Below are positions 1 to 64,000 of a DNA stretch of 64,000 nucleotides, in pieces. The position numbers were made by a program, and so were the translations under genes. The stretch lies in contig DUVP01000032.1 of the NCBI GenBank assembly GCA_012840975.1, positions 1 to 64,000 of the forward strand. The letters are read 5' to 3'. Positions within the stretch are counted from its first letter, which is position 1. Each line of letters opens with the position of its first letter. Origin of the DNA: Mogibacterium sp. GTDB taxonomy: Bacteria > Bacillota > Clostridia > Peptostreptococcales > Anaerovoracaceae. The notes below the pieces were generated by a model. That model ran no database searches and was not told the DNA's origin. It saw only the letters and a list, made by a program, of their open reading frames with translations.

Positions 1-1301
1 AAATGTGATTTAAGAACGTAAGTATAGTGATAAATCATTTCATCTGTAAGAGGTCCGACAGCGATAGTCCTTGTTATATCAGTTGTTCCGTCAAGATACT
101 GGCCGCCTGAATCCATAAGCAGAAACCCCTCCGGCTTAATTGTCAGATTAGTTTCCTCTGTCGGTGCATAGTGAATTATTGCCCCGTTCGGTCCATATCC
201 TGAGATAGTTTCAAAACTTATATCAAAGCAATCTTTCTGTTCTAAACGGCGTGCCTGAAGATAATCTGCTGCATCTATCTCGGTTAGTTTTCCGTCAGCG
301 ACATTTTTCTTAAGCCATGAAATGAAATTAACCATTGCCGCACCGTCTTTGATATGAGCATTAATAGTGCTCTTTATTTCACTCTCATTCTTGATTGCCT
401 TTGCCATTGCGACAGGTGTCATTTCCTCAATAAGGTTAGATCCTCCGACAGCTTTATGACAGATTTTCGCAAGTGAGTAATTTGCAGAACCCGGATCAAG
501 CCAAAGTGTTTTATCTTCCGGAATTTCTGCTACAGCTTTTTCAATATCTTCGTAGTTTTCCGTTTTCACAAAGCTAAGTCTTTCCGGCAGCTCTCCGTCA
601 ATAGCTCCATTCATTACAAATAATCTGACATCATCATGACTCAGCAGAGTGTATCCAAAGAATACAGGGGTGTATGCAACATCACTGCCTCTCAAATTGA
701 AAAGCCAGGCTGTTTCCATCAAATCTGTAAGAAGGAGATAGTCCGCTCCTTTTTCTTTCATCTCCTGTCTGATGTTTGCAATTTTTTGCTCTGCAGTAAG
801 CCCCACGCTCCCAACAGGAAGTTCAAACAGCTCGGTAGCTTTGTGTTCCGGTCTGTCAGTCCAGACTTCATCAACAAGATCCTTATCATACTTTATTGAG
901 ACATCATATTTTGTAAGTATTTTTTCAAGAGAAAGACCCGTAACAGCAGGTAGAACTTTCCCATAAAATCCAAGAACACTCCCTTTATTTTTCGAAGCAT
1001 AATCTTCCAGGAATTCTTCAATTGTAGGAATCCCGGGTTCAGCCATCTTCATAAGCTCGATACCTGTTCCTTCAAGCTGCGTCTCTGCCTGAATGAAATA
1101 TCTCGCATCTGTCCACAAATACGCACCTTCACTGTTAACAAGAAGTTCCCCTGCCTCACCTGTAAGATTCGTCAGAAACTCTCTGCACTTAAAGAAATCG
1201 TTAACATACTCCGAACTGTGATAATCACCCGACGGGACGTAGTATATATCTATGTCATGCTCACGCATTTTCTCTCTTAATTTAAGTATTTCTTTTTTCA
1301 T
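1..1301 (-). CDS. Xaa-Pro aminopeptidase (M24 family, aminopeptidase P), 3' end cut by window start
   Basis: Manual reverse translation from CAT at 1299-1301: MKKEILKLREKMREHDIDIYYVPSGDYHSSEYV...; ends in ...EGFLLMDSGGQYLDGTTDITRTIAVGPLTDEM, the M24 metal-site motif. Absent from the ORF track because it is open at the edge. Confidence 0.9.
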   Translation of the reverse strand, partial: MKKEILKLREKMREHDIDIYYVPSGDYHSSEYVNDFFKCREFLTNLTGEAGELLVNSEGAYLWTDARYFIQAETQLEGTGIELMKMAEPGIPTIEEFLEDYASKNKGSVLGFYGKVLPAVTGLSLEKILTKYDVSIKYDKDLVDEVWTDRPEHKATELFELPVGSVGLTAEQKIANIRQEMKEKGADYLLLTDLMETAWLFNLRGSDVAYTPVFFGYTLLSHDDVRLFVMNGAIDGELPERLSFVKTENYEDIEKAVAEIPEDKTLWLDPGSANYSLAKICHKAVGGSNLIEEMTPVAMAKAIKNESEIKSTINAHIKDGAAMVNFISWLKKNVADGKLTEIDAADYLQARRLEQKDCFDISFETISGYGPNGAIIHYAPTEETNLTIKPEGFLLMDSGGQYLDGTTDITRTIAVGPLTDEMIYHYTYVLKSH

Positions 1302-1356
1302 TTGTCGGTACTCCTTCTATGTATTTGAGACTTTATTATGTTTTACAGCACAATAA

Positions 1357-1382
1357 AACAGCCTCTACAAGTAGAGTCTGTT
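1357..1382 (-). terminator. Hairpin terminator downstream of the putative selenoprotein gene
   Basis: aaacagcctctacaagtagagtctgttt inverted repeat followed on the minus strand by TTATT. Confidence 0.45.
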
Positions 1383-1540
1383 TCGGTTAAAATTTTCAGA
1401 ACATGTCAAATGTTCGCATAATCTATAAAATGTCCAATCGTTTAAAATTATTACAACTCTGAAATAACTACCTTTGCTATTTTAACGCTAAGAGGATATC
1501 ATATCAACCCCTTTTTTGAACATATGTGCATAATATCCTA

Positions 1541-1858
1541 TTATATGCTGCATTGGACTTTAGGTGATACTCCGGTTACATTAAATGATTTGAACCATAG
1601 AAATTTGTTAAGGTATACTCTTATTACATCAGAATCAATCTGTAAATTTTTTGAAAGGAAGAGCTTCATTCCTTCTTCTGTTTCATATATCTCATAATTC
1701 TTGCTGATTGATTCTGCCATTGTTTCGGACACAACCCTTGTATCCACAGCCGTATAGGCACCTGTTCAGCAATAATTCTGATATGCAGTAAGAGCCACTC
1801 CGGCTGCTTCGTTTTCTTTTATATAATCTTTCAGTTTTTGTGAAAATACTATTCTCAT
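1541..1858 (-). CDS. Putative selenoprotein of the HesB-like / 'CC/Se motif' family, read through TGA (codon 31, 1766-1768) as Sec
   Basis: ATG at 1858 with AAGGAGG upstream; MRIVFSQKLKDYIKENEAAGVALTAYQNYC[U]TGAYTAVDTRVVSETMAESISKNYEIYETEEGMKLFLSKNLQIDSDVIRVYLNKFLWFKSFNVTGVSPKVQCSI; same frame on both sides of the TGA. Confidence 0.72.
1727..1745 (-). promoter_or_regulatory. Putative bacterial SECIS hairpin
   Basis: mRNA GGAUACAA-GGG-UUGUGUCC: 8 pairs (one G-U), GGG loop, loop begins 28 nt after the in-frame UGA. Confidence 0.65.
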
Positions 1859-2011
1859 TTGTGAGCCTCCTTTTATATGCATCAACATTCTTAAATATTA
1901 AAGAATGTCCTGTTTTTCTTGTTGGTTGTATTTTAACACTATTATTTTTTTCTATCTGTGACTAAGTCACCTATAAGGTTTATCTATATGCAATATATAT
2001 CTGTGAAACTT

Positions 2012-2042
2012 AAAAACCGCAGAACATTACGATTCTGCAGTT
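2012..2042 (-). terminator. Terminator downstream of ZIP transporter
   Basis: Minus strand: aactgcagaatcgtaatgttctgcggtttttaag hairpin plus T-run. Confidence 0.55.
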
Positions 2043-2078
2043 ATAATTAACTCGTTTTTCAGACTTTAACCTACAGGT

Positions 2079-2888
2079 TTAAATAAATAAGAGTAAACTT
2101 AAGGCCATTACTGCCATTCCTGCAATAAGGCCGTATATGGAAAGATGGTGTTCTCCATACTCCCTTGCACTAGGAAGTAATCCGTCCAGACTGATATACA
2201 CCATAATACCTGCGACCGAGGCAAATATAAAACCGAATACCGTGTCATTAAAAAACCTGTGCAACAACAGATATCCGATAAGAGCGCCTGTCGGTTCGGA
2301 AAGTCCGGACAGGAAAGAAAGTTTAAAAGCTTTCCATCGATTCCCGGTAGCATAAAATATAGGCACGGCTACAGCTATCCCTTCCGGAATATTATGTATC
2401 GCTATCGCTACGGCGATAGATACCCCGAGTTTCGGATCATACAAAGCAGCTGTGAATGTAGCCATCCCCTCCGGAAAGTTATGTATTGCTATTGCAAGAG
2501 CCGTGACAAATCCCATGCGCATAAGATTTGTCTTGTGAGATTCGCTCTGTCCGTCCATCTCTTCGACCGTATGAACCTCATGTGGGTTTTCTACTTCAGG
2601 GACGAGCTTATCTATAAGAGCTATCAAAAGTATGCCGAAGAAAAAGCCTCCGACTGTAGCCCAGTTACCCATCCTTTCACCTAAATCTGCGACTAGCGCC
2701 TCCTGTGCTTTTTGAAATATATCCACAAAAGATATATAAATCATTACCCCTGCAGAAAATCCAAGTGCAACCGACAAAAACTTTTTATTCGTCCTGTTTG
2801 TAAGCAGTGCAAGAGCACTGCCTATACCTGTTGCAAGACCGGCAAACAAGGTAAGTGAAAATGCAAATATTACTGTTGAAGTCTCCAT
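2079..2888 (-). CDS. zupT: ZIP-family zinc transporter (ZupT-like)
   Basis: 269 aa, paired [10 protein letters not shown] and [10 protein letters not shown] motifs typical of ZupT. Confidence 0.92.
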
Positions 2889-2945
2889 ATTAAAATCTCT
2901 TTCTTTAATTTAAGCAACCCGTTAGAAAAGAAACGGGATTCTGCT

Positions 2946-5900
2946 TCATTTCCTTTTAAGGAATTCTTCCAATGCTGTCGGCGACAAAGGCTTTGAATAA
3001 TAGTATCCTTGTATTTCATCACAGTCCATACTTTTCAAAAAATCCGCCTGTTCCTTAGTTTCCACACCTTCTGCTGTAATATCCGCCATAAGATTTTTAG
3101 CTAACGAGATGATCGTTCTAACTATGAAAAATTTCTTCTTCTTTGAAAGAATATCATCTACAATGGTTTTGTCTATTTTTATTCTACTAAAAGGTACCAG
3201 CTCCAGGCGATGTAATGATGAATACCCCCTACCGAAATCATCGATAGCGATACTTATTCCCAATTCTTTTAATTTAAATAGTTTATCAATTGTATCCGTG
3301 AAGTTTTTAGACATCATCGTTTCTGTGATTTCAACCTCAATATATTTCGGTTCAACCTTGCTTTCTTCTAAAAGCCTTGAAAAATTGAAAATAAAATCAT
3401 TTCTTTGAAACTGCACAACTGATACGTTTATAGAAAAACGAAGAGGAGGCAATCCTTTTGCAATAAGTTCCTGATGCAGCTTAAGTGCTTGTTCCAATAC
3501 CCAGAACCCTACATCATGAATCAATCCGGTTTGCTCAAGTATCGGGATAAATATATCCGGTGATATTCTTTTTTTATTGTCATATTGCCATCTGAGCAGA
3601 GCCTCAACCCCAACAGTTTTTTCCGTTTTGCAACTAATCTGAGGCTGAAATTCCAGATAAAACTCATCATTCTCCATCGAATGAAAAAGCCTATTAGTAA
3701 GTAAGGTGTTTTCCGCAATACGACTTTTCAGTTGCTCCGAACAGAAAACAATCTTATTATCAGAATCTTTCGCTTCATATCCTGCCAAATCAGCATTCTT
3801 TAAAAGAGTATTTGCATCTATTCCATCATCCGGATATACGGCAATGCCTATAGCGGGACTAACAAATAACGCTTCTATTCTATCTTTTGGTAATATAGGA
3901 TCAGAAAAAGCATCGACGATTTTATTTGCACACTCCTCTATTTGCTCAATAGTTTCAGCAAGAGGCATAACAACAACAAACTTGCCTTCTCCAATCCTTG
4001 ATATATAACATCCTTTCTTCATCAGATTTTTAAGAATCGATGCCGATTCTATCACTATCTGCTCTCCTGTATTGTGTCCGAATGTATCGTTAATCATCCT
4101 TAGATTGTCTAATTCAACATCAAAAATCACCAGCTTTTCTGATTCTTTCCTGTTATATATTATTTCATCCAAGGTTTTTTTAAGCATATTCCTGTTAGCT
4201 AATTTTGTAGCTTCATCAAAATAAGCATAGTTGTATATCCTTTCTTCGTATAAGACTTTTTTTCTTGTGTCGCCAAGTATATTTGCAATAATTCTTAAAA
4301 AGTTTAATCGACTTTCTGTGAAATTTGTATCACTTTTCTCTATATATTCAACGATAAAAAATCCATACGGTTTTTCGCCTGCTGTTATTGGTAATGCATA
4401 GAAAGAGTTTATTCCCCTTGAAGCGAAAAAGTCTCTTTGGTTTTCAGCCTCGTTATCTAAAACATTCGTAACATCTTCACACAATATAGGCTGATTTTGA
4501 GTTATTAAAGGTTTAACTTCGGGAAAATCTGCTGTCTTAAACTTTGTTCCCGTATAAAAAGGATTTGTCGTAACATCAATATCTTTTATATACGTATTTA
4601 TAATCGTTGCGTTTTCATATTCTGCGTCGAACTCTAATAAATATGCACTGTCATAGTTGAGTATTCCGGCAGCCATTTCAAACATTTCACCGATTTTCTC
4701 TTTAGCATTTTCATTATTGATCGAAATAAATTTTGTTGAAATTTTTTCAAGTGTTTCCTGTTCTTTTGAAAATCTATGATACCCCCGCAGTTTTGAGTCA
4801 TATTCGTTCGTTAAATATCGCACAGCAACATATGAAAGTACAATAACAAAAATTCTTTTTAAATACTGAGAATTATCGATAGTAAAAGAAACGTTCGGAT
4901 AAATTATCCAAAGGAGAACTTGAGTTACCAGAGTTGCTCCCAAAAATAGAGCTGCATGGGTATCGCTATTAAGAACAACAGTATATAGAAGAAAAATTAT
5001 ATACACTGACCATACTGTTGCTCCTCCCACATTAATATCCTTAATTATGAAAAAAGTCATGCCCACTATGCTTGTTATCAGGAAGAGGGTATCCTGAATT
5101 TTATGTTTTTTTGTTATATGAGGTATAAATCTTAAAAATATACCAAGATTAATCACAAGGAAGGCAAGTAAAAGTTCACTTGCTATATTTTCTCCTCCAA
5201 TAAAATATCCTGAATAAAATGATGATGCTGCCCCGATTGCAAATATGGCTGCTGCTGTTTCAAACAAACGTAATCGATTTTCTTCTGATAAAATGACGGA
5301 GTCCGGAGATATAAATTCAACCTTTGTTCTTTCAATAAGAACACCAAACTTTCTCAATGTTATAAACAAAAAAATTGTTGGAAGAATTAAAAACAGAAGC
5401 GTAAGTTTAGGCATCTGCACGAACCCCAATATGCCGGGCAGAATATCCGTTATCGACCCCATTACAAATGGGAGAGTCATGGATATTAGAAAATATGTTA
5501 CATAACGCTTCAAGGGCGTATCAGGCCCAATTTTTTTCCACCAGCGAATAAGTAACATAAAAGTTATAACTGTATATGTAATATAATATATGTTAATCCA
5601 GATCTGTCCAATATTCGCAGAAAGTGAATTCCTCCATCCAAAGACGCTCGGCACCATTTCATATTGTTTCTCTGCAAGAAGTCCAAAAGGCGCAAACAGA
5701 ATTATATTTATCAAGGTGGGTAAATAAAGCATAATAAACATAATTCGATTATTTAATCGTTTTTCAGTTTTTGTCAGAATGAATGCAAAGTGAAGTAAAA
5801 AGCTGTGAAAAAAGCTCCAGCCAAAAACTGTCATACATCTCCAGAAAGCACTCGACTCTGCCGTTGGTGCTGAGTTTGAGATGGAATATGCAAATGACCA

Positions 5901-6041
5901 GATTGCCATTGAACTTGTTATTAACAGAAACAGTCTGTTGGTCTTGCTTTTTGCATTAGCAGCTACCGTATACGTACCAAAAACCATATAAAAAAAGCCG
6001 CAAATATAGTAAAAAGTTGATACCAGTAAACTATATTTCAT
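2946..6041 (-). CDS. 7TM sensor, GAF-like, degenerate GGDEF and intact EAL domain protein (c-di-GMP phosphodiesterase-like)
   Basis: 1031 aa; hydrophobic N-terminus; GEGKF at the GGDEF site; EALLRW, DDFGRGYSS, EGVET and QGYYYSKPL motifs of EAL. Confidence 0.88.
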   Translation of the reverse strand: MKYSLLVSTFYYICGFFYMVFGTYTVAANAKSKTNRLFLLITSSMAIWSFAYSISNSAPTAESSAFWRCMTVFGWSFFHSFLLHFAFILTKTEKRLNNRIMFIMLYLPTLINIILFAPFGLLAEKQYEMVPSVFGWRNSLSANIGQIWINIYYITYTVITFMLLIRWWKKIGPDTPLKRYVTYFLISMTLPFVMGSITDILPGILGFVQMPKLTLLFLILPTIFLFITLRKFGVLIERTKVEFISPDSVILSEENRLRLFETAAAIFAIGAASSFYSGYFIGGENIASELLLAFLVINLGIFLRFIPHITKKHKIQDTLFLITSIVGMTFFIIKDINVGGATVWSVYIIFLLYTVVLNSDTHAALFLGATLVTQVLLWIIYPNVSFTIDNSQYLKRIFVIVLSYVAVRYLTNEYDSKLRGYHRFSKEQETLEKISTKFISINNENAKEKIGEMFEMAAGILNYDSAYLLEFDAEYENATIINTYIKDIDVTTNPFYTGTKFKTADFPEVKPLITQNQPILCEDVTNVLDNEAENQRDFFASRGINSFYALPITAGEKPYGFFIVEYIEKSDTNFTESRLNFLRIIANILGDTRKKVLYEERIYNYAYFDEATKLANRNMLKKTLDEIIYNRKESEKLVIFDVELDNLRMINDTFGHNTGEQIVIESASILKNLMKKGCYISRIGEGKFVVVMPLAETIEQIEECANKIVDAFSDPILPKDRIEALFVSPAIGIAVYPDDGIDANTLLKNADLAGYEAKDSDNKIVFCSEQLKSRIAENTLLTNRLFHSMENDEFYLEFQPQISCKTEKTVGVEALLRWQYDNKKRISPDIFIPILEQTGLIHDVGFWVLEQALKLHQELIAKGLPPLRFSINVSVVQFQRNDFIFNFSRLLEESKVEPKYIEVEITETMMSKNFTDTIDKLFKLKELGISIAIDDFGRGYSSLHRLELVPFSRIKIDKTIVDDILSKKKKFFIVRTIISLAKNLMADITAEGVETKEQADFLKSMDCDEIQGYYYSKPLSPTALEEFLKRK

Positions 6042-6299
6042 GCTCTCACCTCCAGTAGCAAGGTTTTATCTACAACGATTATGGGTTCCTTACTAAATTT
6101 TCCGTTTTTTAACAAGTTCGTTAATTTTTTTAGAATCTTGCTTGCATTCTAACACCGCTATATATTTATATCAACGGTTTTCAATAGTCTTAATCATTGG
6201 CGAGAAAGAGGTACCCTCCTCAGAAAACATGCTAAAACTGGACCTATAACTTAACACCTGCATAAGATCTGAAACAGTTTAAATACAGCACCTATAGAG

Positions 6300-6345
6300 A
6301 AAAACCGCCTGCTGACAAAACATCTTTTATCAACAGGCGGTTTTT
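6300..6345 (-). terminator. Terminator downstream of tRNA-Leu
   Basis: aaaaccgcctg...caggcggtttt inverted repeat. Confidence 0.65.
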
Positions 6346-6349
6346 GATT

Positions 6350-6434
6350 TGGTGCGGATGAAAGGACTCGAACCTTCACGAAGTTACTCACACGGACCTG
6401 AACCGTGCGCGTCTGCCAATTCCGCCACATCCGC
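6350..6434 (-). tRNA. tRNA-Leu (anticodon CAG), CCA encoded
   Basis: RC GCGGATGTGGCGGAATTGGCAGACGCGCACGGTTCAGGTCCGTGTGAGTAACTTCGTGAAGGTTCGAGTCCTTTCATCCGCACCA; acceptor GCGGATG/CATCCGC, loop TTCAGGT, long variable arm, GGTTCGAGTCC T-arm. Confidence 0.95.
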
Positions 6435-6523
6435 ATATTTTGGCGTACCAAACAAAGTACGCCAGCCATTATATAACACTGGAACTATTCTGTCGAGTAG
6501 CTAAACAAAAGATTCAAATTTAA

Positions 6524-6844
6524 TTAATCTTCATCCTCTTCAGACATTATAGCATCAAACTCAGCAGCTGCAGCGTCGAATTCTTCCTCTGATTCTATCT
6601 CGTTGATTTCGAATTCTTCGTCGTTAATCTGCTTGTATTCATAGATGTAAACATCATCAGTTCCGTCATCAGGTGCAAGAGCTATGTATTCTTTATCATT
6701 CAGCTCGAATGTACCCATAACATAGCAATCCACTGCTGTGTCATCATCAAATTCTAAGGTGATGATATCCTCTTCTTCTTCGATATCTACTTTCTTAATT
6801 TCGTCTGACATCTCGCAATCTCCTTTCTTGAAATGCTTAATCAA
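6524..6844 (-). CDS. DUF1292 family protein
   Basis: MSDEIKKVDIEEEEDIITLEFDDDTAVDCYVMGTFELNDKEYIALAPDDGTDDVYIYEY; typical acidic DUF1292. Likely start is the MSDEI Met, inside the ORF. Confidence 0.85.
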   Translation of the reverse strand: MIKHFKKGDCEMSDEIKKVDIEEEEDIITLEFDDDTAVDCYVMGTFELNDKEYIALAPDDGTDDVYIYEYKQINDEEFEINEIESEEEFDAAAAEFDAIMSEEDED

Positions 6845-6931
6845 TATACCACTTAAACATTAATTTATCAAGAGCTGAGCAATATTGATTTAAAACTTCC
6901 AGACGTTTTTACAAATAATTACTCGATAAAA

Positions 6932-8908
6932 TCAATTTTTCTCATTAAAAAAGATCTTTATTTCCTCTGCAACCTTGCTATTCATGCCTTTAACAGAAAG
7001 AAGTTCTTCAAGTGACGCTTTCTTAATTGCTTCTATATTACCGAATTTTGAAAGCAATGCCGTCCTTCTCTTCGGACCGACACCCGGTATTTCTTCAAGC
7101 GCTGACTTAATCATCCTCTTACCTCTGACGCCCGACATATAGGTTATTGCAAATCTGTGGACTTCCTCCTGAATGTTTCCGCAATAAGTAAAGAGTAATT
7201 TTCTTTTTATAAGTTCAATCTCACTTCCGTCTTCAAAAACTATGGCTCTTGTTCGGTGAAAATCGTCCTTTACCAGGCCGACAACAGGTATTCCAATGCG
7301 AAACGCATCTATCACAGCTTTTGCTGCCCTCACATGTCCAAGTCCGCCATCTATAAAAATAATATCCGGATATTTACTGAAACCTTTATCACCTTTTAAT
7401 GCGCGTTTAAATCTTCTATACAGAGTTTCCCTGATGCTTCCATAGTCATCCCCCTCAGATGTTCTTATCCTGAATTTACGATAATCTTTCTTAACAGGTT
7501 TTTTCCCTTCGTATACAACCATTGCTCCAACAGTATCAAGACCGTTCAGATTAGAGATATCATATGCCTCAATCCTGTATTCTCTTTCGTCACCTTCAGA
7601 TATCAAGACTGCGGGATTTCCGCTTATATTGCAGGCTTTTTCAATAATTTCAGCAATTTCTTTTCTGAGTTTATTCTTTCGGTCTTTATCTCTCTCTGCT
7701 CTTTCATCGAGAGATTTTGCAAGTTCAACAGAATCCTCTATCGCCATTTTCATTAAAGCCTTCTTCTCTCCTCTTTCAGGTATAACAAGGTATGTCTTGT
7801 GCAATACATCGTTCCCCGATTCCACATTTTCCATATTGACCTTATTCATCGCCTTTTCCAAAAGGTTTTTTTCTTCAATATCATAAGGCATCAATATCTC
7901 ACGCGGAAGCATCGTAAGCCCAAGATAATGCTGTTTAAGAAATATGCTGAGAAGTTTACCCGGTGTCAGTGAAATATCATGTATAAGCGGCTTGCTGTTT
8001 TTTTTTGTGTTTTCTGATATTTTCTCTACCTTACCGCCATAATCAGCCTCTTCTCTGACATAAGTTATTTCACGACTATTTAACTTTCCGTCTCTTACTT
8101 TGTACTGTGCAACAACTCGCGTCTTATCGGTTATAACAGGAACAAGTATATCAATGTCGCGATCTTTAACCATCGAAGCTCTTTGAATCTCTCCTAATTG
8201 TCTTAAAGAAGTCAGATAATCCCTGTATTTTGCAGCATCTTCATACTCCATTTTCTCTGAAGCATCATTCATCCTGGATTCCAGTGAAGCTATGAGGTCA
8301 GAGTCTTGACCGCTTAGAATATCAATAATCTCTCTAATCATTACTTCATATTCTTCTTTGCTTATTTTCCCAATACAAACACCCTTACATTTACCTATAA
8401 AGTAATTTAAACAAGGTCGTACACCCGCTTTGAAAGATGTCTGTCTACATTTCTTAAGCGGATATATCTCCTCTATCATTTTAATTATACGTAATATTGC
8501 TCCGGAATTCGTATACGGTCCGAAATACTGATTCCCGTCACGTACAAGTCTTCTTGTTCTAAGTAGCCTTGGAAAATCTTCAGTTTTGGTTATTTGGATA
8601 TAAGGATATGTTTTATCGTCTTTTAGTAAAACATTATATTTTGGTGTATATTTCTTGATAAGGTTACACTCTAATATGAGAGCCTCCATTTCAGATGCAC
8701 AAGTCATATAGTCAAACTCGGCAATATTTGAGACTAAAGCTCTCATTTTAGGATCTGACTGTGAAGTTTTCTGATTGAAATAGGAACGTACTCGGCTTTT
8801 TAAATTGACCGCTTTGCCCACATAGATAACTTCCCCCAGGTTATCCTTATGCATATATACCCCGGGGCCTGTCGGTAGTTTTTTCAGTTCCTCTTCAATA
8901 ACAAACAT
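6932..8908 (-). CDS. uvrC: Excinuclease ABC subunit C
   Basis: 658 aa; GIY-YIG-type N-terminus (LPTGPGVYMHKDNLGEVIYVGKAVNLKSRVRSYF), UVR motif, C-terminal HhH (EEIPGVGPKRRTALLSKFG). Confidence 0.97.
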   Translation of the reverse strand: MFVIEEELKKLPTGPGVYMHKDNLGEVIYVGKAVNLKSRVRSYFNQKTSQSDPKMRALVSNIAEFDYMTCASEMEALILECNLIKKYTPKYNVLLKDDKTYPYIQITKTEDFPRLLRTRRLVRDGNQYFGPYTNSGAILRIIKMIEEIYPLKKCRQTSFKAGVRPCLNYFIGKCKGVCIGKISKEEYEVMIREIIDILSGQDSDLIASLESRMNDASEKMEYEDAAKYRDYLTSLRQLGEIQRASMVKDRDIDILVPVITDKTRVVAQYKVRDGKLNSREITYVREEADYGGKVEKISENTKKNSKPLIHDISLTPGKLLSIFLKQHYLGLTMLPREILMPYDIEEKNLLEKAMNKVNMENVESGNDVLHKTYLVIPERGEKKALMKMAIEDSVELAKSLDERAERDKDRKNKLRKEIAEIIEKACNISGNPAVLISEGDEREYRIEAYDISNLNGLDTVGAMVVYEGKKPVKKDYRKFRIRTSEGDDYGSIRETLYRRFKRALKGDKGFSKYPDIIFIDGGLGHVRAAKAVIDAFRIGIPVVGLVKDDFHRTRAIVFEDGSEIELIKRKLLFTYCGNIQEEVHRFAITYMSGVRGKRMIKSALEEIPGVGPKRRTALLSKFGNIEAIKKASLEELLSVKGMNSKVAEEIKIFFNEKN

Positions 8909-8910
8909 TA

Positions 8911-10440
8911 TTATTTATTCTCATTATCCTCTTTTTCTATCTTCTTATTTGTTTCATTTCTAATCGAATCTGTTTCATAAAAATTGCTGTATGTCCAATT
9001 GCGTTTTCTTCTATCAGCATCAAGAGCCATTTGCTTATATGCCAATTCTGCAATCTTTCGCTTTCTCATAAGCTCGCGTCGCTTTGCTCTCCTTTTTTTA
9101 ACATATCTTATTCTCAACACAAGAAGGATTAAGGCAATTACAAATATGCAAATTAAAACAAATCCGAAATTCGAAATATAAAATTGGGAAGGCAGCCAGC
9201 CTTTTGCAACATCATTCTTTACAACCAGGTCAACAGTTCCCTTCAGCTCATTTGCAACATATACCTGAAACTCACCAACTTTCTGGCCTTTTTGAACCGG
9301 TGCTTCCAAATCGTTTTGAACTACAATTTTAGTATTAACAAGTTCTGTGCTTCCCTCAGGCGGTACATAAGCAAAGCCCTTTGTCTCCGTATATACAGGC
9401 AGTTTAGTTCTGACACCGCCGCGAATACGAACGCTGCCAACCTTTTTATCAGCTTTCACAATTGTATTTCGAGTAACTTTGTTATAGCCGTATTCAAACA
9501 ATGACTTTGCATCAGCTGCCAGTCTATCCTCTCGACCATCAAGTATTATTACTATAAGCTGCATATCATCCATAAGAGAAATCCCGGCAAACTGTGCACT
9601 GTAATCAATATTACCGCTGATTCCCTGTCTGATATATCGATAAGATTGTTCCTTAACCTTGCTTCCAATTAAAGGATTTGTCACATCAAAAGTTATCGTT
9701 CTTTCCTTATATTTTTTTGCTTTGCCTGAACAGGCCGTGACTTTGCATGATTTAAGTTTTGACAGATTTTTAATTTCCTTGTATCTTATTGCAGCCTGAA
9801 CAATAATCGCACAGTCAGATGCCGTAGAATATTGTTCAGTACTGTACGCTCCGCTCGGATTGGTAAAGTGTGTGTCCATTAGTCCAAATTCGGTTGCTTT
9901 TGCATTCATCTCGTTTACAAAGATCTTACGCCCCGATGCACTGTAAGTAGCCAAGGCCTCAGCGGCCTGGTCGGAATTACCAATAAGCATCGCTTTGATA
10001 AGATCTCCGACCTTGACACTTTCACCCAACTTAAAGGTATCCCCATATTCGGCCAGCTGTTTTGTAATAGTGACAGAATTTTTTAGTTCCGAGCTGTTAT
10101 ACATATTATCTATAACAACCATTGCTACCATATACTTGGTAATGCAACCCGGCTGTAGTTTTCTGTTTGCACGAGATGAATAAACGATCTCACTGGTTGA
10201 GCCCGACATCACCATAAAAGCTTCAGCTGTAACTTCCGGCTTTTTTATCGTTTTGGGTTTTTCAATCGTTTTATTCTGTGAGGTTTTGTTTTCACTTAAT
10301 TTTATATTAAGTTTTGATTCTTTGTTCAACGCAAAACTTGTATGATAACCGATGGTGGTCACCGACATCAGCACAATAATTGCCGACATGATGGCCACCG
10401 GAAATTTTCTTTTCCACAATCCGTTCAAACAATTTTTCAC
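8911..10440 (-). CDS. D-alanyl-D-alanine carboxypeptidase (S11, DacF/PBP5-like)
   Basis: N-terminal TM, S11-like fold with LQPGCITKYMVAMV (S-x-x-K region altered), SGN-like region, C-terminal PBP5-like domain and TM helix. Confidence 0.78.
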   Translation of the reverse strand: MKNCLNGLWKRKFPVAIMSAIIVLMSVTTIGYHTSFALNKESKLNIKLSENKTSQNKTIEKPKTIKKPEVTAEAFMVMSGSTSEIVYSSRANRKLQPGCITKYMVAMVVIDNMYNSSELKNSVTITKQLAEYGDTFKLGESVKVGDLIKAMLIGNSDQAAEALATYSASGRKIFVNEMNAKATEFGLMDTHFTNPSGAYSTEQYSTASDCAIIVQAAIRYKEIKNLSKLKSCKVTACSGKAKKYKERTITFDVTNPLIGSKVKEQSYRYIRQGISGNIDYSAQFAGISLMDDMQLIVIILDGREDRLAADAKSLFEYGYNKVTRNTIVKADKKVGSVRIRGGVRTKLPVYTETKGFAYVPPEGSTELVNTKIVVQNDLEAPVQKGQKVGEFQVYVANELKGTVDLVVKNDVAKGWLPSQFYISNFGFVLICIFVIALILLVLRIRYVKKRRAKRRELMRKRKIAELAYKQMALDADRRKRNWTYSNFYETDSIRNETNKKIEKEDNENK

Positions 10441-10463
10441 TTCAAATTTCTCATCTTTTCATT

Positions 10464-11555
10464 CTATACATTTTCAGACTCAAATTTTTTCATGAAATTT
10501 ATCAATGCATCTACATATTCTTCAGGAAGTGCATTATACAATGATGCTCTTATGCCGCCTATACTTCTGTGTCCTGCCAGATTCAACATTCCTTTTTCTT
10601 TTGCCTCTGAAACAAATTTTTTATCGAGATCCGGATCTCCTGTCACAAAAGTTATATTCATAATCGATCTATCTTCTTTTCGGGCTGTTCCTCTGAAGAG
10701 CTTTGAACTGTCTATGCAATCATAAAGTTTATTTGCTTTTCGCAGATTTTTTTCATATACGGCATTGATGCCTCCGGTATTAATCAGATGTTTAAAAACT
10801 TCTCCTGCAACATATATTGACCAACACGGTGGTGTATTATACATAGAATCTTTTTTTGCATGTACACCATAGTCAAGATATACCGGTGTTTTTTCAGATG
10901 CTTTCCCTACTAAATCCTTACGAACTATTACAATGGTAAGTCCGGCAGGTGCAATATTCTTCTGTGCACCTGCAAAAATTAATCCGAATTTAGAGACATC
11001 TATTTCTTCTGACAATATACATGAAGACATGTCTGCAACGAGAAGATGATCGCCCACATCCGGAAATTCATTGTAATGAGTTCCGTAAATCGTATTGTTA
11101 TAGCATACGTAAACATAGTCGACATCTTCTCTGATATCTTCTTTATTAAATTTGGGTATGTATGAAAAAAGTTTGTCCTCGGATGAAGCAAGCTTTCGTA
11201 CATCCCCGAATTTCAATGCTTCTTGATATGCCTTTTTCCCCCATTCTCCCGATACTACATAATCCGCTTTGCCGGATTCTGTCATTAAGTTGATAGGAAT
11301 CATTGAAAACTGTAGAGTGCCTCCACCCTGCAAAAACAGCACATAATAATCCTCAGGAATATTCATAAGTGTGCGTAGATTCATCTCTGCTTCTTCACAA
11401 ATCTTCTTAAATTCCGAGGATCTGTGACTCATCTCCATTACCGATTCACCTGTACCTTCATAATTCAAAATCTCCGCAGCACATTTCTTAAGAACTTCTT
11501 CGGGTAGTATTGACGGTCCTGCTGAAAAATTCATTGCACGATAATTATCGTTCAT
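10464..11555 (-). CDS. serC: Phosphoserine aminotransferase
   Basis: MNDNYRAMNFSAGPSILPEEVL..., FAGAQKNIAPAGLTIVIVRKDL PLP-lysine region. The ORF track starts at 11573; the MNDNYRAMNF start is more likely. Confidence 0.95.
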   Translation of the reverse strand: MNDNYRAMNFSAGPSILPEEVLKKCAAEILNYEGTGESVMEMSHRSSEFKKICEEAEMNLRTLMNIPEDYYVLFLQGGGTLQFSMIPINLMTESGKADYVVSGEWGKKAYQEALKFGDVRKLASSEDKLFSYIPKFNKEDIREDVDYVYVCYNNTIYGTHYNEFPDVGDHLLVADMSSCILSEEIDVSKFGLIFAGAQKNIAPAGLTIVIVRKDLVGKASEKTPVYLDYGVHAKKDSMYNTPPCWSIYVAGEVFKHLINTGGINAVYEKNLRKANKLYDCIDSSKLFRGTARKEDRSIMNITFVTGDPDLDKKFVSEAKEKGMLNLAGHRSIGGIRASLYNALPEEYVDALINFMKKFESENV

Positions 11556-11759
11556 TGGTTTGCACCTCCACATATCTGTAATCTTTTACAAAATTATACT
11601 TCACACTTCTTTTTTTGGCAATTATTGAAAGGGATTTCCAATAAGTGTATAATCTACCTCAGCTGATTCGCAAACAGGGATTCCGGTAAACCCAAAACAG
11701 GCTTTTCCTGCTTGTGAAATTAAGAATATAATAGAACGTAATCACTCCGGGAGGTTGAA

Positions 11760-12896
11760 ATGAACAAATTTTACATTGGAACTTTAAATAATATTTCTGA
11801 CAAAGGTATTTCGAGATTTACTGATAATTATAAAATCATCGATGATATCGGAAAAGCTAACGGGATTATTGTAAGATCATATAAAATGAACGATATGAGA
11901 TTTTCCGAAAATCTGCTTGCCATCGCAAGGGCCGGTTCGGGAGTAAATAATATTCCTGTAGAAAATTGTTCAAATCAGGGAATTGTCGTATTCAATACTC
12001 CGGGTGCAAACTCAAATGCCGTTAAAGAAATTGTTATTTCTGCCATGATTATGGGTGCACGGAATATGTATGAAGGCATTTCATGGGGGCAGACTCTCGA
12101 AGGCGATGTTACAACCCTTGTCGAAAAAGGTAAGAAACAGTTTTCAGGAACTGAGATATCAGGTAAGACTATAGGTATTGTAGGGCTCGGTGCTATAGGA
12201 GGAAGAATAGCCAATGCAACTTCTGCTTTAGGAATGAACGTTGTCGGATATGAACCATATGAACCTAATCCGTGCCTTAAAGTGCCTGTCAAAAGGTATG
12301 ACGATATTGATGAAATGCTGGGAGTTTGCGACTTTGTTTCTATTCATGTTCCGTCACTACCTTCTACAAGAGCTAAGGTTAATAGAGACTTTATAGAAAA
12401 GATGAAAGACGGTGCTATTCTTCTAAATTATTCAAGAGCCGATATTGTAGTTCCCGCTGATATAATAGATGCCGTTGAATCCGGCAAATTATACAAATAT
12501 ATTACAGATCTTCTTGAAGCGGAGTATATAGGCAAAAAAGGAATTATAGCTACTCCACACATTGGCGCATCAACAGAAGAAGCCGAAGAAAACTGTGCTA
12601 TTATGGCAACAGACCAGCTTATGGGTTATCTTGATAACGGAAACATAGTTAATTCAGTTAACTATCCGGATGTATCACTTGAAAGAATTCCTGACTCAAA
12701 GAGACACTGTCTGGCACTGCGGGCACACAACGATGCCGATACAGTAAAATCTAAACTTGCGGAGTTTTATGGCGACAGTCTTATGGAAATTGTCGGCGAT
12801 AAGAAAGGCGAAATTGCATACTTTATTATCGATCTCAAAAATGATTGTGAAAAGATATTTGAATGCGACTGCGTTATAAGAGCCCGGGTTATTTAA
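11760..12896 (+). CDS. serA: D-3-phosphoglycerate dehydrogenase
   Basis: D-isomer 2-hydroxyacid dehydrogenase; GKTIGIVGLGAIGGRIANATSALGM Rossmann motif; GIIATPHIGASTEEAEENCA; divergent from serC. Confidence 0.9.
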   Translation: MNKFYIGTLNNISDKGISRFTDNYKIIDDIGKANGIIVRSYKMNDMRFSENLLAIARAGSGVNNIPVENCSNQGIVVFNTPGANSNAVKEIVISAMIMGARNMYEGISWGQTLEGDVTTLVEKGKKQFSGTEISGKTIGIVGLGAIGGRIANATSALGMNVVGYEPYEPNPCLKVPVKRYDDIDEMLGVCDFVSIHVPSLPSTRAKVNRDFIEKMKDGAILLNYSRADIVVPADIIDAVESGKLYKYITDLLEAEYIGKKGIIATPHIGASTEEAEENCAIMATDQLMGYLDNGNIVNSVNYPDVSLERIPDSKRHCLALRAHNDADTVKSKLAEFYGDSLMEIVGDKKGEIAYFIIDLKNDCEKIFECDCVIRARVI

Positions 12897-12937
12897 TTAC
12901 CGGTAAAATATTTCACTACAGAACTCTATCAGATATT

Positions 12938-12981
12938 AAATGTCCCCTTTTGCAGGTAATTGCCTCACAAAGGGGACATTT
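12938..12981. terminator. Bidirectional terminator-like hairpin between convergent genes
   Basis: AAATGTCCCCTTTTG ... CAAAGGGGACATTT inverted repeat. Confidence 0.7.
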
Positions 12982-13001
12982 GGGTTATATATAATATTTT
13001 A

Positions 13002-13022
13002 TACGTAAAGTTTGCTTTACAT
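13002..13022 (+). repeat. 21-bp palindromic repeat, copy 1
   Basis: tacgtaaagtttgctttacat. Confidence 0.8.
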
Positions 13023-13055
13023 TTTTGACAATGATACACATAGCTGAGCTTTAAT

Positions 13056-13076
13056 TACGTAAAGTTTGCTTTACAT
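13056..13076 (+). repeat. 21-bp palindromic repeat, copy 2
   Basis: tacgtaaagtttgctttacat, identical to copy 1. Confidence 0.8.
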
Positions 13077-13090
13077 AACTCTACCTAAAT

Positions 13091-13111
13091 ATGTAAAGCT
13101 TACTTTACGTA
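13091..13111 (-). repeat. 21-bp palindromic repeat, copy 3 (opposite orientation), overlapping the stop codon of the fusion gene
   Basis: atgtaaagcttactttacgta; RC tacgtaaagtaagctttacat. Confidence 0.75.
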
Positions 13112-15787
13112 TTTGTTCTCAAATACAAGGATACTTCCTCCAAAACCACCACCTTCCAGTTTAAGTGCTAAAGCTTCGGGCCGGTTTTTATACTCTTTCA
13201 AAGTCAGTGAAAGTGGATTTTCTTTAACTCCTTCAGGCAATATATTCTTTAATAATTTTTCCGAACTTAATCCTGATTCATTAACACATGCAAGAAACCT
13301 TTCAACTCGTCCCGCCTGCAGTGCGACTGCTCCTGCAAGAACTCTTTCGTTTTCATCATAAAAATGCTTTGCTCTATCTAACTGGAGCTTGGTAATCTCA
13401 CCATCCTCTACCTTTTTTTCAAGTATCGGGAGATTTTTATAAAATCTGTCTATATTTATATCCCCAAGCTTATTTATTCCCATGAGTTCGGCAACCTTAT
13501 ACATATCACCCGGTATCGATGCAAACTCCTCATCCATATTGTCATGACTTGAGTCTGTATTTACAATTTTCATTTCAAGTCCCACTGCATCAAAATCAAA
13601 GTCTATAAACTCATACTCCGGCTCTCTGCTACTGAAATCAAGAAGTGCCATTCGACCCAAACTTATGGCCAGCTGATCCTGCATTCCGCACGGTTTTCCA
13701 TAATATTCAGTTTCCGCCAACATGCTTATTTTTGCAATCTGTACAGGGTCAGCTTTGCTATCGTAATACCTGTCATTTATTATACGTGCAATCAAAACTT
13801 CAAAAGCTGCTGATGAACTCAAACCGCTCCCGACACCTATTTCAGACTTTATATGTGCATCAAAGCCATTCCTTTCACCTTCAATTTTTCCATAAAGCTC
13901 TGCAAACCCGGCAAGTATACCTTCAACCAAGGAAGCGGATGTGCCTTTTCCATGGTAATTTTCACCATCAAGAGAAACTTCGAACGGTTCAAATCCTTCC
14001 GATACTATCCTGATAACATCCCTGTAGTTATCTGCAACATATGCTCTTATCTTCTGTTCTGTCGGTGCAACCAGAACCCTGCCTCCCTGGTGATCGGTAT
14101 GATTTCCTATTATCTCTATCCTGCCCGTGCCAATATAGGCTTTGAATTTCTGCACTTTTCTGTCATATGTTAATAGCCCGTTAGTCTCATCTTCAACATC
14201 GGACAACTGTGTATATATCGCTGCGCAAAGTCCCTTATCTATAAGGGGTAGAATCTGCTCATCGTATAATTTGCCCATTCCTTCAAGCAATGCAGCCTCG
14301 TTCTCAAATTTTTTGTAACCGTAAATTTTTTCTTTATTAAAGCAATGATCGATCAACCGGCAGGCATAGCCTCCAAACTCCGAAAGCACGAGTGGCTTTT
14401 TACCTGCCGTGAGATTTACCGGCTTAAAATATATATGATGACTGTCTACATCGCTTTTCTTCTGCCTGAACCATCCTGACGTGCTGTCGATAAATCTCGT
14501 TAAATCCAATGCTCTAAGTCTGTCATATGCCTTATCAGCACAGAATTGCCCCCATCCTTCATTGAATATAGTCCAGTAGCAAATTGATGGATGATTATAT
14601 AGGTGTTTGACGGTTCTCTCCATGGATTCAAGAAATATTCGTCTGCTTTCAGGATTTGTATGTCTGTTCTTGTCGCTCAAAGATTTTATTCCTATTATCG
14701 GGATTACAGAATCCCTGATAAATGAATATTCGGAATTGTTCACCATGTCCTGAAACACGACCATGCCCAGACGATCACAATCGTAGTAAAACTGCTCAGG
14801 TTCAATTTTAATATGTTTCCTTAGCGTATTAAATCCCAACGATTTCATTGCGAGTATATCTCGTTCAAAGCATTCAGGTTCCGGAGGAGTGTATATACCT
14901 TCTTCCCAGTAGCCCTGATCAAGTACACCGTTAAAAAAGTAAGGCTCTTCGTTCAGGCAAAGCCGTTGATATCCTCCTATCTCCTTAATACTAAGTGTTC
15001 TGAGAGCAAAATAGGATTTTATTTTGTCATCGCCGGATTCTATGGTGAATTCATATAAGTGCGGATCTTCAGGAGTCCAAAGTTGCGGCTTTCTTATATC
15101 AATATGAATTGATGCACATAAAGATTCAGTCTCTGTTTCTTTTATAAGTTTATGCTTCTCTTCCAAAAGAGTTATTGTTCCGGTATCTATTCCATAGGCC
15201 CTTATTTCCACCCAGCTAAGTCCGACATCTATCTTAAGTGATTCTATATATGTTTGAGGAACAGCCTCAATCCAAACGGTTTGCCATATTCCGGAAACCG
15301 GCGTATACCACATACCTCCGTTTTCCCGCTTTTGTTTACCCCAAGGATATTTATGATCCAAATCATCAACAACCTCAACTTTGATCTTATTGTTTTTTCC
15401 CTCGATTAAAAAATCGGTTATATCAAAAGAGAATGGCAGATAACCGCCCTCATGAGTTCCTGCTATCTTATTGTTAATATAAACACTCGCTTTTTGATCG
15501 ACGGCACCGAAATGAAGTATTGTTCTCATTCCTTTCCAGTCATCAGGGATCATAAATTTGCGTTCATAAACCAGGAGTTCTCCCGACTCAATTCTTCTAC
15601 ATATGCCGGATAATTCGCTTTCCGGGCAAAATGGAACAAGGATCTTTTCATCCCTGTTAAATGTCCATTTTCCGTTCAGGCAAACCCATTTATCGCGAAC
15701 CAATTGAGGTCTCGGGTAAGCATTCCAGCTGCTATCCTTCTTGGTCTTATCTTCTTTACTGTTTTTATTGTTTTTACTGCTTTGCAT
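13100..15787 (-). CDS. Fusion: GH2-family glycosidase (beta-galactosidase/glucuronidase-like) with galactokinase (GHMP) domain
   Basis: 895 aa single ORF. N-terminus: GH2 sugar-binding and TIM barrel, TIFNEGWGQF acid/base, LVLSEFGGYA nucleophile, QLSDVEDETNGLLTYDRKV end motif. From ~14135 down: GRIEIIGNHTDHQGG, VGSGLSSSAAFEV, PCGMQDQ, LEGGGFGGS galactokinase motifs. Confidence 0.93.
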   Translation of the reverse strand: MQSSKNNKNSKEDKTKKDSSWNAYPRPQLVRDKWVCLNGKWTFNRDEKILVPFCPESELSGICRRIESGELLVYERKFMIPDDWKGMRTILHFGAVDQKASVYINNKIAGTHEGGYLPFSFDITDFLIEGKNNKIKVEVVDDLDHKYPWGKQKRENGGMWYTPVSGIWQTVWIEAVPQTYIESLKIDVGLSWVEIRAYGIDTGTITLLEEKHKLIKETETESLCASIHIDIRKPQLWTPEDPHLYEFTIESGDDKIKSYFALRTLSIKEIGGYQRLCLNEEPYFFNGVLDQGYWEEGIYTPPEPECFERDILAMKSLGFNTLRKHIKIEPEQFYYDCDRLGMVVFQDMVNNSEYSFIRDSVIPIIGIKSLSDKNRHTNPESRRIFLESMERTVKHLYNHPSICYWTIFNEGWGQFCADKAYDRLRALDLTRFIDSTSGWFRQKKSDVDSHHIYFKPVNLTAGKKPLVLSEFGGYACRLIDHCFNKEKIYGYKKFENEAALLEGMGKLYDEQILPLIDKGLCAAIYTQLSDVEDETNGLLTYDRKVQKFKAYIGTGRIEIIGNHTDHQGGRVLVAPTEQKIRAYVADNYRDVIRIVSEGFEPFEVSLDGENYHGKGTSASLVEGILAGFAELYGKIEGERNGFDAHIKSEIGVGSGLSSSAAFEVLIARIINDRYYDSKADPVQIAKISMLAETEYYGKPCGMQDQLAISLGRMALLDFSSREPEYEFIDFDFDAVGLEMKIVNTDSSHDNMDEEFASIPGDMYKVAELMGINKLGDINIDRFYKNLPILEKKVEDGEITKLQLDRAKHFYDENERVLAGAVALQAGRVERFLACVNESGLSSEKLLKNILPEGVKENPLSLTLKEYKNRPEALALKLEGGGFGGSILVFENKYVK

Positions 15788-16442
15788 TTTCAGGCCTCAT
15801 TACAAGAATGCAATTCGAGAATTTGTTTTCTGAAAAATCATAAGGATTTGTTTCTGCATTATATACTTTCTTATTCTGTGCTAACGCTTCATCGAGAAAG
15901 ATATCTAAACTATCGATATTCGTATATCCGAATTTAAGCTCATCACATCTGAAATGCATAGGAATCATAATGTCCGGCTTCGTTGCTCCCATAAGTGCAA
16001 GAGCCTGCATTGCATCGTATGTGTAGATATTTCCGACAGGAACAAATACCACATCGGCATTTTTAAGAAGTGTCAGATTCTCTTCTGTCAATAGATCCTC
16101 CAACTTCTCACCCAAATCTCCATAATGAATAATTTTTTCACCCGTAAACTTGTTAATTATAACATGAATTTTATTTTCACCTCTTAAAGTGCCTCTTTCA
16201 GGATCGTGATATGTTTTTATAACCTGGACTATATATGGATTATTGGTGTTTTTTTCCTTTACAACACTTTCAACCCCGGAATGATCATCATGCTCATGTG
16301 AGCATAAAATCATATTGGCCGTGTCTTTTATCGAAGCATATCCGGGAACTACTCCATCCTTATATGGGTCAAATATTATTGAAAACCCTGTCTCTTTGTC
16401 CTGAATTTTAAAGCAAGCATGTCCTATGTATTTTATAATCAT
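15774..16442 (-). CDS. MBL-fold metal-dependent hydrolase (UlaG-like)
   Basis: MIIKYIGHACFKI..., CSHEHDDHSG motif; overlaps the start of the fusion gene by 14 nt. Confidence 0.88.
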   Translation of the reverse strand: MIIKYIGHACFKIQDKETGFSIIFDPYKDGVVPGYASIKDTANMILCSHEHDDHSGVESVVKEKNTNNPYIVQVIKTYHDPERGTLRGENKIHVIINKFTGEKIIHYGDLGEKLEDLLTEENLTLLKNADVVFVPVGNIYTYDAMQALALMGATKPDIMIPMHFRCDELKFGYTNIDSLDIFLDEALAQNKKVYNAETNPYDFSENKFSNCILVMRPENAKQ

Positions 16443-16457
16443 ATCCCCCTCCTTGTC

Positions 16458-17375
16458 TTACTTAATCAGAGATATTGCCGATCTCATTGTAGTGATATTA
16501 CATATATCTCTACCCTCTTCATATTCCCCATCCAGTGTCCAGTGTGTTCCGGTATCAATTTCAACCCTAATATCTTTTGCAGAGAAGAATTCGATCTGAT
16601 CGGAACGGAAAGACCCGCCGAGCATACTTGTAACAATATCACTCAGAGCCATCGGATCTCTCGGCATCCTGACGAGAAGAACTTCCATCAGCCCGTCATT
16701 CATATCCACATCAAATTTATCCAACTTAAGAATTCCTCCAACCGATGTTGAATTACATATGGCACCAAAAATATAATCTCCTTCAGTTACGGTTTCATTA
16801 GGAGTTCCCTCATCCGCAGTTATTTTGGCATGCACGGGTTTAATAGACATTATGTCTTTGATTCCTCCAAGAACATAGGCCGTATGTCCAAGAATGTTCT
16901 TTACGTTCTGCGGTATTGAATAGCTTGTTGACGTAAAAGCTCCAAAGCTAGCTATATAACTGAAATACCTTCCATTAAAGTTTCCTATATCAAAGAATGT
17001 CGGTGTACCGTTTATAATAATATCGGTACAGTCAAATATTGACTTCGGCAAACCAACTGAGTTCGCAAAATCATTCGTCGATCCTGCCGGTATATATCCG
17101 ATATTTTTCTTAAGTCCTTCTGTTATGAGTCCATCGATTACCTCATTCAATGTCCCGTCACCACCTGACACAACAACAATATCGGCATCAGCGGCATATT
17201 TCATTGCAAATCTCCTCGCATCACCGCTTCCCATCGTCATGAGTATCTGTGTAAGATAGCCTGCATTGGAAAATCTGCTCACTATCTCCGACAGATGTTT
17301 TGGTGCGAGCATCATTCCGGATTTCGGATTCATAATTAATAATAATTTCTTTCTAGGCTTTTTTTTCATTTTCAA
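16458..17375 (-). CDS. Diacylglycerol/lipid kinase family protein (YegS/BmrU-like)
   Basis: VVSGGDGTLNEVIDGL, GYIPAGSTNDFANSVGLP motifs. Confidence 0.93.
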   Translation of the reverse strand: MKMKKKPRKKLLLIMNPKSGMMLAPKHLSEIVSRFSNAGYLTQILMTMGSGDARRFAMKYAADADIVVVSGGDGTLNEVIDGLITEGLKKNIGYIPAGSTNDFANSVGLPKSIFDCTDIIINGTPTFFDIGNFNGRYFSYIASFGAFTSTSYSIPQNVKNILGHTAYVLGGIKDIMSIKPVHAKITADEGTPNETVTEGDYIFGAICNSTSVGGILKLDKFDVDMNDGLMEVLLVRMPRDPMALSDIVTSMLGGSFRSDQIEFFSAKDIRVEIDTGTHWTLDGEYEEGRDICNITTMRSAISLIK

Positions 17376-17430
17376 TCTCTATTTTTTTATCTTTAATATC
17401 TCCTGTAAGTAATATGATATTATCTTTTGA

Positions 17431-18603
17431 CTACTTAATATTTCCATTGGCATTTTCTTCGGCCATCTTTCTCTCAATCTCGGCTATTCTCTCTTTTTCC
17501 ACCCTCTCCCAAACTCTTTGCTGTTCCTCAAGTTCACGTATTTCTCTTTCCCTTTTGCTATTATATCCCGGATCAAACCTTCTTGACATCTTAACAGCAA
17601 TACTATCAAGCTCTCTATTTGTCATGTCATAATCGCCAATCATAAGTTTACTATACATATGTTCACCTTTTTCTCCATATTGATTAACCAAATATTCTTT
17701 GATTTTCTCCGGAGTCAGCCTTCCTCTTCTCATATGAATATCCCAGGATTTATTAAACATCATACCTATACAAAGTACCCAACTTATCAGATAGAACCAC
17801 AACATCAAAGCAACGATATTGGAAAAGGCTCCATATAATATATTGTGATTCGTAGATGTTATTGTGAACAAAGAATATACCCAAGTTACAAGCACAATAC
17901 CAATAGTAGCAACTACTGCTCCCGGAAATACAGCACTTATCGGAACTCTGATTCTCGGGAGAAGATAATAATTCGATAATATTGCAATACAGAAAAACGC
18001 AGCTAACATAGGAGTCCGTATTGTTGACAGGAAGGTAAGCATATATTTGCTGTGGAAAATTTTAAGAGCAATGATTTCTCCATAAACGTAGACAATAAGA
18101 GCAAGTGCTATAACAATTATAGACAGCATTGCCAGCGGTATCGCCTTAAGTCTTTCAGTAAAAAAATTAAATCTGTATTTTCCGTTACTCAAGGTGTATG
18201 TTGTAAGTCTCGATAGTGAAAACGACAATGAGGATGCAGACCATAATGCCAATATAATCATGAAAAAGTTTGTGATTGCAGCTGACGAGGCAGTAAAAAG
18301 CCCACCCAATGTAGAGCTCATTTGAGTTGACAGATGTTCATTAAGCCAGTCCCTGACAAAATCAATTGAAATGTCAAACAAGCCGAGCAGTTGTGAAAGA
18401 ACTATCAGCATAGGTATTGATGCCATGAAAAAATAGTATGCTATCTGTGCAGCAAAACCCGAGTAGTAAGGATCATCAAATTGTCTCCATAAATGGAATC
18501 CGATCTTAAGAATTCTTTTAAATGAAAGCTTTACTTTCCCTTTGCTGTTTTTTTCCGTTTTTATTGTGTTACGCCAAAAATCACTCATCTGACATACCTT
18601 CAT
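17431..18603 (-). CDS. YihY/BrkB family membrane protein
   Basis: Multi-TM; AAQIAYYFFMASIPMLIVL, LPRIRVPISAVFPGAVVATIGIVL, SNIVALMLWFYLISWVLCIG motifs. Confidence 0.92.
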   Translation of the reverse strand: MKVCQMSDFWRNTIKTEKNSKGKVKLSFKRILKIGFHLWRQFDDPYYSGFAAQIAYYFFMASIPMLIVLSQLLGLFDISIDFVRDWLNEHLSTQMSSTLGGLFTASSAAITNFFMIILALWSASSLSFSLSRLTTYTLSNGKYRFNFFTERLKAIPLAMLSIIVIALALIVYVYGEIIALKIFHSKYMLTFLSTIRTPMLAAFFCIAILSNYYLLPRIRVPISAVFPGAVVATIGIVLVTWVYSLFTITSTNHNILYGAFSNIVALMLWFYLISWVLCIGMMFNKSWDIHMRRGRLTPEKIKEYLVNQYGEKGEHMYSKLMIGDYDMTNRELDSIAVKMSRRFDPGYNSKREREIRELEEQQRVWERVEKERIAEIERKMAEENANGNIK

Positions 18604-19286
18604 TATTTTACTTTTACTGCATATTGTTTACCTGCAAGAAGTTCTTCCAGTTTTTTAAGAGCCTTTGCCCTGTGACTAATAGCATTTTTTTCCTCCGCTC
18701 CAAATTCCGCGAAAGTTTTATTCCATCCTTCAGGTATGAAAATCGGATCGTAACCAAAGCCATGTGAACCTCTCTTTTCAGTTGTAATATAGCCTTTTAC
18801 TTCTCCTCTTGCTACCAGCATATTCTGATATTCCTGTCCGACAGCAAAAGGATTGATTTTTAATCCTTCAGGATACAGAAGGGTTATTACTGTAATAAAG
18901 CGTGCTGTTCTATCTTTTTCTTTAATACCTTCCAAAGCCTTTAAAAGCTTTCTGTTGTTGTCTTCATATGTACATCCTTCCCCGGCATATCTTGCACTAT
19001 ATACTCCCGGTTCTCCACCAAGAGCATCCACTCTGAGGCCTGAATCATCCGCAATAATCGGACTGTGGATATACTTTTTATACTTGCAGTCAGATCGAAT
19101 AATCCGGGCAATATAATCCGCCTTAAGATAGGAGTTTTCCTCAAAAGTAAGTCCGGTTTCTTCCACATCATCTGTTGGAAGACCTGCATCATCCCTTGAA
19201 ACAACTTCAAGCCCGTATTTATTTAAGATAGAGCTTATCTCTTTTATTTTATTTCTGTTCTGTGAAGCAAGTATTGCAACTTCCAT
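18603..19286 (-). CDS. rdgB: Non-canonical purine NTP pyrophosphatase (RdgB/HAM1)
   Basis: ILASQNRNKIKEI, TFEENSYLKA, ADDSGLRVDALGGEPGVYSARYAG, GSHGFGYDPIF. Confidence 0.95.
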   Translation of the reverse strand: MEVAILASQNRNKIKEISSILNKYGLEVVSRDDAGLPTDDVEETGLTFEENSYLKADYIARIIRSDCKYKKYIHSPIIADDSGLRVDALGGEPGVYSARYAGEGCTYEDNNRKLLKALEGIKEKDRTARFITVITLLYPEGLKINPFAVGQEYQNMLVARGEVKGYITTEKRGSHGFGYDPIFIPEGWNKTFAEFGAEEKNAISHRAKALKKLEELLAGKQYAVKVK

Positions 19287-19426
19287 ATAAAGATCTCCCT
19301 GTTCTTAATGAAAAAAATCTTTAATTAAGATTTCTCATCGTCATCATAAGATCATCTTCAAGATAATTATTCAATAATTTTCTATCAAATAATTATATCA
19401 CTTGATATCTGTAATGACAAAAAAGT

Positions 19427-19461
19427 CTATCGCAGCCTGTAAAACAGACTGCGATTTTTCG
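19427..19461 (-). terminator. Terminator downstream of SCIFF maturase
   Basis: atcgcagcctgtaaaacagactgcgat hairpin, T-run on minus strand. Confidence 0.65.
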
Positions 19462-19472
19462 TGTTTCTCATA

Positions 19473-20867
19473 TTATTGTTTTTCATCACGGGCTGCAGCA
19501 AGCATTAAGGCACATTCTATGCGTTTTTTGTGTAGTTCACAGCCAAGCTTATATACTTTGTTAATATCACCGTTTGAATGGTAATTATTTGCCGCACATC
19601 CTCCGGCACAATAGAGTTTTGCCCAGCAATTTTTACATTCGTCTCTTGTATATAAATTGTTACCTTTACTGAATATATCCACAATCTCAGGGTTTGTTAT
19701 TCCTTCATATATATTTCCAACTTTCATATCATCATCTCCGACAAATTGATGACACGGATATAAATCTCCTGCAGGTGTTACCGCAAAATATTCTGTTGCG
19801 ACTCCGCACCCCGCAACTCTCTTATATATACATGGGCCGCCTTCCATATCCACAGTATAGTGATAGAAATTAAAGCCCTCTCCTTTTCTTTCTCTTTCCA
19901 GCATCTCTTTTGCAAGTCTCTCATATTCCTCAACCAGTTTAGGAATATCCTCTTCATGCAAAGCATAAGGAGCACCGGGATCTGATACAACCGGCTCTAT
20001 AGATGTTTCCAAAAAACCCATATCTGCCATAGCTATAACATCAGCAGCAAAATCTTTATTATAGGCGGTATATGTTCCCCTCATATAATATTCCTTTGAC
20101 TTTCTCTCTGCTCCCTCCCTTGTTCTTGATTCCACAAGAGTCTTAAAATTGTCGATAATCCTATTATAAGTACCGTCTCCTGTCTTGGTTTTTCTCATCC
20201 TGTCATGGGTTGCACGACGTCCGTCCATACTGAGAACAACATTAGCCATCTCCTTATTTGTAAATTCAATTACATCTTCATCAATCAGGATGCCGTTTGT
20301 GGTTAATGTAAAATTAAATGTTTTATTATATTGCTTCTCAAGCTCTCTCCCATATTTTACAAGCTCCTTGCAGACATCCCAGTTAATCAAAGGTTCACCT
20401 CCGAAAAAATCTACTTCGAGATGTTTTCTTGTACCTGAATTCTCTACCAAATAATCCAGAGCTTTTTTTCCTACTTCAAGGCTCATTATCCCGCTTTTCC
20501 CGGAATAATCACCTTTACCTGCAAAACAATATTCACAGTCCATATTACATCCGTGTGCAACATGAAGACATATGGCTTTCAGAACAGATTGTTTTATCTT
20601 CAAGTCATCAGCTACTTCCTCGTACGAATCATCTGACCAAAGGAGTCCTTCTCTTTTTAGTGTAAGTATATCTGCAAAAGTTTCACGAATCTCTTTCTCG
20701 TTAATACCATAGTTCTTCGATATCTTTAAAATTGCCTCTTCATCTTGAACAAATGTTTTATCCATCATTTCTATAAGATCATAAGCAAGTTCATCCACAA
20801 CATGAACCGAAGCACTATTGACATCTACCACTATATTGTAACCGTTAAGTTTATATTGATGTATCAT
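19473..20867 (-). CDS. scfB: SCIFF thioether peptide maturase (radical SAM/SPASM)
   Basis: CNMDCEYC radical SAM motif; SPASM cysteines (CHQF..., CKNCWAKLYCAGGCAANNY...C); adjacent to the SCIFF precursor. Confidence 0.95.
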   Translation of the reverse strand: MIHQYKLNGYNIVVDVNSASVHVVDELAYDLIEMMDKTFVQDEEAILKISKNYGINEKEIRETFADILTLKREGLLWSDDSYEEVADDLKIKQSVLKAICLHVAHGCNMDCEYCFAGKGDYSGKSGIMSLEVGKKALDYLVENSGTRKHLEVDFFGGEPLINWDVCKELVKYGRELEKQYNKTFNFTLTTNGILIDEDVIEFTNKEMANVVLSMDGRRATHDRMRKTKTGDGTYNRIIDNFKTLVESRTREGAERKSKEYYMRGTYTAYNKDFAADVIAMADMGFLETSIEPVVSDPGAPYALHEEDIPKLVEEYERLAKEMLERERKGEGFNFYHYTVDMEGGPCIYKRVAGCGVATEYFAVTPAGDLYPCHQFVGDDDMKVGNIYEGITNPEIVDIFSKGNNLYTRDECKNCWAKLYCAGGCAANNYHSNGDINKVYKLGCELHKKRIECALMLAAARDEKQ

Positions 20868-20916
20868 TATCTACCTCTGTAACGATATAAAAATCTTTCA
20901 ATCTTTTGACAAGAAA

Positions 20917-20943
20917 AAACGCTGCTTCAACAGCAGCGTTTTC
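20917..20943 (-). terminator. Hairpin between SCIFF precursor and maturase (terminator/attenuator)
   Basis: aaaacgctgcttcaacagcagcgtttt, followed on the minus strand by TTCTTG. Confidence 0.6.
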
Positions 20944-20952
20944 TAAGCATTA

Positions 20953-21102
20953 CTATTTATCTTTACGCTGTTCACAGTGCTGATTAGCAACGCTGCATGA
21001 AGTTTTACTTGCAGACTGGCATGATGTCTGACATTCTCCGCAACCGCCTGTTTTGTGTGATTTTGCCATATCTCTTGTTGTAATAGTCTTAATTCTTTTC
21101 AT
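20953..21102 (-). CDS. scfA: SCIFF ranthipeptide precursor (49 aa), five-Cys variant
   Basis: Manual translation: MKRIKTITTRDMAKSHKTGGCGECQTSCQSASKTSCSVANQHCEQRKDK; RBS AGGAGG upstream. Below the ORF track size cutoff. Confidence 0.95.
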   Translation of the reverse strand: MKRIKTITTRDMAKSHKTGGCGECQTSCQSASKTSCSVANQHCEQRKDK

Positions 21103-21184
21103 TGGTCTTCCTCCTTATATTGTCTATTCGTATTATCAAAGATCATAACCGATTTTTAACCCAAACTATGTGCTAGGTTATCAT

Positions 21185-21976
21185 TTAATTATCTGTATTG
21201 TCAACCTTCGAGTCAGCAGCTGTTATCTTATAACTGAATACCGCTTCCTTCTTCATATCCCTGTTAACTATCCTTATTCTGTCCGCTCTACCTTTAGTGC
21301 TGTCAGCCTTGATAAGAATATCTACTCTCTCTCCTGCGTCAATCTCTATATATGCTTCCTGTCCTGATGCCGGCGGTAAATCCCAGGCTCGTGTTACCGG
21401 ATTATAGGATGTATGTATAAACTTGATTCTGCCTACTGTCATATCAATATGATATATACAGTCTACATTAACGCTGGGAAGCAGGCATTCGCTTTGTTTG
21501 TCACCTAGCTGACCCCTTAGATTAACTATACTGGAAGCTTTTCTGTATACAAGTCCTCTATATTTCTGATTTCCCATAATCTCATTCACTACAAGAACAG
21601 GGCATTGTGCGTTATTGATAACATATTCTGTAGTTCTGCCTATGGAGCTCAACATATCATCTTTAGATGACTTTGTCATTACAATTATATCTGCACCCAC
21701 TTCACGTGCTGTCCTGACAATTCTGACTCCTGCTTTACCAACTGCTGTTTTCCTGATTACTTCAAACTCAGCAAGCGATGCTGAAATAAGCTCAAGTTTC
21801 TCTTCCAAGGCACTAAGAGCTGCATTTTCGATATCCGGCCTTGATGTATACCCTATTGATTCATCAACCATCATCAGGACAACATCTACATCCCTTGAAC
21901 TATAATTGCTTTTAACAAATTGCAGTGCCTTAAGGCTTCTTTCTGTATCCTCCAAAGGCAGAAGAATTCTCTTCAT
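21185..21976 (-). CDS. Universal stress protein (UspA) with C-terminal uncharacterised domain
   Basis: Usp fold: MKRILLPLEDTERSLKAL...GADIIVMTKSSKD...YVINNAQCPVLVV; extra ~120 aa C-terminal. Confidence 0.82.
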   Translation of the reverse strand: MKRILLPLEDTERSLKALQFVKSNYSSRDVDVVLMMVDESIGYTSRPDIENAALSALEEKLELISASLAEFEVIRKTAVGKAGVRIVRTAREVGADIIVMTKSSKDDMLSSIGRTTEYVINNAQCPVLVVNEIMGNQKYRGLVYRKASSIVNLRGQLGDKQSECLLPSVNVDCIYHIDMTVGRIKFIHTSYNPVTRAWDLPPASGQEAYIEIDAGERVDILIKADSTKGRADRIRIVNRDMKKEAVFSYKITAADSKVDNTDN

Positions 21977-22041
21977 ATCACCCTCCTGTAATAATCGGTC
22001 TTTCGGTCTTATAATTTATTCTATATAATATTTAATAATAT

Positions 22042-23181
22042 TTACTTAAGATATCTTTTATTAAGTGTCATTATGAGCACTTCTATTATTGCATATAATA
22101 CCAGATAATCATCATCAAAACTTAAAACAACATCATTTTGCTGCCTTCCGAGACCTTCAAATACTAAACGTGCAGATCCGCCTATTACTGCCTTGATTTC
22201 ACCATCAAGTGTAATTGTATAGTTGCAACCTATATTAGCTCTTCTGCATGCAGGAAAAGAAGTAACCTCAAACTTTCCCGAAGGTGTATCCAGACTCAGA
22301 TAATCTCTTCCTTTATTGGTTCCTTTGTATACTTCAGCATAATGTTCACCATCTGCAATGAGTTCAAAGCCGGCCGATTCTTTTACTCTTCCTCTCACAT
22401 CAAATCCATGCGGAATTACCTCAGCCAATACATTTCCCTCAGAGTCAATGACCTTTGATTTAAATATATCAAAAGAAGTTTCTACTTTAAGAACCTGTCT
22501 TCCTTCAGAATCCAAAAACCAGCCGTTATATGCATTATGATAATAAAAATTGAAAATATCAAGTTCAGAAGGTACATCTATCTCTTCTCCTGCTGTCATT
22601 TTCTCAATCATTTCTCTCAAGTGACGGACCATTATGACGGCTACAAGCTTATATGCTGCAAATATCGAATATCTTTCCGGAGTAACATCCACCCCCTCTA
22701 TATCAAGAAGATTCTCAAATCTGTATTCATCTTCAGGTCTTCTTACTATGTAGCCAAGTCGTGTAATGTGTTTTATGTTTATTTTATCTTTATTTCTAAA
22801 CACAATAATACAGTCTTTAAGGGTATTTGGTCCGAAAACAATTATCTCACCGACATGCTTCTCATGCTTTGCCAGCCAGGGTTTTCCAAAAGGTGTTTCC
22901 ATACCTTTGAGGATGTCACAAAGTTCATGAATAGTGAAATCGGATTTTACTTCATTTTCATATATACTTCTATCGTTAATGTTTCCCCGTCCTCTGTTAT
23001 GAAAAACTCCGAAAGTAAGCAGTAAGAAAATACCGCCCATAATAACCTTGCCGACCGAAAACGACATTAATGCCATCGCTCCAAGCAGTACACCGATTAA
23101 TGTCGTTATTCTATCTTCTTTCATTTTATGATTCTCCTGTGTTTTCTTTATGATTTTTATTAATTTTACCACATTGGCCAT
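22042..23181 (-). CDS. Hypothetical protein with N-terminal TM segments
   Basis: 379 aa continuous ORF on the coding strand with normal codon use; no family recognised. Confidence 0.7.
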   Translation of the reverse strand: MANVVKLIKIIKKTQENHKMKEDRITTLIGVLLGAMALMSFSVGKVIMGGIFLLLTFGVFHNRGRGNINDRSIYENEVKSDFTIHELCDILKGMETPFGKPWLAKHEKHVGEIIVFGPNTLKDCIIVFRNKDKINIKHITRLGYIVRRPEDEYRFENLLDIEGVDVTPERYSIFAAYKLVAVIMVRHLREMIEKMTAGEEIDVPSELDIFNFYYHNAYNGWFLDSEGRQVLKVETSFDIFKSKVIDSEGNVLAEVIPHGFDVRGRVKESAGFELIADGEHYAEVYKGTNKGRDYLSLDTPSGKFEVTSFPACRRANIGCNYTITLDGEIKAVIGGSARLVFEGLGRQQNDVVLSFDDDYLVLYAIIEVLIMTLNKRYLK

Positions 23182-23580
23182 TCAATCTCCTAATCATAAG
23201 ATCTATATAATAGTCCTATAATTTTTCTTTAACATGTAGGTATTCAAAATTGAATTATTGTTAATTTATTGTTATTTTTGTAACTATCGTTTTCGCTCTC
23301 TTCGCTAGCATTGAATTTCGTCTATTTATTGAAATTTCAGCGCTTTAATACCTTTTTCTTATATTTTTTTATTGCAATTTTTAAATTTTTTATCAAAAAT
23401 ATTTTAATTGTTTGACTTGTTTAGATAATAAGGCTAAAATTATCACAATCTGGTTACGTTGTGATTTTAATTCTTTAGTATGAAAGTTTCTTCACACTAA
23501 TATAGATTGAATCTGAATGGAGCTGAATTTAGCTGCACCAGTTCCTTTCAGGATATGGAAAAAAGATTGGAGGGATTTAT

Positions 23581-24990
23581 ATGTCTAATAAAAAGAAAAG
23601 TATTCACTCGACCGAGAATTTCGGATCGAAATTCGGTTACATCATGGTTGCCGCAGGTGCAGCTATCGGTCTCGGTAATATATGGCGATTCCCCTATATT
23701 GCCTACGGTAACGGTGGCGGCACATTCATATTAGTTTATATCATTATTGCTATAGTTCTTGCCTATCCGGGAGTTATCTCCGAAGAAGCAATAGGCAGAG
23801 CAACCCGGGGCAATGCAGTTACATCATTCGAGATGCTTAACAAAAAATGGGGGTTTGCCGGATGGATAATGGCAATCACCACTCTGCTTATCGATTTCTA
23901 TTATCTGATTGTTTCCGGTTATGTAATCAAATACACATTAGCATATGCTAAGGCTGTTTTTACCGGAGGTACAGTTGGCGGTGCAGATAAGGTTGCATAC
24001 TATCAGAACTTTATCTCAGACCCTGTAGAACCTCTTATTTACGGGTTTTTTATGATTGCAGCGACCGGTCTCGTTCTGATATTCGGTATTACGGATCTGG
24101 CTGAAAAAATCTGTAAGGTTATCATGCCGGGTCTTATCCTTCTTCTCATAATATGCGGAATATGGGCTGTATCCATTTCTCCGGAAGCAAGAATGGGACT
24201 CAAATGGTATGTTCTGCCTGATTTTAGCAAGCTTAATATGAGAACATTCGCGGACGCCTGCATGCAGATTCTCTTCAGTGTAGGAATCGGATGGGCGATA
24301 TTTATAACTTTGGGGGCCAGTTTACCTGATTCCAGTAATATGCGTTCCGATGCAAAATGGGTCGTACTGCTTGACTCAAGTGTTGCCCTTCTCGCCGGTT
24401 TCGTTATTATTCCATCGGTTGTCGGTTCCGGATCAGAGCTAACTTCGGGTCCTTCTCTTGTATTCTTATCTATGACAACAATATTCGAGAAATTCCCGGG
24501 CGGAACTCTAATAGGTCTCGCATTTTTCATGGCTCTCGTGTTTGCTGTATTTTCAACAGCTTTCACAATAGTTGAGATCCCTATAAAAGTCGTCAGGGAA
24601 AAATATAATGTGGAACCGGTTAAAGCAGTTGTGATTGTATCCGCTATCATTGCTGTCTTTGGTACTCTCTGTGCATGGTCACAAGGGCATGGTATTCTCA
24701 GCCACGCACTTCTTCCATGGCTTGACGCTACAGGAGTCTCATACTACTGTATCTATGATTGGGTGGATCTTCTCTCTGCATATGTAGGTCTACCTCTCGG
24801 CACCCTGTTATGCTTTATATTCGTATCGCGTGTATGGGGTTACGATAATATGAATAAAGAGCTCATCAAGGGCGGTGGAAAGCCTATCAGCACATGGGAT
24901 AAAGTTACTATCGGATACCTTGCACCTTTTTGTGTAATAGTAGTAATTCTTCACGCATTCGGAATCTGGGATGCACTTGGATTAGTCTAA
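23581..24990 (+). CDS. Sodium-dependent transporter, NSS/SNF family
   Basis: FGYIMVAAGAAIGLGNIWRFPYIAYGNGGGTFILVYI signature; ~12 TM; RBS ggagg. Confidence 0.95.
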   Translation: MSNKKKSIHSTENFGSKFGYIMVAAGAAIGLGNIWRFPYIAYGNGGGTFILVYIIIAIVLAYPGVISEEAIGRATRGNAVTSFEMLNKKWGFAGWIMAITTLLIDFYYLIVSGYVIKYTLAYAKAVFTGGTVGGADKVAYYQNFISDPVEPLIYGFFMIAATGLVLIFGITDLAEKICKVIMPGLILLLIICGIWAVSISPEARMGLKWYVLPDFSKLNMRTFADACMQILFSVGIGWAIFITLGASLPDSSNMRSDAKWVVLLDSSVALLAGFVIIPSVVGSGSELTSGPSLVFLSMTTIFEKFPGGTLIGLAFFMALVFAVFSTAFTIVEIPIKVVREKYNVEPVKAVVIVSAIIAVFGTLCAWSQGHGILSHALLPWLDATGVSYYCIYDWVDLLSAYVGLPLGTLLCFIFVSRVWGYDNMNKELIKGGGKPISTWDKVTIGYLAPFCVIVVILHAFGIWDALGLV

Positions 24991-25027
24991 TATTCCAAAT
25001 GTTAACTAAGAAATAATTAACCTGAAG

Positions 25028-25074
25028 AATCCGCAACATTTTGGGATGACTCCCTAAAATGCTGCGGATTTTTT
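25028..25074 (+). terminator. Terminator of NSS transporter gene
   Basis: atccgcaacattttgggatgactccctaaaatgctgcggattttttc hairpin plus T-run. Confidence 0.8.
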
Positions 25075-25114
25075 CATTGATTTATATCTCTGCTTGAATT
25101 TCGACCTTTTTTTC

Positions 25115-26815
25115 TTATTGTTTATTCCAGACAGACTGGTACTCTCTGTATTTTCCTATATCTGACAAGACATTCCAAGGAATAAATCCCCCTTTTAATC
25201 CCGCTTTATTAAGTGCATTAATCTGTGCTTTCATCTTTGACGGACCATAGATTACGTACGGATTCCAATATGGTGTATCATATCCTGTAATCCAAGTTCT
25301 TGCGACTGCGGGATTTTGTATGGATTTCTGCTGTTTGTCAGCTTGTCTGCCCCAGCTCAGCATTATTCCATAAGGGTTCTCCCAGGAATTGTCGTTTCCG
25401 AAGTGATCTGTGTACGGCATAGCACTTATGGCATCAACAATATTGGAAATTGATGACCAGTACTGTCCGTATGCCGTAACATATCCGTAAGCACTTTCCC
25501 CGAATACATCGATAGAAGTATATGCCCCAACTTCTCTAAGCTGATCTGTTGCATAGAAGCAGAAATTCTGTATCGCCTGTGCTTTTTCTTCTCCGTACTT
25601 GTTTCTGAAATTTGTTTTCTTTGATTTTGACATCTTATATGATGCTTCCGGGAATCTGACATAGTCAAACTGAATTTCATTAAATCCGAATTTTTCAACA
25701 GCTTCAATAGCCAGCTTTACATTATACTCCCAAACTTCTCTTGAAAATGCACTCGGCCAGCCTGTGCTTTTTCCGCTCTTAATACAATTCTCAGGATGAT
25801 CTTTAGCATATCTCTTATCGTTAAATACGACAATTCGTCCTATAAGGTATACTCCGGTTTTTCTGTATTCCTCAACACCTTTTGCAAACTCTTCTTCTGA
25901 TGTGTAAGCCTTCTTATAAGAATTTGGCGAATATTCCTTTGCAACTTCTGATTTATATGTTAGAGGTCCGTCCTTGATGTCAATAACTACCGCATTACAA
26001 TCTGTTTTTTTTATTAATTTGATATACTCCGCAGGATGAACTGAAGCATATGTATTGATATACATAGTACGTGCATCTTCACAGAATTCATTACCCTCTA
26101 TTTTTGTTTTTTCATATGGGAAAAAATCGAGATTTTTCGCTTTTCCACCGTAAAGCTCATATGAGAATTTGTCTTTTTTTGCCTTATCATATTCTCCGTT
26201 TTTATTATAGTTTTCAATGGCTTCCTCATAGGTGCCTTTCATATATTTCCCGTACACATATCCCTCAATTGTCTCAGTAGCGTTAACTTTACCCGGACAT
26301 ATAACCTTATATTTATTAACATAGCCGGTTTCTAAAAGCTTATCGTATCCGACTACATCCAACTTTGTTCCTTTTGGTGCATATGAAGCTATCTCAGGAC
26401 CTGTCTCGTTTACATAAACAGTGACCGGTGTTCTCACAAAAATTTCTTTCTCCTTAACAGCTCCGGCAAGTGTGATTGAAAGGTTCTTAGCATCTATATA
26501 ATACTCTTCACCGTCCGCTTTTATCCGGTTATATAAACATCCGTCCCGACGAATCTTTCGTATATATCTATTTACTTTTGCTCCTCTTGTAACTGTTCCT
26601 GCTTCTATAAACCCTCCATCCTCATCCTTTTTATAGACAGATACTGCATTTGACGTTCCTGCCACAAAGACTTTCACAAACCAAAAATTATTAATCAAAA
26701 AAAACAAGGTAGAAATAATCAGAACAAAAAGTGCAATACTTATCCCTATTATGTGTTTTCTTTTCGTCTTGCTACTGTTTTTATAGTTTTCCTTAAATTT
26801 TTCTAATCGTGACAT
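25115..26815 (-). CDS. Putative glycoside hydrolase (DUF4015-like TIM barrel) with N-terminal TM and SH3-like region
   Basis: NAVVIDIKDGPLTY, LIGRIVVFNDKRYAKDHPE, GFNEIQFDYVRFPEA motifs. Confidence 0.85.
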   Translation of the reverse strand: MSRLEKFKENYKNSSKTKRKHIIGISIALFVLIISTLFFLINNFWFVKVFVAGTSNAVSVYKKDEDGGFIEAGTVTRGAKVNRYIRKIRRDGCLYNRIKADGEEYYIDAKNLSITLAGAVKEKEIFVRTPVTVYVNETGPEIASYAPKGTKLDVVGYDKLLETGYVNKYKVICPGKVNATETIEGYVYGKYMKGTYEEAIENYNKNGEYDKAKKDKFSYELYGGKAKNLDFFPYEKTKIEGNEFCEDARTMYINTYASVHPAEYIKLIKKTDCNAVVIDIKDGPLTYKSEVAKEYSPNSYKKAYTSEEEFAKGVEEYRKTGVYLIGRIVVFNDKRYAKDHPENCIKSGKSTGWPSAFSREVWEYNVKLAIEAVEKFGFNEIQFDYVRFPEASYKMSKSKKTNFRNKYGEEKAQAIQNFCFYATDQLREVGAYTSIDVFGESAYGYVTAYGQYWSSISNIVDAISAMPYTDHFGNDNSWENPYGIMLSWGRQADKQQKSIQNPAVARTWITGYDTPYWNPYVIYGPSKMKAQINALNKAGLKGGFIPWNVLSDIGKYREYQSVWNKQ

Positions 26816-26984
26816 TTTCTAATTTCCCCAAATACAAGCTTTATAAAAAAACCAATGTCATAGTCCCTGTTGATTATAGCATAAAGAACCATTAGTGTTT
26901 TTATTCTCTTTAATATATAATCGTTACCAGACTGATGACATTCTATATCTTATTAAATAAATTTTAGCTGCCGGGAGGTTTGTT

Positions 26985-28259
26985 ATGGACGTCTTTAAAT
27001 TTCCGGAAGGATTCGAACTTGGTGTTGCAAGTGCTGCCACTCAAATTGAGGGCGGCAATGTAAACACAAACTGGCATGACTGGGCTAAAGCGGGCAAGAT
27101 TCGTGACAACTCAAGCCCTTCAGTTGCAAATATGCATTGGGAAAAATGGGAAGAAGACGATGCATTAATGGCTGAACTCGGTATTCGTCATGCTCGTATC
27201 GGTATTGAATGGGTTCGTATTGAACCGGAGTTAGGTGTATTTGACGAGACAGGATTACAGCATTATATAGATGAGCTTACATATATGAGAAGTAAAGGTA
27301 TTGAACCTCTCGTAACATTGCATCATTTTTCAAATCCTTCCTGGTTTGAAAAACTGGGCGGTTTTACGGATTATGAAAACGTAAAATACTTTATAGAGTT
27401 TGCCGAATATGTAGTCAAAGGTTTCGGTGATTTGTGTAACCAATATATTACAATCAATGAACCTAATGTATATGCCCATGGTGCCTACCTGGGTGAAGGA
27501 TTTCCTCCGGGAAAAATGAGCCTTCCTCTTTATTTTGAAGTCATTTCCAATTTCACGTCCGCTCACATACAGTGCTACAAGTTAATACATAAATTAAATC
27601 CTTCGGCTTCTGTAGGTACAGCTATGCACCTTTCTGTTTTTCAGCCGAAAAACATATACATACCTACTAACATATTCCTGTCGAAGTTTTATGAATATTA
27701 TTTTCAAACCGCTTTATGTAACGCAATGGCCTACGGTAAAATCGTTCCCCCTCTTAAACGAAAACCTCATGTGGAACAGGGAGAGTATTGTGATTTTTGG
27801 GGACTTAACTATTACTCAAGACAAACTATCAGTACATTAAAGATCGGTATTCCTGATGACTGCAAAATCAACGACCTCGGCTGGGAGATATATCCTGAAG
27901 GAATCTCCACATGTGCACAGAAACTCTATGACATTATGCCAAGGGATATTTATATAACCGAAAACGGTACTTGTGATAACAATGATGTCTGGCGAAGTCG
28001 ATATATATATGACCATTTACGAGTTCTTCTAAACAGCGGGCTTCCGGTCAAACGATATTATCACTGGTGTTTTGTCGATAACTGGGAATGGCTTGAAGGT
28101 GAATCTGCAAGATTCGGAATCGTACATATCGATTATCGCACACAAAAGAGAACCGTTAAGGATAGCGGATATTTCTTCTCTGAAATGATAAAAAATCAGG
28201 GTTGCACTCAGGAGATGTATGACAAATATGTACGCGGCCGGAAATATAAAGAACAATAA
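26985..28259 (+). CDS. Glycoside hydrolase family 1 (beta-glucosidase/galactosidase-like)
   Basis: ITINEPNVYAHG (acid/base), IYITENGTCDN (nucleophile), HWCFVDNWEWLEGESARFGIVHIDY. Confidence 0.95.
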   Translation: MDVFKFPEGFELGVASAATQIEGGNVNTNWHDWAKAGKIRDNSSPSVANMHWEKWEEDDALMAELGIRHARIGIEWVRIEPELGVFDETGLQHYIDELTYMRSKGIEPLVTLHHFSNPSWFEKLGGFTDYENVKYFIEFAEYVVKGFGDLCNQYITINEPNVYAHGAYLGEGFPPGKMSLPLYFEVISNFTSAHIQCYKLIHKLNPSASVGTAMHLSVFQPKNIYIPTNIFLSKFYEYYFQTALCNAMAYGKIVPPLKRKPHVEQGEYCDFWGLNYYSRQTISTLKIGIPDDCKINDLGWEIYPEGISTCAQKLYDIMPRDIYITENGTCDNNDVWRSRYIYDHLRVLLNSGLPVKRYYHWCFVDNWEWLEGESARFGIVHIDYRTQKRTVKDSGYFFSEMIKNQGCTQEMYDKYVRGRKYKEQ

Positions 28260-28283
28260 TTAAGCGAAAGAAATTATAAAGCC

Positions 28284-29774
28284 ATGAATGATAATCAAAA
28301 AAAATACTCTATAGACGACAAGCAAACAAAAAGAAATCTCATATTCTACCCTATAGGTACTCTGGGACGGGATATGGTTTATTCACTTTTTACAAACTTT
28401 ATTTTGCTTTATGTCCTGTTCACGCGCAATCTTACCACATCACAACTTATGGCAGTAACCGGAATAATGATTGGTGCGAGAATATTTGACGCTCTTAACG
28501 ATCCGATCATGGGTAATATTATAGAACGAACGAGAACCCGTTGGGGAAAGTTCAAGCCGTGGATGGTTATAGGCATACTTACAACCTGTGTTGTGGTATA
28601 TCTAGCTTTTAATGTTCGACTTGAAGGCTGGCCTTTTATATGGTTCTTCGGAATTATATATTTCTCCTACAGCATTACCTATACGATGCATGATATTTCA
28701 TATTGGGGAATGCTTCCCGCCCTGGGATCGGAAAAAGACACCCGGGATAAACTGACTGCAAGGACAAACCTTGTTGCCGGCATCGGTGCAGGACTTGCCG
28801 GTCTTTTTATCCCTATGTTTACAACCGGTTCAAAGGCTATAGGCGGAAATACTCAATCTGCCTACGGGGTCCTCTCCCTCCTTTTCTGCATATTGGCTCC
28901 TCTTTTCTTCTCCTTTACAATCTTCGGAGTAAAAGAAAACAGGTCTTATATGGATAAGCCTGCACCTAAAATAAATATTAAGAAAATCATTACAACAATT
29001 ACGGGAAACGATCAGCTTATGTGGGTATCTCTCATTTTCCTTCTGCAGGAAATCGGAGCAACATTAGTTATGGGAGGTCTCGGTTCAACTTTTGTATACT
29101 TCAGATTCGGTTATGACGGTGGCTTATATTCCCTCTTTTCCACGATAGGTCTGTCCGCTTCGGGTGTTCTGCTTTTAGCCTATCCCCGACTGTCAAGTAG
29201 GTGGCGTCGTAAGGAACTGACAAAAGCATTCGGAATTGTAGCTTTCTTCGGATATATTCTCATGCTTTTTGCCGGATTTATCCTCGACGGAATGCTTTCA
29301 TTCTGGCTTATTACCATAGGCTACATGATAAGCCAGCTCGGTCAGAACTGTTTCTATATCATCTTAATGATTTCAATAATGAATACTGTTGAGTACAATG
29401 AATACAAAAAAGGTACTCGAGATGAAGCCATAATTGCTTCCCTGAGACCTTTCCTGACCAAATTTACAAGTGCCATTGTAGTTCTTTTAACAACTCTGAC
29501 ATATATTGCCTTCGGTGTAACTAATTATACTAATCAGATATCTACACTTGAAAAGCAAACTTCAATGGGGATAATAACTGAAGCCGAAAAGCTCTCTATG
29601 GTACATAATGTGCTTTCACAAGTGGATATAGCCCAATCAAACGGTTTACTGGTTGTTATGTCCGTTATTCCGGGTTTAATGCTGTTCATCGGATATAAAC
29701 TGTATAAGAAATATTATATTCTCGATGAAGAAGAATATGACCGTATAGTAGAAGAAATAAGAGCAAGGAATTAA
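28284..29774 (+). CDS. Glycoside-pentoside-hexuronide (GPH) MFS transporter
   Basis: DALNDPIMGNIIERTRTRWGKFKPWMVIG motif; 12-TM-like. Confidence 0.93.
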   Translation: MNDNQKKYSIDDKQTKRNLIFYPIGTLGRDMVYSLFTNFILLYVLFTRNLTTSQLMAVTGIMIGARIFDALNDPIMGNIIERTRTRWGKFKPWMVIGILTTCVVVYLAFNVRLEGWPFIWFFGIIYFSYSITYTMHDISYWGMLPALGSEKDTRDKLTARTNLVAGIGAGLAGLFIPMFTTGSKAIGGNTQSAYGVLSLLFCILAPLFFSFTIFGVKENRSYMDKPAPKINIKKIITTITGNDQLMWVSLIFLLQEIGATLVMGGLGSTFVYFRFGYDGGLYSLFSTIGLSASGVLLLAYPRLSSRWRRKELTKAFGIVAFFGYILMLFAGFILDGMLSFWLITIGYMISQLGQNCFYIILMISIMNTVEYNEYKKGTRDEAIIASLRPFLTKFTSAIVVLLTTLTYIAFGVTNYTNQISTLEKQTSMGIITEAEKLSMVHNVLSQVDIAQSNGLLVVMSVIPGLMLFIGYKLYKKYYILDEEEYDRIVEEIRARN

Positions 29775-29788
29775 TTCCCCGCTCTTAT

Positions 29789-30367
29789 TTAATTCCCTAC
29801 AATTTCATTCATTTCGTCGACATCCGGCAGTGACTGCATAGCCTCCAGAACTTCTTTCATTAGATCATCAAGTTCCCAACCAAGCTGTTCAGCACCCTTT
29901 CTTATCGTTTCCCTGCTGCATCCGCCGGCAAATCTCTTGTCTTTAAATTTCTTCTTCAAAGATTTGAGATCCATGTCCTTGCAACTGCGAGACGGTCTGA
30001 TCAGCATAGCCGCCCATATTATTCCTGTGAGTTCATCGGCTGCAAATAGGAATTTTTCCATTTCATGCACAGGTTCAACATCACAGCATATACCGTATCC
30101 ATGGCTGCAAATCGCATGAACCATTTCTTCAGGTGCATCGATCTCTGCAAGCAGCTCAGGTGCTTTGACACAATGCTCTTCAGGCCATTGCCCAAAGTCC
30201 ACATCGTGAAGGAGCCCGCAGATTCCCCAGAAATCAGGATCATAACCTTTTTTTTCCGCGTAGTATCTCATTACGCCTTCAACAGTAAGGGCGTGCTGAA
30301 TATGAAAAGGCTCTTTGTTATATTTTTTAAGAAGATCTAATGCAGCTTCTCTTGTAACATTTGACAT
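29789..30367 (-). CDS. HD-domain protein
   Basis: IQHALTVEGVMRYYAEKKGYDPDFWGICGLLHDVDFG; ORF track start 30484 is upstream of the likely start MSNVTREAA at 30367. Confidence 0.88.
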   Translation of the reverse strand: MSNVTREAALDLLKKYNKEPFHIQHALTVEGVMRYYAEKKGYDPDFWGICGLLHDVDFGQWPEEHCVKAPELLAEIDAPEEMVHAICSHGYGICCDVEPVHEMEKFLFAADELTGIIWAAMLIRPSRSCKDMDLKSLKKKFKDKRFAGGCSRETIRKGAEQLGWELDDLMKEVLEAMQSLPDVDEMNEIVGN

Positions 30368-30499
30368 TCTCGTACTCTCCTCTCCTGTATTTATATTTTC
30401 TATCTGAATTTTAGTTAGCTGATTATAACATATAATGCCAAAAATGATATAATTAAGTACATAATAAAACAACAAGCCATACATTAAGGAGTGGAAAAA

Positions 30500-31867
30500 A
30501 TGGATTTTTCCTATTTATATTCCAGACAACATAAATATTATATGACAGGTGCCACAAGACCTTACGAGTTTCGTATCGATGCACTGAAGAAGCTGAAAAC
30601 TGCTCTTCAAACTTGGGAAACACGTATTTCTCAGGCCCTTTTTCTTGATTTACATAAACATCCAACCGAAGCTTATATGAGCGAAATCGGTATAGTCATC
30701 GAAGAGATCAGTTTTCATGAGAAACACCTTAAGAGATGGATGAAAAACAAGTTTGTTCCCACTCCTCTTACGCAATTTAAAAGCACTTGCTTTATATCTC
30801 CCGAACCGTACGGTTCCGTACTTATAGCAAGTCCCTGGAATTATCCGGTTCACCTGTGTCTTGTCCCTCTTGTTGGTGCAATCAGTGCCGGTAATTGTGC
30901 AGTCCTTAAGCCGTCAGCACAGACAAAAGAAACAAGTAAAATTATTGCAGAAATGATTGCCGATACTTTTGCACCTGACTATATAACAGTAGCGGAGTGC
31001 AGCAGAAAAGACGCTGATATCCTCTTTGATCAGCCGTGGGATTATATTTTTTTCACAGGCAGTGCTGATGCAGCTCAAAAGATTCTCACAACAGCAGCTA
31101 AATATTTGACGCCCGTTTCAACTGAGCTGGGTGGTAAAAGCCCCGCCATAGTCGACATGTCCGCTGATATTAAACTCGCAGCGAAGAGAATCGCTTTTGG
31201 CAAGGTTTTAAATGCAGGTCAGACCTGCGTAGCCCCGGACTATTTGTTCATTCATAAGTCGGTCAAAAATAAATTTATAAGAGAATACTCCAACGCTCTT
31301 AATGGCTTTTTTCCGGATGATAATCATGATGATATGGTACATATAGTAAACAAAAGACACTATGAAAGAGTTAAGGGGCTCCTGTCCGATGCCGGCAATA
31401 TTGAAATCGGCGGGGGTTTTGATGACAGAATTAATTTCATAGAGCCTACTCTTATTACGGGTATAAATCCTACAGATCGCATTATGAATGAGGAAGTATT
31501 CGGACCGATTCTGCCTGTGATGACATATACCAACATAAACACAGTGATTGAATATATTACTTCCCAACCAAAACCTCTCGCTTTGTATCTCTTCACAAAA
31601 AATCGTAATGTCGAGAAAAAAATCCTTTCAAAATGTTCTTTTGGCGGCGGGTGCGTTAATGATGTTATCATGCACATTGCTACGAGTTATATGCCTTTCG
31701 GCGGTATAGGTCTCTCCGGACATGGATCTTATCATGGAAAAAAGAGTTTTGAGACTTTTTCACATTTTCGCAGTATTATGAGAAAAGCAAACTGGATAGA
31801 TCTACCGATGAGATATATGCCATATAAAAAACTTAATGATAAAATTATAAAATTTTTTATGAGATAA
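30500..31867 (+). CDS. Aldehyde dehydrogenase family protein
   Basis: SPWNYPVHLCLVPLVGAISAGNCAVLKPS, FFTGSADAAQKI, STELGGKSPAIV, NAGQTCVAPDY; likely ATG start at 30500 after aaggag. Confidence 0.95.
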   Translation: MDFSYLYSRQHKYYMTGATRPYEFRIDALKKLKTALQTWETRISQALFLDLHKHPTEAYMSEIGIVIEEISFHEKHLKRWMKNKFVPTPLTQFKSTCFISPEPYGSVLIASPWNYPVHLCLVPLVGAISAGNCAVLKPSAQTKETSKIIAEMIADTFAPDYITVAECSRKDADILFDQPWDYIFFTGSADAAQKILTTAAKYLTPVSTELGGKSPAIVDMSADIKLAAKRIAFGKVLNAGQTCVAPDYLFIHKSVKNKFIREYSNALNGFFPDDNHDDMVHIVNKRHYERVKGLLSDAGNIEIGGGFDDRINFIEPTLITGINPTDRIMNEEVFGPILPVMTYTNINTVIEYITSQPKPLALYLFTKNRNVEKKILSKCSFGGGCVNDVIMHIATSYMPFGGIGLSGHGSYHGKKSFETFSHFRSIMRKANWIDLPMRYMPYKKLNDKIIKFFMR

Positions 31868-31892
31868 AATTTAAAGAATATGGAGGTAAATA

Positions 31893-32582
31893 ATGAATTA
31901 CACAGAAAAACAACATGCTTTTATTCCGGCTTCTTTCTATAAACTGCTGAAAGAACGCAATCTCGTTGGCTGGAAGGATGCCTTCCTGTATGCGACAAGA
32001 AGATATGGTGAACAGCGTGGCGGCAGGATGGCACAAAGAGCAATTCGAGACGGCAAGCCACTCACAATCGGTACATACTGCTCATATGGAGAATGGAATT
32101 ATACCGAAGAAGCATTTGCAGAGAACTTCCCGCAGTCAATAAATGACGAGTTTAAAGGTGATGACATGATCAGAACCTATAATGCATGTCCTTGGAATTC
32201 TCAATTTGAAGATATGGGTCTCAAGGACGGCGGTATTCTCTATTGTCAGGACCTCGATATGTCTATAGCTCGAGGCTTTAATCCTGATGTACCTTACGAT
32301 GTAAAGCATACCATGTACGAACACGGTACCTGCTTACATGTACTGGGCGGATTGGCCAATGATAAGCCAAATCCAAAAAAAACTGAAAACACCAGAGATT
32401 TCAAATTTCACTGTGCACATATATATAAAGTTTTCAGCGAAGTAATGATTTCAATATACAAATCAGAAGGTATTATCATGGCAGCGGAAGTTATCAAAGC
32501 ATTCAGAGATGAATACGGACAGGAGTATGCCGATCAGCTTATCGAATATAAGGATATGAACTTCGATTACCTCGACAGATAA
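31893..32582 (+). CDS. L-2-amino-thiazoline-4-carboxylic acid hydrolase-like protein
   Basis: 229 aa; overall resemblance to the ATC hydrolase family (YGEQRGGRMAQRA ... FNPDVPYDVKHTMYEHGTCLHVL); recalled family. Confidence 0.65.
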   Translation: MNYTEKQHAFIPASFYKLLKERNLVGWKDAFLYATRRYGEQRGGRMAQRAIRDGKPLTIGTYCSYGEWNYTEEAFAENFPQSINDEFKGDDMIRTYNACPWNSQFEDMGLKDGGILYCQDLDMSIARGFNPDVPYDVKHTMYEHGTCLHVLGGLANDKPNPKKTENTRDFKFHCAHIYKVFSEVMISIYKSEGIIMAAEVIKAFRDEYGQEYADQLIEYKDMNFDYLDR

Positions 32583-32706
32583 ATTGTTCATTTAATAGCG
32601 ATTCTCCTGACAGGAAAAGCTTTTATGGTGCAAACCGCTCCTGAATTATGAAGAATCGCTATTGACTCAAACTCTGAGAAGTGTATAATTAAAATACAAA
32701 TTAAAA

Positions 32707-32784
32707 CCAGGGGAGCTATTGCTGAGAAATCTTTTTTAAGATGACCCTTAAACCTGATTCGGATAATGCCGACGTAGGAAGGTA
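32707..32784 (+). promoter_or_regulatory. TPP (THI-box) riboswitch
   Basis: ccaggggagctattGCTGAGAaat...gACCCttaaaCCTGATtcggATAATGCCgaCGTAGGAAgg core motifs; upstream of thiT. Confidence 0.96.
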
Positions 32785-32814
32785 AATAAACAATTTTGTT
32801 TGCATTCAGCAGCT

Positions 32815-32839
32815 CTCCTTAATAAATTTTATTAAGGAG
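32815..32839 (+). promoter_or_regulatory. Expression-platform hairpin of the TPP riboswitch, overlapping the thiT Shine-Dalgarno
   Basis: CTCCTTAATAAA-T-TTTATTAAGGAG then GATTTTTT and ATG. Confidence 0.75.
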
Positions 32840-32847
32840 GATTTTTT

Positions 32848-33402
32848 ATGTCTAACACTACCAAAACATCAACAAACTATACTAAGGCGCTTACCACAAC
32901 CGCTTTAATGATTGCTCTCGGAACAATTTTATCGCAGATTAAAATATTTCAAATGCCGCAAGGTGGCTCTGTAACCCTTTTCAGTATGCTGCCGATTGTC
33001 TTACTGGGTTATCTTCTCGGAACACGCTGGGGAATCCTCGGTGGAACTATACACGGCCTTCTCGATTTAATGTTCGGGGGGTTTGTTATCCATCCTGCCC
33101 AACTCTTTATTGACTATATACTTGCATTTGCTGTTTTGGGACTTTCCGGAATAACAAGAAACAAAAAACATGGTCTTACTCTCGGTTATCTGATTGCTAT
33201 TACCGGGAGATATATATTTGCAGTTCTTAGCGGCTATATTTTCTTCTCTTCATATGCCCCTGAAAATTTCAATGCACTTACATGGTCTCTTTGGTACAAT
33301 CTGACATATATAGGTGCTGAAGCTGTTCTTACAATAATACTGATTAACATTTCACCTATCAGGAATATGTTTAACCGGCTTAGGTCTACACTGGACAACT
33401 AA
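32848..33402 (+). CDS. thiT: Energy-coupled thiamine transporter ThiT
   Basis: 184 aa, TM-rich, LGTRWGILGGTIHGLLDLMFGG...HPAQLFIDY..AF; preceded by TPP riboswitch. Confidence 0.93.
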   Translation: MSNTTKTSTNYTKALTTTALMIALGTILSQIKIFQMPQGGSVTLFSMLPIVLLGYLLGTRWGILGGTIHGLLDLMFGGFVIHPAQLFIDYILAFAVLGLSGITRNKKHGLTLGYLIAITGRYIFAVLSGYIFFSSYAPENFNALTWSLWYNLTYIGAEAVLTIILINISPIRNMFNRLRSTLDN

Positions 33403-33456
33403 TTGTTGAGTTTTAAATTAACAAATGAAATTAAATGTTTTTCAGGAGTATTACAA

Positions 33457-34284
33457 ATGCTGACAGATAAAGAAAACCATGAAAAAAACATCGATTCTCT
33501 TTCTGAAAATGAAATAAGGTCTTTTCTGAATTCTTCTCTTAAAGATATAAAGATAGAGATTTTCGATTCGGTAGATTCCACAAACAATATTTGTCAGCAG
33601 ATTGCCGGTGATGTTGTTAACGAGTCAGAATATGTAGTCATCTCTTCCCATCAAACCAAAGGAAAAGGTCGCCACGGACGAAATTTTTTCTCTCCTAGCG
33701 ATACAGGACTATATATGAGTTTCCTTCTCAAAAATCTTCCGTATTCAGCAGAAGAAGCCGCCAAACTTACGACAATGGCAGCTGTCTCTGTTTGCGAAGC
33801 GATTGAAGAAGTTTCAGATAAAGAAGCTTTTGTAAAGTGGGTTAATGATATATACGTTTCAAACCGAAAGGTTTGCGGCATACTCACGGAAGCAACACCA
33901 AGTCTTAAAGAAAACAAACTGGAATATGCTATTGTCGGAATAGGAATCAATGTATATATGCCTGAAACCGGCTTCCCGCAAGAGATATTAAATAAAGCCG
34001 GTGCAGTATTTGACAATAAAGTCATGAATGTCAGGAACCGCCTTGCAGCATATGTAATTAACCATTTTATGAATTATTACAAAGCAGAGACAATCGATTA
34101 TCTTGAGGAATACAGACGCCGATGCTTCATCCTAGGTCAGGAAATAACAGTTGTCTCAGGGAATGAACAAAGAAAAGCGACAGCTATCGATATAGATGAT
34201 AGTTGTCGCTTGATAGTTCGCTATGATAACGGTAATATTAAAACCTTGTATTCAGGAGAAATCCTACTGCCTTCCTTATCCTAA
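33457..34284 (+). CDS. birA: Biotin--[acetyl-CoA-carboxylase] ligase (no HTH domain)
   Basis: FDSVDSTNNICQQIA, SSHQTKGKGRHGRNFFSPSDTGLYMSFLL, VKWVNDIYVSNRKVCGILTEA; ATG at 33457 follows caggag. Confidence 0.93.
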   Translation: MLTDKENHEKNIDSLSENEIRSFLNSSLKDIKIEIFDSVDSTNNICQQIAGDVVNESEYVVISSHQTKGKGRHGRNFFSPSDTGLYMSFLLKNLPYSAEEAAKLTTMAAVSVCEAIEEVSDKEAFVKWVNDIYVSNRKVCGILTEATPSLKENKLEYAIVGIGINVYMPETGFPQEILNKAGAVFDNKVMNVRNRLAAYVINHFMNYYKAETIDYLEEYRRRCFILGQEITVVSGNEQRKATAIDIDDSCRLIVRYDNGNIKTLYSGEILLPSLS

Positions 34285-35430
34285 AATCTCGATAAGAGCA
34301 GCAATCCTGGTATTCAGCTGTGCTATATCCGACTCCGAATAATCGGTTTCAACAGCAATGTAAGGAATACCTTTTTCATTTTTAACAAATCGCTCTACAG
34401 ATTTTGATTCCACATTATATGTATGACATGCGGACAGGGTCATTTCAACGACTCCGTCCGCTTTGTATTCGTCAATTATACGGCTCAGAAGATCAAGTCT
34501 GTTGGAATTAGGTGTCATAACTGAACAGCCTATATCTAAATATCTCTTTGCAATAGCTTCATATATATCTTCCGCTTCATCATTGATAAGAGTATCAAAC
34601 TGCTTCGCTCCTACACAATTTTCATAGCCTACAACAACACCTCCGTTATCTTCAACAGCCTTGATAACCTTCTCAGTAACACCTCCTATAGGACATCCCG
34701 TTATTACTACACGAGGTCTATTCTTTAACATCTTTCCTTCTTGGTACTCCCTTTCAATCCTGTCTGCGACAGAATTCAATTCATCAGCCATTTCTTCTCT
34801 GTCAAACTTGAAGGAACTCCCATAAAGAACCTGAAACATATCAAGCCCTGTTATTGGTGCAGGACTATGTTTCATAGTATCGGCAAGCTTTTGTTTTGCC
34901 TGTCTTACTTTATTTTCGATGTGAACTGCCCGGCGAACATCTTTATCAGAAATTCTTATTTCAAACTTCTTTTCAAGATAATCTTTTAATCTTATCACTT
35001 CGCTTTTCCAAAGCTTCAACGCGGCATCGGATTGAGTATTAGGCAAATCCATTACGAAAACATCCTTAAACTCCGCCATATACTCGTACATCTTCTTTTT
35101 ACCGTCACAGGTTGTTTCTCCTATAACAAGATCAGAGAAATAAAAAAACGGACATTTATCTGTTTTTGCAAAGCCATAACTCGATTTTATCAAAGGACAA
35201 AGGTTTGGCGGCAGATCTTTCTCCGCTGCAGGTATAGTTTCCCCTGATGTTGAGCAAAGGCTTACAGAAGCCGCTCCTGCTGCTATTGCCAGCTCTGCAG
35301 GAAAATATGTGCAGTATGATCCGATAACAGGTATTCCCGCCTCTTTAACATTCTTGACTAAAATAAAAGAATTTCTTCTCTGTTCTGCAAATTCTTCAAA
35401 TATATTCGGCAATTCTTTAATTATTTTCAT
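34276..35430 (-). CDS. 2-hydroxyacyl-CoA dehydratase D-component / double-cubane-cluster-like protein
   Basis: GSYCTYFPAELAIAAGA, SDLVIGETTCDGKKKMYEYMAEF, VVITGCPIGG, SACHTYNVESKSVERFV. Confidence 0.88.
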   Translation of the reverse strand: MKIIKELPNIFEEFAEQRRNSFILVKNVKEAGIPVIGSYCTYFPAELAIAAGAASVSLCSTSGETIPAAEKDLPPNLCPLIKSSYGFAKTDKCPFFYFSDLVIGETTCDGKKKMYEYMAEFKDVFVMDLPNTQSDAALKLWKSEVIRLKDYLEKKFEIRISDKDVRRAVHIENKVRQAKQKLADTMKHSPAPITGLDMFQVLYGSSFKFDREEMADELNSVADRIEREYQEGKMLKNRPRVVITGCPIGGVTEKVIKAVEDNGGVVVGYENCVGAKQFDTLINDEAEDIYEAIAKRYLDIGCSVMTPNSNRLDLLSRIIDEYKADGVVEMTLSACHTYNVESKSVERFVKNEKGIPYIAVETDYSESDIAQLNTRIAALIEILG

Positions 35431-36511
35431 TTTTTTGATTATCTTTATAAGAGTTAAGTTTGAACTTGATTCTTACCGGATTATGATCACTGTTTTCAAA
35501 TCCGGCATTAATAGTATTTACACTCTCAACCTTAACATTTGGTGAACATAAGAAACCGTCTATTACATAGTGCTGTGTACCTTCCTTGTCTTCCGGATCA
35601 TAAGGCTGATTCAAAAGACGACAGGTAGGATTCGTCAAATCATAAGCCAGCTGCCATCCCTTGGGTATACTGTCTGTGTCAATATATCCTACAGACCAGA
35701 GGTCTTCATGCGTGTTGGGATACACATCCAAGGATTCCGGGAAAGTCTGATTCCAGTCTCCTCCAGCAACTACATAGTTGCCTTTCTTGTATTCTTCTTC
35801 CACGAATTCTATTAATTTTTTAGTCTGGGCAATCTTGCCTTCACCACCGTCATAAGCTTCCAGGTGGAAATTTATCAGTACAAACTGACTTTTCGATCCC
35901 TCGACCGGTGTGTATGTTACCAGCATACATCTTTTCAGATTCGCTATTCTTACAGGCCAACTGAATGGATTCGGAAGTGATATGCGTACGGCTTTATTCA
36001 AATCCTTTTCCGTAGTAGTCATGACTCCGGCCTCAACTTTTCCGATTGGCGGAATCGGATACGGAACAAACGGACACGAATAATTAATAGCAAAAGAATG
36101 GTTACCTTCCGTTAAATAATTTTCCTGAGGTATCTTATAAGATCTTGAAGAAGATCTGTCTACCTCTTGCAGAAGGTAAAAATCCGCATCCTGTTCTTTA
36201 ATAGCATTAGTAATGCCGACGAGATACCTTTTAACGGTTTTCTCGTCGGCAGATTTAACATCCTCTCCGCCATCAAGGAAAAAGTCTGATTCAGCACCAA
36301 GACCGGCATATCCGATATTCCAAGTTACAACACTTGTACTCTCATCAAGCTTTACATAGTCTTTTTTCCCTTCCGGCTCTGTTACAATAATCTCTACCGA
36401 TTCAACTTCCTCAGGACTGAATTCAGTCAAAGTAAGAAAGCCTATGAAAACACCGGCTGATGCGATAATCGCAATGATTAGCTTAAACAGTAATTTGAAG
36501 AGTTTTTTCAT
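35417..36511 (-). CDS. Endonuclease/exonuclease/phosphatase family protein, membrane anchored
   Basis: TWNIGYAGLG, LLQEVDRSSSRSY, VVAGGDWNQTFPE, ENSDHNPVRIKFKL. Confidence 0.9.
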   Translation of the reverse strand: MKKLFKLLFKLIIAIIASAGVFIGFLTLTEFSPEEVESVEIIVTEPEGKKDYVKLDESTSVVTWNIGYAGLGAESDFFLDGGEDVKSADEKTVKRYLVGITNAIKEQDADFYLLQEVDRSSSRSYKIPQENYLTEGNHSFAINYSCPFVPYPIPPIGKVEAGVMTTTEKDLNKAVRISLPNPFSWPVRIANLKRCMLVTYTPVEGSKSQFVLINFHLEAYDGGEGKIAQTKKLIEFVEEEYKKGNYVVAGGDWNQTFPESLDVYPNTHEDLWSVGYIDTDSIPKGWQLAYDLTNPTCRLLNQPYDPEDKEGTQHYVIDGFLCSPNVKVESVNTINAGFENSDHNPVRIKFKLNSYKDNQKNENN

Positions 36512-37908
36512 TATTTATTAGCTTGCATGTATTCGTGCATAGCAGCGGCAGCATTCTTACCTGCTCCCATTGCCTTAATAACTGTTGCAGCTCCTGTGCA
36601 AGCATCACCACCTGCATAAACGCCAGGTATTGATGTAGCGCCGGTTTCCTCATCAGCTTTGATTCCGCCTCTTTCGGTCATTTCAAGACCTTCGGTTGTT
36701 TCGCAAATGAGGTTGTTCAGTCTTGTTCCAAGAGCCATTATTACAGCATCTGTTTCTATACAGAACTCAGAGCCCGGGATCGCTACCGGTCTGCGACGAC
36801 CTGAAGCATCCGGTTCTCCCAATTCCATCTGTACGCACTCTACTTTAGTGACGTTGTTTTTCTCATCACCTAAAATGCGAACAGGATTATTCAGCAAGTG
36901 GAAGATTATTCCTTCTTCTTCAGCATGCTCAATTTCCTCAGCTCTTGCCGGCATCTCTTCTCTTCCTCTTCTGTATACAACATGGGTTTCAGCTCCCATT
37001 CTCTTAGCACAGCGTGCAGCGTCCATAGCTACGTTTCCTGCACCGACAATGACAACTTTATCGTGTTTCTTGATAGGTGTATCATAATCATTAAGATATG
37101 CTTTCATGAGATTTATTCTTGTCAGATACTCGTTTGCAGAATAGACTCCTACAAGGTTTTCTCCCTCAATATTCATAAACATAGGAAGTCCTGCACCGGT
37201 TCCGATAAATACAGTTTTGAATCCCTTATCAAAGAGTTCCTTTATATACATAGTTTTTCCGACTACCACATTTCGAACGAACTTAACACCCTTCTTCTCC
37301 AGAGTACCTACTTCATAGGCAACGATATCCTTAGGGAGCCTGAATTCAGGAATTCCGTATACAAGAACTCCGCCTTCTTTATGTAAGCTTTCAAAGACTG
37401 TAACATCATATCCCAGATTAATCAAGTCGCCTGCGCAAGTCAGACCTGCCGGTCCTGAACCTATTATAGCAACCTTTATGCCTTTACCCGGACCCTCTGT
37501 CACAGGCTCGACTCCATCATTACCGACATTTTCCATGTGATAGTCAGCTACGAATCTTTCAATTCTTCCAACTCCAACCGGATCTCCGGCCTTTCCACGA
37601 ACGCATTTGCCTTCGCACTGATTTTCCTGAGGACAAACTCTTCCGCAAATAGCAGGAAGCGAGTTGGTAGATGTTAAAATTTCATAGGCCTCATCCATTT
37701 TGTCTTCCGCTACCTTAGCAATAAACTCAGGAATTCTGACATTTACAGGACAACCTGAAACACATGGCATCTTCGGGCAACCTATACATCTTTTGGCTTC
37801 GTTTATTGCATCTTCTTTAGTATAGCCGAGCGCTACCTCATCAAAATTATTATTTCTGATATTAGGATCCTGAGCCGGCATCGGTGTTTTATGTTTCTGC
37901 TTATTCAT
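36511..37908 (-). CDS. NADPH-dependent glutamate synthase small subunit-like / NfnB-like
   Basis: CIGCPKMPCVSGCPVNVRIPEFI, CGRVCPQENQCEGKCVRG, GSGPAGLTCAGDL; adjacent to an NfnA-like gene. Confidence 0.92.
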   Translation of the reverse strand: MNKQKHKTPMPAQDPNIRNNNFDEVALGYTKEDAINEAKRCIGCPKMPCVSGCPVNVRIPEFIAKVAEDKMDEAYEILTSTNSLPAICGRVCPQENQCEGKCVRGKAGDPVGVGRIERFVADYHMENVGNDGVEPVTEGPGKGIKVAIIGSGPAGLTCAGDLINLGYDVTVFESLHKEGGVLVYGIPEFRLPKDIVAYEVGTLEKKGVKFVRNVVVGKTMYIKELFDKGFKTVFIGTGAGLPMFMNIEGENLVGVYSANEYLTRINLMKAYLNDYDTPIKKHDKVVIVGAGNVAMDAARCAKRMGAETHVVYRRGREEMPARAEEIEHAEEEGIIFHLLNNPVRILGDEKNNVTKVECVQMELGEPDASGRRRPVAIPGSEFCIETDAVIMALGTRLNNLICETTEGLEMTERGGIKADEETGATSIPGVYAGGDACTGAATVIKAMGAGKNAAAAMHEYMQANK

Positions 37909-38749
37909 AATACCTTACCCCTCCTGTCAATCTGCAAACGTGATTTCTGTCTCTTTCCTCTTCTTCCATATAGTATGCGTTACGAGCTATGAGGACATCC
38001 CAGTCAACCAGACTTGCATCAAATTCAGGTCCATCAACACAAACATACTTGGTTTCACCATCATAAGTAATACGACAGCCTCCACACATTCCTGTACCAT
38101 CAATCATTATAGTTGCCAGTGAAGCAATCGTTTTGATTCCGTGTTTCTTAGTAATTTCATTAACAAATTTCATCATTATCGGAGGTCCGACAGTTACGAC
38201 TCGATCGTACTGCTTACCTTCATCGATAAGAGCTTCCAGTTTCTGGGTTGTGAAAGCTTTCTCTCCGGCAGATCCGTCATCGGTTACCAGATAGAAATTA
38301 TCTACGCCCGCTTTGAATTCTTCTTCAAGTACAATAAGGTCCTTAGTCTTGAAACCTGAAATCATATCAACTTCAAGACCTGCAGCCTTAAAGCCCATTG
38401 CAACAGGATATGCTAAAGCATTTCCCGTACCTCCGCCCACAACACATACTTTTTTGAATCCCTCAACTTCAGTCGGATTACCGAGAGGGCCGACAATATC
38501 CACTATGCTCTCTCCGACTTCGAGCTGAGACAACAGCATTGTGCTTCTTCCGATAGCCTGGAAGATTAAAGTTACTGTTCCCTTATCCTTATCGGATGCC
38601 GCCATGGTAAGAGGTATACGCTCACCATATTCATCAACACGAAAGATGATAAACTGACCCGGCTTTGCTTTTTCCGCTACATAGGGTGCCTCAAATTCCA
38701 TCCAAAACATATCGTGGCTGAGTTGTTTCTTGTATACAACTTTATGCAT
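37901..38749 (-). CDS. Sulfide/dihydroorotate dehydrogenase-like FAD/NAD-binding subunit / NfnA-like
   Basis: MHKVVYKKQLSHDMFWMEFEAPYVAEKAKPGQFIIFRVDEYGERIPLTMA; MIDGTGMCGGCRITYDGETKYVCVDGPEFD. Confidence 0.92.
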   Translation of the reverse strand: MHKVVYKKQLSHDMFWMEFEAPYVAEKAKPGQFIIFRVDEYGERIPLTMAASDKDKGTVTLIFQAIGRSTMLLSQLEVGESIVDIVGPLGNPTEVEGFKKVCVVGGGTGNALAYPVAMGFKAAGLEVDMISGFKTKDLIVLEEEFKAGVDNFYLVTDDGSAGEKAFTTQKLEALIDEGKQYDRVVTVGPPIMMKFVNEITKKHGIKTIASLATIMIDGTGMCGGCRITYDGETKYVCVDGPEFDASLVDWDVLIARNAYYMEEEERDRNHVCRLTGGVRYYE

Positions 38750-38850
38750 TGTAATGTTTCCTTTCTTAACAATTTTTGAAACGGCTTTTACCCTATTATA
38801 ATACCACTAAATTATATTTTTAACAAATTGTAAACTTAAACTTCTTGTAT

Positions 38851-39672
38851 TTATTTTGTTCTAAGATACTTAATAGCCGATTTTGCAGCAATCGCTCCGT
38901 CAGAGACTGCTTTTGCTACCTGGAGAAATCCTCCTATACAGTCACCTGCAGCATAGATCCCCGGCACATTAGTGGCCATTTCCTCATCAACAACTATCTT
39001 ATTGGTTTCATCGGTGATAACACCTATTTTTTTCGCCAGATCTCCTGCTCCCGCTGTTCCGACAGCAACAAAAAGACCGTCTATCTCTTTGGTAGAACCA
39101 TCCTTAAATTCCACTTTATTAAGCTTGATATCGCCTGAAAAGCGTTCTATCGACTCTATATCTTCAAGAGCGATTACCTCAGATGCAAGCGGTTCAAGCT
39201 CTGCCCTTTCATTCGCAGCATAATCTCCGTTTCCGAGCACAGCTACAGTTTTTCCTCTATAAAAGTAACCGTCACATACAGCACAATAACTTACACCGTT
39301 TCCTTCAAACTCCTTGATTCCTTCTATCTTAGGAGCTTTCCTCTGCGAACCCATTGCAAGAATTACCACATCAGCATAATAGAGATTTTCCGTTGTTTTT
39401 ACTTCGAGTTTGTCAATCCCGTAATTTAATCCTACAACCTCTTCATACCTCACTTCCGCACCAAGATCTTTTGCCTGCTTTATGCCGGCTTCATAAAGCT
39501 CCGGTCCGCTTATTCCATTTGGAAATCCGTAATAATTGTCTATTGATTCCGCTTTGTTCAGAGCACTCTCTCCATGTGCAAGAATCAACGTATCCATATC
39601 TGCACGTGTTGTATACAACGCTGCAGAAATACCTGCCGGTCCGCCACCTATAATAACCACTTTATTACTCAT
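38851..39672 (-). CDS. Thioredoxin-reductase-like FAD flavoprotein (CAVC active site, reduced nucleotide-binding motif)
   Basis: VVIIGGGPAGISAALYTTRA, YCAVCDGYFYRGKTVAVLGNGDYAANERAEL, GIYAAGDCIGGFLQVAKAVSDGAIAA. Confidence 0.88.
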   Translation of the reverse strand: MSNKVVIIGGGPAGISAALYTTRADMDTLILAHGESALNKAESIDNYYGFPNGISGPELYEAGIKQAKDLGAEVRYEEVVGLNYGIDKLEVKTTENLYYADVVILAMGSQRKAPKIEGIKEFEGNGVSYCAVCDGYFYRGKTVAVLGNGDYAANERAELEPLASEVIALEDIESIERFSGDIKLNKVEFKDGSTKEIDGLFVAVGTAGAGDLAKKIGVITDETNKIVVDEEMATNVPGIYAAGDCIGGFLQVAKAVSDGAIAAKSAIKYLRTK

Positions 39673-39737
39673 ATATTTTCAATCCTACCTTTTTATCTTA
39701 CAATTTAATTTATAACAGTTATCAATTCTTATTCACA

Positions 39738-40937
39738 TTATCTGCCGGTTATATAATTATCAAAGTATCCTTGCACTAATACTATAGGTGTACCCTTATC
39801 ACCTGATCCAGAAGTCAAGTCACAAAGAGATCCTATAAGATCGGTCAGTCTTCTCGGAGTTGTTCCCTCTGCTGCCATGCTTCCCACAAGGTCATCTTCT
39901 TTTTCCTCTATGGCCTTGCTTATCGCTTCTTTCAACTCTTCTCCTGAAAGATTTGAATAGTCATTATCTGCCAAATATTTCAACTTAAGTTCGTTAGGTG
40001 TTCCCTCAAGTCCTGTCGTATACGCAGGCGATACAACCGGATCTGCAAGTTCCCATATCTTACCTACAGGATCTTTAAATGCCCCGTCGCCGTATACCAT
40101 AACTTCAACAGTTTTGCCTGTCTTATCATACATTTGTTTTTGAATAGCATCAACAAGCTCCTGACTGTCTCTCGGAAAGAGTTTGACTGTTTCCTCTGTA
40201 GCTTTATTCGATCCGAGAAGTCCGTACTGCTCGTTATATCCGCTTCCGTTGACAGGAGAATTCAAAATCTCATCAAGCCCGTAAACAGTTGCACCTTTAC
40301 TTCTGAGAATTCTTTTGGTCCTTGCTCTTGAATGAATATCACAGCTGATAATTTTATCTGTATGTTTAAGAATTTCTTCCGCACGATTTGCAAATATTAT
40401 TTCGAACTCTGCTCCCATCGATGTGATGAGCTCTTTATAATATCTGACATAATCAACGCCGGTGAAACGGTGATAATTTTTACCAAAGAGTTCTCTGTAT
40501 TTCTCCACAGTGAGCACATCACTATAAGGATTGACTCCGGATTCATCGATCTGATCCATTGTCAGAAGAGAATTACCGACTTCATCAGAAGGGTAGCTGA
40601 GCATAAGGATTATTTTCTTTGAACCTTTTGCTATGCCCTTAAGACAGATAGAAAATCTGTTTCTGGAAAGAATCGGCCATACCAGACCTAAAGTACCTCC
40701 GCCAAGCTTATTTTCAACATCTATTGCTATATCATCTATGCTTGCGTAATTATCCTGACATCTTGCAACAACGGATTCTGTTATTCCGATTACATCTTTG
40801 TCCCTGATCTCAAAACCTTCCGACTCTGCCGCCGCCAAAACACTTTCAACGACCTGTATGCCAAGATCATCTCCCGCTCTGAAAATCGGGCATCTGATGC
40901 CCATCGCAACTGTTCCGACTTTTCTTTCTCTGTCCAT
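39738..40937 (-). CDS. Coenzyme F420-0:L-glutamate ligase-like (CofE-like) protein, function unclear
   Basis: GDDLGIQVVESVLAAAESEGFEIRDKDVIGITESVVARCQ; start likely MDRERKVG rather than ORF start 40961. Confidence 0.75.
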   Translation of the reverse strand: MDRERKVGTVAMGIRCPIFRAGDDLGIQVVESVLAAAESEGFEIRDKDVIGITESVVARCQDNYASIDDIAIDVENKLGGGTLGLVWPILSRNRFSICLKGIAKGSKKIILMLSYPSDEVGNSLLTMDQIDESGVNPYSDVLTVEKYRELFGKNYHRFTGVDYVRYYKELITSMGAEFEIIFANRAEEILKHTDKIISCDIHSRARTKRILRSKGATVYGLDEILNSPVNGSGYNEQYGLLGSNKATEETVKLFPRDSQELVDAIQKQMYDKTGKTVEVMVYGDGAFKDPVGKIWELADPVVSPAYTTGLEGTPNELKLKYLADNDYSNLSGEELKEAISKAIEEKEDDLVGSMAAEGTTPRRLTDLIGSLCDLTSGSGDKGTPIVLVQGYFDNYITGR

Positions 40938-41034
40938 AAATTGCCCCCAAAATAAACACATTGTGATTTTCAGCCTGTTACCGAATTATTATACAATAAC
41001 TCTATCGTCCGGTACAGATTTATATTAAATAAGA

Positions 41035-42747
41035 CTAATTTTCAAGAATACTGTCAATAGATGATCTTATTGCATTTTTCCGTTCAAGAGCCTCAGCTTT
41101 TGTTTCACCGCAAGCCATAACATAAGTCTTTATTTTAGGCTCGGTTCCGGAAGGTCTGACAGCTACAGCACAGCCTTCAGAAAGTGTATAGAACAGGACA
41201 TTGCTTTTTGTGAATCCAGGAATATCATCCATATAGTCCGTTATATTTTCCACATCAAGTCCTATTTCCGTAACAGGGTTGTTTCGAATTTCTGTCATTA
41301 CCCTCGTCATCTTGTCTTGCGCATCATATCCTTCAAAGACTTTGGACTGAGTATCCTCTATGTAATATCCGTATTTTTGATATAATTCCTGAAGCCCGTC
41401 ACATACTGTCATTCCTTTGAATTTATAGTAGCAGCCTATTTCAGCTACAAGCATAGCTGCTAATACCGCATCTTTATCTCTTGCATATGTACCGGCAAGG
41501 AATCCGATACTTTCCTCGAAGGCAAAGATAAAATTATATTCACCGGATTCTTCTACTTCATTCATCTTCTCTCCGATAAATTTAAAACCGGTCAAGACCT
41601 GAAACATCTTGACGTCATTTAATTCACATATTCTGTCGGACATTACTGTCGAAACTATAGATCGGCAGGCACAAGGATTTTTCGGCATCGTGCCGTTTTC
41701 TTTTCTTACGTTTATTATATAATCCAGCATCAGGCAGGCTATTTGATTTCCGGTAAGAGCTTTATATTGGCCGTAATCATCTCTTACGACAACACCGCAC
41801 CTGTCGCTATCCGGATCGGTTCCTATTATCAGGTCGGCATCTTCCTTTTTTGCATATTCTATTGCTAATTCAAAACCTTCTACATTCTCAGGGTTTGGAG
41901 ACTTCAGCGTCGGAAAATCACCGTCGGGAACCATCTGTTCTTTGACAGGAATAATATTGCCATATCCCAGCCGTTTCAGTATATCCGGAACAAGTTTATA
42001 TCCTGCTCCGTGGAAAGGTGTATATATGATTTTCATATCCTTTCCTGCTGCGTCTATATACTTCTGTCCTATAGACTGTTCCATCACTTTTTCGATATAT
42101 TTCTCATCCATATCGGCATCGAGAATAATAATTTTGCCTTCTTCCACAGCTTCTTCAAAATTTGTAAGCCTGACATCTTTAAAGATATCTATTTTCTCCA
42201 TTTCAGCGACAACTCTATCGGCATTTTCCGGACTGAGCTGTGCCCCGTCCGACCAGTATGCTTTATATCCGTTATATTCTTTAGGATTGTGACTGGCTGT
42301 TATGTTTATTCCCGCCATTGCTCCAAGCTCTCTTACAGCAAATGAAAGTTCAGGTGTCGGACGAAGGTCTTCAAAAATATATGTCTTTATACCGTTTGCA
42401 GCAAGAACGGAAGCTGCTTCTTTAGCAAAAACTTTTGAATTGTTTCTTGAATCATAAGCAATAACAGCTCCCTGACCCTCTTTTGAGTCACCGCCAATCT
42501 GTCCGCCTTCCGATTTTATGAGGTTGGCAAATCCTTGAGTTGCATATCTTACTACATACACATTCATGGAATTGGTGCCTGCCTTCATTATTCCTCTAAG
42601 TCCTGCCGTTCCGAACGAAAGATTCTTTGAAAATCTGCTCTTTATCTCTTCGTCGTTTTCAGAGATTTTCTTAAGTTCCTCTTTAGAGGCTTCATCTACC
42701 ACATCGGAGTCAATCCAATATTTATATTCTTTCATATAATTTTTCAT
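41035..42747 (-). CDS. Phospho-sugar mutase (phosphoglucomutase-type)
   Basis: LSFGTAGLRGIMKAGTNSMN, GINITASHNPKEYNGYKAYWSDGAQL, GTDPDSDRCGVVV, RPSGTEPKIKTY. Confidence 0.96.
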   Translation of the reverse strand: MKNYMKEYKYWIDSDVVDEASKEELKKISENDEEIKSRFSKNLSFGTAGLRGIMKAGTNSMNVYVVRYATQGFANLIKSEGGQIGGDSKEGQGAVIAYDSRNNSKVFAKEAASVLAANGIKTYIFEDLRPTPELSFAVRELGAMAGINITASHNPKEYNGYKAYWSDGAQLSPENADRVVAEMEKIDIFKDVRLTNFEEAVEEGKIIILDADMDEKYIEKVMEQSIGQKYIDAAGKDMKIIYTPFHGAGYKLVPDILKRLGYGNIIPVKEQMVPDGDFPTLKSPNPENVEGFELAIEYAKKEDADLIIGTDPDSDRCGVVVRDDYGQYKALTGNQIACLMLDYIINVRKENGTMPKNPCACRSIVSTVMSDRICELNDVKMFQVLTGFKFIGEKMNEVEESGEYNFIFAFEESIGFLAGTYARDKDAVLAAMLVAEIGCYYKFKGMTVCDGLQELYQKYGYYIEDTQSKVFEGYDAQDKMTRVMTEIRNNPVTEIGLDVENITDYMDDIPGFTKSNVLFYTLSEGCAVAVRPSGTEPKIKTYVMACGETKAEALERKNAIRSSIDSILEN

Positions 42748-42765
42748 CTTTAATTACCTCAACTC

Positions 42766-44640
42766 TCAAACAGCATGTTCGAACTGTGCATTGTACAAAT
42801 CCGCATAGAATCCGTTTCGTGCGATAAGTTCTTCATGTGTTCCCTGTTCTACAATATCTCCCTTATCCATTACAAGAATACGATCTGCATTTCTTATTGT
42901 CGAAAGCCTGTGTGCAATTATGAAACTTGTTTTTCCTTCAGTCAAAACATCCATTGCATTCTGAATTTCTTCTTCAGTTCTCGTATCGACAAATGATGTT
43001 GCCTCATCCAGAATAAGAAGTTTTTTGTCAGCAAGGATTGCTCTGGCTATTGTTAAAAGCTGTCTCTGACCTTCGGATATATTTGTTGCATCCTCGTTGA
43101 GAATCATATCATATCCTCCCGGCAGAGTGCGAATAAAATGGTCTGCTTTCGCTGCTATTGCAGCCTTTATTATATCATCATCACTCGCATCTTCCCTGCC
43201 ATATTTTATATTATCTCTTATCGTCCCGCTGAAAAGCCAGGTATCCTGTAGAACCATAGCAAAATTCTTTCTGTGGTCACTACGCCTGAAATTGCGAATA
43301 TCCTTTCCGTCCAATTTAACTGATCCGCTGTTTACATCATAAAATCTCATAAGAAGCTTAACAATCGTTGTCTTTCCTGCCCCCGTTGGTCCTACTATTG
43401 CAACCTTTTGACCCGGCTTTACTTTTGTACTGAAGCCCTTTATAACAATTTCATCCTGATTGTATCCGAAAACAACATTTTCAAATTCGACTTCGCCCTT
43501 GATATCGCTCACATCCAAAGGATTTGCCGCGTTTTCACATTCCTCGTCTTCAGCCAGTAGCTCAAATACTCTCTCTGCAGCTGCCGCCATGGACTGAACC
43601 TGATTCATAATCTGTGCAATTTCCTGAACGGGATGGCCCAGATTTTTAACATATTGTACAAAAGCCTGTATATCACCTACACCGATACGTCCCTTGACGG
43701 CGAGTAACCCTCCAAGCATAACGACAGCGGCATATCCGAGGTTGCTTATTATTCTCATGGCAGGCCTCATAAGTCCCGATATAAATTGTGCCTTCCATGC
43801 AGATTCATAAAGTTTGTCATTCGATTTCTCAAATTCCTCTATAACAGATTCTTCCCGATTGAATGCTTTAACAACTATATGTCCTGTAAAATCCTCCTCT
43901 ATCCTGCCGTCTATTATTCCAAGATATTCCTGCTGTGCATTGAAATATTTCTGAGATATTTTTATGAACAATGCCATGATTCCGGCTGAAGCAGGTATGA
44001 CCATCAGTGCAACAATTGTCATACTCACATTAATAGTTAACATGACAACAACAATTCCTACAATGCTTACAACAGCCCATATAAAATTAGAAATACTTTG
44101 ACTTAAAGCTTGACCGAGAGTATCTATATCGTTTGTAATTCTGGATAAAATCTCACCTGTTTGAGTTTTTTCAAAATAACTGATCGGCATGCGATTTATC
44201 TTCTCGGAAACATCCCTTCTCATCTTATATACAATCTTCTGAGTGATATTTGTCATTATAAGTGCCTGAATGAATTGGGCAACAGCTCCTACCGCATACA
44301 GGAAGATCGTCATAAGGAGAACTTGCCCTATAGCTTCAAAATTTATACCGCCTGTTCCCTTTATTTTTGCTGCAACGCCCTGAGCGATCAGTGTTGTCGC
44401 CTGACCCATTACTTTTGGTCCAAGAGTTTCAAATATGGTCGCAACGGCAGTTATAAATACAACAAAAACCAATGCCGCTTTGTACCCCGACATATATTTT
44501 AAGGTATCGTAAACCGCCTTGCGGAAGTTCTGGGGCTTCTCGCCGGGTGCAAGTATTGCTCCGGGACCTCCACCGGGACCTCCATGAACTTGGCCTTTTC
44601 GCCTCTTATATTCTTTTCTTTCTCCTTGTTTGTCTGCCAA
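42766..44640 (-). CDS. ABC exporter half-transporter (TMD-NBD)
   Basis: GPTGAGKTTIVKLLMRFYD, NISEGQRQLLTIARAIL, LLILDEATSFVD. TTG at 44640 (MADKQGERKEYKRRKGQ) immediately after the upstream stop is more plausible than the overlapping 44700 start. Confidence 0.92.
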   Translation of the reverse strand: MADKQGERKEYKRRKGQVHGGPGGGPGAILAPGEKPQNFRKAVYDTLKYMSGYKAALVFVVFITAVATIFETLGPKVMGQATTLIAQGVAAKIKGTGGINFEAIGQVLLMTIFLYAVGAVAQFIQALIMTNITQKIVYKMRRDVSEKINRMPISYFEKTQTGEILSRITNDIDTLGQALSQSISNFIWAVVSIVGIVVVMLTINVSMTIVALMVIPASAGIMALFIKISQKYFNAQQEYLGIIDGRIEEDFTGHIVVKAFNREESVIEEFEKSNDKLYESAWKAQFISGLMRPAMRIISNLGYAAVVMLGGLLAVKGRIGVGDIQAFVQYVKNLGHPVQEIAQIMNQVQSMAAAAERVFELLAEDEECENAANPLDVSDIKGEVEFENVVFGYNQDEIVIKGFSTKVKPGQKVAIVGPTGAGKTTIVKLLMRFYDVNSGSVKLDGKDIRNFRRSDHRKNFAMVLQDTWLFSGTIRDNIKYGREDASDDDIIKAAIAAKADHFIRTLPGGYDMILNEDATNISEGQRQLLTIARAILADKKLLILDEATSFVDTRTEEEIQNAMDVLTEGKTSFIIAHRLSTIRNADRILVMDKGDIVEQGTHEELIARNGFYADLYNAQFEHAV

Positions 44641-44641
44641 A

Positions 44642-46699
44642 TTAATTACCCGATTCCGTAATTGCAAGTTGAGACTTAGCAATATCTTTGTAAATATCAC
44701 ACGACTTCATCAACTCATTATGCGTGCCTTTTCCTGCTATTTTCCCATTCTCCAACACTATTATCTGCTCAGCCTGCATGATAGTTCCTATTCTCTGGGC
44801 AACGATTATTTTTGCTGAATCCGCCATCTTTTCCGAAAGAGCTTTTCTGAGATTGGCATCAGTACGCATATCCAGTGCCGAGAAAGCATCGTCAAATATT
44901 AATATTTTAGGCTTCTTGATTATCGCTCTGGCTATAGAGAGTCTCTGTTTCTGTCCGCCCGAAATATTTGCTCCTCCCTGCGATATATCGCTTTCATATC
45001 CTTCGTCTTTATCTCTTATAAATTCCTCTGCCTGAGCGATTTCTGCGGCTTCTTCAATATCAATGACCGAAGCATCCTCCTTACCCCACCTTATGTTACT
45101 TTCAATTGTACCGGAGAAGAGAATTCCTCTTTGAGGAACATAGCCTATAGCATTTCTAAGTGATGAGAGACTGATATCTCTGACATCAATATCATCTATA
45201 GTTACCGAGCCGGAAGTTACATCGAAAAGCCTCGGTATAAGATTGACCAGTGTCGTCTTACCGCAACCGGTTGATCCTATTATAGCTGTGGTCTCGCCAG
45301 GTCTGGCCTCAAAGCTTATATCAGTAAGAACATTCTCTTCAGCATACGGATATTTGAATGAAACATTGTTAAACTTTAAAACTCCCTCCGAATTTGCCGT
45401 TAATTCATCCGCATCTTCTTTTTCATTTATGGATGTTTTTGTGTCAATTATTTCCGCAATGCGGTCTGCGGCTATCCCTGCCCTCGGAACAAATATAGCC
45501 AGGCCTGCTATCATCAGAAATGAGAACACAATCTCCATAGAATATGCAATAAATGCAGTCATAGTTCCTACCTGCAGTTCACCCATATCGATTCTGCCCG
45601 CAGCAACCCATGTTATCCATATCGAGAGTCCATACATTATTATCATAAGAAGTGGTGTCATCGATATCATTGCACGATTGACAAACAGCTGATTCTTATA
45701 CAAATCCTGATTTGCTTTGTCAAACCGTCTTTCTGCCGTTTCTTCTCTGCCGAATGCTCTTATTACCTGGATCCCGGTTATGATCTCTCTTGATACGGCA
45801 TTAAGAGCATCTACCAGTTTCTGCATAATCTTAAATTTAGGCATAGCTATTGAAAATAAAACAGCCATCATCAAAAGAATCGCAAGAACACCTATGATTA
45901 CTATAAAACCCATATTGGCACGAGTCTGATAAACTCTGATTATCGACCATATGCATATGGACGGGGCAAACAAAGCCAGTCTTAGCAGCATCATCGTTGT
46001 CATCTGAACCTGCTGAATATCGTTCGTTGCTCTTGTTATAATGGATGAAGTTTGAAACTTTGCCATTTCCGCATTGGAAAAAGACATTACATTGGCAAAA
46101 ATTTCCGACCTGAGATTCTTCGCTATACTTGCACCTACACGGGAGGAAAGGAATGCGACTCCACCCACTATAAAAAGAACGGCCAAAGTAACCAGCATCA
46201 TCATTCTGCCCATCCTCCACATATAGCGGTTCTGAATTGCAAGGATATCAAGTCCGGCTTCTTCGTTGCACATCACGGCATAGGCAATACCCATTGAAAG
46301 CTTTGTTTTATCGCCAATATCATCGAGTTTGTTTTTATTGAGTTTCTCCCGGTATCTGTCCAGAACAGGCTCTAGATACTCTTTATCCAGTACTGCCAGC
46401 TCCTTATCCGTTATATTTTTACGCTTAAATATATCCGGATTTTCTTCTTCAGCCTCATACAGCTCCTGCCATTTTTCGATCTGAACCGTATTCATGTGTC
46501 TTTGTAAAGCGACAGATTCCTCTATTGTTACGGCTTCAGGTAAAACATGCTCTACACCTTTATTCTGAATTCCTACATCGATCATCGCCTGTGTATACTG
46601 AGGAAGTTTCATCTGAAAAAAGGTCTGTGCCAGCATAAGCAGCAAGACCGCAAAAACCGTTCTTTTATATGGCAATAGATTTTTAAAGAGATTCTTCAT
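44642..46699 (-). CDS. ABC exporter half-transporter (TMD-NBD), partner subunit
   Basis: GSTGCGKTTLVNLIPRLFD, ANISGGQKQRLSIARAII, ILIFDDAFSALD (degenerate Walker B D-D). Confidence 0.93.
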   Translation of the reverse strand: MKNLFKNLLPYKRTVFAVLLLMLAQTFFQMKLPQYTQAMIDVGIQNKGVEHVLPEAVTIEESVALQRHMNTVQIEKWQELYEAEEENPDIFKRKNITDKELAVLDKEYLEPVLDRYREKLNKNKLDDIGDKTKLSMGIAYAVMCNEEAGLDILAIQNRYMWRMGRMMMLVTLAVLFIVGGVAFLSSRVGASIAKNLRSEIFANVMSFSNAEMAKFQTSSIITRATNDIQQVQMTTMMLLRLALFAPSICIWSIIRVYQTRANMGFIVIIGVLAILLMMAVLFSIAMPKFKIMQKLVDALNAVSREIITGIQVIRAFGREETAERRFDKANQDLYKNQLFVNRAMISMTPLLMIIMYGLSIWITWVAAGRIDMGELQVGTMTAFIAYSMEIVFSFLMIAGLAIFVPRAGIAADRIAEIIDTKTSINEKEDADELTANSEGVLKFNNVSFKYPYAEENVLTDISFEARPGETTAIIGSTGCGKTTLVNLIPRLFDVTSGSVTIDDIDVRDISLSSLRNAIGYVPQRGILFSGTIESNIRWGKEDASVIDIEEAAEIAQAEEFIRDKDEGYESDISQGGANISGGQKQRLSIARAIIKKPKILIFDDAFSALDMRTDANLRKALSEKMADSAKIIVAQRIGTIMQAEQIIVLENGKIAGKGTHNELMKSCDIYKDIAKSQLAITESGN

Positions 46700-46851
46700 A
46701 GCCTGATTATTATAACAAAAACATCGCAGTCCGCCTAATATTTTAGTAAATATATACGGTGGAATTGCGATGCAATTAATTTAATTATTAAATTAATTCA
46801 AATGTATTTCTTAATATCGTGTTTTTTATGATTTTACTGCATATTGTATTA

Positions 46852-47076
46852 TTATTTGCGGACTTTTATTCGCCAGAATTTATTCCCTTCTTTCTCATAA
46901 TCGAGAACTTCAATATTGTTCTCCTGACAATACTGAGGAAGATTTACAGTTGCCTCAGGACATGTGAACTCAACTTCTATCTCCTGACCTGCATCCGCCT
47001 CTGCAATAGCCTTCTTAAGCTCAATCAACGGAATCGGGCAATCCATCCCCTTTGTATCGATTTGAATTTTGTCCAT
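46852..47076 (-). CDS. TusA/SirA-family sulfurtransferase (YeeD/TsuB-like)
   Basis: GMDCPIPLIELKKAIAEADAGQEIEVEFTCPEA (CPxP motif); 74 aa. Confidence 0.92.
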   Translation of the reverse strand: MDKIQIDTKGMDCPIPLIELKKAIAEADAGQEIEVEFTCPEATVNLPQYCQENNIEVLDYEKEGNKFWRIKVRK

Positions 47077-47135
47077 TGTTTACTCCTTTTGCTTTGTTAT
47101 ATATAAAAATATTGATAATTATTTTATCTTTCAGT

Positions 47136-48191
47136 TCATTTCTTGTTAATTCCAATCAAGAAGATTTTTGTTGCTGTCCATATTCCCAAAATGATAAACA
47201 GGAAAGCATACCATGATTTTAAGGAAAGCTGAGCTGTTCCGACAAAACCGTTGGAAATAAGACATCCAAGACCCCAGACTGAACCAATTGCCATAAGAAT
47301 ACTTCCGATTACAGATTTCAAAAGCACTTTCTTTGGCGGTACTACAATCGAGAACTCTTCCTGAATCAGAGTAGTTATAAACACTCCTATGACTATGCCT
47401 AAAACAAGCAAACTTCCCCATCCGAAGACCTTATCGAAAGGATTGCAGCCACCTGTAATGTATATAGGATCTGTTATTGCATATACCCAGGAAAGCAGAG
47501 GAACCGCAACCGAAAATCCATAATGTCTTCCGATCCCCTCGCTTACAAAGAAAGTTATTCCAAGTACTGTTCCTATGCTTATTGCAGCGGTTTCCGGAGA
47601 CATTATCTTCTCACATACTATATGGCGCCACCCGGTATATCTGCCCGGAATCTTAAATTTCGGTTTGTGCTTCTTTTTGTGACGATACATAAGAAAATAC
47701 GAAATTATAACTATTACTCCCCACAGGGCAATTGAGAGCCATGTACGGCGTATCGGTATATTATCCGCAGCCGTTCCTATCCCCCTCAGACCATCTGTAA
47801 TTCCTGTTCCGCCTCCCGCAGAAAAGAAATATCCGACTGCAAGAAAAACTGCAACTGACAGCCAGCCTATAATCCTGCCGTCACCACATTTGACTAATGT
47901 CGATGTGATACAGCCATTCATCATTACAGCTCCGAAGCCGAAGATAAAGCTGCCAAGTGCAACGGAAAGCAGCGAAAAAGGCGGTAGATTAGCAGGTATC
48001 ATTATAAGTCCTGCACGACCCAGTAATTGATATATCAAGCCCTCCGTGCTTATGATAGCCATAATAAGAACCATATTATAGCTATTCCTTTCAAGATAAA
48101 TATCTCTCACTTTTCCCGTAAGGCAAAATCTGCTCTTTTTAAGTATTATTCCGAATATTATTCCGATTATCAGTCCGGATATATTTGCCAC
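47136..48191 (-). CDS. YeeE/YedE family transporter (TsuA-like, putative thiosulfate uptake)
   Basis: KKSRFCLTGKVRDIYL, GFGAVMMNGCITSTLVKCGDG, GSVWGLGCLISNGFVGTAQLSLKSW; adjacent to TusA. Confidence 0.9.
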   Translation of the reverse strand: MANISGLIIGIIFGIILKKSRFCLTGKVRDIYLERNSYNMVLIMAIISTEGLIYQLLGRAGLIMIPANLPPFSLLSVALGSFIFGFGAVMMNGCITSTLVKCGDGRIIGWLSVAVFLAVGYFFSAGGGTGITDGLRGIGTAADNIPIRRTWLSIALWGVIVIISYFLMYRHKKKHKPKFKIPGRYTGWRHIVCEKIMSPETAAISIGTVLGITFFVSEGIGRHYGFSVAVPLLSWVYAITDPIYITGGCNPFDKVFGWGSLLVLGIVIGVFITTLIQEEFSIVVPPKKVLLKSVIGSILMAIGSVWGLGCLISNGFVGTAQLSLKSWYAFLFIILGIWTATKIFLIGINKK

Positions 48192-48227
48192 GCGTACCTT
48201 CTTTCTTTGTTTGCAATACTTGTATTA

Positions 48228-48260
48228 ATTGCCCTCCCTGCCAACGGCAAGGAGGGCAAT
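48228..48260 (-). terminator. Terminator downstream of LRR protein gene
   Basis: attgccctccctgccaacggcaaggagggcaat inverted repeat. Confidence 0.7.
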
Positions 48261-48302
48261 CATCATTTTTTAAATGTGCTTATTGTTGAATATAAATTCC
48301 GA

Positions 48303-51300
48303 TTATCTTAACCTATAAGATCTCAGATTTGACCAAGGTCCATAGATCCTCTTTCCGTCAACATTCTTATAAGCCCTGATCTTGTAGTAGAATCTCCTGT
48401 TTCTGGTTGTCCTGATTCTTGAAGTTCTTGAATACTTGTAAGACGGTCTCCTGATTGTTCTGAATCCCTTGGTTTTGTATCTTGATCTTACAATCTGGTA
48501 TCCGGATTCGCCGGGTATATTGGTCCATCTTACTCTTACATAGTTCCTTGATACTTTAGACACCCTAGGTCTTGGCAGCTTCTTCAGAGTATAGATATAT
48601 GAAGAATATTTTGAATCACCTGTATATTTAACACCATCTTCTTCAACATAAGGTGTAACCTTGAATCTATACCTTGCTCCGTCAACCAGATTAGCTTTTT
48701 TGAAATAGTTTTCAGTTGTGTCTTCAGACAGTACCTTATAATTTTTCCAGGTAGATCTCTTGTACTCCACCTTGTATTTAACCGCTCCTTCTTCCGCGTC
48801 CTGACTTGTCCAGCTCGCATGAATATCATCGTGTCCGTACAATTTGACATTCACTTTATCAACGGCTACCCACTCAAAGCCGAGAAGCTTTATTGTATGA
48901 TATTGAGCATCATCCCATTTGAGATGAGTAATCTCTCCGGTTGTAAGAAGAACTTTTCCGCTTGCATTCTTTCCGGCATTGTTCTGGAACGGCTCATTGC
49001 CCATTTCGACTAAGGTGGATGGTAAAGCCACTTCTTCCAGAAGTCCTTCCTTAAATGCTCCCGCACCTATCTTCTCTATACCTTCTTCAAGAACGAGTGT
49101 CTGGAGAGTTGTCGCTTTGTAGGTTCCCTCAAAAGCATTATCTCCGATCTCCTTAAGAGTTCCCGGTATTGTAAGATCCTGTATATGGTGTAAGTGGAAA
49201 GCTTTTTCACCGACTTTTTCTACAGATGCAGGTATTTCGAGTTTTGTAAGCCTTGCTCCGGCAAATGCAAAACCTTCAATCTCTGTAACCGTGTCAGGTA
49301 TCTTTATGTTGTCCAGGCGGATATTCATCGAGAATGCCCCCTGCGGTATAACGGTAACATTCTTAGACATCTTCAGCTCGGTAAGTGCATTCATCGAAAA
49401 TGCTCCTTTGCCCATTGAAGTTACCGTATCCGGAATAACCAGATTAGAGATTTTGTTGCCATGGAATGCGCTTGTTCCTATCTCTGTAAGCTGTAAAGCA
49501 TTTTCGAGCGGAACTGCTTCGAGACTGTTGTATTCGAATGCATTGTCTCCGATTGTCTGCAGTCCCTCAGGCAATACAACAGTTTCAATACCGTATGTTA
49601 CTTCTACATCAAATTTGCCAATAACATATTCATCTTCAGGACTCTGAAATGCAGCATCACCTATCGCTGTTATGGTAACTCCTGTCGGCGATGTGTTCGG
49701 CAGAACGAGATCATGATTGACTTTCCTCTTCTGATTACCGGATTCCGACCAGCCTGTTATAGTTGTCTCGTCTTCACTATAAGTAAAGTCATATTTATTC
49801 CAGCCTGTGCCTGCCATGTTGTCAAATTCAACAACGTGACCGGAACCATTGGTTATTACCTTTGTATAATCGCCGGCAGCCTGTGCCTGATCCTCGTTCA
49901 AAGTTCTCAGTATAACCTTACCGTCACCTACACCTGAAGCATTGTCCTTAAAGGCATCTTTATTTAATGTCGTAACTGTCTCAGGCAGGTCAACTACCTT
50001 GAGTATACTGCCTGCAAAAGACTTAGAGCCTATAGACTCCAGACCGTCATTAAGTGTGAGTTCTGAAAGTGTTCTTGGAAGACCTTCCTGTAATACTTCA
50101 AAAGCACCATTATCGATTTTATTCACTGATGCAGGAATAACTAGAGTCTCCAGTTGATGATTCCAAAAAGCATTTCTACCAATCGTTGTTAGCCTATCAT
50201 TTAACACCAGTGTTTTAAGCGGCACTCCTGAAAATGCATTTCGTCCTATTGATGTTACATTCTGTGGGATAACTAATTCTTCAAGCTTTTGCATTGAGAA
50301 AGCTCCTTGAGGAATCTCTGTTAGACCTTCAGAAAGTGTTAACGATTCTATTCTTATTTTGGCATCTGTATGTGTTGCAAAGGCTCCAGCTCCAAGTGTT
50401 TTTACACTATCAGGCAATCTTAAAGATACAATAGGTGCATTTTGGAATGCAGAGATACCTATCTCTTCAAAATTTTCCGGAAAGGTAAGAGATGTAATTC
50501 CCGTCTGATTACCTTGATTATCCATTTGTGCTTTGAAAGCAAAGTTCCCTATCTTCTTGAGAGTTTTCGGGAATATTATGGATGTAGGTACATATACCTC
50601 TATCACTTCAGTCCCTGTTTCCGGATCCATATATGTGTGGCTGTAGTCAAAGGTTCCGCCATTATAAGTTCCAGATCCTATTTCAGTAACCTCTACTCCA
50701 TCTGGACTTTGCTCAGGAATCACAAGATTACTGTTATTCTTTATTTTTACCTTTCCTATTTCGGAAAGACCTGTTACTGTTCCTTCATTATAAGTAAAGT
50801 CTTCTGCGTTCCAAGGTGCATCCTCAGCAGGAGCAGTCTGTCCTGCAAAGAGTTTCTGTACATTGCTCTTATAATCATCTATTCCGTCCAGGTGGGCTAT
50901 AGTTTGGCTTGGTTCAGTATCTACTATATACATATATACAACCCCACCCTTTTTTTCTGCTGCAGTCGATCCCGGCGGTACAGGTTCCTTGCCTGTATTG
51001 CCGATAAATGCCCATTTATCGACAACTATTGTCTCTGCCGGAAGTTGAACCGCTTTAATCTTATTCATCCCGAACGACATTCTTCCCAGGAATATCGGAA
51101 AATCCGTCGTCTCCGGCATGTTGACAGATGCAATCCGGTTCGTTGTACCGCTTGTGTTGCTTGCGAATGCCTGGCTTGACACAACCATGAGAGATGAAGG
51201 CAGTTTTACGCTTGTAAGTTTATTATCTTTGAATGCACCTGATGCAATAAACAATACACCTTCAGGAATATCTACAGTCTGAAGTTCATTTCCTGAAAAA

Positions 51301-53603
51301 GCAAAATTCATAATAAAGAAATCGCCACGCATTGTTGCATCAGGATCCCATTTGGAAACAGCCTCAGTATCTTCCACTCGTTCAGTAACAGGAAGTGTAA
51401 GAGATGTGAGTCCCATGCTCTTGAAGGCATTCTTTCCTATTCCTTGTACTTTATTCCCCTGAGGATCAACAGCAGGAATTACCAGATCCGTATTTATAGC
51501 CAGCTTGTTCAGTCCTTCCTCTGAAAAGCCTGTTATAACATGTATATCTCCTGTAAGACATGTGGTACGGTCATTACCTTTCGTTACATAATCACTCTGT
51601 GTAAGTGTTGTAGTTCCATATGTAAAGTCCTCAGCTACCCATTTATCGCTTCCTATATAAACCAACTCATGAGTATCTGATGGAGGGAAGTTGACCTCAT
51701 CCGAATACTGTCCGAAATCGCTTACATAAACCTTTGTAACAGTTACAGGGAAATCATCTGTATATTCTTTAAGAAATACATTTGCATAGAGCTTGTTTAC
51801 CGTGGTAGGTAATTTAACGATATTGATCACCTTGTTTCGAAATGCATATCTTCCTATCGTCTGAAGCCCTTCCGGCAAGGTCAGAGTACACGGATCACGC
51901 AGATAATTTTTTGTCGAAAATGCGTAATTACCGATCGATGTGACCGATTCAGGTATAACGATACTTCTGAAATTGTTTCCTGCAAAGGCGTTATTTCCAA
52001 TAGTCGTAACGGAATCCGGAATTTCAATTTCCGTTAGATTAGGCATATAATTTACAGGATCACTGCAACCGAAAGCTGCAGCAGGAATTTCTGTAAGCGA
52101 GCTCGAGAGGTTTATTCTCTCAATTTTAGGATTGGTCGCAAATGCACCATTACCTAGACTATTTACAGAATCCGGTAATATTACTGATGAAAGATTGTTC
52201 ATCAGGAATGCAGATGTTCCTATCTCTTCAAGTTCTTCAGGAAAAACAACATCCTCAAGTCCACTTTCTCTAAACGCATTATTACCGATTTTCTTAAGGT
52301 AAACCGGCAATCTGACACTATCAAATTTTTCTGTTTGAGTAGCAAACAATCCGCCTGCGGTAGGTGGGGCATCTGCCAAAGCAGTTACAGGCTCAAGATC
52401 CGGAGTTAAGTCAGGAATAACCAGGTCTTTATTGACAGATCTCTTCGCAATACCGCTTTCCGTCAGACCGGTTACTGTCTGTCCATCATAAGTGAAGTCA
52501 TTTGCATTCCACCTGTCCGTATCAGGATTTTCCGTCTCCGGTGAATCGTCCATAACGATAAGTTTCTGATGCCATGATTTCTGACTTTCAGTAAGCTTTT
52601 CAACATGATGAATACGGTCTTTGAACTTAAGAGCTGCGTTGTCCGTATACATATATACGACACCGCCCAAAGCGACTTCCTTCTCACCGGCAGCAGGATC
52701 GCACGGCTCCATTCCCGGATTGAGCACAAATACATGTTTATTGATTACTTCTACATAGTCGGGAATCGTTACGGATGTGATCTGATTGTCTGCAAAAGCC
52801 ATCCCGTGCATCTCAAACAGGAAGTCGGTAGTTGACGGGAAACTTACTTTTGTTATTTCATTGTTTGCAAAAGCCAAGGTTTCAACCCACCAGATAGTTC
52901 TCGGTAAAGTTACCTTTGTAATCTTATTCTTCTGAAACGCATTCGGCATAACCGCAAGAACTCCGCTTGGCAGATACACCGACGTGAGTTCGTTTCTCGC
53001 AAATGCACTTTCTGCTATAACATAGTTTCCGCGTTTGCTGACACGATTTGTGATGGTATCGTCATAAGAAACCATCATTCCTGTAGGAAATTTGACCGAT
53101 GTAAGTCCTTTTTCTTTAAAGGCATTTGCTCCTACTCCTACAAGGGTGTTTCCTTCTGTATCCTTCGCAGGAAGAACCAGATCTTTTCTATTAGCAAGCT
53201 TTGCTTCTCCCTGTTCAGAGAAACCGGTTACGACTTTACCAGAAATTATGATCTGTCTTGTGTAGTCGCACCCATAAATGAGTTCTTCATAATCTCCGTA
53301 AGTAAAGTCAGCTGCAACCCAGTCCTCAACCACGGGATCTTCCTGTTCTTCACCTTCAGGATTCGCCTCCGGATCTTCATTTCCGGGTTCCCCTGCTCCC
53401 CGTGCTCCCGGAGCTTCAGCACCCTTCGCATCAAGCTCTTCAGCCGGCTCTTCGCCCGTTGATTCCTCTTCAACCTGTTCAACAGGAGGAGGTGCAGGAG
53501 CCTGTTGTTCTGTGCCCGTCTCTTCTGCTGCAAATGATATAAACGGTGTCACCGTCATCACCATCGCAAGAAGAAAAGCCACTAAACGTTTATGCATTCT
53601 CAT
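48303..53603 (-). CDS. Secreted BspA-like leucine-rich repeat (LRR_5) protein with C-terminal FN3-like modules
   Basis: 1766 aa; signal peptide MRMHKRLVAFLLAMVMTVTPFISFAAEE; many 'LTSVxLPxxVxxIGxxAF' repeats; five WxxxDFTY modules; FN3-like C-terminus. Confidence 0.95.
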   Translation of the reverse strand: MRMHKRLVAFLLAMVMTVTPFISFAAEETGTEQQAPAPPPVEQVEEESTGEEPAEELDAKGAEAPGARGAGEPGNEDPEANPEGEEQEDPVVEDWVAADFTYGDYEELIYGCDYTRQIIISGKVVTGFSEQGEAKLANRKDLVLPAKDTEGNTLVGVGANAFKEKGLTSVKFPTGMMVSYDDTITNRVSKRGNYVIAESAFARNELTSVYLPSGVLAVMPNAFQKNKITKVTLPRTIWWVETLAFANNEITKVSFPSTTDFLFEMHGMAFADNQITSVTIPDYVEVINKHVFVLNPGMEPCDPAAGEKEVALGGVVYMYTDNAALKFKDRIHHVEKLTESQKSWHQKLIVMDDSPETENPDTDRWNANDFTYDGQTVTGLTESGIAKRSVNKDLVIPDLTPDLEPVTALADAPPTAGGLFATQTEKFDSVRLPVYLKKIGNNAFRESGLEDVVFPEELEEIGTSAFLMNNLSSVILPDSVNSLGNGAFATNPKIERINLSSSLTEIPAAAFGCSDPVNYMPNLTEIEIPDSVTTIGNNAFAGNNFRSIVIPESVTSIGNYAFSTKNYLRDPCTLTLPEGLQTIGRYAFRNKVINIVKLPTTVNKLYANVFLKEYTDDFPVTVTKVYVSDFGQYSDEVNFPPSDTHELVYIGSDKWVAEDFTYGTTTLTQSDYVTKGNDRTTCLTGDIHVITGFSEEGLNKLAINTDLVIPAVDPQGNKVQGIGKNAFKSMGLTSLTLPVTERVEDTEAVSKWDPDATMRGDFFIMNFAFSGNELQTVDIPEGVLFIASGAFKDNKLTSVKLPSSLMVVSSQAFASNTSGTTNRIASVNMPETTDFPIFLGRMSFGMNKIKAVQLPAETIVVDKWAFIGNTGKEPVPPGSTAAEKKGGVVYMYIVDTEPSQTIAHLDGIDDYKSNVQKLFAGQTAPAEDAPWNAEDFTYNEGTVTGLSEIGKVKIKNNSNLVIPEQSPDGVEVTEIGSGTYNGGTFDYSHTYMDPETGTEVIEVYVPTSIIFPKTLKKIGNFAFKAQMDNQGNQTGITSLTFPENFEEIGISAFQNAPIVSLRLPDSVKTLGAGAFATHTDAKIRIESLTLSEGLTEIPQGAFSMQKLEELVIPQNVTSIGRNAFSGVPLKTLVLNDRLTTIGRNAFWNHQLETLVIPASVNKIDNGAFEVLQEGLPRTLSELTLNDGLESIGSKSFAGSILKVVDLPETVTTLNKDAFKDNASGVGDGKVILRTLNEDQAQAAGDYTKVITNGSGHVVEFDNMAGTGWNKYDFTYSEDETTITGWSESGNQKRKVNHDLVLPNTSPTGVTITAIGDAAFQSPEDEYVIGKFDVEVTYGIETVVLPEGLQTIGDNAFEYNSLEAVPLENALQLTEIGTSAFHGNKISNLVIPDTVTSMGKGAFSMNALTELKMSKNVTVIPQGAFSMNIRLDNIKIPDTVTEIEGFAFAGARLTKLEIPASVEKVGEKAFHLHHIQDLTIPGTLKEIGDNAFEGTYKATTLQTLVLEEGIEKIGAGAFKEGLLEEVALPSTLVEMGNEPFQNNAGKNASGKVLLTTGEITHLKWDDAQYHTIKLLGFEWVAVDKVNVKLYGHDDIHASWTSQDAEEGAVKYKVEYKRSTWKNYKVLSEDTTENYFKKANLVDGARYRFKVTPYVEEDGVKYTGDSKYSSYIYTLKKLPRPRVSKVSRNYVRVRWTNIPGESGYQIVRSRYKTKGFRTIRRPSYKYSRTSRIRTTRNRRFYYKIRAYKNVDGKRIYGPWSNLRSYRLR

Positions 53604-53882
53604 GCTATATCCTCTCTTTCATGTAATTAATTAATATAATGATATACTCGTACATTATGTATTTTACATTGCAGACATGAGTCAGGCTAATTGCTTAAGC
53701 CAATTGTGGAGTTATCCAGTATAGTTTTTTTCAATAATCTATCTTACTCGCTTTTGTTGACCTTCTTTAACCGCTTTGAGAGAATATTAGAAACAAACTT
53801 GCATAAAAATAATATTTTAAACAAAACACCTGATTGAAAATATTATTCTATTTGCAAATACATTCTTAAGGATGGTTAAACG

Positions 53883-54431
53883 ATGAAAAAAAATTTTAAC
53901 AGGAGAATTGCTTTTATAATCGCTGTCTTGCTGATTGTTTTCAGCATCGCATTGATTGCTTGTAATAAAAAAACGGAAGAAAACACTTCTGACAACGAGA
54001 TAACACAAACAGAAGTATCTGATAAGACTGATTCCGAACCGGATAAAAAGGAGAATCCTTCAAACGTAGAAGTAAAAGATGAAGAAATTATCGCTTCAAA
54101 TGAATCTACCGCATCAAAAAAACCGGAAAAAAAAGATCCTTCAAAAAAAGGAAAAACCTGGGTTCCTCCCGTATATAAGACTGTTCACCACAAAGAAGAA
54201 GGGCATTACGAAACTAAATTATTATATGTGATATGTACACCAGGTAAATGTGGAAAGAGATTCTCTACAGAAGCAGCCTGGTATAAACACTGGCAGGATT
54301 ACATGGCAAGCAACGGCGGCGTATGTGACCATATGCACGATAATCCCAGGAAGGTTACAGAACAAGTCTATGTCGTTGATAAGCCGGCATACACAGAGAA
54401 GGTTCTTGTAAAGAAAGGATACTGGAAATAG
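53883..54431 (+). CDS. Lipoprotein with C2H2-like Cys/His motif
   Basis: Lipobox-like FSIALIACNKK; later CTPGKCGKRFSTEAAWYKHWQDYMASNGGVCDHMHD. Confidence 0.8.
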   Translation: MKKNFNRRIAFIIAVLLIVFSIALIACNKKTEENTSDNEITQTEVSDKTDSEPDKKENPSNVEVKDEEIIASNESTASKKPEKKDPSKKGKTWVPPVYKTVHHKEEGHYETKLLYVICTPGKCGKRFSTEAAWYKHWQDYMASNGGVCDHMHDNPRKVTEQVYVVDKPAYTEKVLVKKGYWK

Positions 54432-54448
54432 CATCAGGATTAAATGTA

Positions 54449-54880
54449 ATGAAAAGAAATCGCTTTTTTATAATAACCGTAATTATATTATTCGCACTAT
54501 TCAGTGTGTTTTTTTCCGGATGCTCGAACAATAATTCCGGAGACTCTGAAGAAAACAGTTATAGCCACGTAGATTTGGAAGAGGCAAAAAAACTTATTGA
54601 TACGGATGGAAGCGTTCTTGTCGATGTCCGAAATGAAATTATTTTCTCTTTTGAGCATATTCCGGGGGCCATCTGCATTCCATACGATACAGTGTCAGAT
54701 GACCCCGATGAGATTGTCCCGGATTTGCCCGATAAAAATCAAATAATAATTTTATACTGTGACTACGGTGCTATAAGCAAAGAAGTTGCCGAAAAGCTGG
54801 TTGCCAAAGGCTATACAAATGTTTACGAATTTGACGGTCTTTTAGTGTGGGACGGTGAAATTGTAGGAAAAGCACAGTAA
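54449..54880 (+). CDS. Rhodanese-like lipoprotein
   Basis: Lipobox FFSGCSNN; VDVRNEIIFSFEHIPGAICIPYD; IILYCDYGAISKEVAEKLVAKGYTNVYEFDGL. Confidence 0.9.
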   Translation: MKRNRFFIITVIILFALFSVFFSGCSNNNSGDSEENSYSHVDLEEAKKLIDTDGSVLVDVRNEIIFSFEHIPGAICIPYDTVSDDPDEIVPDLPDKNQIIILYCDYGAISKEVAEKLVAKGYTNVYEFDGLLVWDGEIVGKAQ

Positions 54881-54884
54881 TTTT

Positions 54885-55076
54885 CTATATATCAATATCC
54901 AGAGGCTTATCTATATCCTCTCCTACATACTTACCGTCCTTCTTTCGCTGTTTAACACATTCAGTCAAAAGATACTCAATCTGACCGTTGATCGATCTGA
55001 AATCATCTTCAGCCCAGGCGGCGATTGCGTTAAATAGTTTTTCTGAAATTCTAAGTGGAACTTGTTTTTTTGCCAT
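54885..55076 (-). CDS. Ribbon-helix-helix (Arc-like) DNA-binding protein
   Basis: MAKKQVPLRISEKLFNAIAAWAEDDFRSINGQIEYLLTECV. Confidence 0.88.
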   Translation of the reverse strand: MAKKQVPLRISEKLFNAIAAWAEDDFRSINGQIEYLLTECVKQRKKDGKYVGEDIDKPLDIDI

Positions 55077-55148
55077 TTCTATTGAAACAATGCAGTGCTG
55101 TTAATGCTCAATTTTGCATTAATCGCACTGCATTTTCCTCCTAATAAA

Positions 55149-56168
55149 TTAATACAGTGATCCCGAGTTTATTACCGGCTGAGCGTCGTGGTTGCCGCAG
55201 AGTACGACCATCAAATTAGATACCATGGCTGCCTTGCGTTCCTCATCAAGCTCGATAATGTCATTTTCACTTAATTTCTCCAGTGCCATCTCAACCATGC
55301 CTACAGCACCTTCTACTATCATAGCTCTTGCATCGACAATTGCGCTCGCCTGCTGTCTCTGAAGCATAACAGCTGCAATTTCCTTAGCATATGCAAGATA
55401 TGTAATCCTTGCTTCAAGAACTTCTATGCCCGCTTCATTTACTTTGTCCTGAATTTCATTCTTGATGCGTTCGGCAACAACTTCACTTGAGCCTCTGAGT
55501 GAGCCTTCATCAGCATGTCCGTCCCCTGTTGTGTCCACATTAGGTGCTACATCGTACGGATATATCCTGACAATGTTTCTCAGAGCTGAATCACACTGTA
55601 ACGACAGATACTCTTTGTAGTTGTCCACATTAAACACAGCTTTTGCCGTATCTGTCACTCTCCACATTACTGCAATACCTATTTCCACCGGGTTGCCCAG
55701 ACAATCGTTAATTTTCTGTACTGCATTATTAAGTGTCATAATTTTCAAAGAAATCTTCTTACTGGTAAGCTCTAAACTGGTTTCTTCTTTGCTTGAAGTT
55801 CCACGAGACAGTGCCGACATAAGACCCTTCCTTGTATCTACGTCACCGGATTGGCTGAGCTTGGTTTGAGCTGCCGGATTTACAGACACACAAAACGGGT
55901 TTACAAAATAGAATCCTTCACCTCTGAGCGTTCCGTAATATTTACCGAAAAGAGTCAAAACCAGAGCTTCCTGAGGTTTAAGAACTTTCAGTCCGAGCGT
56001 AGGAAGCCATCCTAATGCAAGCCAAACTATAGAAATTGCAGACAATGCAACTGATCCGATAACAGCATTGCTGATTACCAGAACAAAAATTGCCAATATG
56101 TATAACCCCACAGTTAACAGCAGAACTGTCATGCCCTTTTTCTTTCCTTCTAAGATTTTTTCATTCAT
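55149..56168 (-). CDS. SPFH/band-7 domain membrane protein
   Basis: [91 protein letters not shown]. Confidence 0.94.
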
Positions 56169-56275
56169 GATTACACCTCCTTCTGATGATAGCTAAATGA
56201 TATCAGAGTGATATCATTTGTCAAGGAAAATCTTTGTAAAATTCTCGAAAGATTTAATTCTAATTTTTTTGTGCA

Positions 56276-56314
56276 TAAAAAAGCAGACATCGAGAAAACT
56301 ATGCCTGCTTTTCA
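56276..56314 (-). terminator. Terminator downstream of glutaminase
   Basis: Minus strand aaaagcaggcatagttttctcgatgtctgctttttt. Confidence 0.65.
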
Positions 56315-56371
56315 TAATGTTTATCCGATTATTATTATTTTACCTGTCTATACCTTTATAATTTGAATTTT

Positions 56372-57475
56372 CTATAAAACCGTATCCTTTACGATATCGC
56401 TGAATATCCTGTCCTCCGACTCCTTATTCCATTCCGGGTCATAGAATAGATTCAATCTTAACTCATTGGATATTTCCTTAAGCAAGCTGACTCCGGCAAT
56501 ACTGTTACCTTGCTCGTCAAGTGCAGGGCCGAATACACCTATACCTGCTCTCTTGTCGGACACGGACAAAAGTCCTCCGCCAACACCTGATTTAGTAGGG
56601 ATGCCAACCTCTATTGCAAATGTTCCCGACCCGTCATACATACCGCATGTGAGCATTAAAGTCTTTGCTATACGAGCCGACTTTGATGACATGAATCTTT
56701 TACCTGTGTCTGCATCAACACCGTCATTTGCCAGTTTTTGCCCAAGATTTGCCAGGGACGCAGCTGTACAATTGAGAGAGCAAAGTCTTGAATAAAACTT
56801 CAAAACATCTTCGACATCCGTTGTTATAATTCCCTTGCTCTCCAGAAGATATGCTATCGAACGGTTCCTTGAACATGTTTTCATTTCGGATTCGAATACG
56901 GCCTCATTGAGAGTAATTTCATCGTCAGAACAAATTGCACGTGTGAATCTAAGCATGTCGTGATAAGAAACCTCCGGGAGGAGAAGTCCGCAAACGGCTA
57001 ATGCGCCTGAATTGATAAGCGGATTATACGGCCTTGAGTCGTTGAGGTCGAGTTCGACGAGAGAGTTGAAAGCTTCTCCCGAAGGCTCGGATCCGACTAT
57101 TTCGAAGACCTTTTCGGTTCCGCATACTTCCATTGCGGCAATCAGCATTATTACTTTTGAAACCGATTGTATCGTAAACCTTACATCATAATCCCCCAGG
57201 CATATGTTTTCTCCCGCTAAAGGAAAGAGACATATGCCAAGCTGATCCGGATTCATTTTTCCGAGTTCAGGGATGTATGTTGCCACATGTCCATTAGGAA
57301 TTTCTTTGCGGGCCTTTTCTATCGCTCTCATAATTATATCTTTTGTTTTCTCAGCTTCCTGAAGTCGGTAATGTCTTTCTATCGTGTAGCTTCCATTACC
57401 ACCTGAAACATTATCCATTTGATTCTCAAATGGATACGGATTGCTGATTATATTTTGATTGTTGTTCTCAGTCAT
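56372..57475 (-). CDS. glsA: Glutaminase A
   Basis: GHVATYIPELGKMNPDQLGI, IQSVSKVIML (S-x-x-K), EPSGEAFNSLVEL, NPLINSGAL, PTKSGVGGGLL. Confidence 0.96.
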   Translation of the reverse strand: MTENNNQNIISNPYPFENQMDNVSGGNGSYTIERHYRLQEAEKTKDIIMRAIEKARKEIPNGHVATYIPELGKMNPDQLGICLFPLAGENICLGDYDVRFTIQSVSKVIMLIAAMEVCGTEKVFEIVGSEPSGEAFNSLVELDLNDSRPYNPLINSGALAVCGLLLPEVSYHDMLRFTRAICSDDEITLNEAVFESEMKTCSRNRSIAYLLESKGIITTDVEDVLKFYSRLCSLNCTAASLANLGQKLANDGVDADTGKRFMSSKSARIAKTLMLTCGMYDGSGTFAIEVGIPTKSGVGGGLLSVSDKRAGIGVFGPALDEQGNSIAGVSLLKEISNELRLNLFYDPEWNKESEDRIFSDIVKDTVL

Positions 57476-57580
57476 AATATCTTTTCCTTTGTGCTATAAT
57501 CATTGAGGTTAACAAATTCTTCTTTAATTATTTTGATTATTATAACCTAAAAAGTCTTTTTAGAAAAGGGTTCTGTATAA

Positions 57581-58714
57581 ATGTATACAAATGTAGTTTT
57601 TATTGCAATGAGCGGAGGTGTGGACTCAAGCGTTGCAGCCTATCTGCTCAAAGAGGAAGGATATCAAGTGCATGGTGTGACCATGCGTCTTTATGATTCA
57701 TATGAAAAGTCTTATTCTTGTGGACAAAGCATTCCCCTTGCAAATGCTGTCGCAGAAAAACTTAATATCCCCTTTCATGCTATTGATATGAGAGATGAAT
57801 TTAAAGCTAATGTAGTAGAAAAATTCATAAATCAATATGAGAAAGGCCTTACTCCTAATCCCTGTATCATATGTAATAAAACAATAAAATTCGGAGAACT
57901 TTTCGAGTTTATAACCCATAAACTCCGAAACTCCGAGATTTCAGATTATGATATTTTAAACCCTGAGGATTTTAACACAGATAATCATCCGATGATTGCC
58001 ACCGGACACTATGCGATCATCGAGCAGAATAAAAACGGACGCTATATGCTTCGAAAGTCGAATGACTTATCTAAAGATCAGTCATATTTTCTATATACTC
58101 TTACTCAGGAGATATTGTCTCGCACCGTTTTTCCTCTCGGTCGTCTTTCATCCAAGGATGAAGTTCGCAGGATAGCCGATGAGCAGGGGTTTGTAAATGC
58201 AAAAGTCAAAGACAGTCAGGATGTCTGTTTTATTCCCGATGGAAAATATTCGGAATTCATAAATTCATATACGGGAAAAGAATATACACCCGGAAATTTT
58301 GTTGATATAAATGGTCGTATTCTCGGTACTCACAAGGGAATTATTAACTACACAATCGGTCAGCGTAAAGGACTTGGCATTTCTCTTGGAAAACCTATGT
58401 ACGTATATAGGCTTGATATAAAGAATAATTCAGTTATCCTTGCAGAGGATAGTGATCTTTATGAAACAAAGTTAATTGCAGACAATATGAATTGGGTGTC
58501 GATTGAGGAGCCAAAGGTCGGTGACAGGCGGCACGCCCTCGGCCGTATCAGATACAGACATGCCGAGGCGCCTTGCACCGTCACAATGCTCGAAGGGGGC
58601 AAGGCGGAGGTCGTCTTCGACGAGCCTCAGCGTGCCATTACACCCGGACAATCCATCGTATTCTATGACATTGCAACCGACAGCTATGTGCTTGGCGGTG
58701 GAATAATCCAATAG
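57581..58714 (+). CDS. mnmA: tRNA 2-thiouridine(34) synthase MnmA
   Basis: FIAMSGGVDSSVAAYLLKEEGYQVHGVTMRLYD, TPNPCIICNKTIKFG, DSQDVCFIPDGKY, YTIGQRKGLGI. Confidence 0.96.
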   Translation: MYTNVVFIAMSGGVDSSVAAYLLKEEGYQVHGVTMRLYDSYEKSYSCGQSIPLANAVAEKLNIPFHAIDMRDEFKANVVEKFINQYEKGLTPNPCIICNKTIKFGELFEFITHKLRNSEISDYDILNPEDFNTDNHPMIATGHYAIIEQNKNGRYMLRKSNDLSKDQSYFLYTLTQEILSRTVFPLGRLSSKDEVRRIADEQGFVNAKVKDSQDVCFIPDGKYSEFINSYTGKEYTPGNFVDINGRILGTHKGIINYTIGQRKGLGISLGKPMYVYRLDIKNNSVILAEDSDLYETKLIADNMNWVSIEEPKVGDRRHALGRIRYRHAEAPCTVTMLEGGKAEVVFDEPQRAITPGQSIVFYDIATDSYVLGGGIIQ

Positions 58715-58753
58715 TCAGCTAACTATAATAATATGTTTTGAGGTTCAGAAATT

Positions 58754-59743
58754 ATGAAAAAAATTTTGCATATCGGAACAGGCGGTACAATCGCTGCAAT
58801 ACTATCTGATGAAGGCTATGTTCCCGGAATCACATCCAAAGAACTCCTTTCCCATGTTCCTGAAATCAAATCAATGTCCGAAACAGACAGTATCCAGGTA
58901 TGTAATCTTGACAGTACCAATATAACTCCGGAACATTGGATTCAGGTTGCCGATGCTATCAGGGATAATTATGATATGTATGACGGCTTTGTTATAACTC
59001 ATGGAACAGATACGATGGCATACACATCGGCAGGCTTAAGCTATCTGATTCAAAACTCTCCAAAGCCTATCGTCCTGACGGGAGCACAGCAGCCTTACGG
59101 CTCCGCGCAGACAGATGTGACCCGTAATATAACAGATGCCTTCACGTACGTATGCAACGATGACAGTGCCGGAGTAAGAATAGTTTTCTCAGGTCGGGTA
59201 ATCGCCGGAACTAGGGCAAGAAAAAATTATACGAGAAGTTTTGCCGCCTTCGGATCTGTTAATTTTCCGGCAGTTGCAGAAGTGCAAGGCAGTAAAATTA
59301 TTCGTTTTATACATGATAACAATTCGGGCAATCCTGTTTTCGCCGATGGACTTAATACAAACGTCGGTCTGGTTAAGCTTGCTCCGGGACTGGGAGGCGA
59401 AATTCTTGAATATATAACCGAGCACTATGACGGGCTTGTGGTTGAAAGTTTCGGTACAGGAGGTTTACCTGAATACTCTGATTACTTTAATCTGATAAAA
59501 AAAGCTGCTGATAACGGCAAACATATTGTAATGACGACACAGGTTCCTAACGAAGGCAGCGATTTAACTGTCTATAAACCGGGAAGTATTGTCAAAAACT
59601 CCCTACAAGTTCTTGAAGCTCACGATATGACAAGCGAAACCGCATTCGCCAAGCTTATGTGGATTTTAAATATTACCTCGGACTTCAACAAAGCAAAGGA
59701 TTTGTTTTACACAAATATAGACCACGATATTCTATATGTGTAA
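58754..59743 (+). CDS. L-asparaginase (type I-like)
   Basis: ILHIGTGGTIAAILSDEGYVPG, GFVITHGTDTMAYTSAGLSYLI. Confidence 0.95.
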   Translation: MKKILHIGTGGTIAAILSDEGYVPGITSKELLSHVPEIKSMSETDSIQVCNLDSTNITPEHWIQVADAIRDNYDMYDGFVITHGTDTMAYTSAGLSYLIQNSPKPIVLTGAQQPYGSAQTDVTRNITDAFTYVCNDDSAGVRIVFSGRVIAGTRARKNYTRSFAAFGSVNFPAVAEVQGSKIIRFIHDNNSGNPVFADGLNTNVGLVKLAPGLGGEILEYITEHYDGLVVESFGTGGLPEYSDYFNLIKKAADNGKHIVMTTQVPNEGSDLTVYKPGSIVKNSLQVLEAHDMTSETAFAKLMWILNITSDFNKAKDLFYTNIDHDILYV

Positions 59744-59793
59744 AAAAACTGTCTTTGTTTCAAAAAAGAAAAGATTGCCCGGACAGAACATAA

Positions 59794-59838
59794 AAGAGCA
59801 TCGCAGCTCCGGTTATTTACGGATACTGCGATGCTCTT
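59794..59838. terminator. Bidirectional terminator between asparaginase and rubrerythrin genes
   Basis: aagagcatcgcag...ctgcgatgctctt perfect inverted repeat. Confidence 0.8.
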
Positions 59839-59884
59839 AATTCCTTAAACACTATCGTTGATAATTTTATCAACTTACCTATTT

Positions 59885-60424
59885 TTAATAGTTCTCACAG
59901 TTGATTTCGAAATATGACTGTGAATGTGCACATGCCGGACAAATCTGAAGAGCTTCTTCACCTGTTACAAGGTGTCCGCAATTGCGGCACTCCCATACCT
60001 TAACTTCGCTCTTCTTGAATACTTCCTTAGCCTCAACATTGCGAAGGAGTGCTCTGTAACGCTCTTCATGATGCTTTTCGATTGCAGCTACAAGACGGAA
60101 TTTTGCAGCGAGTTCAGGGAATCCTTCCTCTTCAGCTGTTTCTGCAAAATTCTTGTACATTTCAGTCCACTCATAGTTTTCACCGAGTGCTGCATCAAGA
60201 AGATTTGCTGCTGTATCGCCAATTCCCTCAAGTTCTTTGTACCAAACCTTAGCGTGCTCTTTCTCGTTTTCTGCAGTCTTGAGGAAGAGTGCTGAAATCT
60301 GCTCATAACCTTCCTTCTTTGCTGTTGAAGCATAGTATGTATACTTGTTTCTTGCCTGTGATTCACCTGCAAATGCTTCCCATAAATTCTTCTCTGTCTG
60401 TGTTCCAGCGTATTTGTTTGCCAT
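59885..60424 (-). CDS. Rubrerythrin
   Basis: Ferritin-like [13 protein letters not shown]..., two-E-x-x-H motifs; C-terminal rubredoxin CRNCG...CPAC. Confidence 0.97.
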
Positions 60425-60532
60425 AATTTTACCATTCCCTTTCTGTTTTTTAGTTCTATATTCGAAACACTATTAATAGTGTATTCCAACAAAAATATAA
60501 CTTTCATCAACCTCTAAGAATAGAGTCTGATT

Positions 60533-61690
60533 TTATTCTATACAAAGTTCGTCGGCAAGTTTTTTAATCTGCTCTCTGCTATCATCATTAAGAGCGGAAA
60601 GAATTGTCACTGTAGTTTCTGTGAACTTAAGATTCGTGCATTCTTCAAACATCGCTCTCATTGTCTTGGCTGCCGTCGGTGCCCACGAACCGTTTTCAAT
60701 AAGAGCTATGGTCCTGTTCTGATAATTTCTTTCCTTCAGAGAATTTATAAACTCTCTCATAAACGGAAAGATGTCATTATTGAATGTGGTTGTTGCCAAA
60801 ACGAGCTTTCCATATCTGAAAGCATCCTCGACCGCTTCTGCCATATCGTCACGTGCCAGATCCATAACGGAAACTTTACAACCTTTTTCCTTTAGAATAT
60901 CAGCTAAAAGTTCTACCGCTTTCTTTGTATTTCCATATACCGAAGTGTATGCGATAGTCACTCCTTCTGTCTCAATACCATATGATGACCAGATATTATA
61001 AAGGTTTATATAATATCCGAGATTTTCCGTCAGAATCGGACCGTGTAAAGGATATATTGCCTCAATCTCGAAGTCTGCAAGTTTTTTAAGCAGATTCTGA
61101 ACCTGCCTGCCGTACTTACCTACTATGCCGAAGTAATAACGCCTCGCTTCACAATCCCAGTCATCGTCTTCAACATCGAGAGCACCGAATTTTCCGAATG
61201 CGTCTGCAGAAAACAGGATTTTGTCCTTGCAATCATATGTCATAATGACTTCCGGCCAATGAACCATAGGAGCGGTTACAAATTTAAGGGTATGCTCACC
61301 CAGTGTTAATTCCGAACCTTCACCGACCACTACCCTTCTGTCGGCAAAGTCATCACCGAAGAAATTTTTCATCATTGTAAATGCCTTAGCGGACGATACA
61401 ATTACAGAATCTTCAAACTCTTCCATAAACTTAGCAAGACTTCCGGAATGATCCGGTTCCATATGTTGAATGATAAGGTAATCAGGACATGTATCTTCAA
61501 GCGTTTCTCTTATATTATCAATCCATTCTTGTGAAAAGTTTGCATCTACTGAATCAACAACTGCAATTTTTTCATCAACGATAATGTATGAATTGTACGA
61601 CATTCCATCAGGAACTATGTAATGTCCTTCAAACAAATCTATCTCATGATCATTTACACCAACATAGTGAATATCTTCAGCTAATTTCAT
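60533..61690 (-). CDS. FprA-type A flavoprotein (flavodiiron protein)
   Basis: IQHMEPDHSGSLAKFMEEF diiron motif; C-terminal flavodoxin IAYTSVYGNTKKAVELLADIL. Confidence 0.96.
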   Translation of the reverse strand: MKLAEDIHYVGVNDHEIDLFEGHYIVPDGMSYNSYIIVDEKIAVVDSVDANFSQEWIDNIRETLEDTCPDYLIIQHMEPDHSGSLAKFMEEFEDSVIVSSAKAFTMMKNFFGDDFADRRVVVGEGSELTLGEHTLKFVTAPMVHWPEVIMTYDCKDKILFSADAFGKFGALDVEDDDWDCEARRYYFGIVGKYGRQVQNLLKKLADFEIEAIYPLHGPILTENLGYYINLYNIWSSYGIETEGVTIAYTSVYGNTKKAVELLADILKEKGCKVSVMDLARDDMAEAVEDAFRYGKLVLATTTFNNDIFPFMREFINSLKERNYQNRTIALIENGSWAPTAAKTMRAMFEECTNLKFTETTVTILSALNDDSREQIKKLADELCIE

Positions 61691-61790
61691 TTTTAGCTTA
61701 CCTCCTTACAGAACTGTCTTATCGACATAAACAATACATCTTCATATTAACGCTTAAAATATTCCCCCTCTTAAGCCATCACATATCACT

Positions 61791-62363
61791 TTACTTTGTA
61801 TCCGTCAAATAATCAAGATATGATTCCAAATTTTTCCTGCTCATAATTCCCATATATGAATCCACGACATTTCCATCCTTATCTATGAAGTATGTTGCCG
61901 GAATCGAGCTTACTGCATATGCTTTTGCGGCTTCCAGTTCCGTATCGTAATAAACAGGAAAAGAATATCCGCCTTGACTTATAAATTTCTCTACTTTTTC
62001 TACAGTTTCTCTTCCGCCGTCAGTGAGGTTTACCATCATAAACTCAACTTCATCCCCTCGTTCCTTGTACACCTTATCAAAATCCGGAAGTTCACTTTGG
62101 CATGGACCACACCAGCTTGCCCAGAAATTTATTACAACTGGTTTTCCTGCGAAGTCTGACAGTTTAACAGTTCTGCCGCTAATATCCAGGCATGTAAAGT
62201 CAGGAGCCTCTACCTTTTGATTGTCATCGCTGTTTTCACTTTCAATACTTTCATTTCCTCTGTTATTATTCCCGCCCGATAATTTATTATAACCTATAAC
62301 GGCGACTCCAATAATAAGCACCATCGTAACTATTAATGCTATAAGTTTTTTCTTGTTGTTCAT
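61791..62363 (-). CDS. TlpA/ResA-like thiol-disulfide oxidoreductase
   Basis: N-terminal TM; VVINFWASWCGPCQSELPDFDKVYKE (WCGPC). Confidence 0.95.
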   Translation of the reverse strand: MNNKKKLIALIVTMVLIIGVAVIGYNKLSGGNNNRGNESIESENSDDNQKVEAPDFTCLDISGRTVKLSDFAGKPVVINFWASWCGPCQSELPDFDKVYKERGDEVEFMMVNLTDGGRETVEKVEKFISQGGYSFPVYYDTELEAAKAYAVSSIPATYFIDKDGNVVDSYMGIMSRKNLESYLDYLTDTK

Positions 62364-62375
62364 ATTAACTTAACC

Positions 62376-63038
62376 TCACGCAAATACTGCCATCATTTTA
62401 TTAAGAAGTCCTGCCATCATCAAAACTCCCACGATAATCAGAAATATTCCTGACGCCTTATTGATAAGATCGTAATGTCTCTTGATAAAATCAAAAGCAT
62501 CTTTCATTTTATCGATAATGAGTGCAGATATAATAAACGGTATGCCTAATCCAAGAGAATATACGAGCAAAAGCGTAAAACCTTTAAATGCCCCTCCCGT
62601 TGTTGCTGCAAGCATCAATGCAGAGCCGAGAAAAGCTCCGACGCAAGGAGTAAGGCTGACCGAATATATCATTCCGAATACGAATGCCGACACGACATTA
62701 TCCGCTTTGTATCTGCCACTTATTCCCCTAAGGAAATTCAGCGGTATTATACCCAGATATGCTAATCCAAGAATTACAACTATTGCTCCGGACACAATAT
62801 TAACTATTGTGCTGTGGTTCTTAAGAAAGAGACCTACTGTCCCTGCAAAGACCCCGAGGGCTGTAAATACTACCGTAAAACCCAGCACAAAGGCGGACGA
62901 ATTAAACAGGGTTGCTCTCTTGTTTTCTCCCGGTTTATCTCCACCTGCGAAAAACGAAATAAATATCGGCAAAAGCGGCAACATGCACGGCGATATAAAT
63001 GATATTATTCCCTCTATAAAGGTTAGTACATATTCCAT
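62376..63038 (-). CDS. CcdA-family cytochrome c biogenesis / thiol-redox membrane protein
   Basis: FIEGIISFISPCMLPLLPIFISFFAGG, YSVSLTPCVGAFLGSAL (two membrane cysteines). Confidence 0.95.
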   Translation of the reverse strand: MEYVLTFIEGIISFISPCMLPLLPIFISFFAGGDKPGENKRATLFNSSAFVLGFTVVFTALGVFAGTVGLFLKNHSTIVNIVSGAIVVILGLAYLGIIPLNFLRGISGRYKADNVVSAFVFGMIYSVSLTPCVGAFLGSALMLAATTGGAFKGFTLLLVYSLGLGIPFIISALIIDKMKDAFDFIKRHYDLINKASGIFLIIVGVLMMAGLLNKMMAVFA

Positions 63039-63064
63039 TTTGCTTAACCTTCCCTATGATAAGA

Positions 63065-63094
63065 CAAAATGCGGTTTAACATCTCCGCATTTTG
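63065..63094 (-). terminator. Terminator downstream of desulfoferrodoxin
   Basis: caaaatgcggtttaacatctccgcattttg inverted repeat. Confidence 0.6.
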
Positions 63095-63157
63095 TTTTTA
63101 TTCTCATATTTGTCGACCGTATGATCAACCATTAGCTTTAGTTCGCCAAAACTTCTT

Positions 63158-63526
63158 TTATGCTTTCCAAAGTGAATGGAGATTGCAATATTCGTATGCT
63201 GCTACTACTTCATCTCCGTCGCAAATACTGAAACAAGCTTCAGGCTTCTCGCCGGGTTTGAGTTCTTTTCTCTGTACTCCCTGCTTTGTCTCAAGAGCTA
63301 TCCATTCGATATAATGTTCTTCGATCATCGGATGCTCAACCTCTGCAACCTTAACATGAACCTTATTACCGTCTACTGTATAAACAGGTACATGCTTTTC
63401 CTGTGCTGCATCTGTTGTTCCGGCTACCAGTTCCTGCATCGGTTCTCCGCAGCAAATCATAGGAACTCCTGTTTCCTTTACCATAGCGACAATCTGTCCG
63501 CAAATTGCACATCTTTTAAATTTCAT
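63158..63526 (-). CDS. Desulfoferrodoxin (superoxide reductase, with N-terminal desulforedoxin Cys motif)
   Basis: CAICGQIV...MICCGEPM; EVEHPMIEEHYIEWIAL; SICDGDEVVAAYEYCNLHSLW. Confidence 0.95.
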   Translation of the reverse strand: MKFKRCAICGQIVAMVKETGVPMICCGEPMQELVAGTTDAAQEKHVPVYTVDGNKVHVKVAEVEHPMIEEHYIEWIALETKQGVQRKELKPGEKPEACFSICDGDEVVAAYEYCNLHSLWKA

Positions 63527-63830
63527 AATACTTTCCTCCGCTTTCTTTTTCTGTTTTAGCTTTTGTTTTTCAATATTCTTATATGGCTTCCATATTAACG
63601 TCCGCCAAATTTACATTGAGTTCAATCTATATTCAAACTGTACACTATGAAATGCCTTCTTATGTGTTAATAAGTTGAAGATTCCCCCATAAATTGTACA
63701 TTAATGTGAACATTTCACAACGCATAAGTTTAAGACAAATATCCCATACAAACACCACTTATGATAGAATTATTTTAAGAACGCATTCACATAAGTTGTT
63801 ACTTGTTATAATACCATACCGGAGGCAGAT

Positions 63831-64000
63831 ATGAAGAAATTAAATAAACTTAAAGTCAGGGAAGAACTCAAAACTTTAGACAAAGTCTCTTATGCCTCTG
63901 AGCATATCGACCTTCCCGAAGGCGGCGTTGATTGCTACGAAGGTTGTAATCCTTACGGGTTTCCACCGGAACTAGTGGAAGCGGTCCGGGAGTTCGACCT
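63831..64000 (+). CDS. PLP-dependent aminotransferase (class I/II-like), 3' truncated by window end
   Basis: ATG after ccggaggcagat: MKKLNKLKVREELKTLDKVSYASEHIDLPEGGVDCYEGCNPYGFPPELVEAVREFD. Confidence 0.6.
   Translation, partial: MKKLNKLKVREELKTLDKVSYASEHIDLPEGGVDCYEGCNPYGFPPELVEAVREFD

Follow-up and report, generated by a model that had tools for sequence, protein, structure and literature searches.

A probable selenoprotein of Mogibacterium sp. related to the CC/Se motif family, with a predicted IscA/SufA fold

The gene and its flanking elements

The stretch of DNA analysed here (the window) comprises the first 64,000 nucleotides of contig DUVP01000032.1 from a Mogibacterium sp. assembly. 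For the minus-strand gene at 1858-1541 the computations covered the reading frame, the conservation of its TGA, the Sec machinery, a bSECIS-like hairpin and the resemblance to a protein family and to a known fold. The features of the locus are:

1541..1858, minus strand: putative selenoprotein gene of the CC/Se motif (NF041239-type), predicted IscA/HesB-like fold, 105 codons and a TAA stop
1766..1768, minus strand: in-frame TGA, codon 31, most probably read as selenocysteine, with TGC (Cys30) directly before it
1727..1745, minus strand: bSECIS-like hairpin GGAUACAA-GGG-UUGUGUCC, 8-bp stem and GGG apical loop
1866..1874, minus strand: ribosome-binding site AAAAGGAGG, 7 nt upstream of ATG 1858
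1951..1970, minus strand: conserved promoter-region element GTGACTTAGTCACAGATAGA with palindromic core GTGAC-TTA-GTCAC, kept in the sister species
1354..1385, minus strand: imperfect stem-loop followed by a T-rich tail, probable terminator, read from the alignment and kept in the sister species

The 105-codon frame is interrupted by a single TGA at codon 31 (1768-1766) and ends at the TAA of 1543-1541. With the TGA taken as U, the translation of 1858-1541 is MRIVFSQKLKDYIKENEAAGVALTAYQNYCUTGAYTAVDTRVVSETMAESISKNYEIYETEEGMKLFLSKNLQIDSDVIRVYLNKFLWFKSFNVTGVSPKVQCSI. The original prediction had extended the frame upstream of 1747 through this TGA to the ATG at 1858, with a strong ribosome-binding site at the start and a Cys codon ahead of the TGA; the translation agrees with this extension, and both the site and the Cys codon were located as listed above. 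The proposed product length of 105 residues stands as well, but the end quoted for it (...FNVTG) does not, nine more residues (VSPKVQCSI) being present. In the mechanical ORF list the gene is cut into ORFs of 40 and 68 residues, the latter starting from GTG 1747. Codon-usage scores of the read-through frame are above zero to either side of the TGA, at 0.42 and 0.26 bits/codon; in the remaining five frames the score is at most 0.07 bits/codon.

The same gene was found by whole-genome search in a species of the same genus (G045, hereafter the sister species) on contig JAAYIA010000052.1 of a Clostridiales MAG, with 78% protein identity, one internal TGA and the ribosome-binding site GAAAGGAG. The product has only the C30/U31 pair and C103 as Cys or Sec residues, and Cys103 is kept in the sister. 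In both genomes an M24 peptidase gene (creatinase/prolidase-type) lies downstream of the selenoprotein gene, and tRNA-Leu, DUF1292 and uvrC lie upstream of it. Between the gene and this upstream group the host window contains a gene for a ZIP-type metal transporter together with a second, large gene (2079-6041), both missing from this place in the sister; the large gene (2946-6041) reads as a GGDEF/EAL-type protein, as judged from the sequence without a domain search.

The element GTGACTTAGTCACAGATAGA overlaps a weak -35/-10 pair (GTGACT-18-AATAAT), and the block GTGACTTNNTCACAGATAGA, which lies ~90-115 nt ahead of the start, is conserved in both species. The palindromic element occurs in one copy only in each of the two genomes. 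This upstream block is consistent with a gene-specific promoter/operator. The stem-loop at 1354..1385, which was not detected by a strict scan, sits between the selenoprotein gene and the downstream peptidase gene; since the conserved stem-loop and T-rich tail separate the two genes, the selenoprotein gene is probably monocistronic.

Conservation of the TGA and relation to NF041239

Codon comparison between host and sister gives a dN/dS of ~0.19 before the TGA (dN 0.19, dS 0.99) and ~0.12 after it (dN 0.13, dS 1.13), values which indicate that purifying selection acts on both sides of the TGA. The Cys codon preceding the TGA varies (TGC in the host, TGT in the sister) while the TGA itself is unchanged, and neither gene contains any further stop or frameshift.

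The product aligns with the whole of the NCBIfam profile NF041239 (Moor_selen_rel; residues 1-97 to profile positions 1-91 of 91, E 7e-8), and Cys30-Sec31 falls on the aligned position of the Cys/Sec motif. The score of 32.4 bits lies below the curated cut-off of 40; as judged by the profile, the product is a divergent relative of NF041239 and not a member defined by the model. The CC/Se motif assignment made originally is thus borne out by a full-length match, though a sub-threshold one. The product resembles NF041239 in its equal length, in the place of the Sec/Cys motif and in a similar C-terminal strand pattern. It differs in the motif itself, C-U with TGAY behind it, for which the table of PMC13188914 gives CxxU in the family; it also has additional residues past the motif and ends in a conserved QCSI tail. 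The CC/Se motif family is listed among the known selenoprotein families in a 2026 review (PMC13188914). A Pfam search with the product gave no match at E up to 1.

Among 51 aligned family members the site is occupied by Sec in 37, by Cys in 12 and by neither in two, with Trp in none; these counts are approximate, as up to four positions on either side of the aligned column were counted as the site and the entries L028 and L073 are one gene. In the closest-subfamily set (n = 12; motifs SCUSGSY, TCUTGTY etc.) position 31 is an invariant column, with Sec in 11/12, the lone Cys form being L028 (SCC). Most relatives recovered by the search carry one internal TGA. The motif varies by branch (CU, UC, the CxxU-like CGGU, a lone GU), which makes the selenol the most constant element, while the partner Cys moves. 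The gene therefore shows two features by which a selenoprotein is recognized, namely an in-frame UGA conserved across species with coding sequence on both flanks, and homologs with Cys at the Sec position. The homologs could have lacked both Sec and Cys at this position; Sec (TGA) or Cys was found instead.

Selenocysteine machinery and decoding of UGA31

A search of the host genome for the Sec machinery found selA (554 bits), selB (366 bits) and selD (360 bits), each above its curated cut-off, with selA adjoining selB on contig C29 and selD located on C5. The host SelD reads ...TTAGGUGSKIGPG..., with an in-frame UGA at the catalytic position; the organism thus already uses Sec, which serves as an internal control. 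The selC gene is partial. Directly ahead of selA, at the end of contig C29 (L058:10150-10291), there is a tRNA-Sec match; from the anticodon stem onward, CCA end included, its sequence agrees exactly with that of the sister's intact tRNA-Sec. The 5' half of the match, within ~70 nt of the contig end, consists of unrelated sequence. ARAGORN makes no selC call in the host genome because this half is disrupted, and the 81%-complete host assembly holds no intact selC. The sister genome contains an intact selC, likewise preceding selA, and since this copy is intact the disruption in the host is probably an assembly-edge artefact. The machinery looked up thus comprises selA, selB and selD over their cut-offs and the 3' part of selC beside selA.

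The GGG loop of the hairpin begins 28 nt after the UGA, and the MFE of the hairpin region is -14.4. According to the published rules a bSECIS has a loop of 3-9 nt and a stem of 4-16 bp, is placed 16-37 nt from the UGA, carries a G within the first two loop bases and has an MFE of at most -7.5 (PMC13188914); the host hairpin lies within all these limits. It is kept in the sister, where one U-G pair is C-G. By chance 8-10% of the TGA triplets in the window pass the same rules, hence the hairpin is supportive and not decisive. The fold z-scores of the region are modest (-0.8 to -2.2), and an Rfam search of the gene region gave one chance-level match only.

The source is a MAG assembly and Cys forms exist in the family, so that the TGA might be thought a sequencing or assembly error for TGC or TGT in a gene whose true protein is the Cys form. 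Such an error is very unlikely, since the MAG of a separate species, at 78% protein identity and with many synonymous differences nearby, has TGA at the same codon; most relatives have the TGA too, and a second family gene of the host genome has TGA followed by Cys. Mechanical ORF calling yields exactly the two ORFs expected of a decaying pseudogene, or of a truncated 30-aa product accompanied by an unrelated 68-aa ORF from GTG 1747. Against both stand the low dN/dS and the coding-like codon usage on either side of the TGA, the lack of any additional stop or frameshift in either species and the family profile covering the two halves unbroken; at GTG 1747 no ribosome-binding site was noted when the sequence was read. 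Decay or truncation is accordingly hardly credible. UGA read-through is a generally known phenomenon, and the codon could be read by Trp reassignment or by a near-cognate tRNA, giving a residue other than Sec. The TGA codon terminates 5/43 long ORFs in the window, however, and since it ends ordinary genes the code is not reassigned; the Sec machinery is present in the host, and the site in relatives holds Cys or Sec, never Trp. The chance that the residue is anything other than Sec by this route appears minimal.

Decoding of UGA31 as Sec is strongly supported, and the actual insertion of the residue is inferred. The original prediction of a UGA decoded as selenocysteine agrees with the Sec machinery, the conserved TGA and the Sec/Cys homologs. 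Ribosomes would arrive at UGA31, where SelB, in complex with both Sec-tRNA(Sec) and the hairpin a short way downstream, would place selenocysteine; translation would then proceed to the TAA, giving the 105-aa product. The gene at 1858-1541 on the minus strand is very probably a selenoprotein gene with SelB- and hairpin-directed Sec at UGA31, encoding a divergent NF041239 member of predicted IscA/SufA fold.

Predicted fold, possible function and related genes

The AF2 model of the product has a mean pLDDT of 91.8. The top seven Foldseek matches in the PDB all belong to IscA, SufA or HI1723 (probability 0.98-1.00, TM about 0.4-0.57), with no credible match besides these, so the structural similarity expected of the IscA/HesB superfamily is found. 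The resemblance to IscA is of moderate strength (TM 0.53-0.57, E about 1e-3). In the model strands 20-30 and 33-43 are joined by a tight turn that carries Cys30-Sec31. In a profile-profile alignment (probability 26%) the GCSG site of E. coli IscA is paired with Cys30-Sec31 and its Cys99 with Cys103, the Sec site being weakly aligned with Cys35. The product is thus predicted to take the IscA/SufA (HesB) fold, with Sec31 where IscA has its first cluster-ligand Cys. A sequence search of the PDB with the family profile gave no match at E up to 1.

The original description of the protein as HesB-like holds for the fold and for weak matches of some other family members to IscA/HesB models, 2/25 aligned relatives weakly matching TIGR01911. 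It does not hold for membership in the TIGR01911 family of HesB-like selenoproteins. The motif of these proteins is UxGP (PMC13188914). TIGR01911 resembles the product as a small Sec protein of the same predicted superfamily fold, but the product does not match this model at E up to 1 and reads CUTG in place of UxGP, which excludes membership.

It is possible, though rather doubtful, that the product is a true A-type iron-sulfur carrier of IscA/ErpA function with Sec in place of one cluster ligand. The IscA/SufA/ErpA group (PF01521) supplies the best fold matches, the profile alignment places Cys30-Sec31 and Cys103 on ligand positions of IscA, and the host genome yielded no gene with PF01521. 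On the other hand PF01521 does not match the product, the profile-profile probability is low, most relatives miss any C-terminal Cys, and the three Cys ligands of IscA (C35, C99, C101) are not all present. As the product lacks the C-terminal CGC ligand pair of IscA, a standard A-type carrier role is unlikely. Most likely the selenoprotein is a small cytosolic selenol/thiol protein, which may perform redox chemistry or bind soft metal or Fe-S at Sec31-Cys30, possibly with Cys103.

The host genome contains a second gene of the same superfamily with an in-frame TGA (L091:3708-4397, minus strand, G000:C10; motif TTUCDPP). It has a C-terminal DUF7674 fusion (PF24722, E 1.7e-7) and its own bSECIS-like hairpin with the loop GUU. 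Orthologous N-terminal parts are found in G247 and G210, joined to another C-terminus with weak winged-helix similarity. Approximately six related paralogs stand in tandem at L092:1213-3889 (G211:C88); the TGA is present in two of them (RUCGS, RCUSG), and several have neither Sec nor Cys at the site. A three-copy paralog array occurs in L093 (G123:C20). As a tentative suggestion, which we regard as improbable at present, the CC/Se proteins of this lineage may be unrecognized, diversifying HesB-fold selenol sensors or scavengers, occurring as stand-alone proteins, as DUF7674 or winged-helix-like fusions, and as tandem arrays partly without Sec or Cys.

The selenoprotein family itself is already known, and the gene described here is a new divergent member of it, below the curated threshold. 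The curated NF041239 model misses its sub-branch, and annotation pipelines based on the cut-off would give a truncated 40-aa ORF and a 68-aa ORF in place of the 105-aa protein. The gene adds a divergent and currently mis-called member to a functionally uncharacterized selenoprotein family, to which the structure prediction would assign the IscA/HesB fold, with Sec in the position of the first cluster ligand.

Follow-up and report, generated by a model that had tools for sequence, protein, structure and literature searches.

The minus strand of the 64,000-nucleotide stretch of Mogibacterium sp. DNA analysed here (the window) codes for a SCIFF-family precursor peptide of 49 aa, scfA (20953..21102), identified by its matches to TIGR03973 and PF13165 and by its translation, MKRIKTITTRDMAKSHKTGGCGECQTSCQSASKTSCSVANQHCEQRKDK. 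It scores 77.7 bits against TIGR03973 (cut-off 50) and 76.6 bits against PF13165, the Pfam SCIFF model (cut-off 27), and its gene adjoins that of a TIGR03974 maturase, scfB, which lies 85 bases downstream. A Shine-Dalgarno-like AAGGAGGAA (21108..21116, minus strand) sits just 5′ of the scfA ATG, and a promoter scan of the locus gave no match above chance. The core has five cysteines, at positions 21, 24, 28, 36, and 43, rather than the six in about 45 residues that characterize SCIFFs, with the fourth of the usual six replaced by serine. Reading the sequence directly, codon 32 is AGT (21007..21009, minus strand), specifying Ser32 where CteA and Tte1186a have their thioether donor, Cys32, and codon 37 is AGC (20992..20994, minus strand), specifying Ser37 where classical SCIFFs have Thr37; the original prediction of a SCIFF precursor with serine at both positions is thus correct. 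Thr34 (ACT, 21001..21003, minus strand), kept in all of the classes described below and reported as the CteA acceptor in a co-expression study (PMC8326336), is present, and the class alignment identifies Thr26 (ACA, 21025..21027, minus strand) as the other core threonine. Because there are not six cysteines and there is no Cys32 donor, we file scfA, as judged by its sequence, as a five-cysteine variant homologous to SCIFFs and set apart from the CteA-type SCIFF ranthipeptides.

The scfB product (19473..20867, minus strand; 464 aa) is a radical SAM/SPASM SCIFF maturase, as assigned from TIGR03974, homology to CteB, and its predicted fold. It scores 682.6 bits against TIGR03974 (cut-off 425) and matches CteB (5wgg) with an E value of 7e-158, and by this homology its N-terminal domain is RRE-type; the rSAM_PapB profile yields only 265.5 bits, below its cut-off of 340. 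The CX3CX2C radical SAM motif (Cys107/111/114) and the SPASM cysteines are present, and every cysteine aligning with the CteB cluster motifs is kept (Cys107/111/114, 346, 354, 372, 411, 414, 420, 424, and 443), bearing out the earlier impression that the maturase motifs are intact. The structure model (pLDDT 91.1) has the RRE, radical SAM, and SPASM folds, and Foldseek aligns it to CteB 5wgg with a TM of 0.91, an rmsd of 1.9, and 48% identity by structure alignment.

Between the two genes there is a terminator-like hairpin (20915..20943, minus strand) with a 12-bp stem followed by a U run and a fold z of -3.07. Hairpins of a similar kind occur in the scfA-scfB gap at 75/102 Ser32, 41/71 Thr37, and 14/40 Gly37 loci (the classes are defined below), and given their presence at 75 of the Ser32 loci, partial read-through from scfA into scfB may be the norm. 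The hairpin could possibly set the ratio of precursor to enzyme. Elsewhere in the window, an 895-residue open reading frame at 13100-15787 (minus strand) joins a truncated glycoside hydrolase family 2 to a galactokinase without its usual N-terminus (Pfam), reflecting either a gene fusion, a deletion, or an assembly join.

The genome, 80.7% complete, is in draft form (37 contigs), and its draft state raises the prospect of a sequencing or assembly error at codon 32. However, a SCIFF match is present in 43 of the 47 genomes of the genus, a codon pattern search finds Ser32 in all 43 of these, and each of the 42 distinct genus SCIFF DNA sequences that we read codes for it. Recurrence of the same residue in 43 independent genus genomes and in isolate genomes excludes chance and sequencing error, and we give an error at this codon virtually no credence. 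Across the genus, the core has a pN of 0.0016 and a pS of 0.41, and the leader has a pN of 0.14; with synonymous sites varying freely and replacements nearly absent, selection holds the core, Ser32 included. Ser32 is fixed in the genus and is under very strong purifying selection. A second, six-cysteine scfA in the same genome had been named as a finding that would count against the original prediction; none was found in the 80.7% complete draft, nor any second SCIFF of another kind, and no locus among those surveyed holds both the Ser32 and six-cysteine types.

The remaining four genus genomes, one of them 94% complete, lack both precursor and maturase, and this absence, together with loss of the published donor, could be taken to mean that the peptide is uncrosslinked (whether reduced, disulfide-linked, or a metal binder), with the maturase kept for another substrate or on its way out. 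We consider this very improbable, as a relict would drift, contrary to the low core pN, precursor and maturase are lost together, and the catalytic and cluster residues of the Ser32-class maturases are fully conserved. In one genome (G007:C131:16207-17569), a maturase beside a Ser32 SCIFF is split between two frames with an internal TGA, and is either a broken gene or an assembly error.

The original prediction described a single odd precursor, a view that does not survive the wider survey, in which the locus is a member of an old, widespread SCIFF subfamily and no one-genome oddity. Within the family, which the named relatives Mogibacterium, Mobilibacterium, Baileyella, and Eubacterium brachy identify as Anaerovoracaceae, Ser32 is found in 80 of the 351 genomes and in 18 of the 92 genera, and it occurs in at least two families outside of it, represented by genomes G1138 (same class) and G602 (another class); among the matches listed, contigs named Oscillospiraceae, Ruminococcaceae, or Eubacterium also have Ser32. 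Seven named isolate genomes code for it: E. brachy ATCC 33089, M. timonense, B. intestinalis, M. kristiansenii, Gallibacter intestinalis, Alterileibacterium massiliense, and Clostridium aminobutyricum DSM 2634. In a phylum-wide scan of 399 genomes, it was found in G000 and G602 only, a third pattern match, in G760, having been rejected as not a SCIFF. Although frequent in certain lineages, Ser32 is rare overall. All of the Ser32 codons seen are AGY, which was forced by the search pattern in most collections and holds in the unconstrained scans too. One genome, G484, carries two separate Ser32 SCIFF/maturase pairs (L313 and L314) that differ in sequence. We found no description of Ser32 SCIFFs in the openly accessible literature, which is not proof of their absence from it, and two papers make no distinction among SCIFFs.

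Residues 32 and 37 sort SCIFFs into three or more classes, and every class has a maturase signature to go with it. Of the 370 SCIFF reads that we classified, which include repeat reads of some genomes, 97 are Cys32/Thr37 (the Thr37 class), 42 are Cys32/Gly37 (the Gly37 class), 223 are Ser32/Ser37 and seven Ser32/Ala37 (the Ser32 class), and one is Cys32/Ala37; Ser32 is never found together with Thr37 among the 370. Many functional SCIFFs with serine at these positions had been proposed as evidence against the original prediction, and the 230 Ser32 reads, some from repeated genomes, provide this in number, and in number alone. In the Ser32 class, Cys21, 24, 28, 36, and 43, Thr26, and Thr34 are each 100% conserved. 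The five cysteines other than Cys32 are invariant in every class, and Thr26 is at 100% in the Ser32 and Gly37 classes and 85% in the Thr37 class. Thr34 is the sole published crosslink residue that never varies in the sequences read, an invariance that is unbiased in the HMM-retrieved sets only, as most survey DNA patterns required Lys33-Thr34 and divergence there would escape the survey outside of the HMM-based sets. The leader motif TR(N/D)(L/M) is common to the Ser32 and Gly37 classes (37/42 reads in the latter) and, bar one read, is missing from the Thr37 class. We also asked if an extra cysteine replaces Cys32, and rejected this: Cys46 is present in 22% and Cys13 in 27/102 of Ser32 peptides, Cys13 is equally common in the Gly37 class, and the genus is without both.

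The Gly37 class is large, with SCIFF loci in about fifteen families (for example, L337-L353). Three of its precursors, L270 (G166), L343 (G935), and L350 (G1076), are naturally double-core: a single open reading frame runs through two full leader-core units in tandem, with no intervening stop. The single Cys32/Ala37 SCIFF, L354 (G1139, family f186), has no maturase open reading frame that we could find in the stretch fetched.

Maturase trees group the Ser32 enzymes with those of the Gly37 class in one clade that excludes the Thr37 class (SH-aLRT 100, and 100/99 in a second tree). Free trees require two changes to Ser32, because two termite-gut sequences (L150 and L141) branch next to the Gly37 clade; monophyly of Ser32 is not rejected (p-AU 0.61) and had a likelihood above that of the quick tree, and we read Ser32 as having arisen once or twice, long ago. 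The idea that residues 32 and 37 became coupled repeatedly and independently is rejected, since the tree needs one or two origins and hence few events, and the association of Ser32 with Val356 of the maturase, described next, likewise rests on few independent events. Single families hold more than one class (f1, f13, f22, f45, f167, f179, and f187, for example), and the SCIFF pair has therefore probably moved between lineages.

To find what sets the enzymes apart, we compared 102 Ser32, 37 Gly37, and 71 Thr37 maturases over about 460 columns. Column 356 is the only one that splits Ser32 from Cys32 maturases with zero overlap, the next best overlapping by 13%: it is Val in 102/102 Ser32 maturases, Ser (92%) or Ala (8%) in the Gly37 class, and Ala (92%), Ser (6%), or Cys (3%) in the Thr37 class. 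In scfB, the Val356 codon (19800..19802, minus strand) is two residues past the first ligand of auxiliary cluster I (Aux I), Cys354, as placed by the column comparison and an alignment with anSMEcpe, and its CteB counterpart is S/A344. A small residue (Ser or Ala) next to the open Aux I site is thus missing from scfB; this trait was identified in the present comparison and is not a published criterion. The anSME Aux I ligands are Cys255, 261, 276, and 330 (PMC6231123), and in the scfB-anSMEcpe alignment Cys354 corresponds to Cys255 and Val356 to Thr260, adjoining Cys261; we infer the exact register from a gapped loop alignment of about 22% identity. The Aux I cluster of CteB has an open site, at which a peptide cysteine is bound in the crystal (PMC6231123; PMC8326336). 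With Cys354 equivalent to the ligand Cys255 and the open CteB site binding a peptide cysteine, the residue that changed with the substrate would, at this register, border the proposed donor-thiolate site on Aux I.

That the sole fully discriminating maturase residue borders the open Aux I site would also fit a modification made without an Aux I donor thiolate, in which Val356 marks a closed thiolate site and the Ser32 maturase forms, for example, a C-O or C-C bond, a dehydro residue, or a modification at Ser32; related SPASM enzymes show varied chemistry (PMC8326336). We think this unlikely, as complete retention of the other five core cysteines in the Ser32 class suggests that thiols still matter, and the fold and cluster ligands are close to those of CteB.

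The original prediction took the SCIFF thioether to join Cys32 and Thr37, and published work supports this in part. Two in vitro studies reportedly place it there in Tte1186a and CteA, although a later co-expression study of CteA gives Cys32-Thr34 instead (PMC8326336; PMC8172795), and Thr34, unlike Thr37, is kept here. The linkage reported for CteA is at the Thr gamma carbon. As there is no thiol at residue 32, neither Cys32-Thr37 nor Cys32-Thr34 can form, and the published Cys32 thioether is unable to form in Ser32 peptides. In the Gly37 class, residue 37 has no side chain, so a Cys32-Thr37-type linkage at a non-alpha carbon is impossible there. Serine has no gamma carbon, and Ser32 and Ser37 would therefore be poor acceptors for CteA-type gamma-thioether chemistry.

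Because serine lacks the gamma carbon at which CteA is linked, we propose instead that the Ser32 maturase is active and would link one of the remaining conserved cysteines to a conserved threonine through its side chain, Thr26 and Thr34 being the only core threonines left in the class. Candidate pairs would be Cys36 or Cys28 with Thr34, or Cys24 with Thr26; in Cys24-Gln-Thr26 the Cys-X-Thr spacing is that seen for Cys32-Lys-Thr34 in CteA, and the related enzyme PapB tolerates flexible Cys-to-acceptor spacings of 0 to 6 residues (PMC9413430). From these patterns we put a candidate crosslink between another cysteine and Thr34 or Thr26 at about even odds. The exact donor/acceptor pair is a guess, and the conservation of Thr34 and Thr26 may reflect a role in recognition and not one as acceptors.

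Only a single thioether has been mapped, despite conservation of all six cysteines, and the engagement of the other cysteines has been posed as a question (PMC8326336), such that Cys32 could serve in one of several crosslinks, the others having been missed in vitro; the Ser32 subfamily would then have dropped one staple and kept the rest, as the five cysteines invariant in every class might suggest. We find this quite unlikely, as the published CteA and Tte1186a products carry a single crosslink (PMC8326336; PMC8172795), and, taken alone, it accounts for neither Val356 nor the loss of Thr37.

The reading that we favor, with a little more belief than doubt, is of a working precursor/maturase pair in which Ser has taken the place of Cys32, and Ser or Ala that of Thr37, the maturase has changed along with them, and a Cys-Thr linkage has putatively been relocated. 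The suggestion in the original prediction that the peptide is crosslinked elsewhere or forms a different bridge is still the likeliest guess, now with evidence in its favor. More tentatively, and with doubt prevailing, we suggest that the Ser32 maturases may have switched chemistry, with no loading of Cys32 on Aux I and either another cysteine joined to Thr26 or Thr34 or a kind of bond new to SCIFFs; loss of the donor cysteine would then have accompanied the Ser/Ala-to-Val change at the open Aux I site. If such a switch did occur, the conservation of Cys32, Thr34, and Thr37 across the three classes would help to tell which of the published crosslinks occurs naturally. The class split is in effect a natural test, both of Thr34 versus Thr37 as the real acceptor and of a donor cysteine on the open Aux I iron.

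Among known systems, CteA/Tte1186a (TIGR03973) with CteB/Tte1186 (TIGR03974) have the same precursor-maturase order as the Mogibacterium locus, and both components are homologous. The locus peptide has the core motif CGECQTSCQSA-KTSC-VANQ-C in common with CteA/Tte1186a but has five and not six core cysteines, no Cys32 donor, and Ser37 instead of Thr37; the locus also departs from the CteA/CteB type in having the TR(N/D)(L/M) leader motif and Val356 beside the open Aux I site. The Gly37 class has the same leader motif, has similarly lost Thr37, has invariant Thr26 and Thr34, and is the sister group in the maturase tree; unlike the locus, it keeps Cys32, has at Gly37 no side-chain acceptor, and has a maturase with Ser (92%) or Ala at 356. 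Freyrasin, the PapA/PapB ranthipeptide, likewise involves a radical SAM/SPASM maturase, non-alpha thioethers, and a Cys-rich precursor, although its core is unrelated and is built of Cys-X3-Asp/Glu motifs. Finally, anSMEcpe (4k36-4k39) has the SPASM domain in common with scfB and is the second closest fold to the scfB model, but in it Cys261, which adjoins Val356 in the alignment, completes the ligation of Aux I, and its substrates are sulfatases, not SCIFFs.
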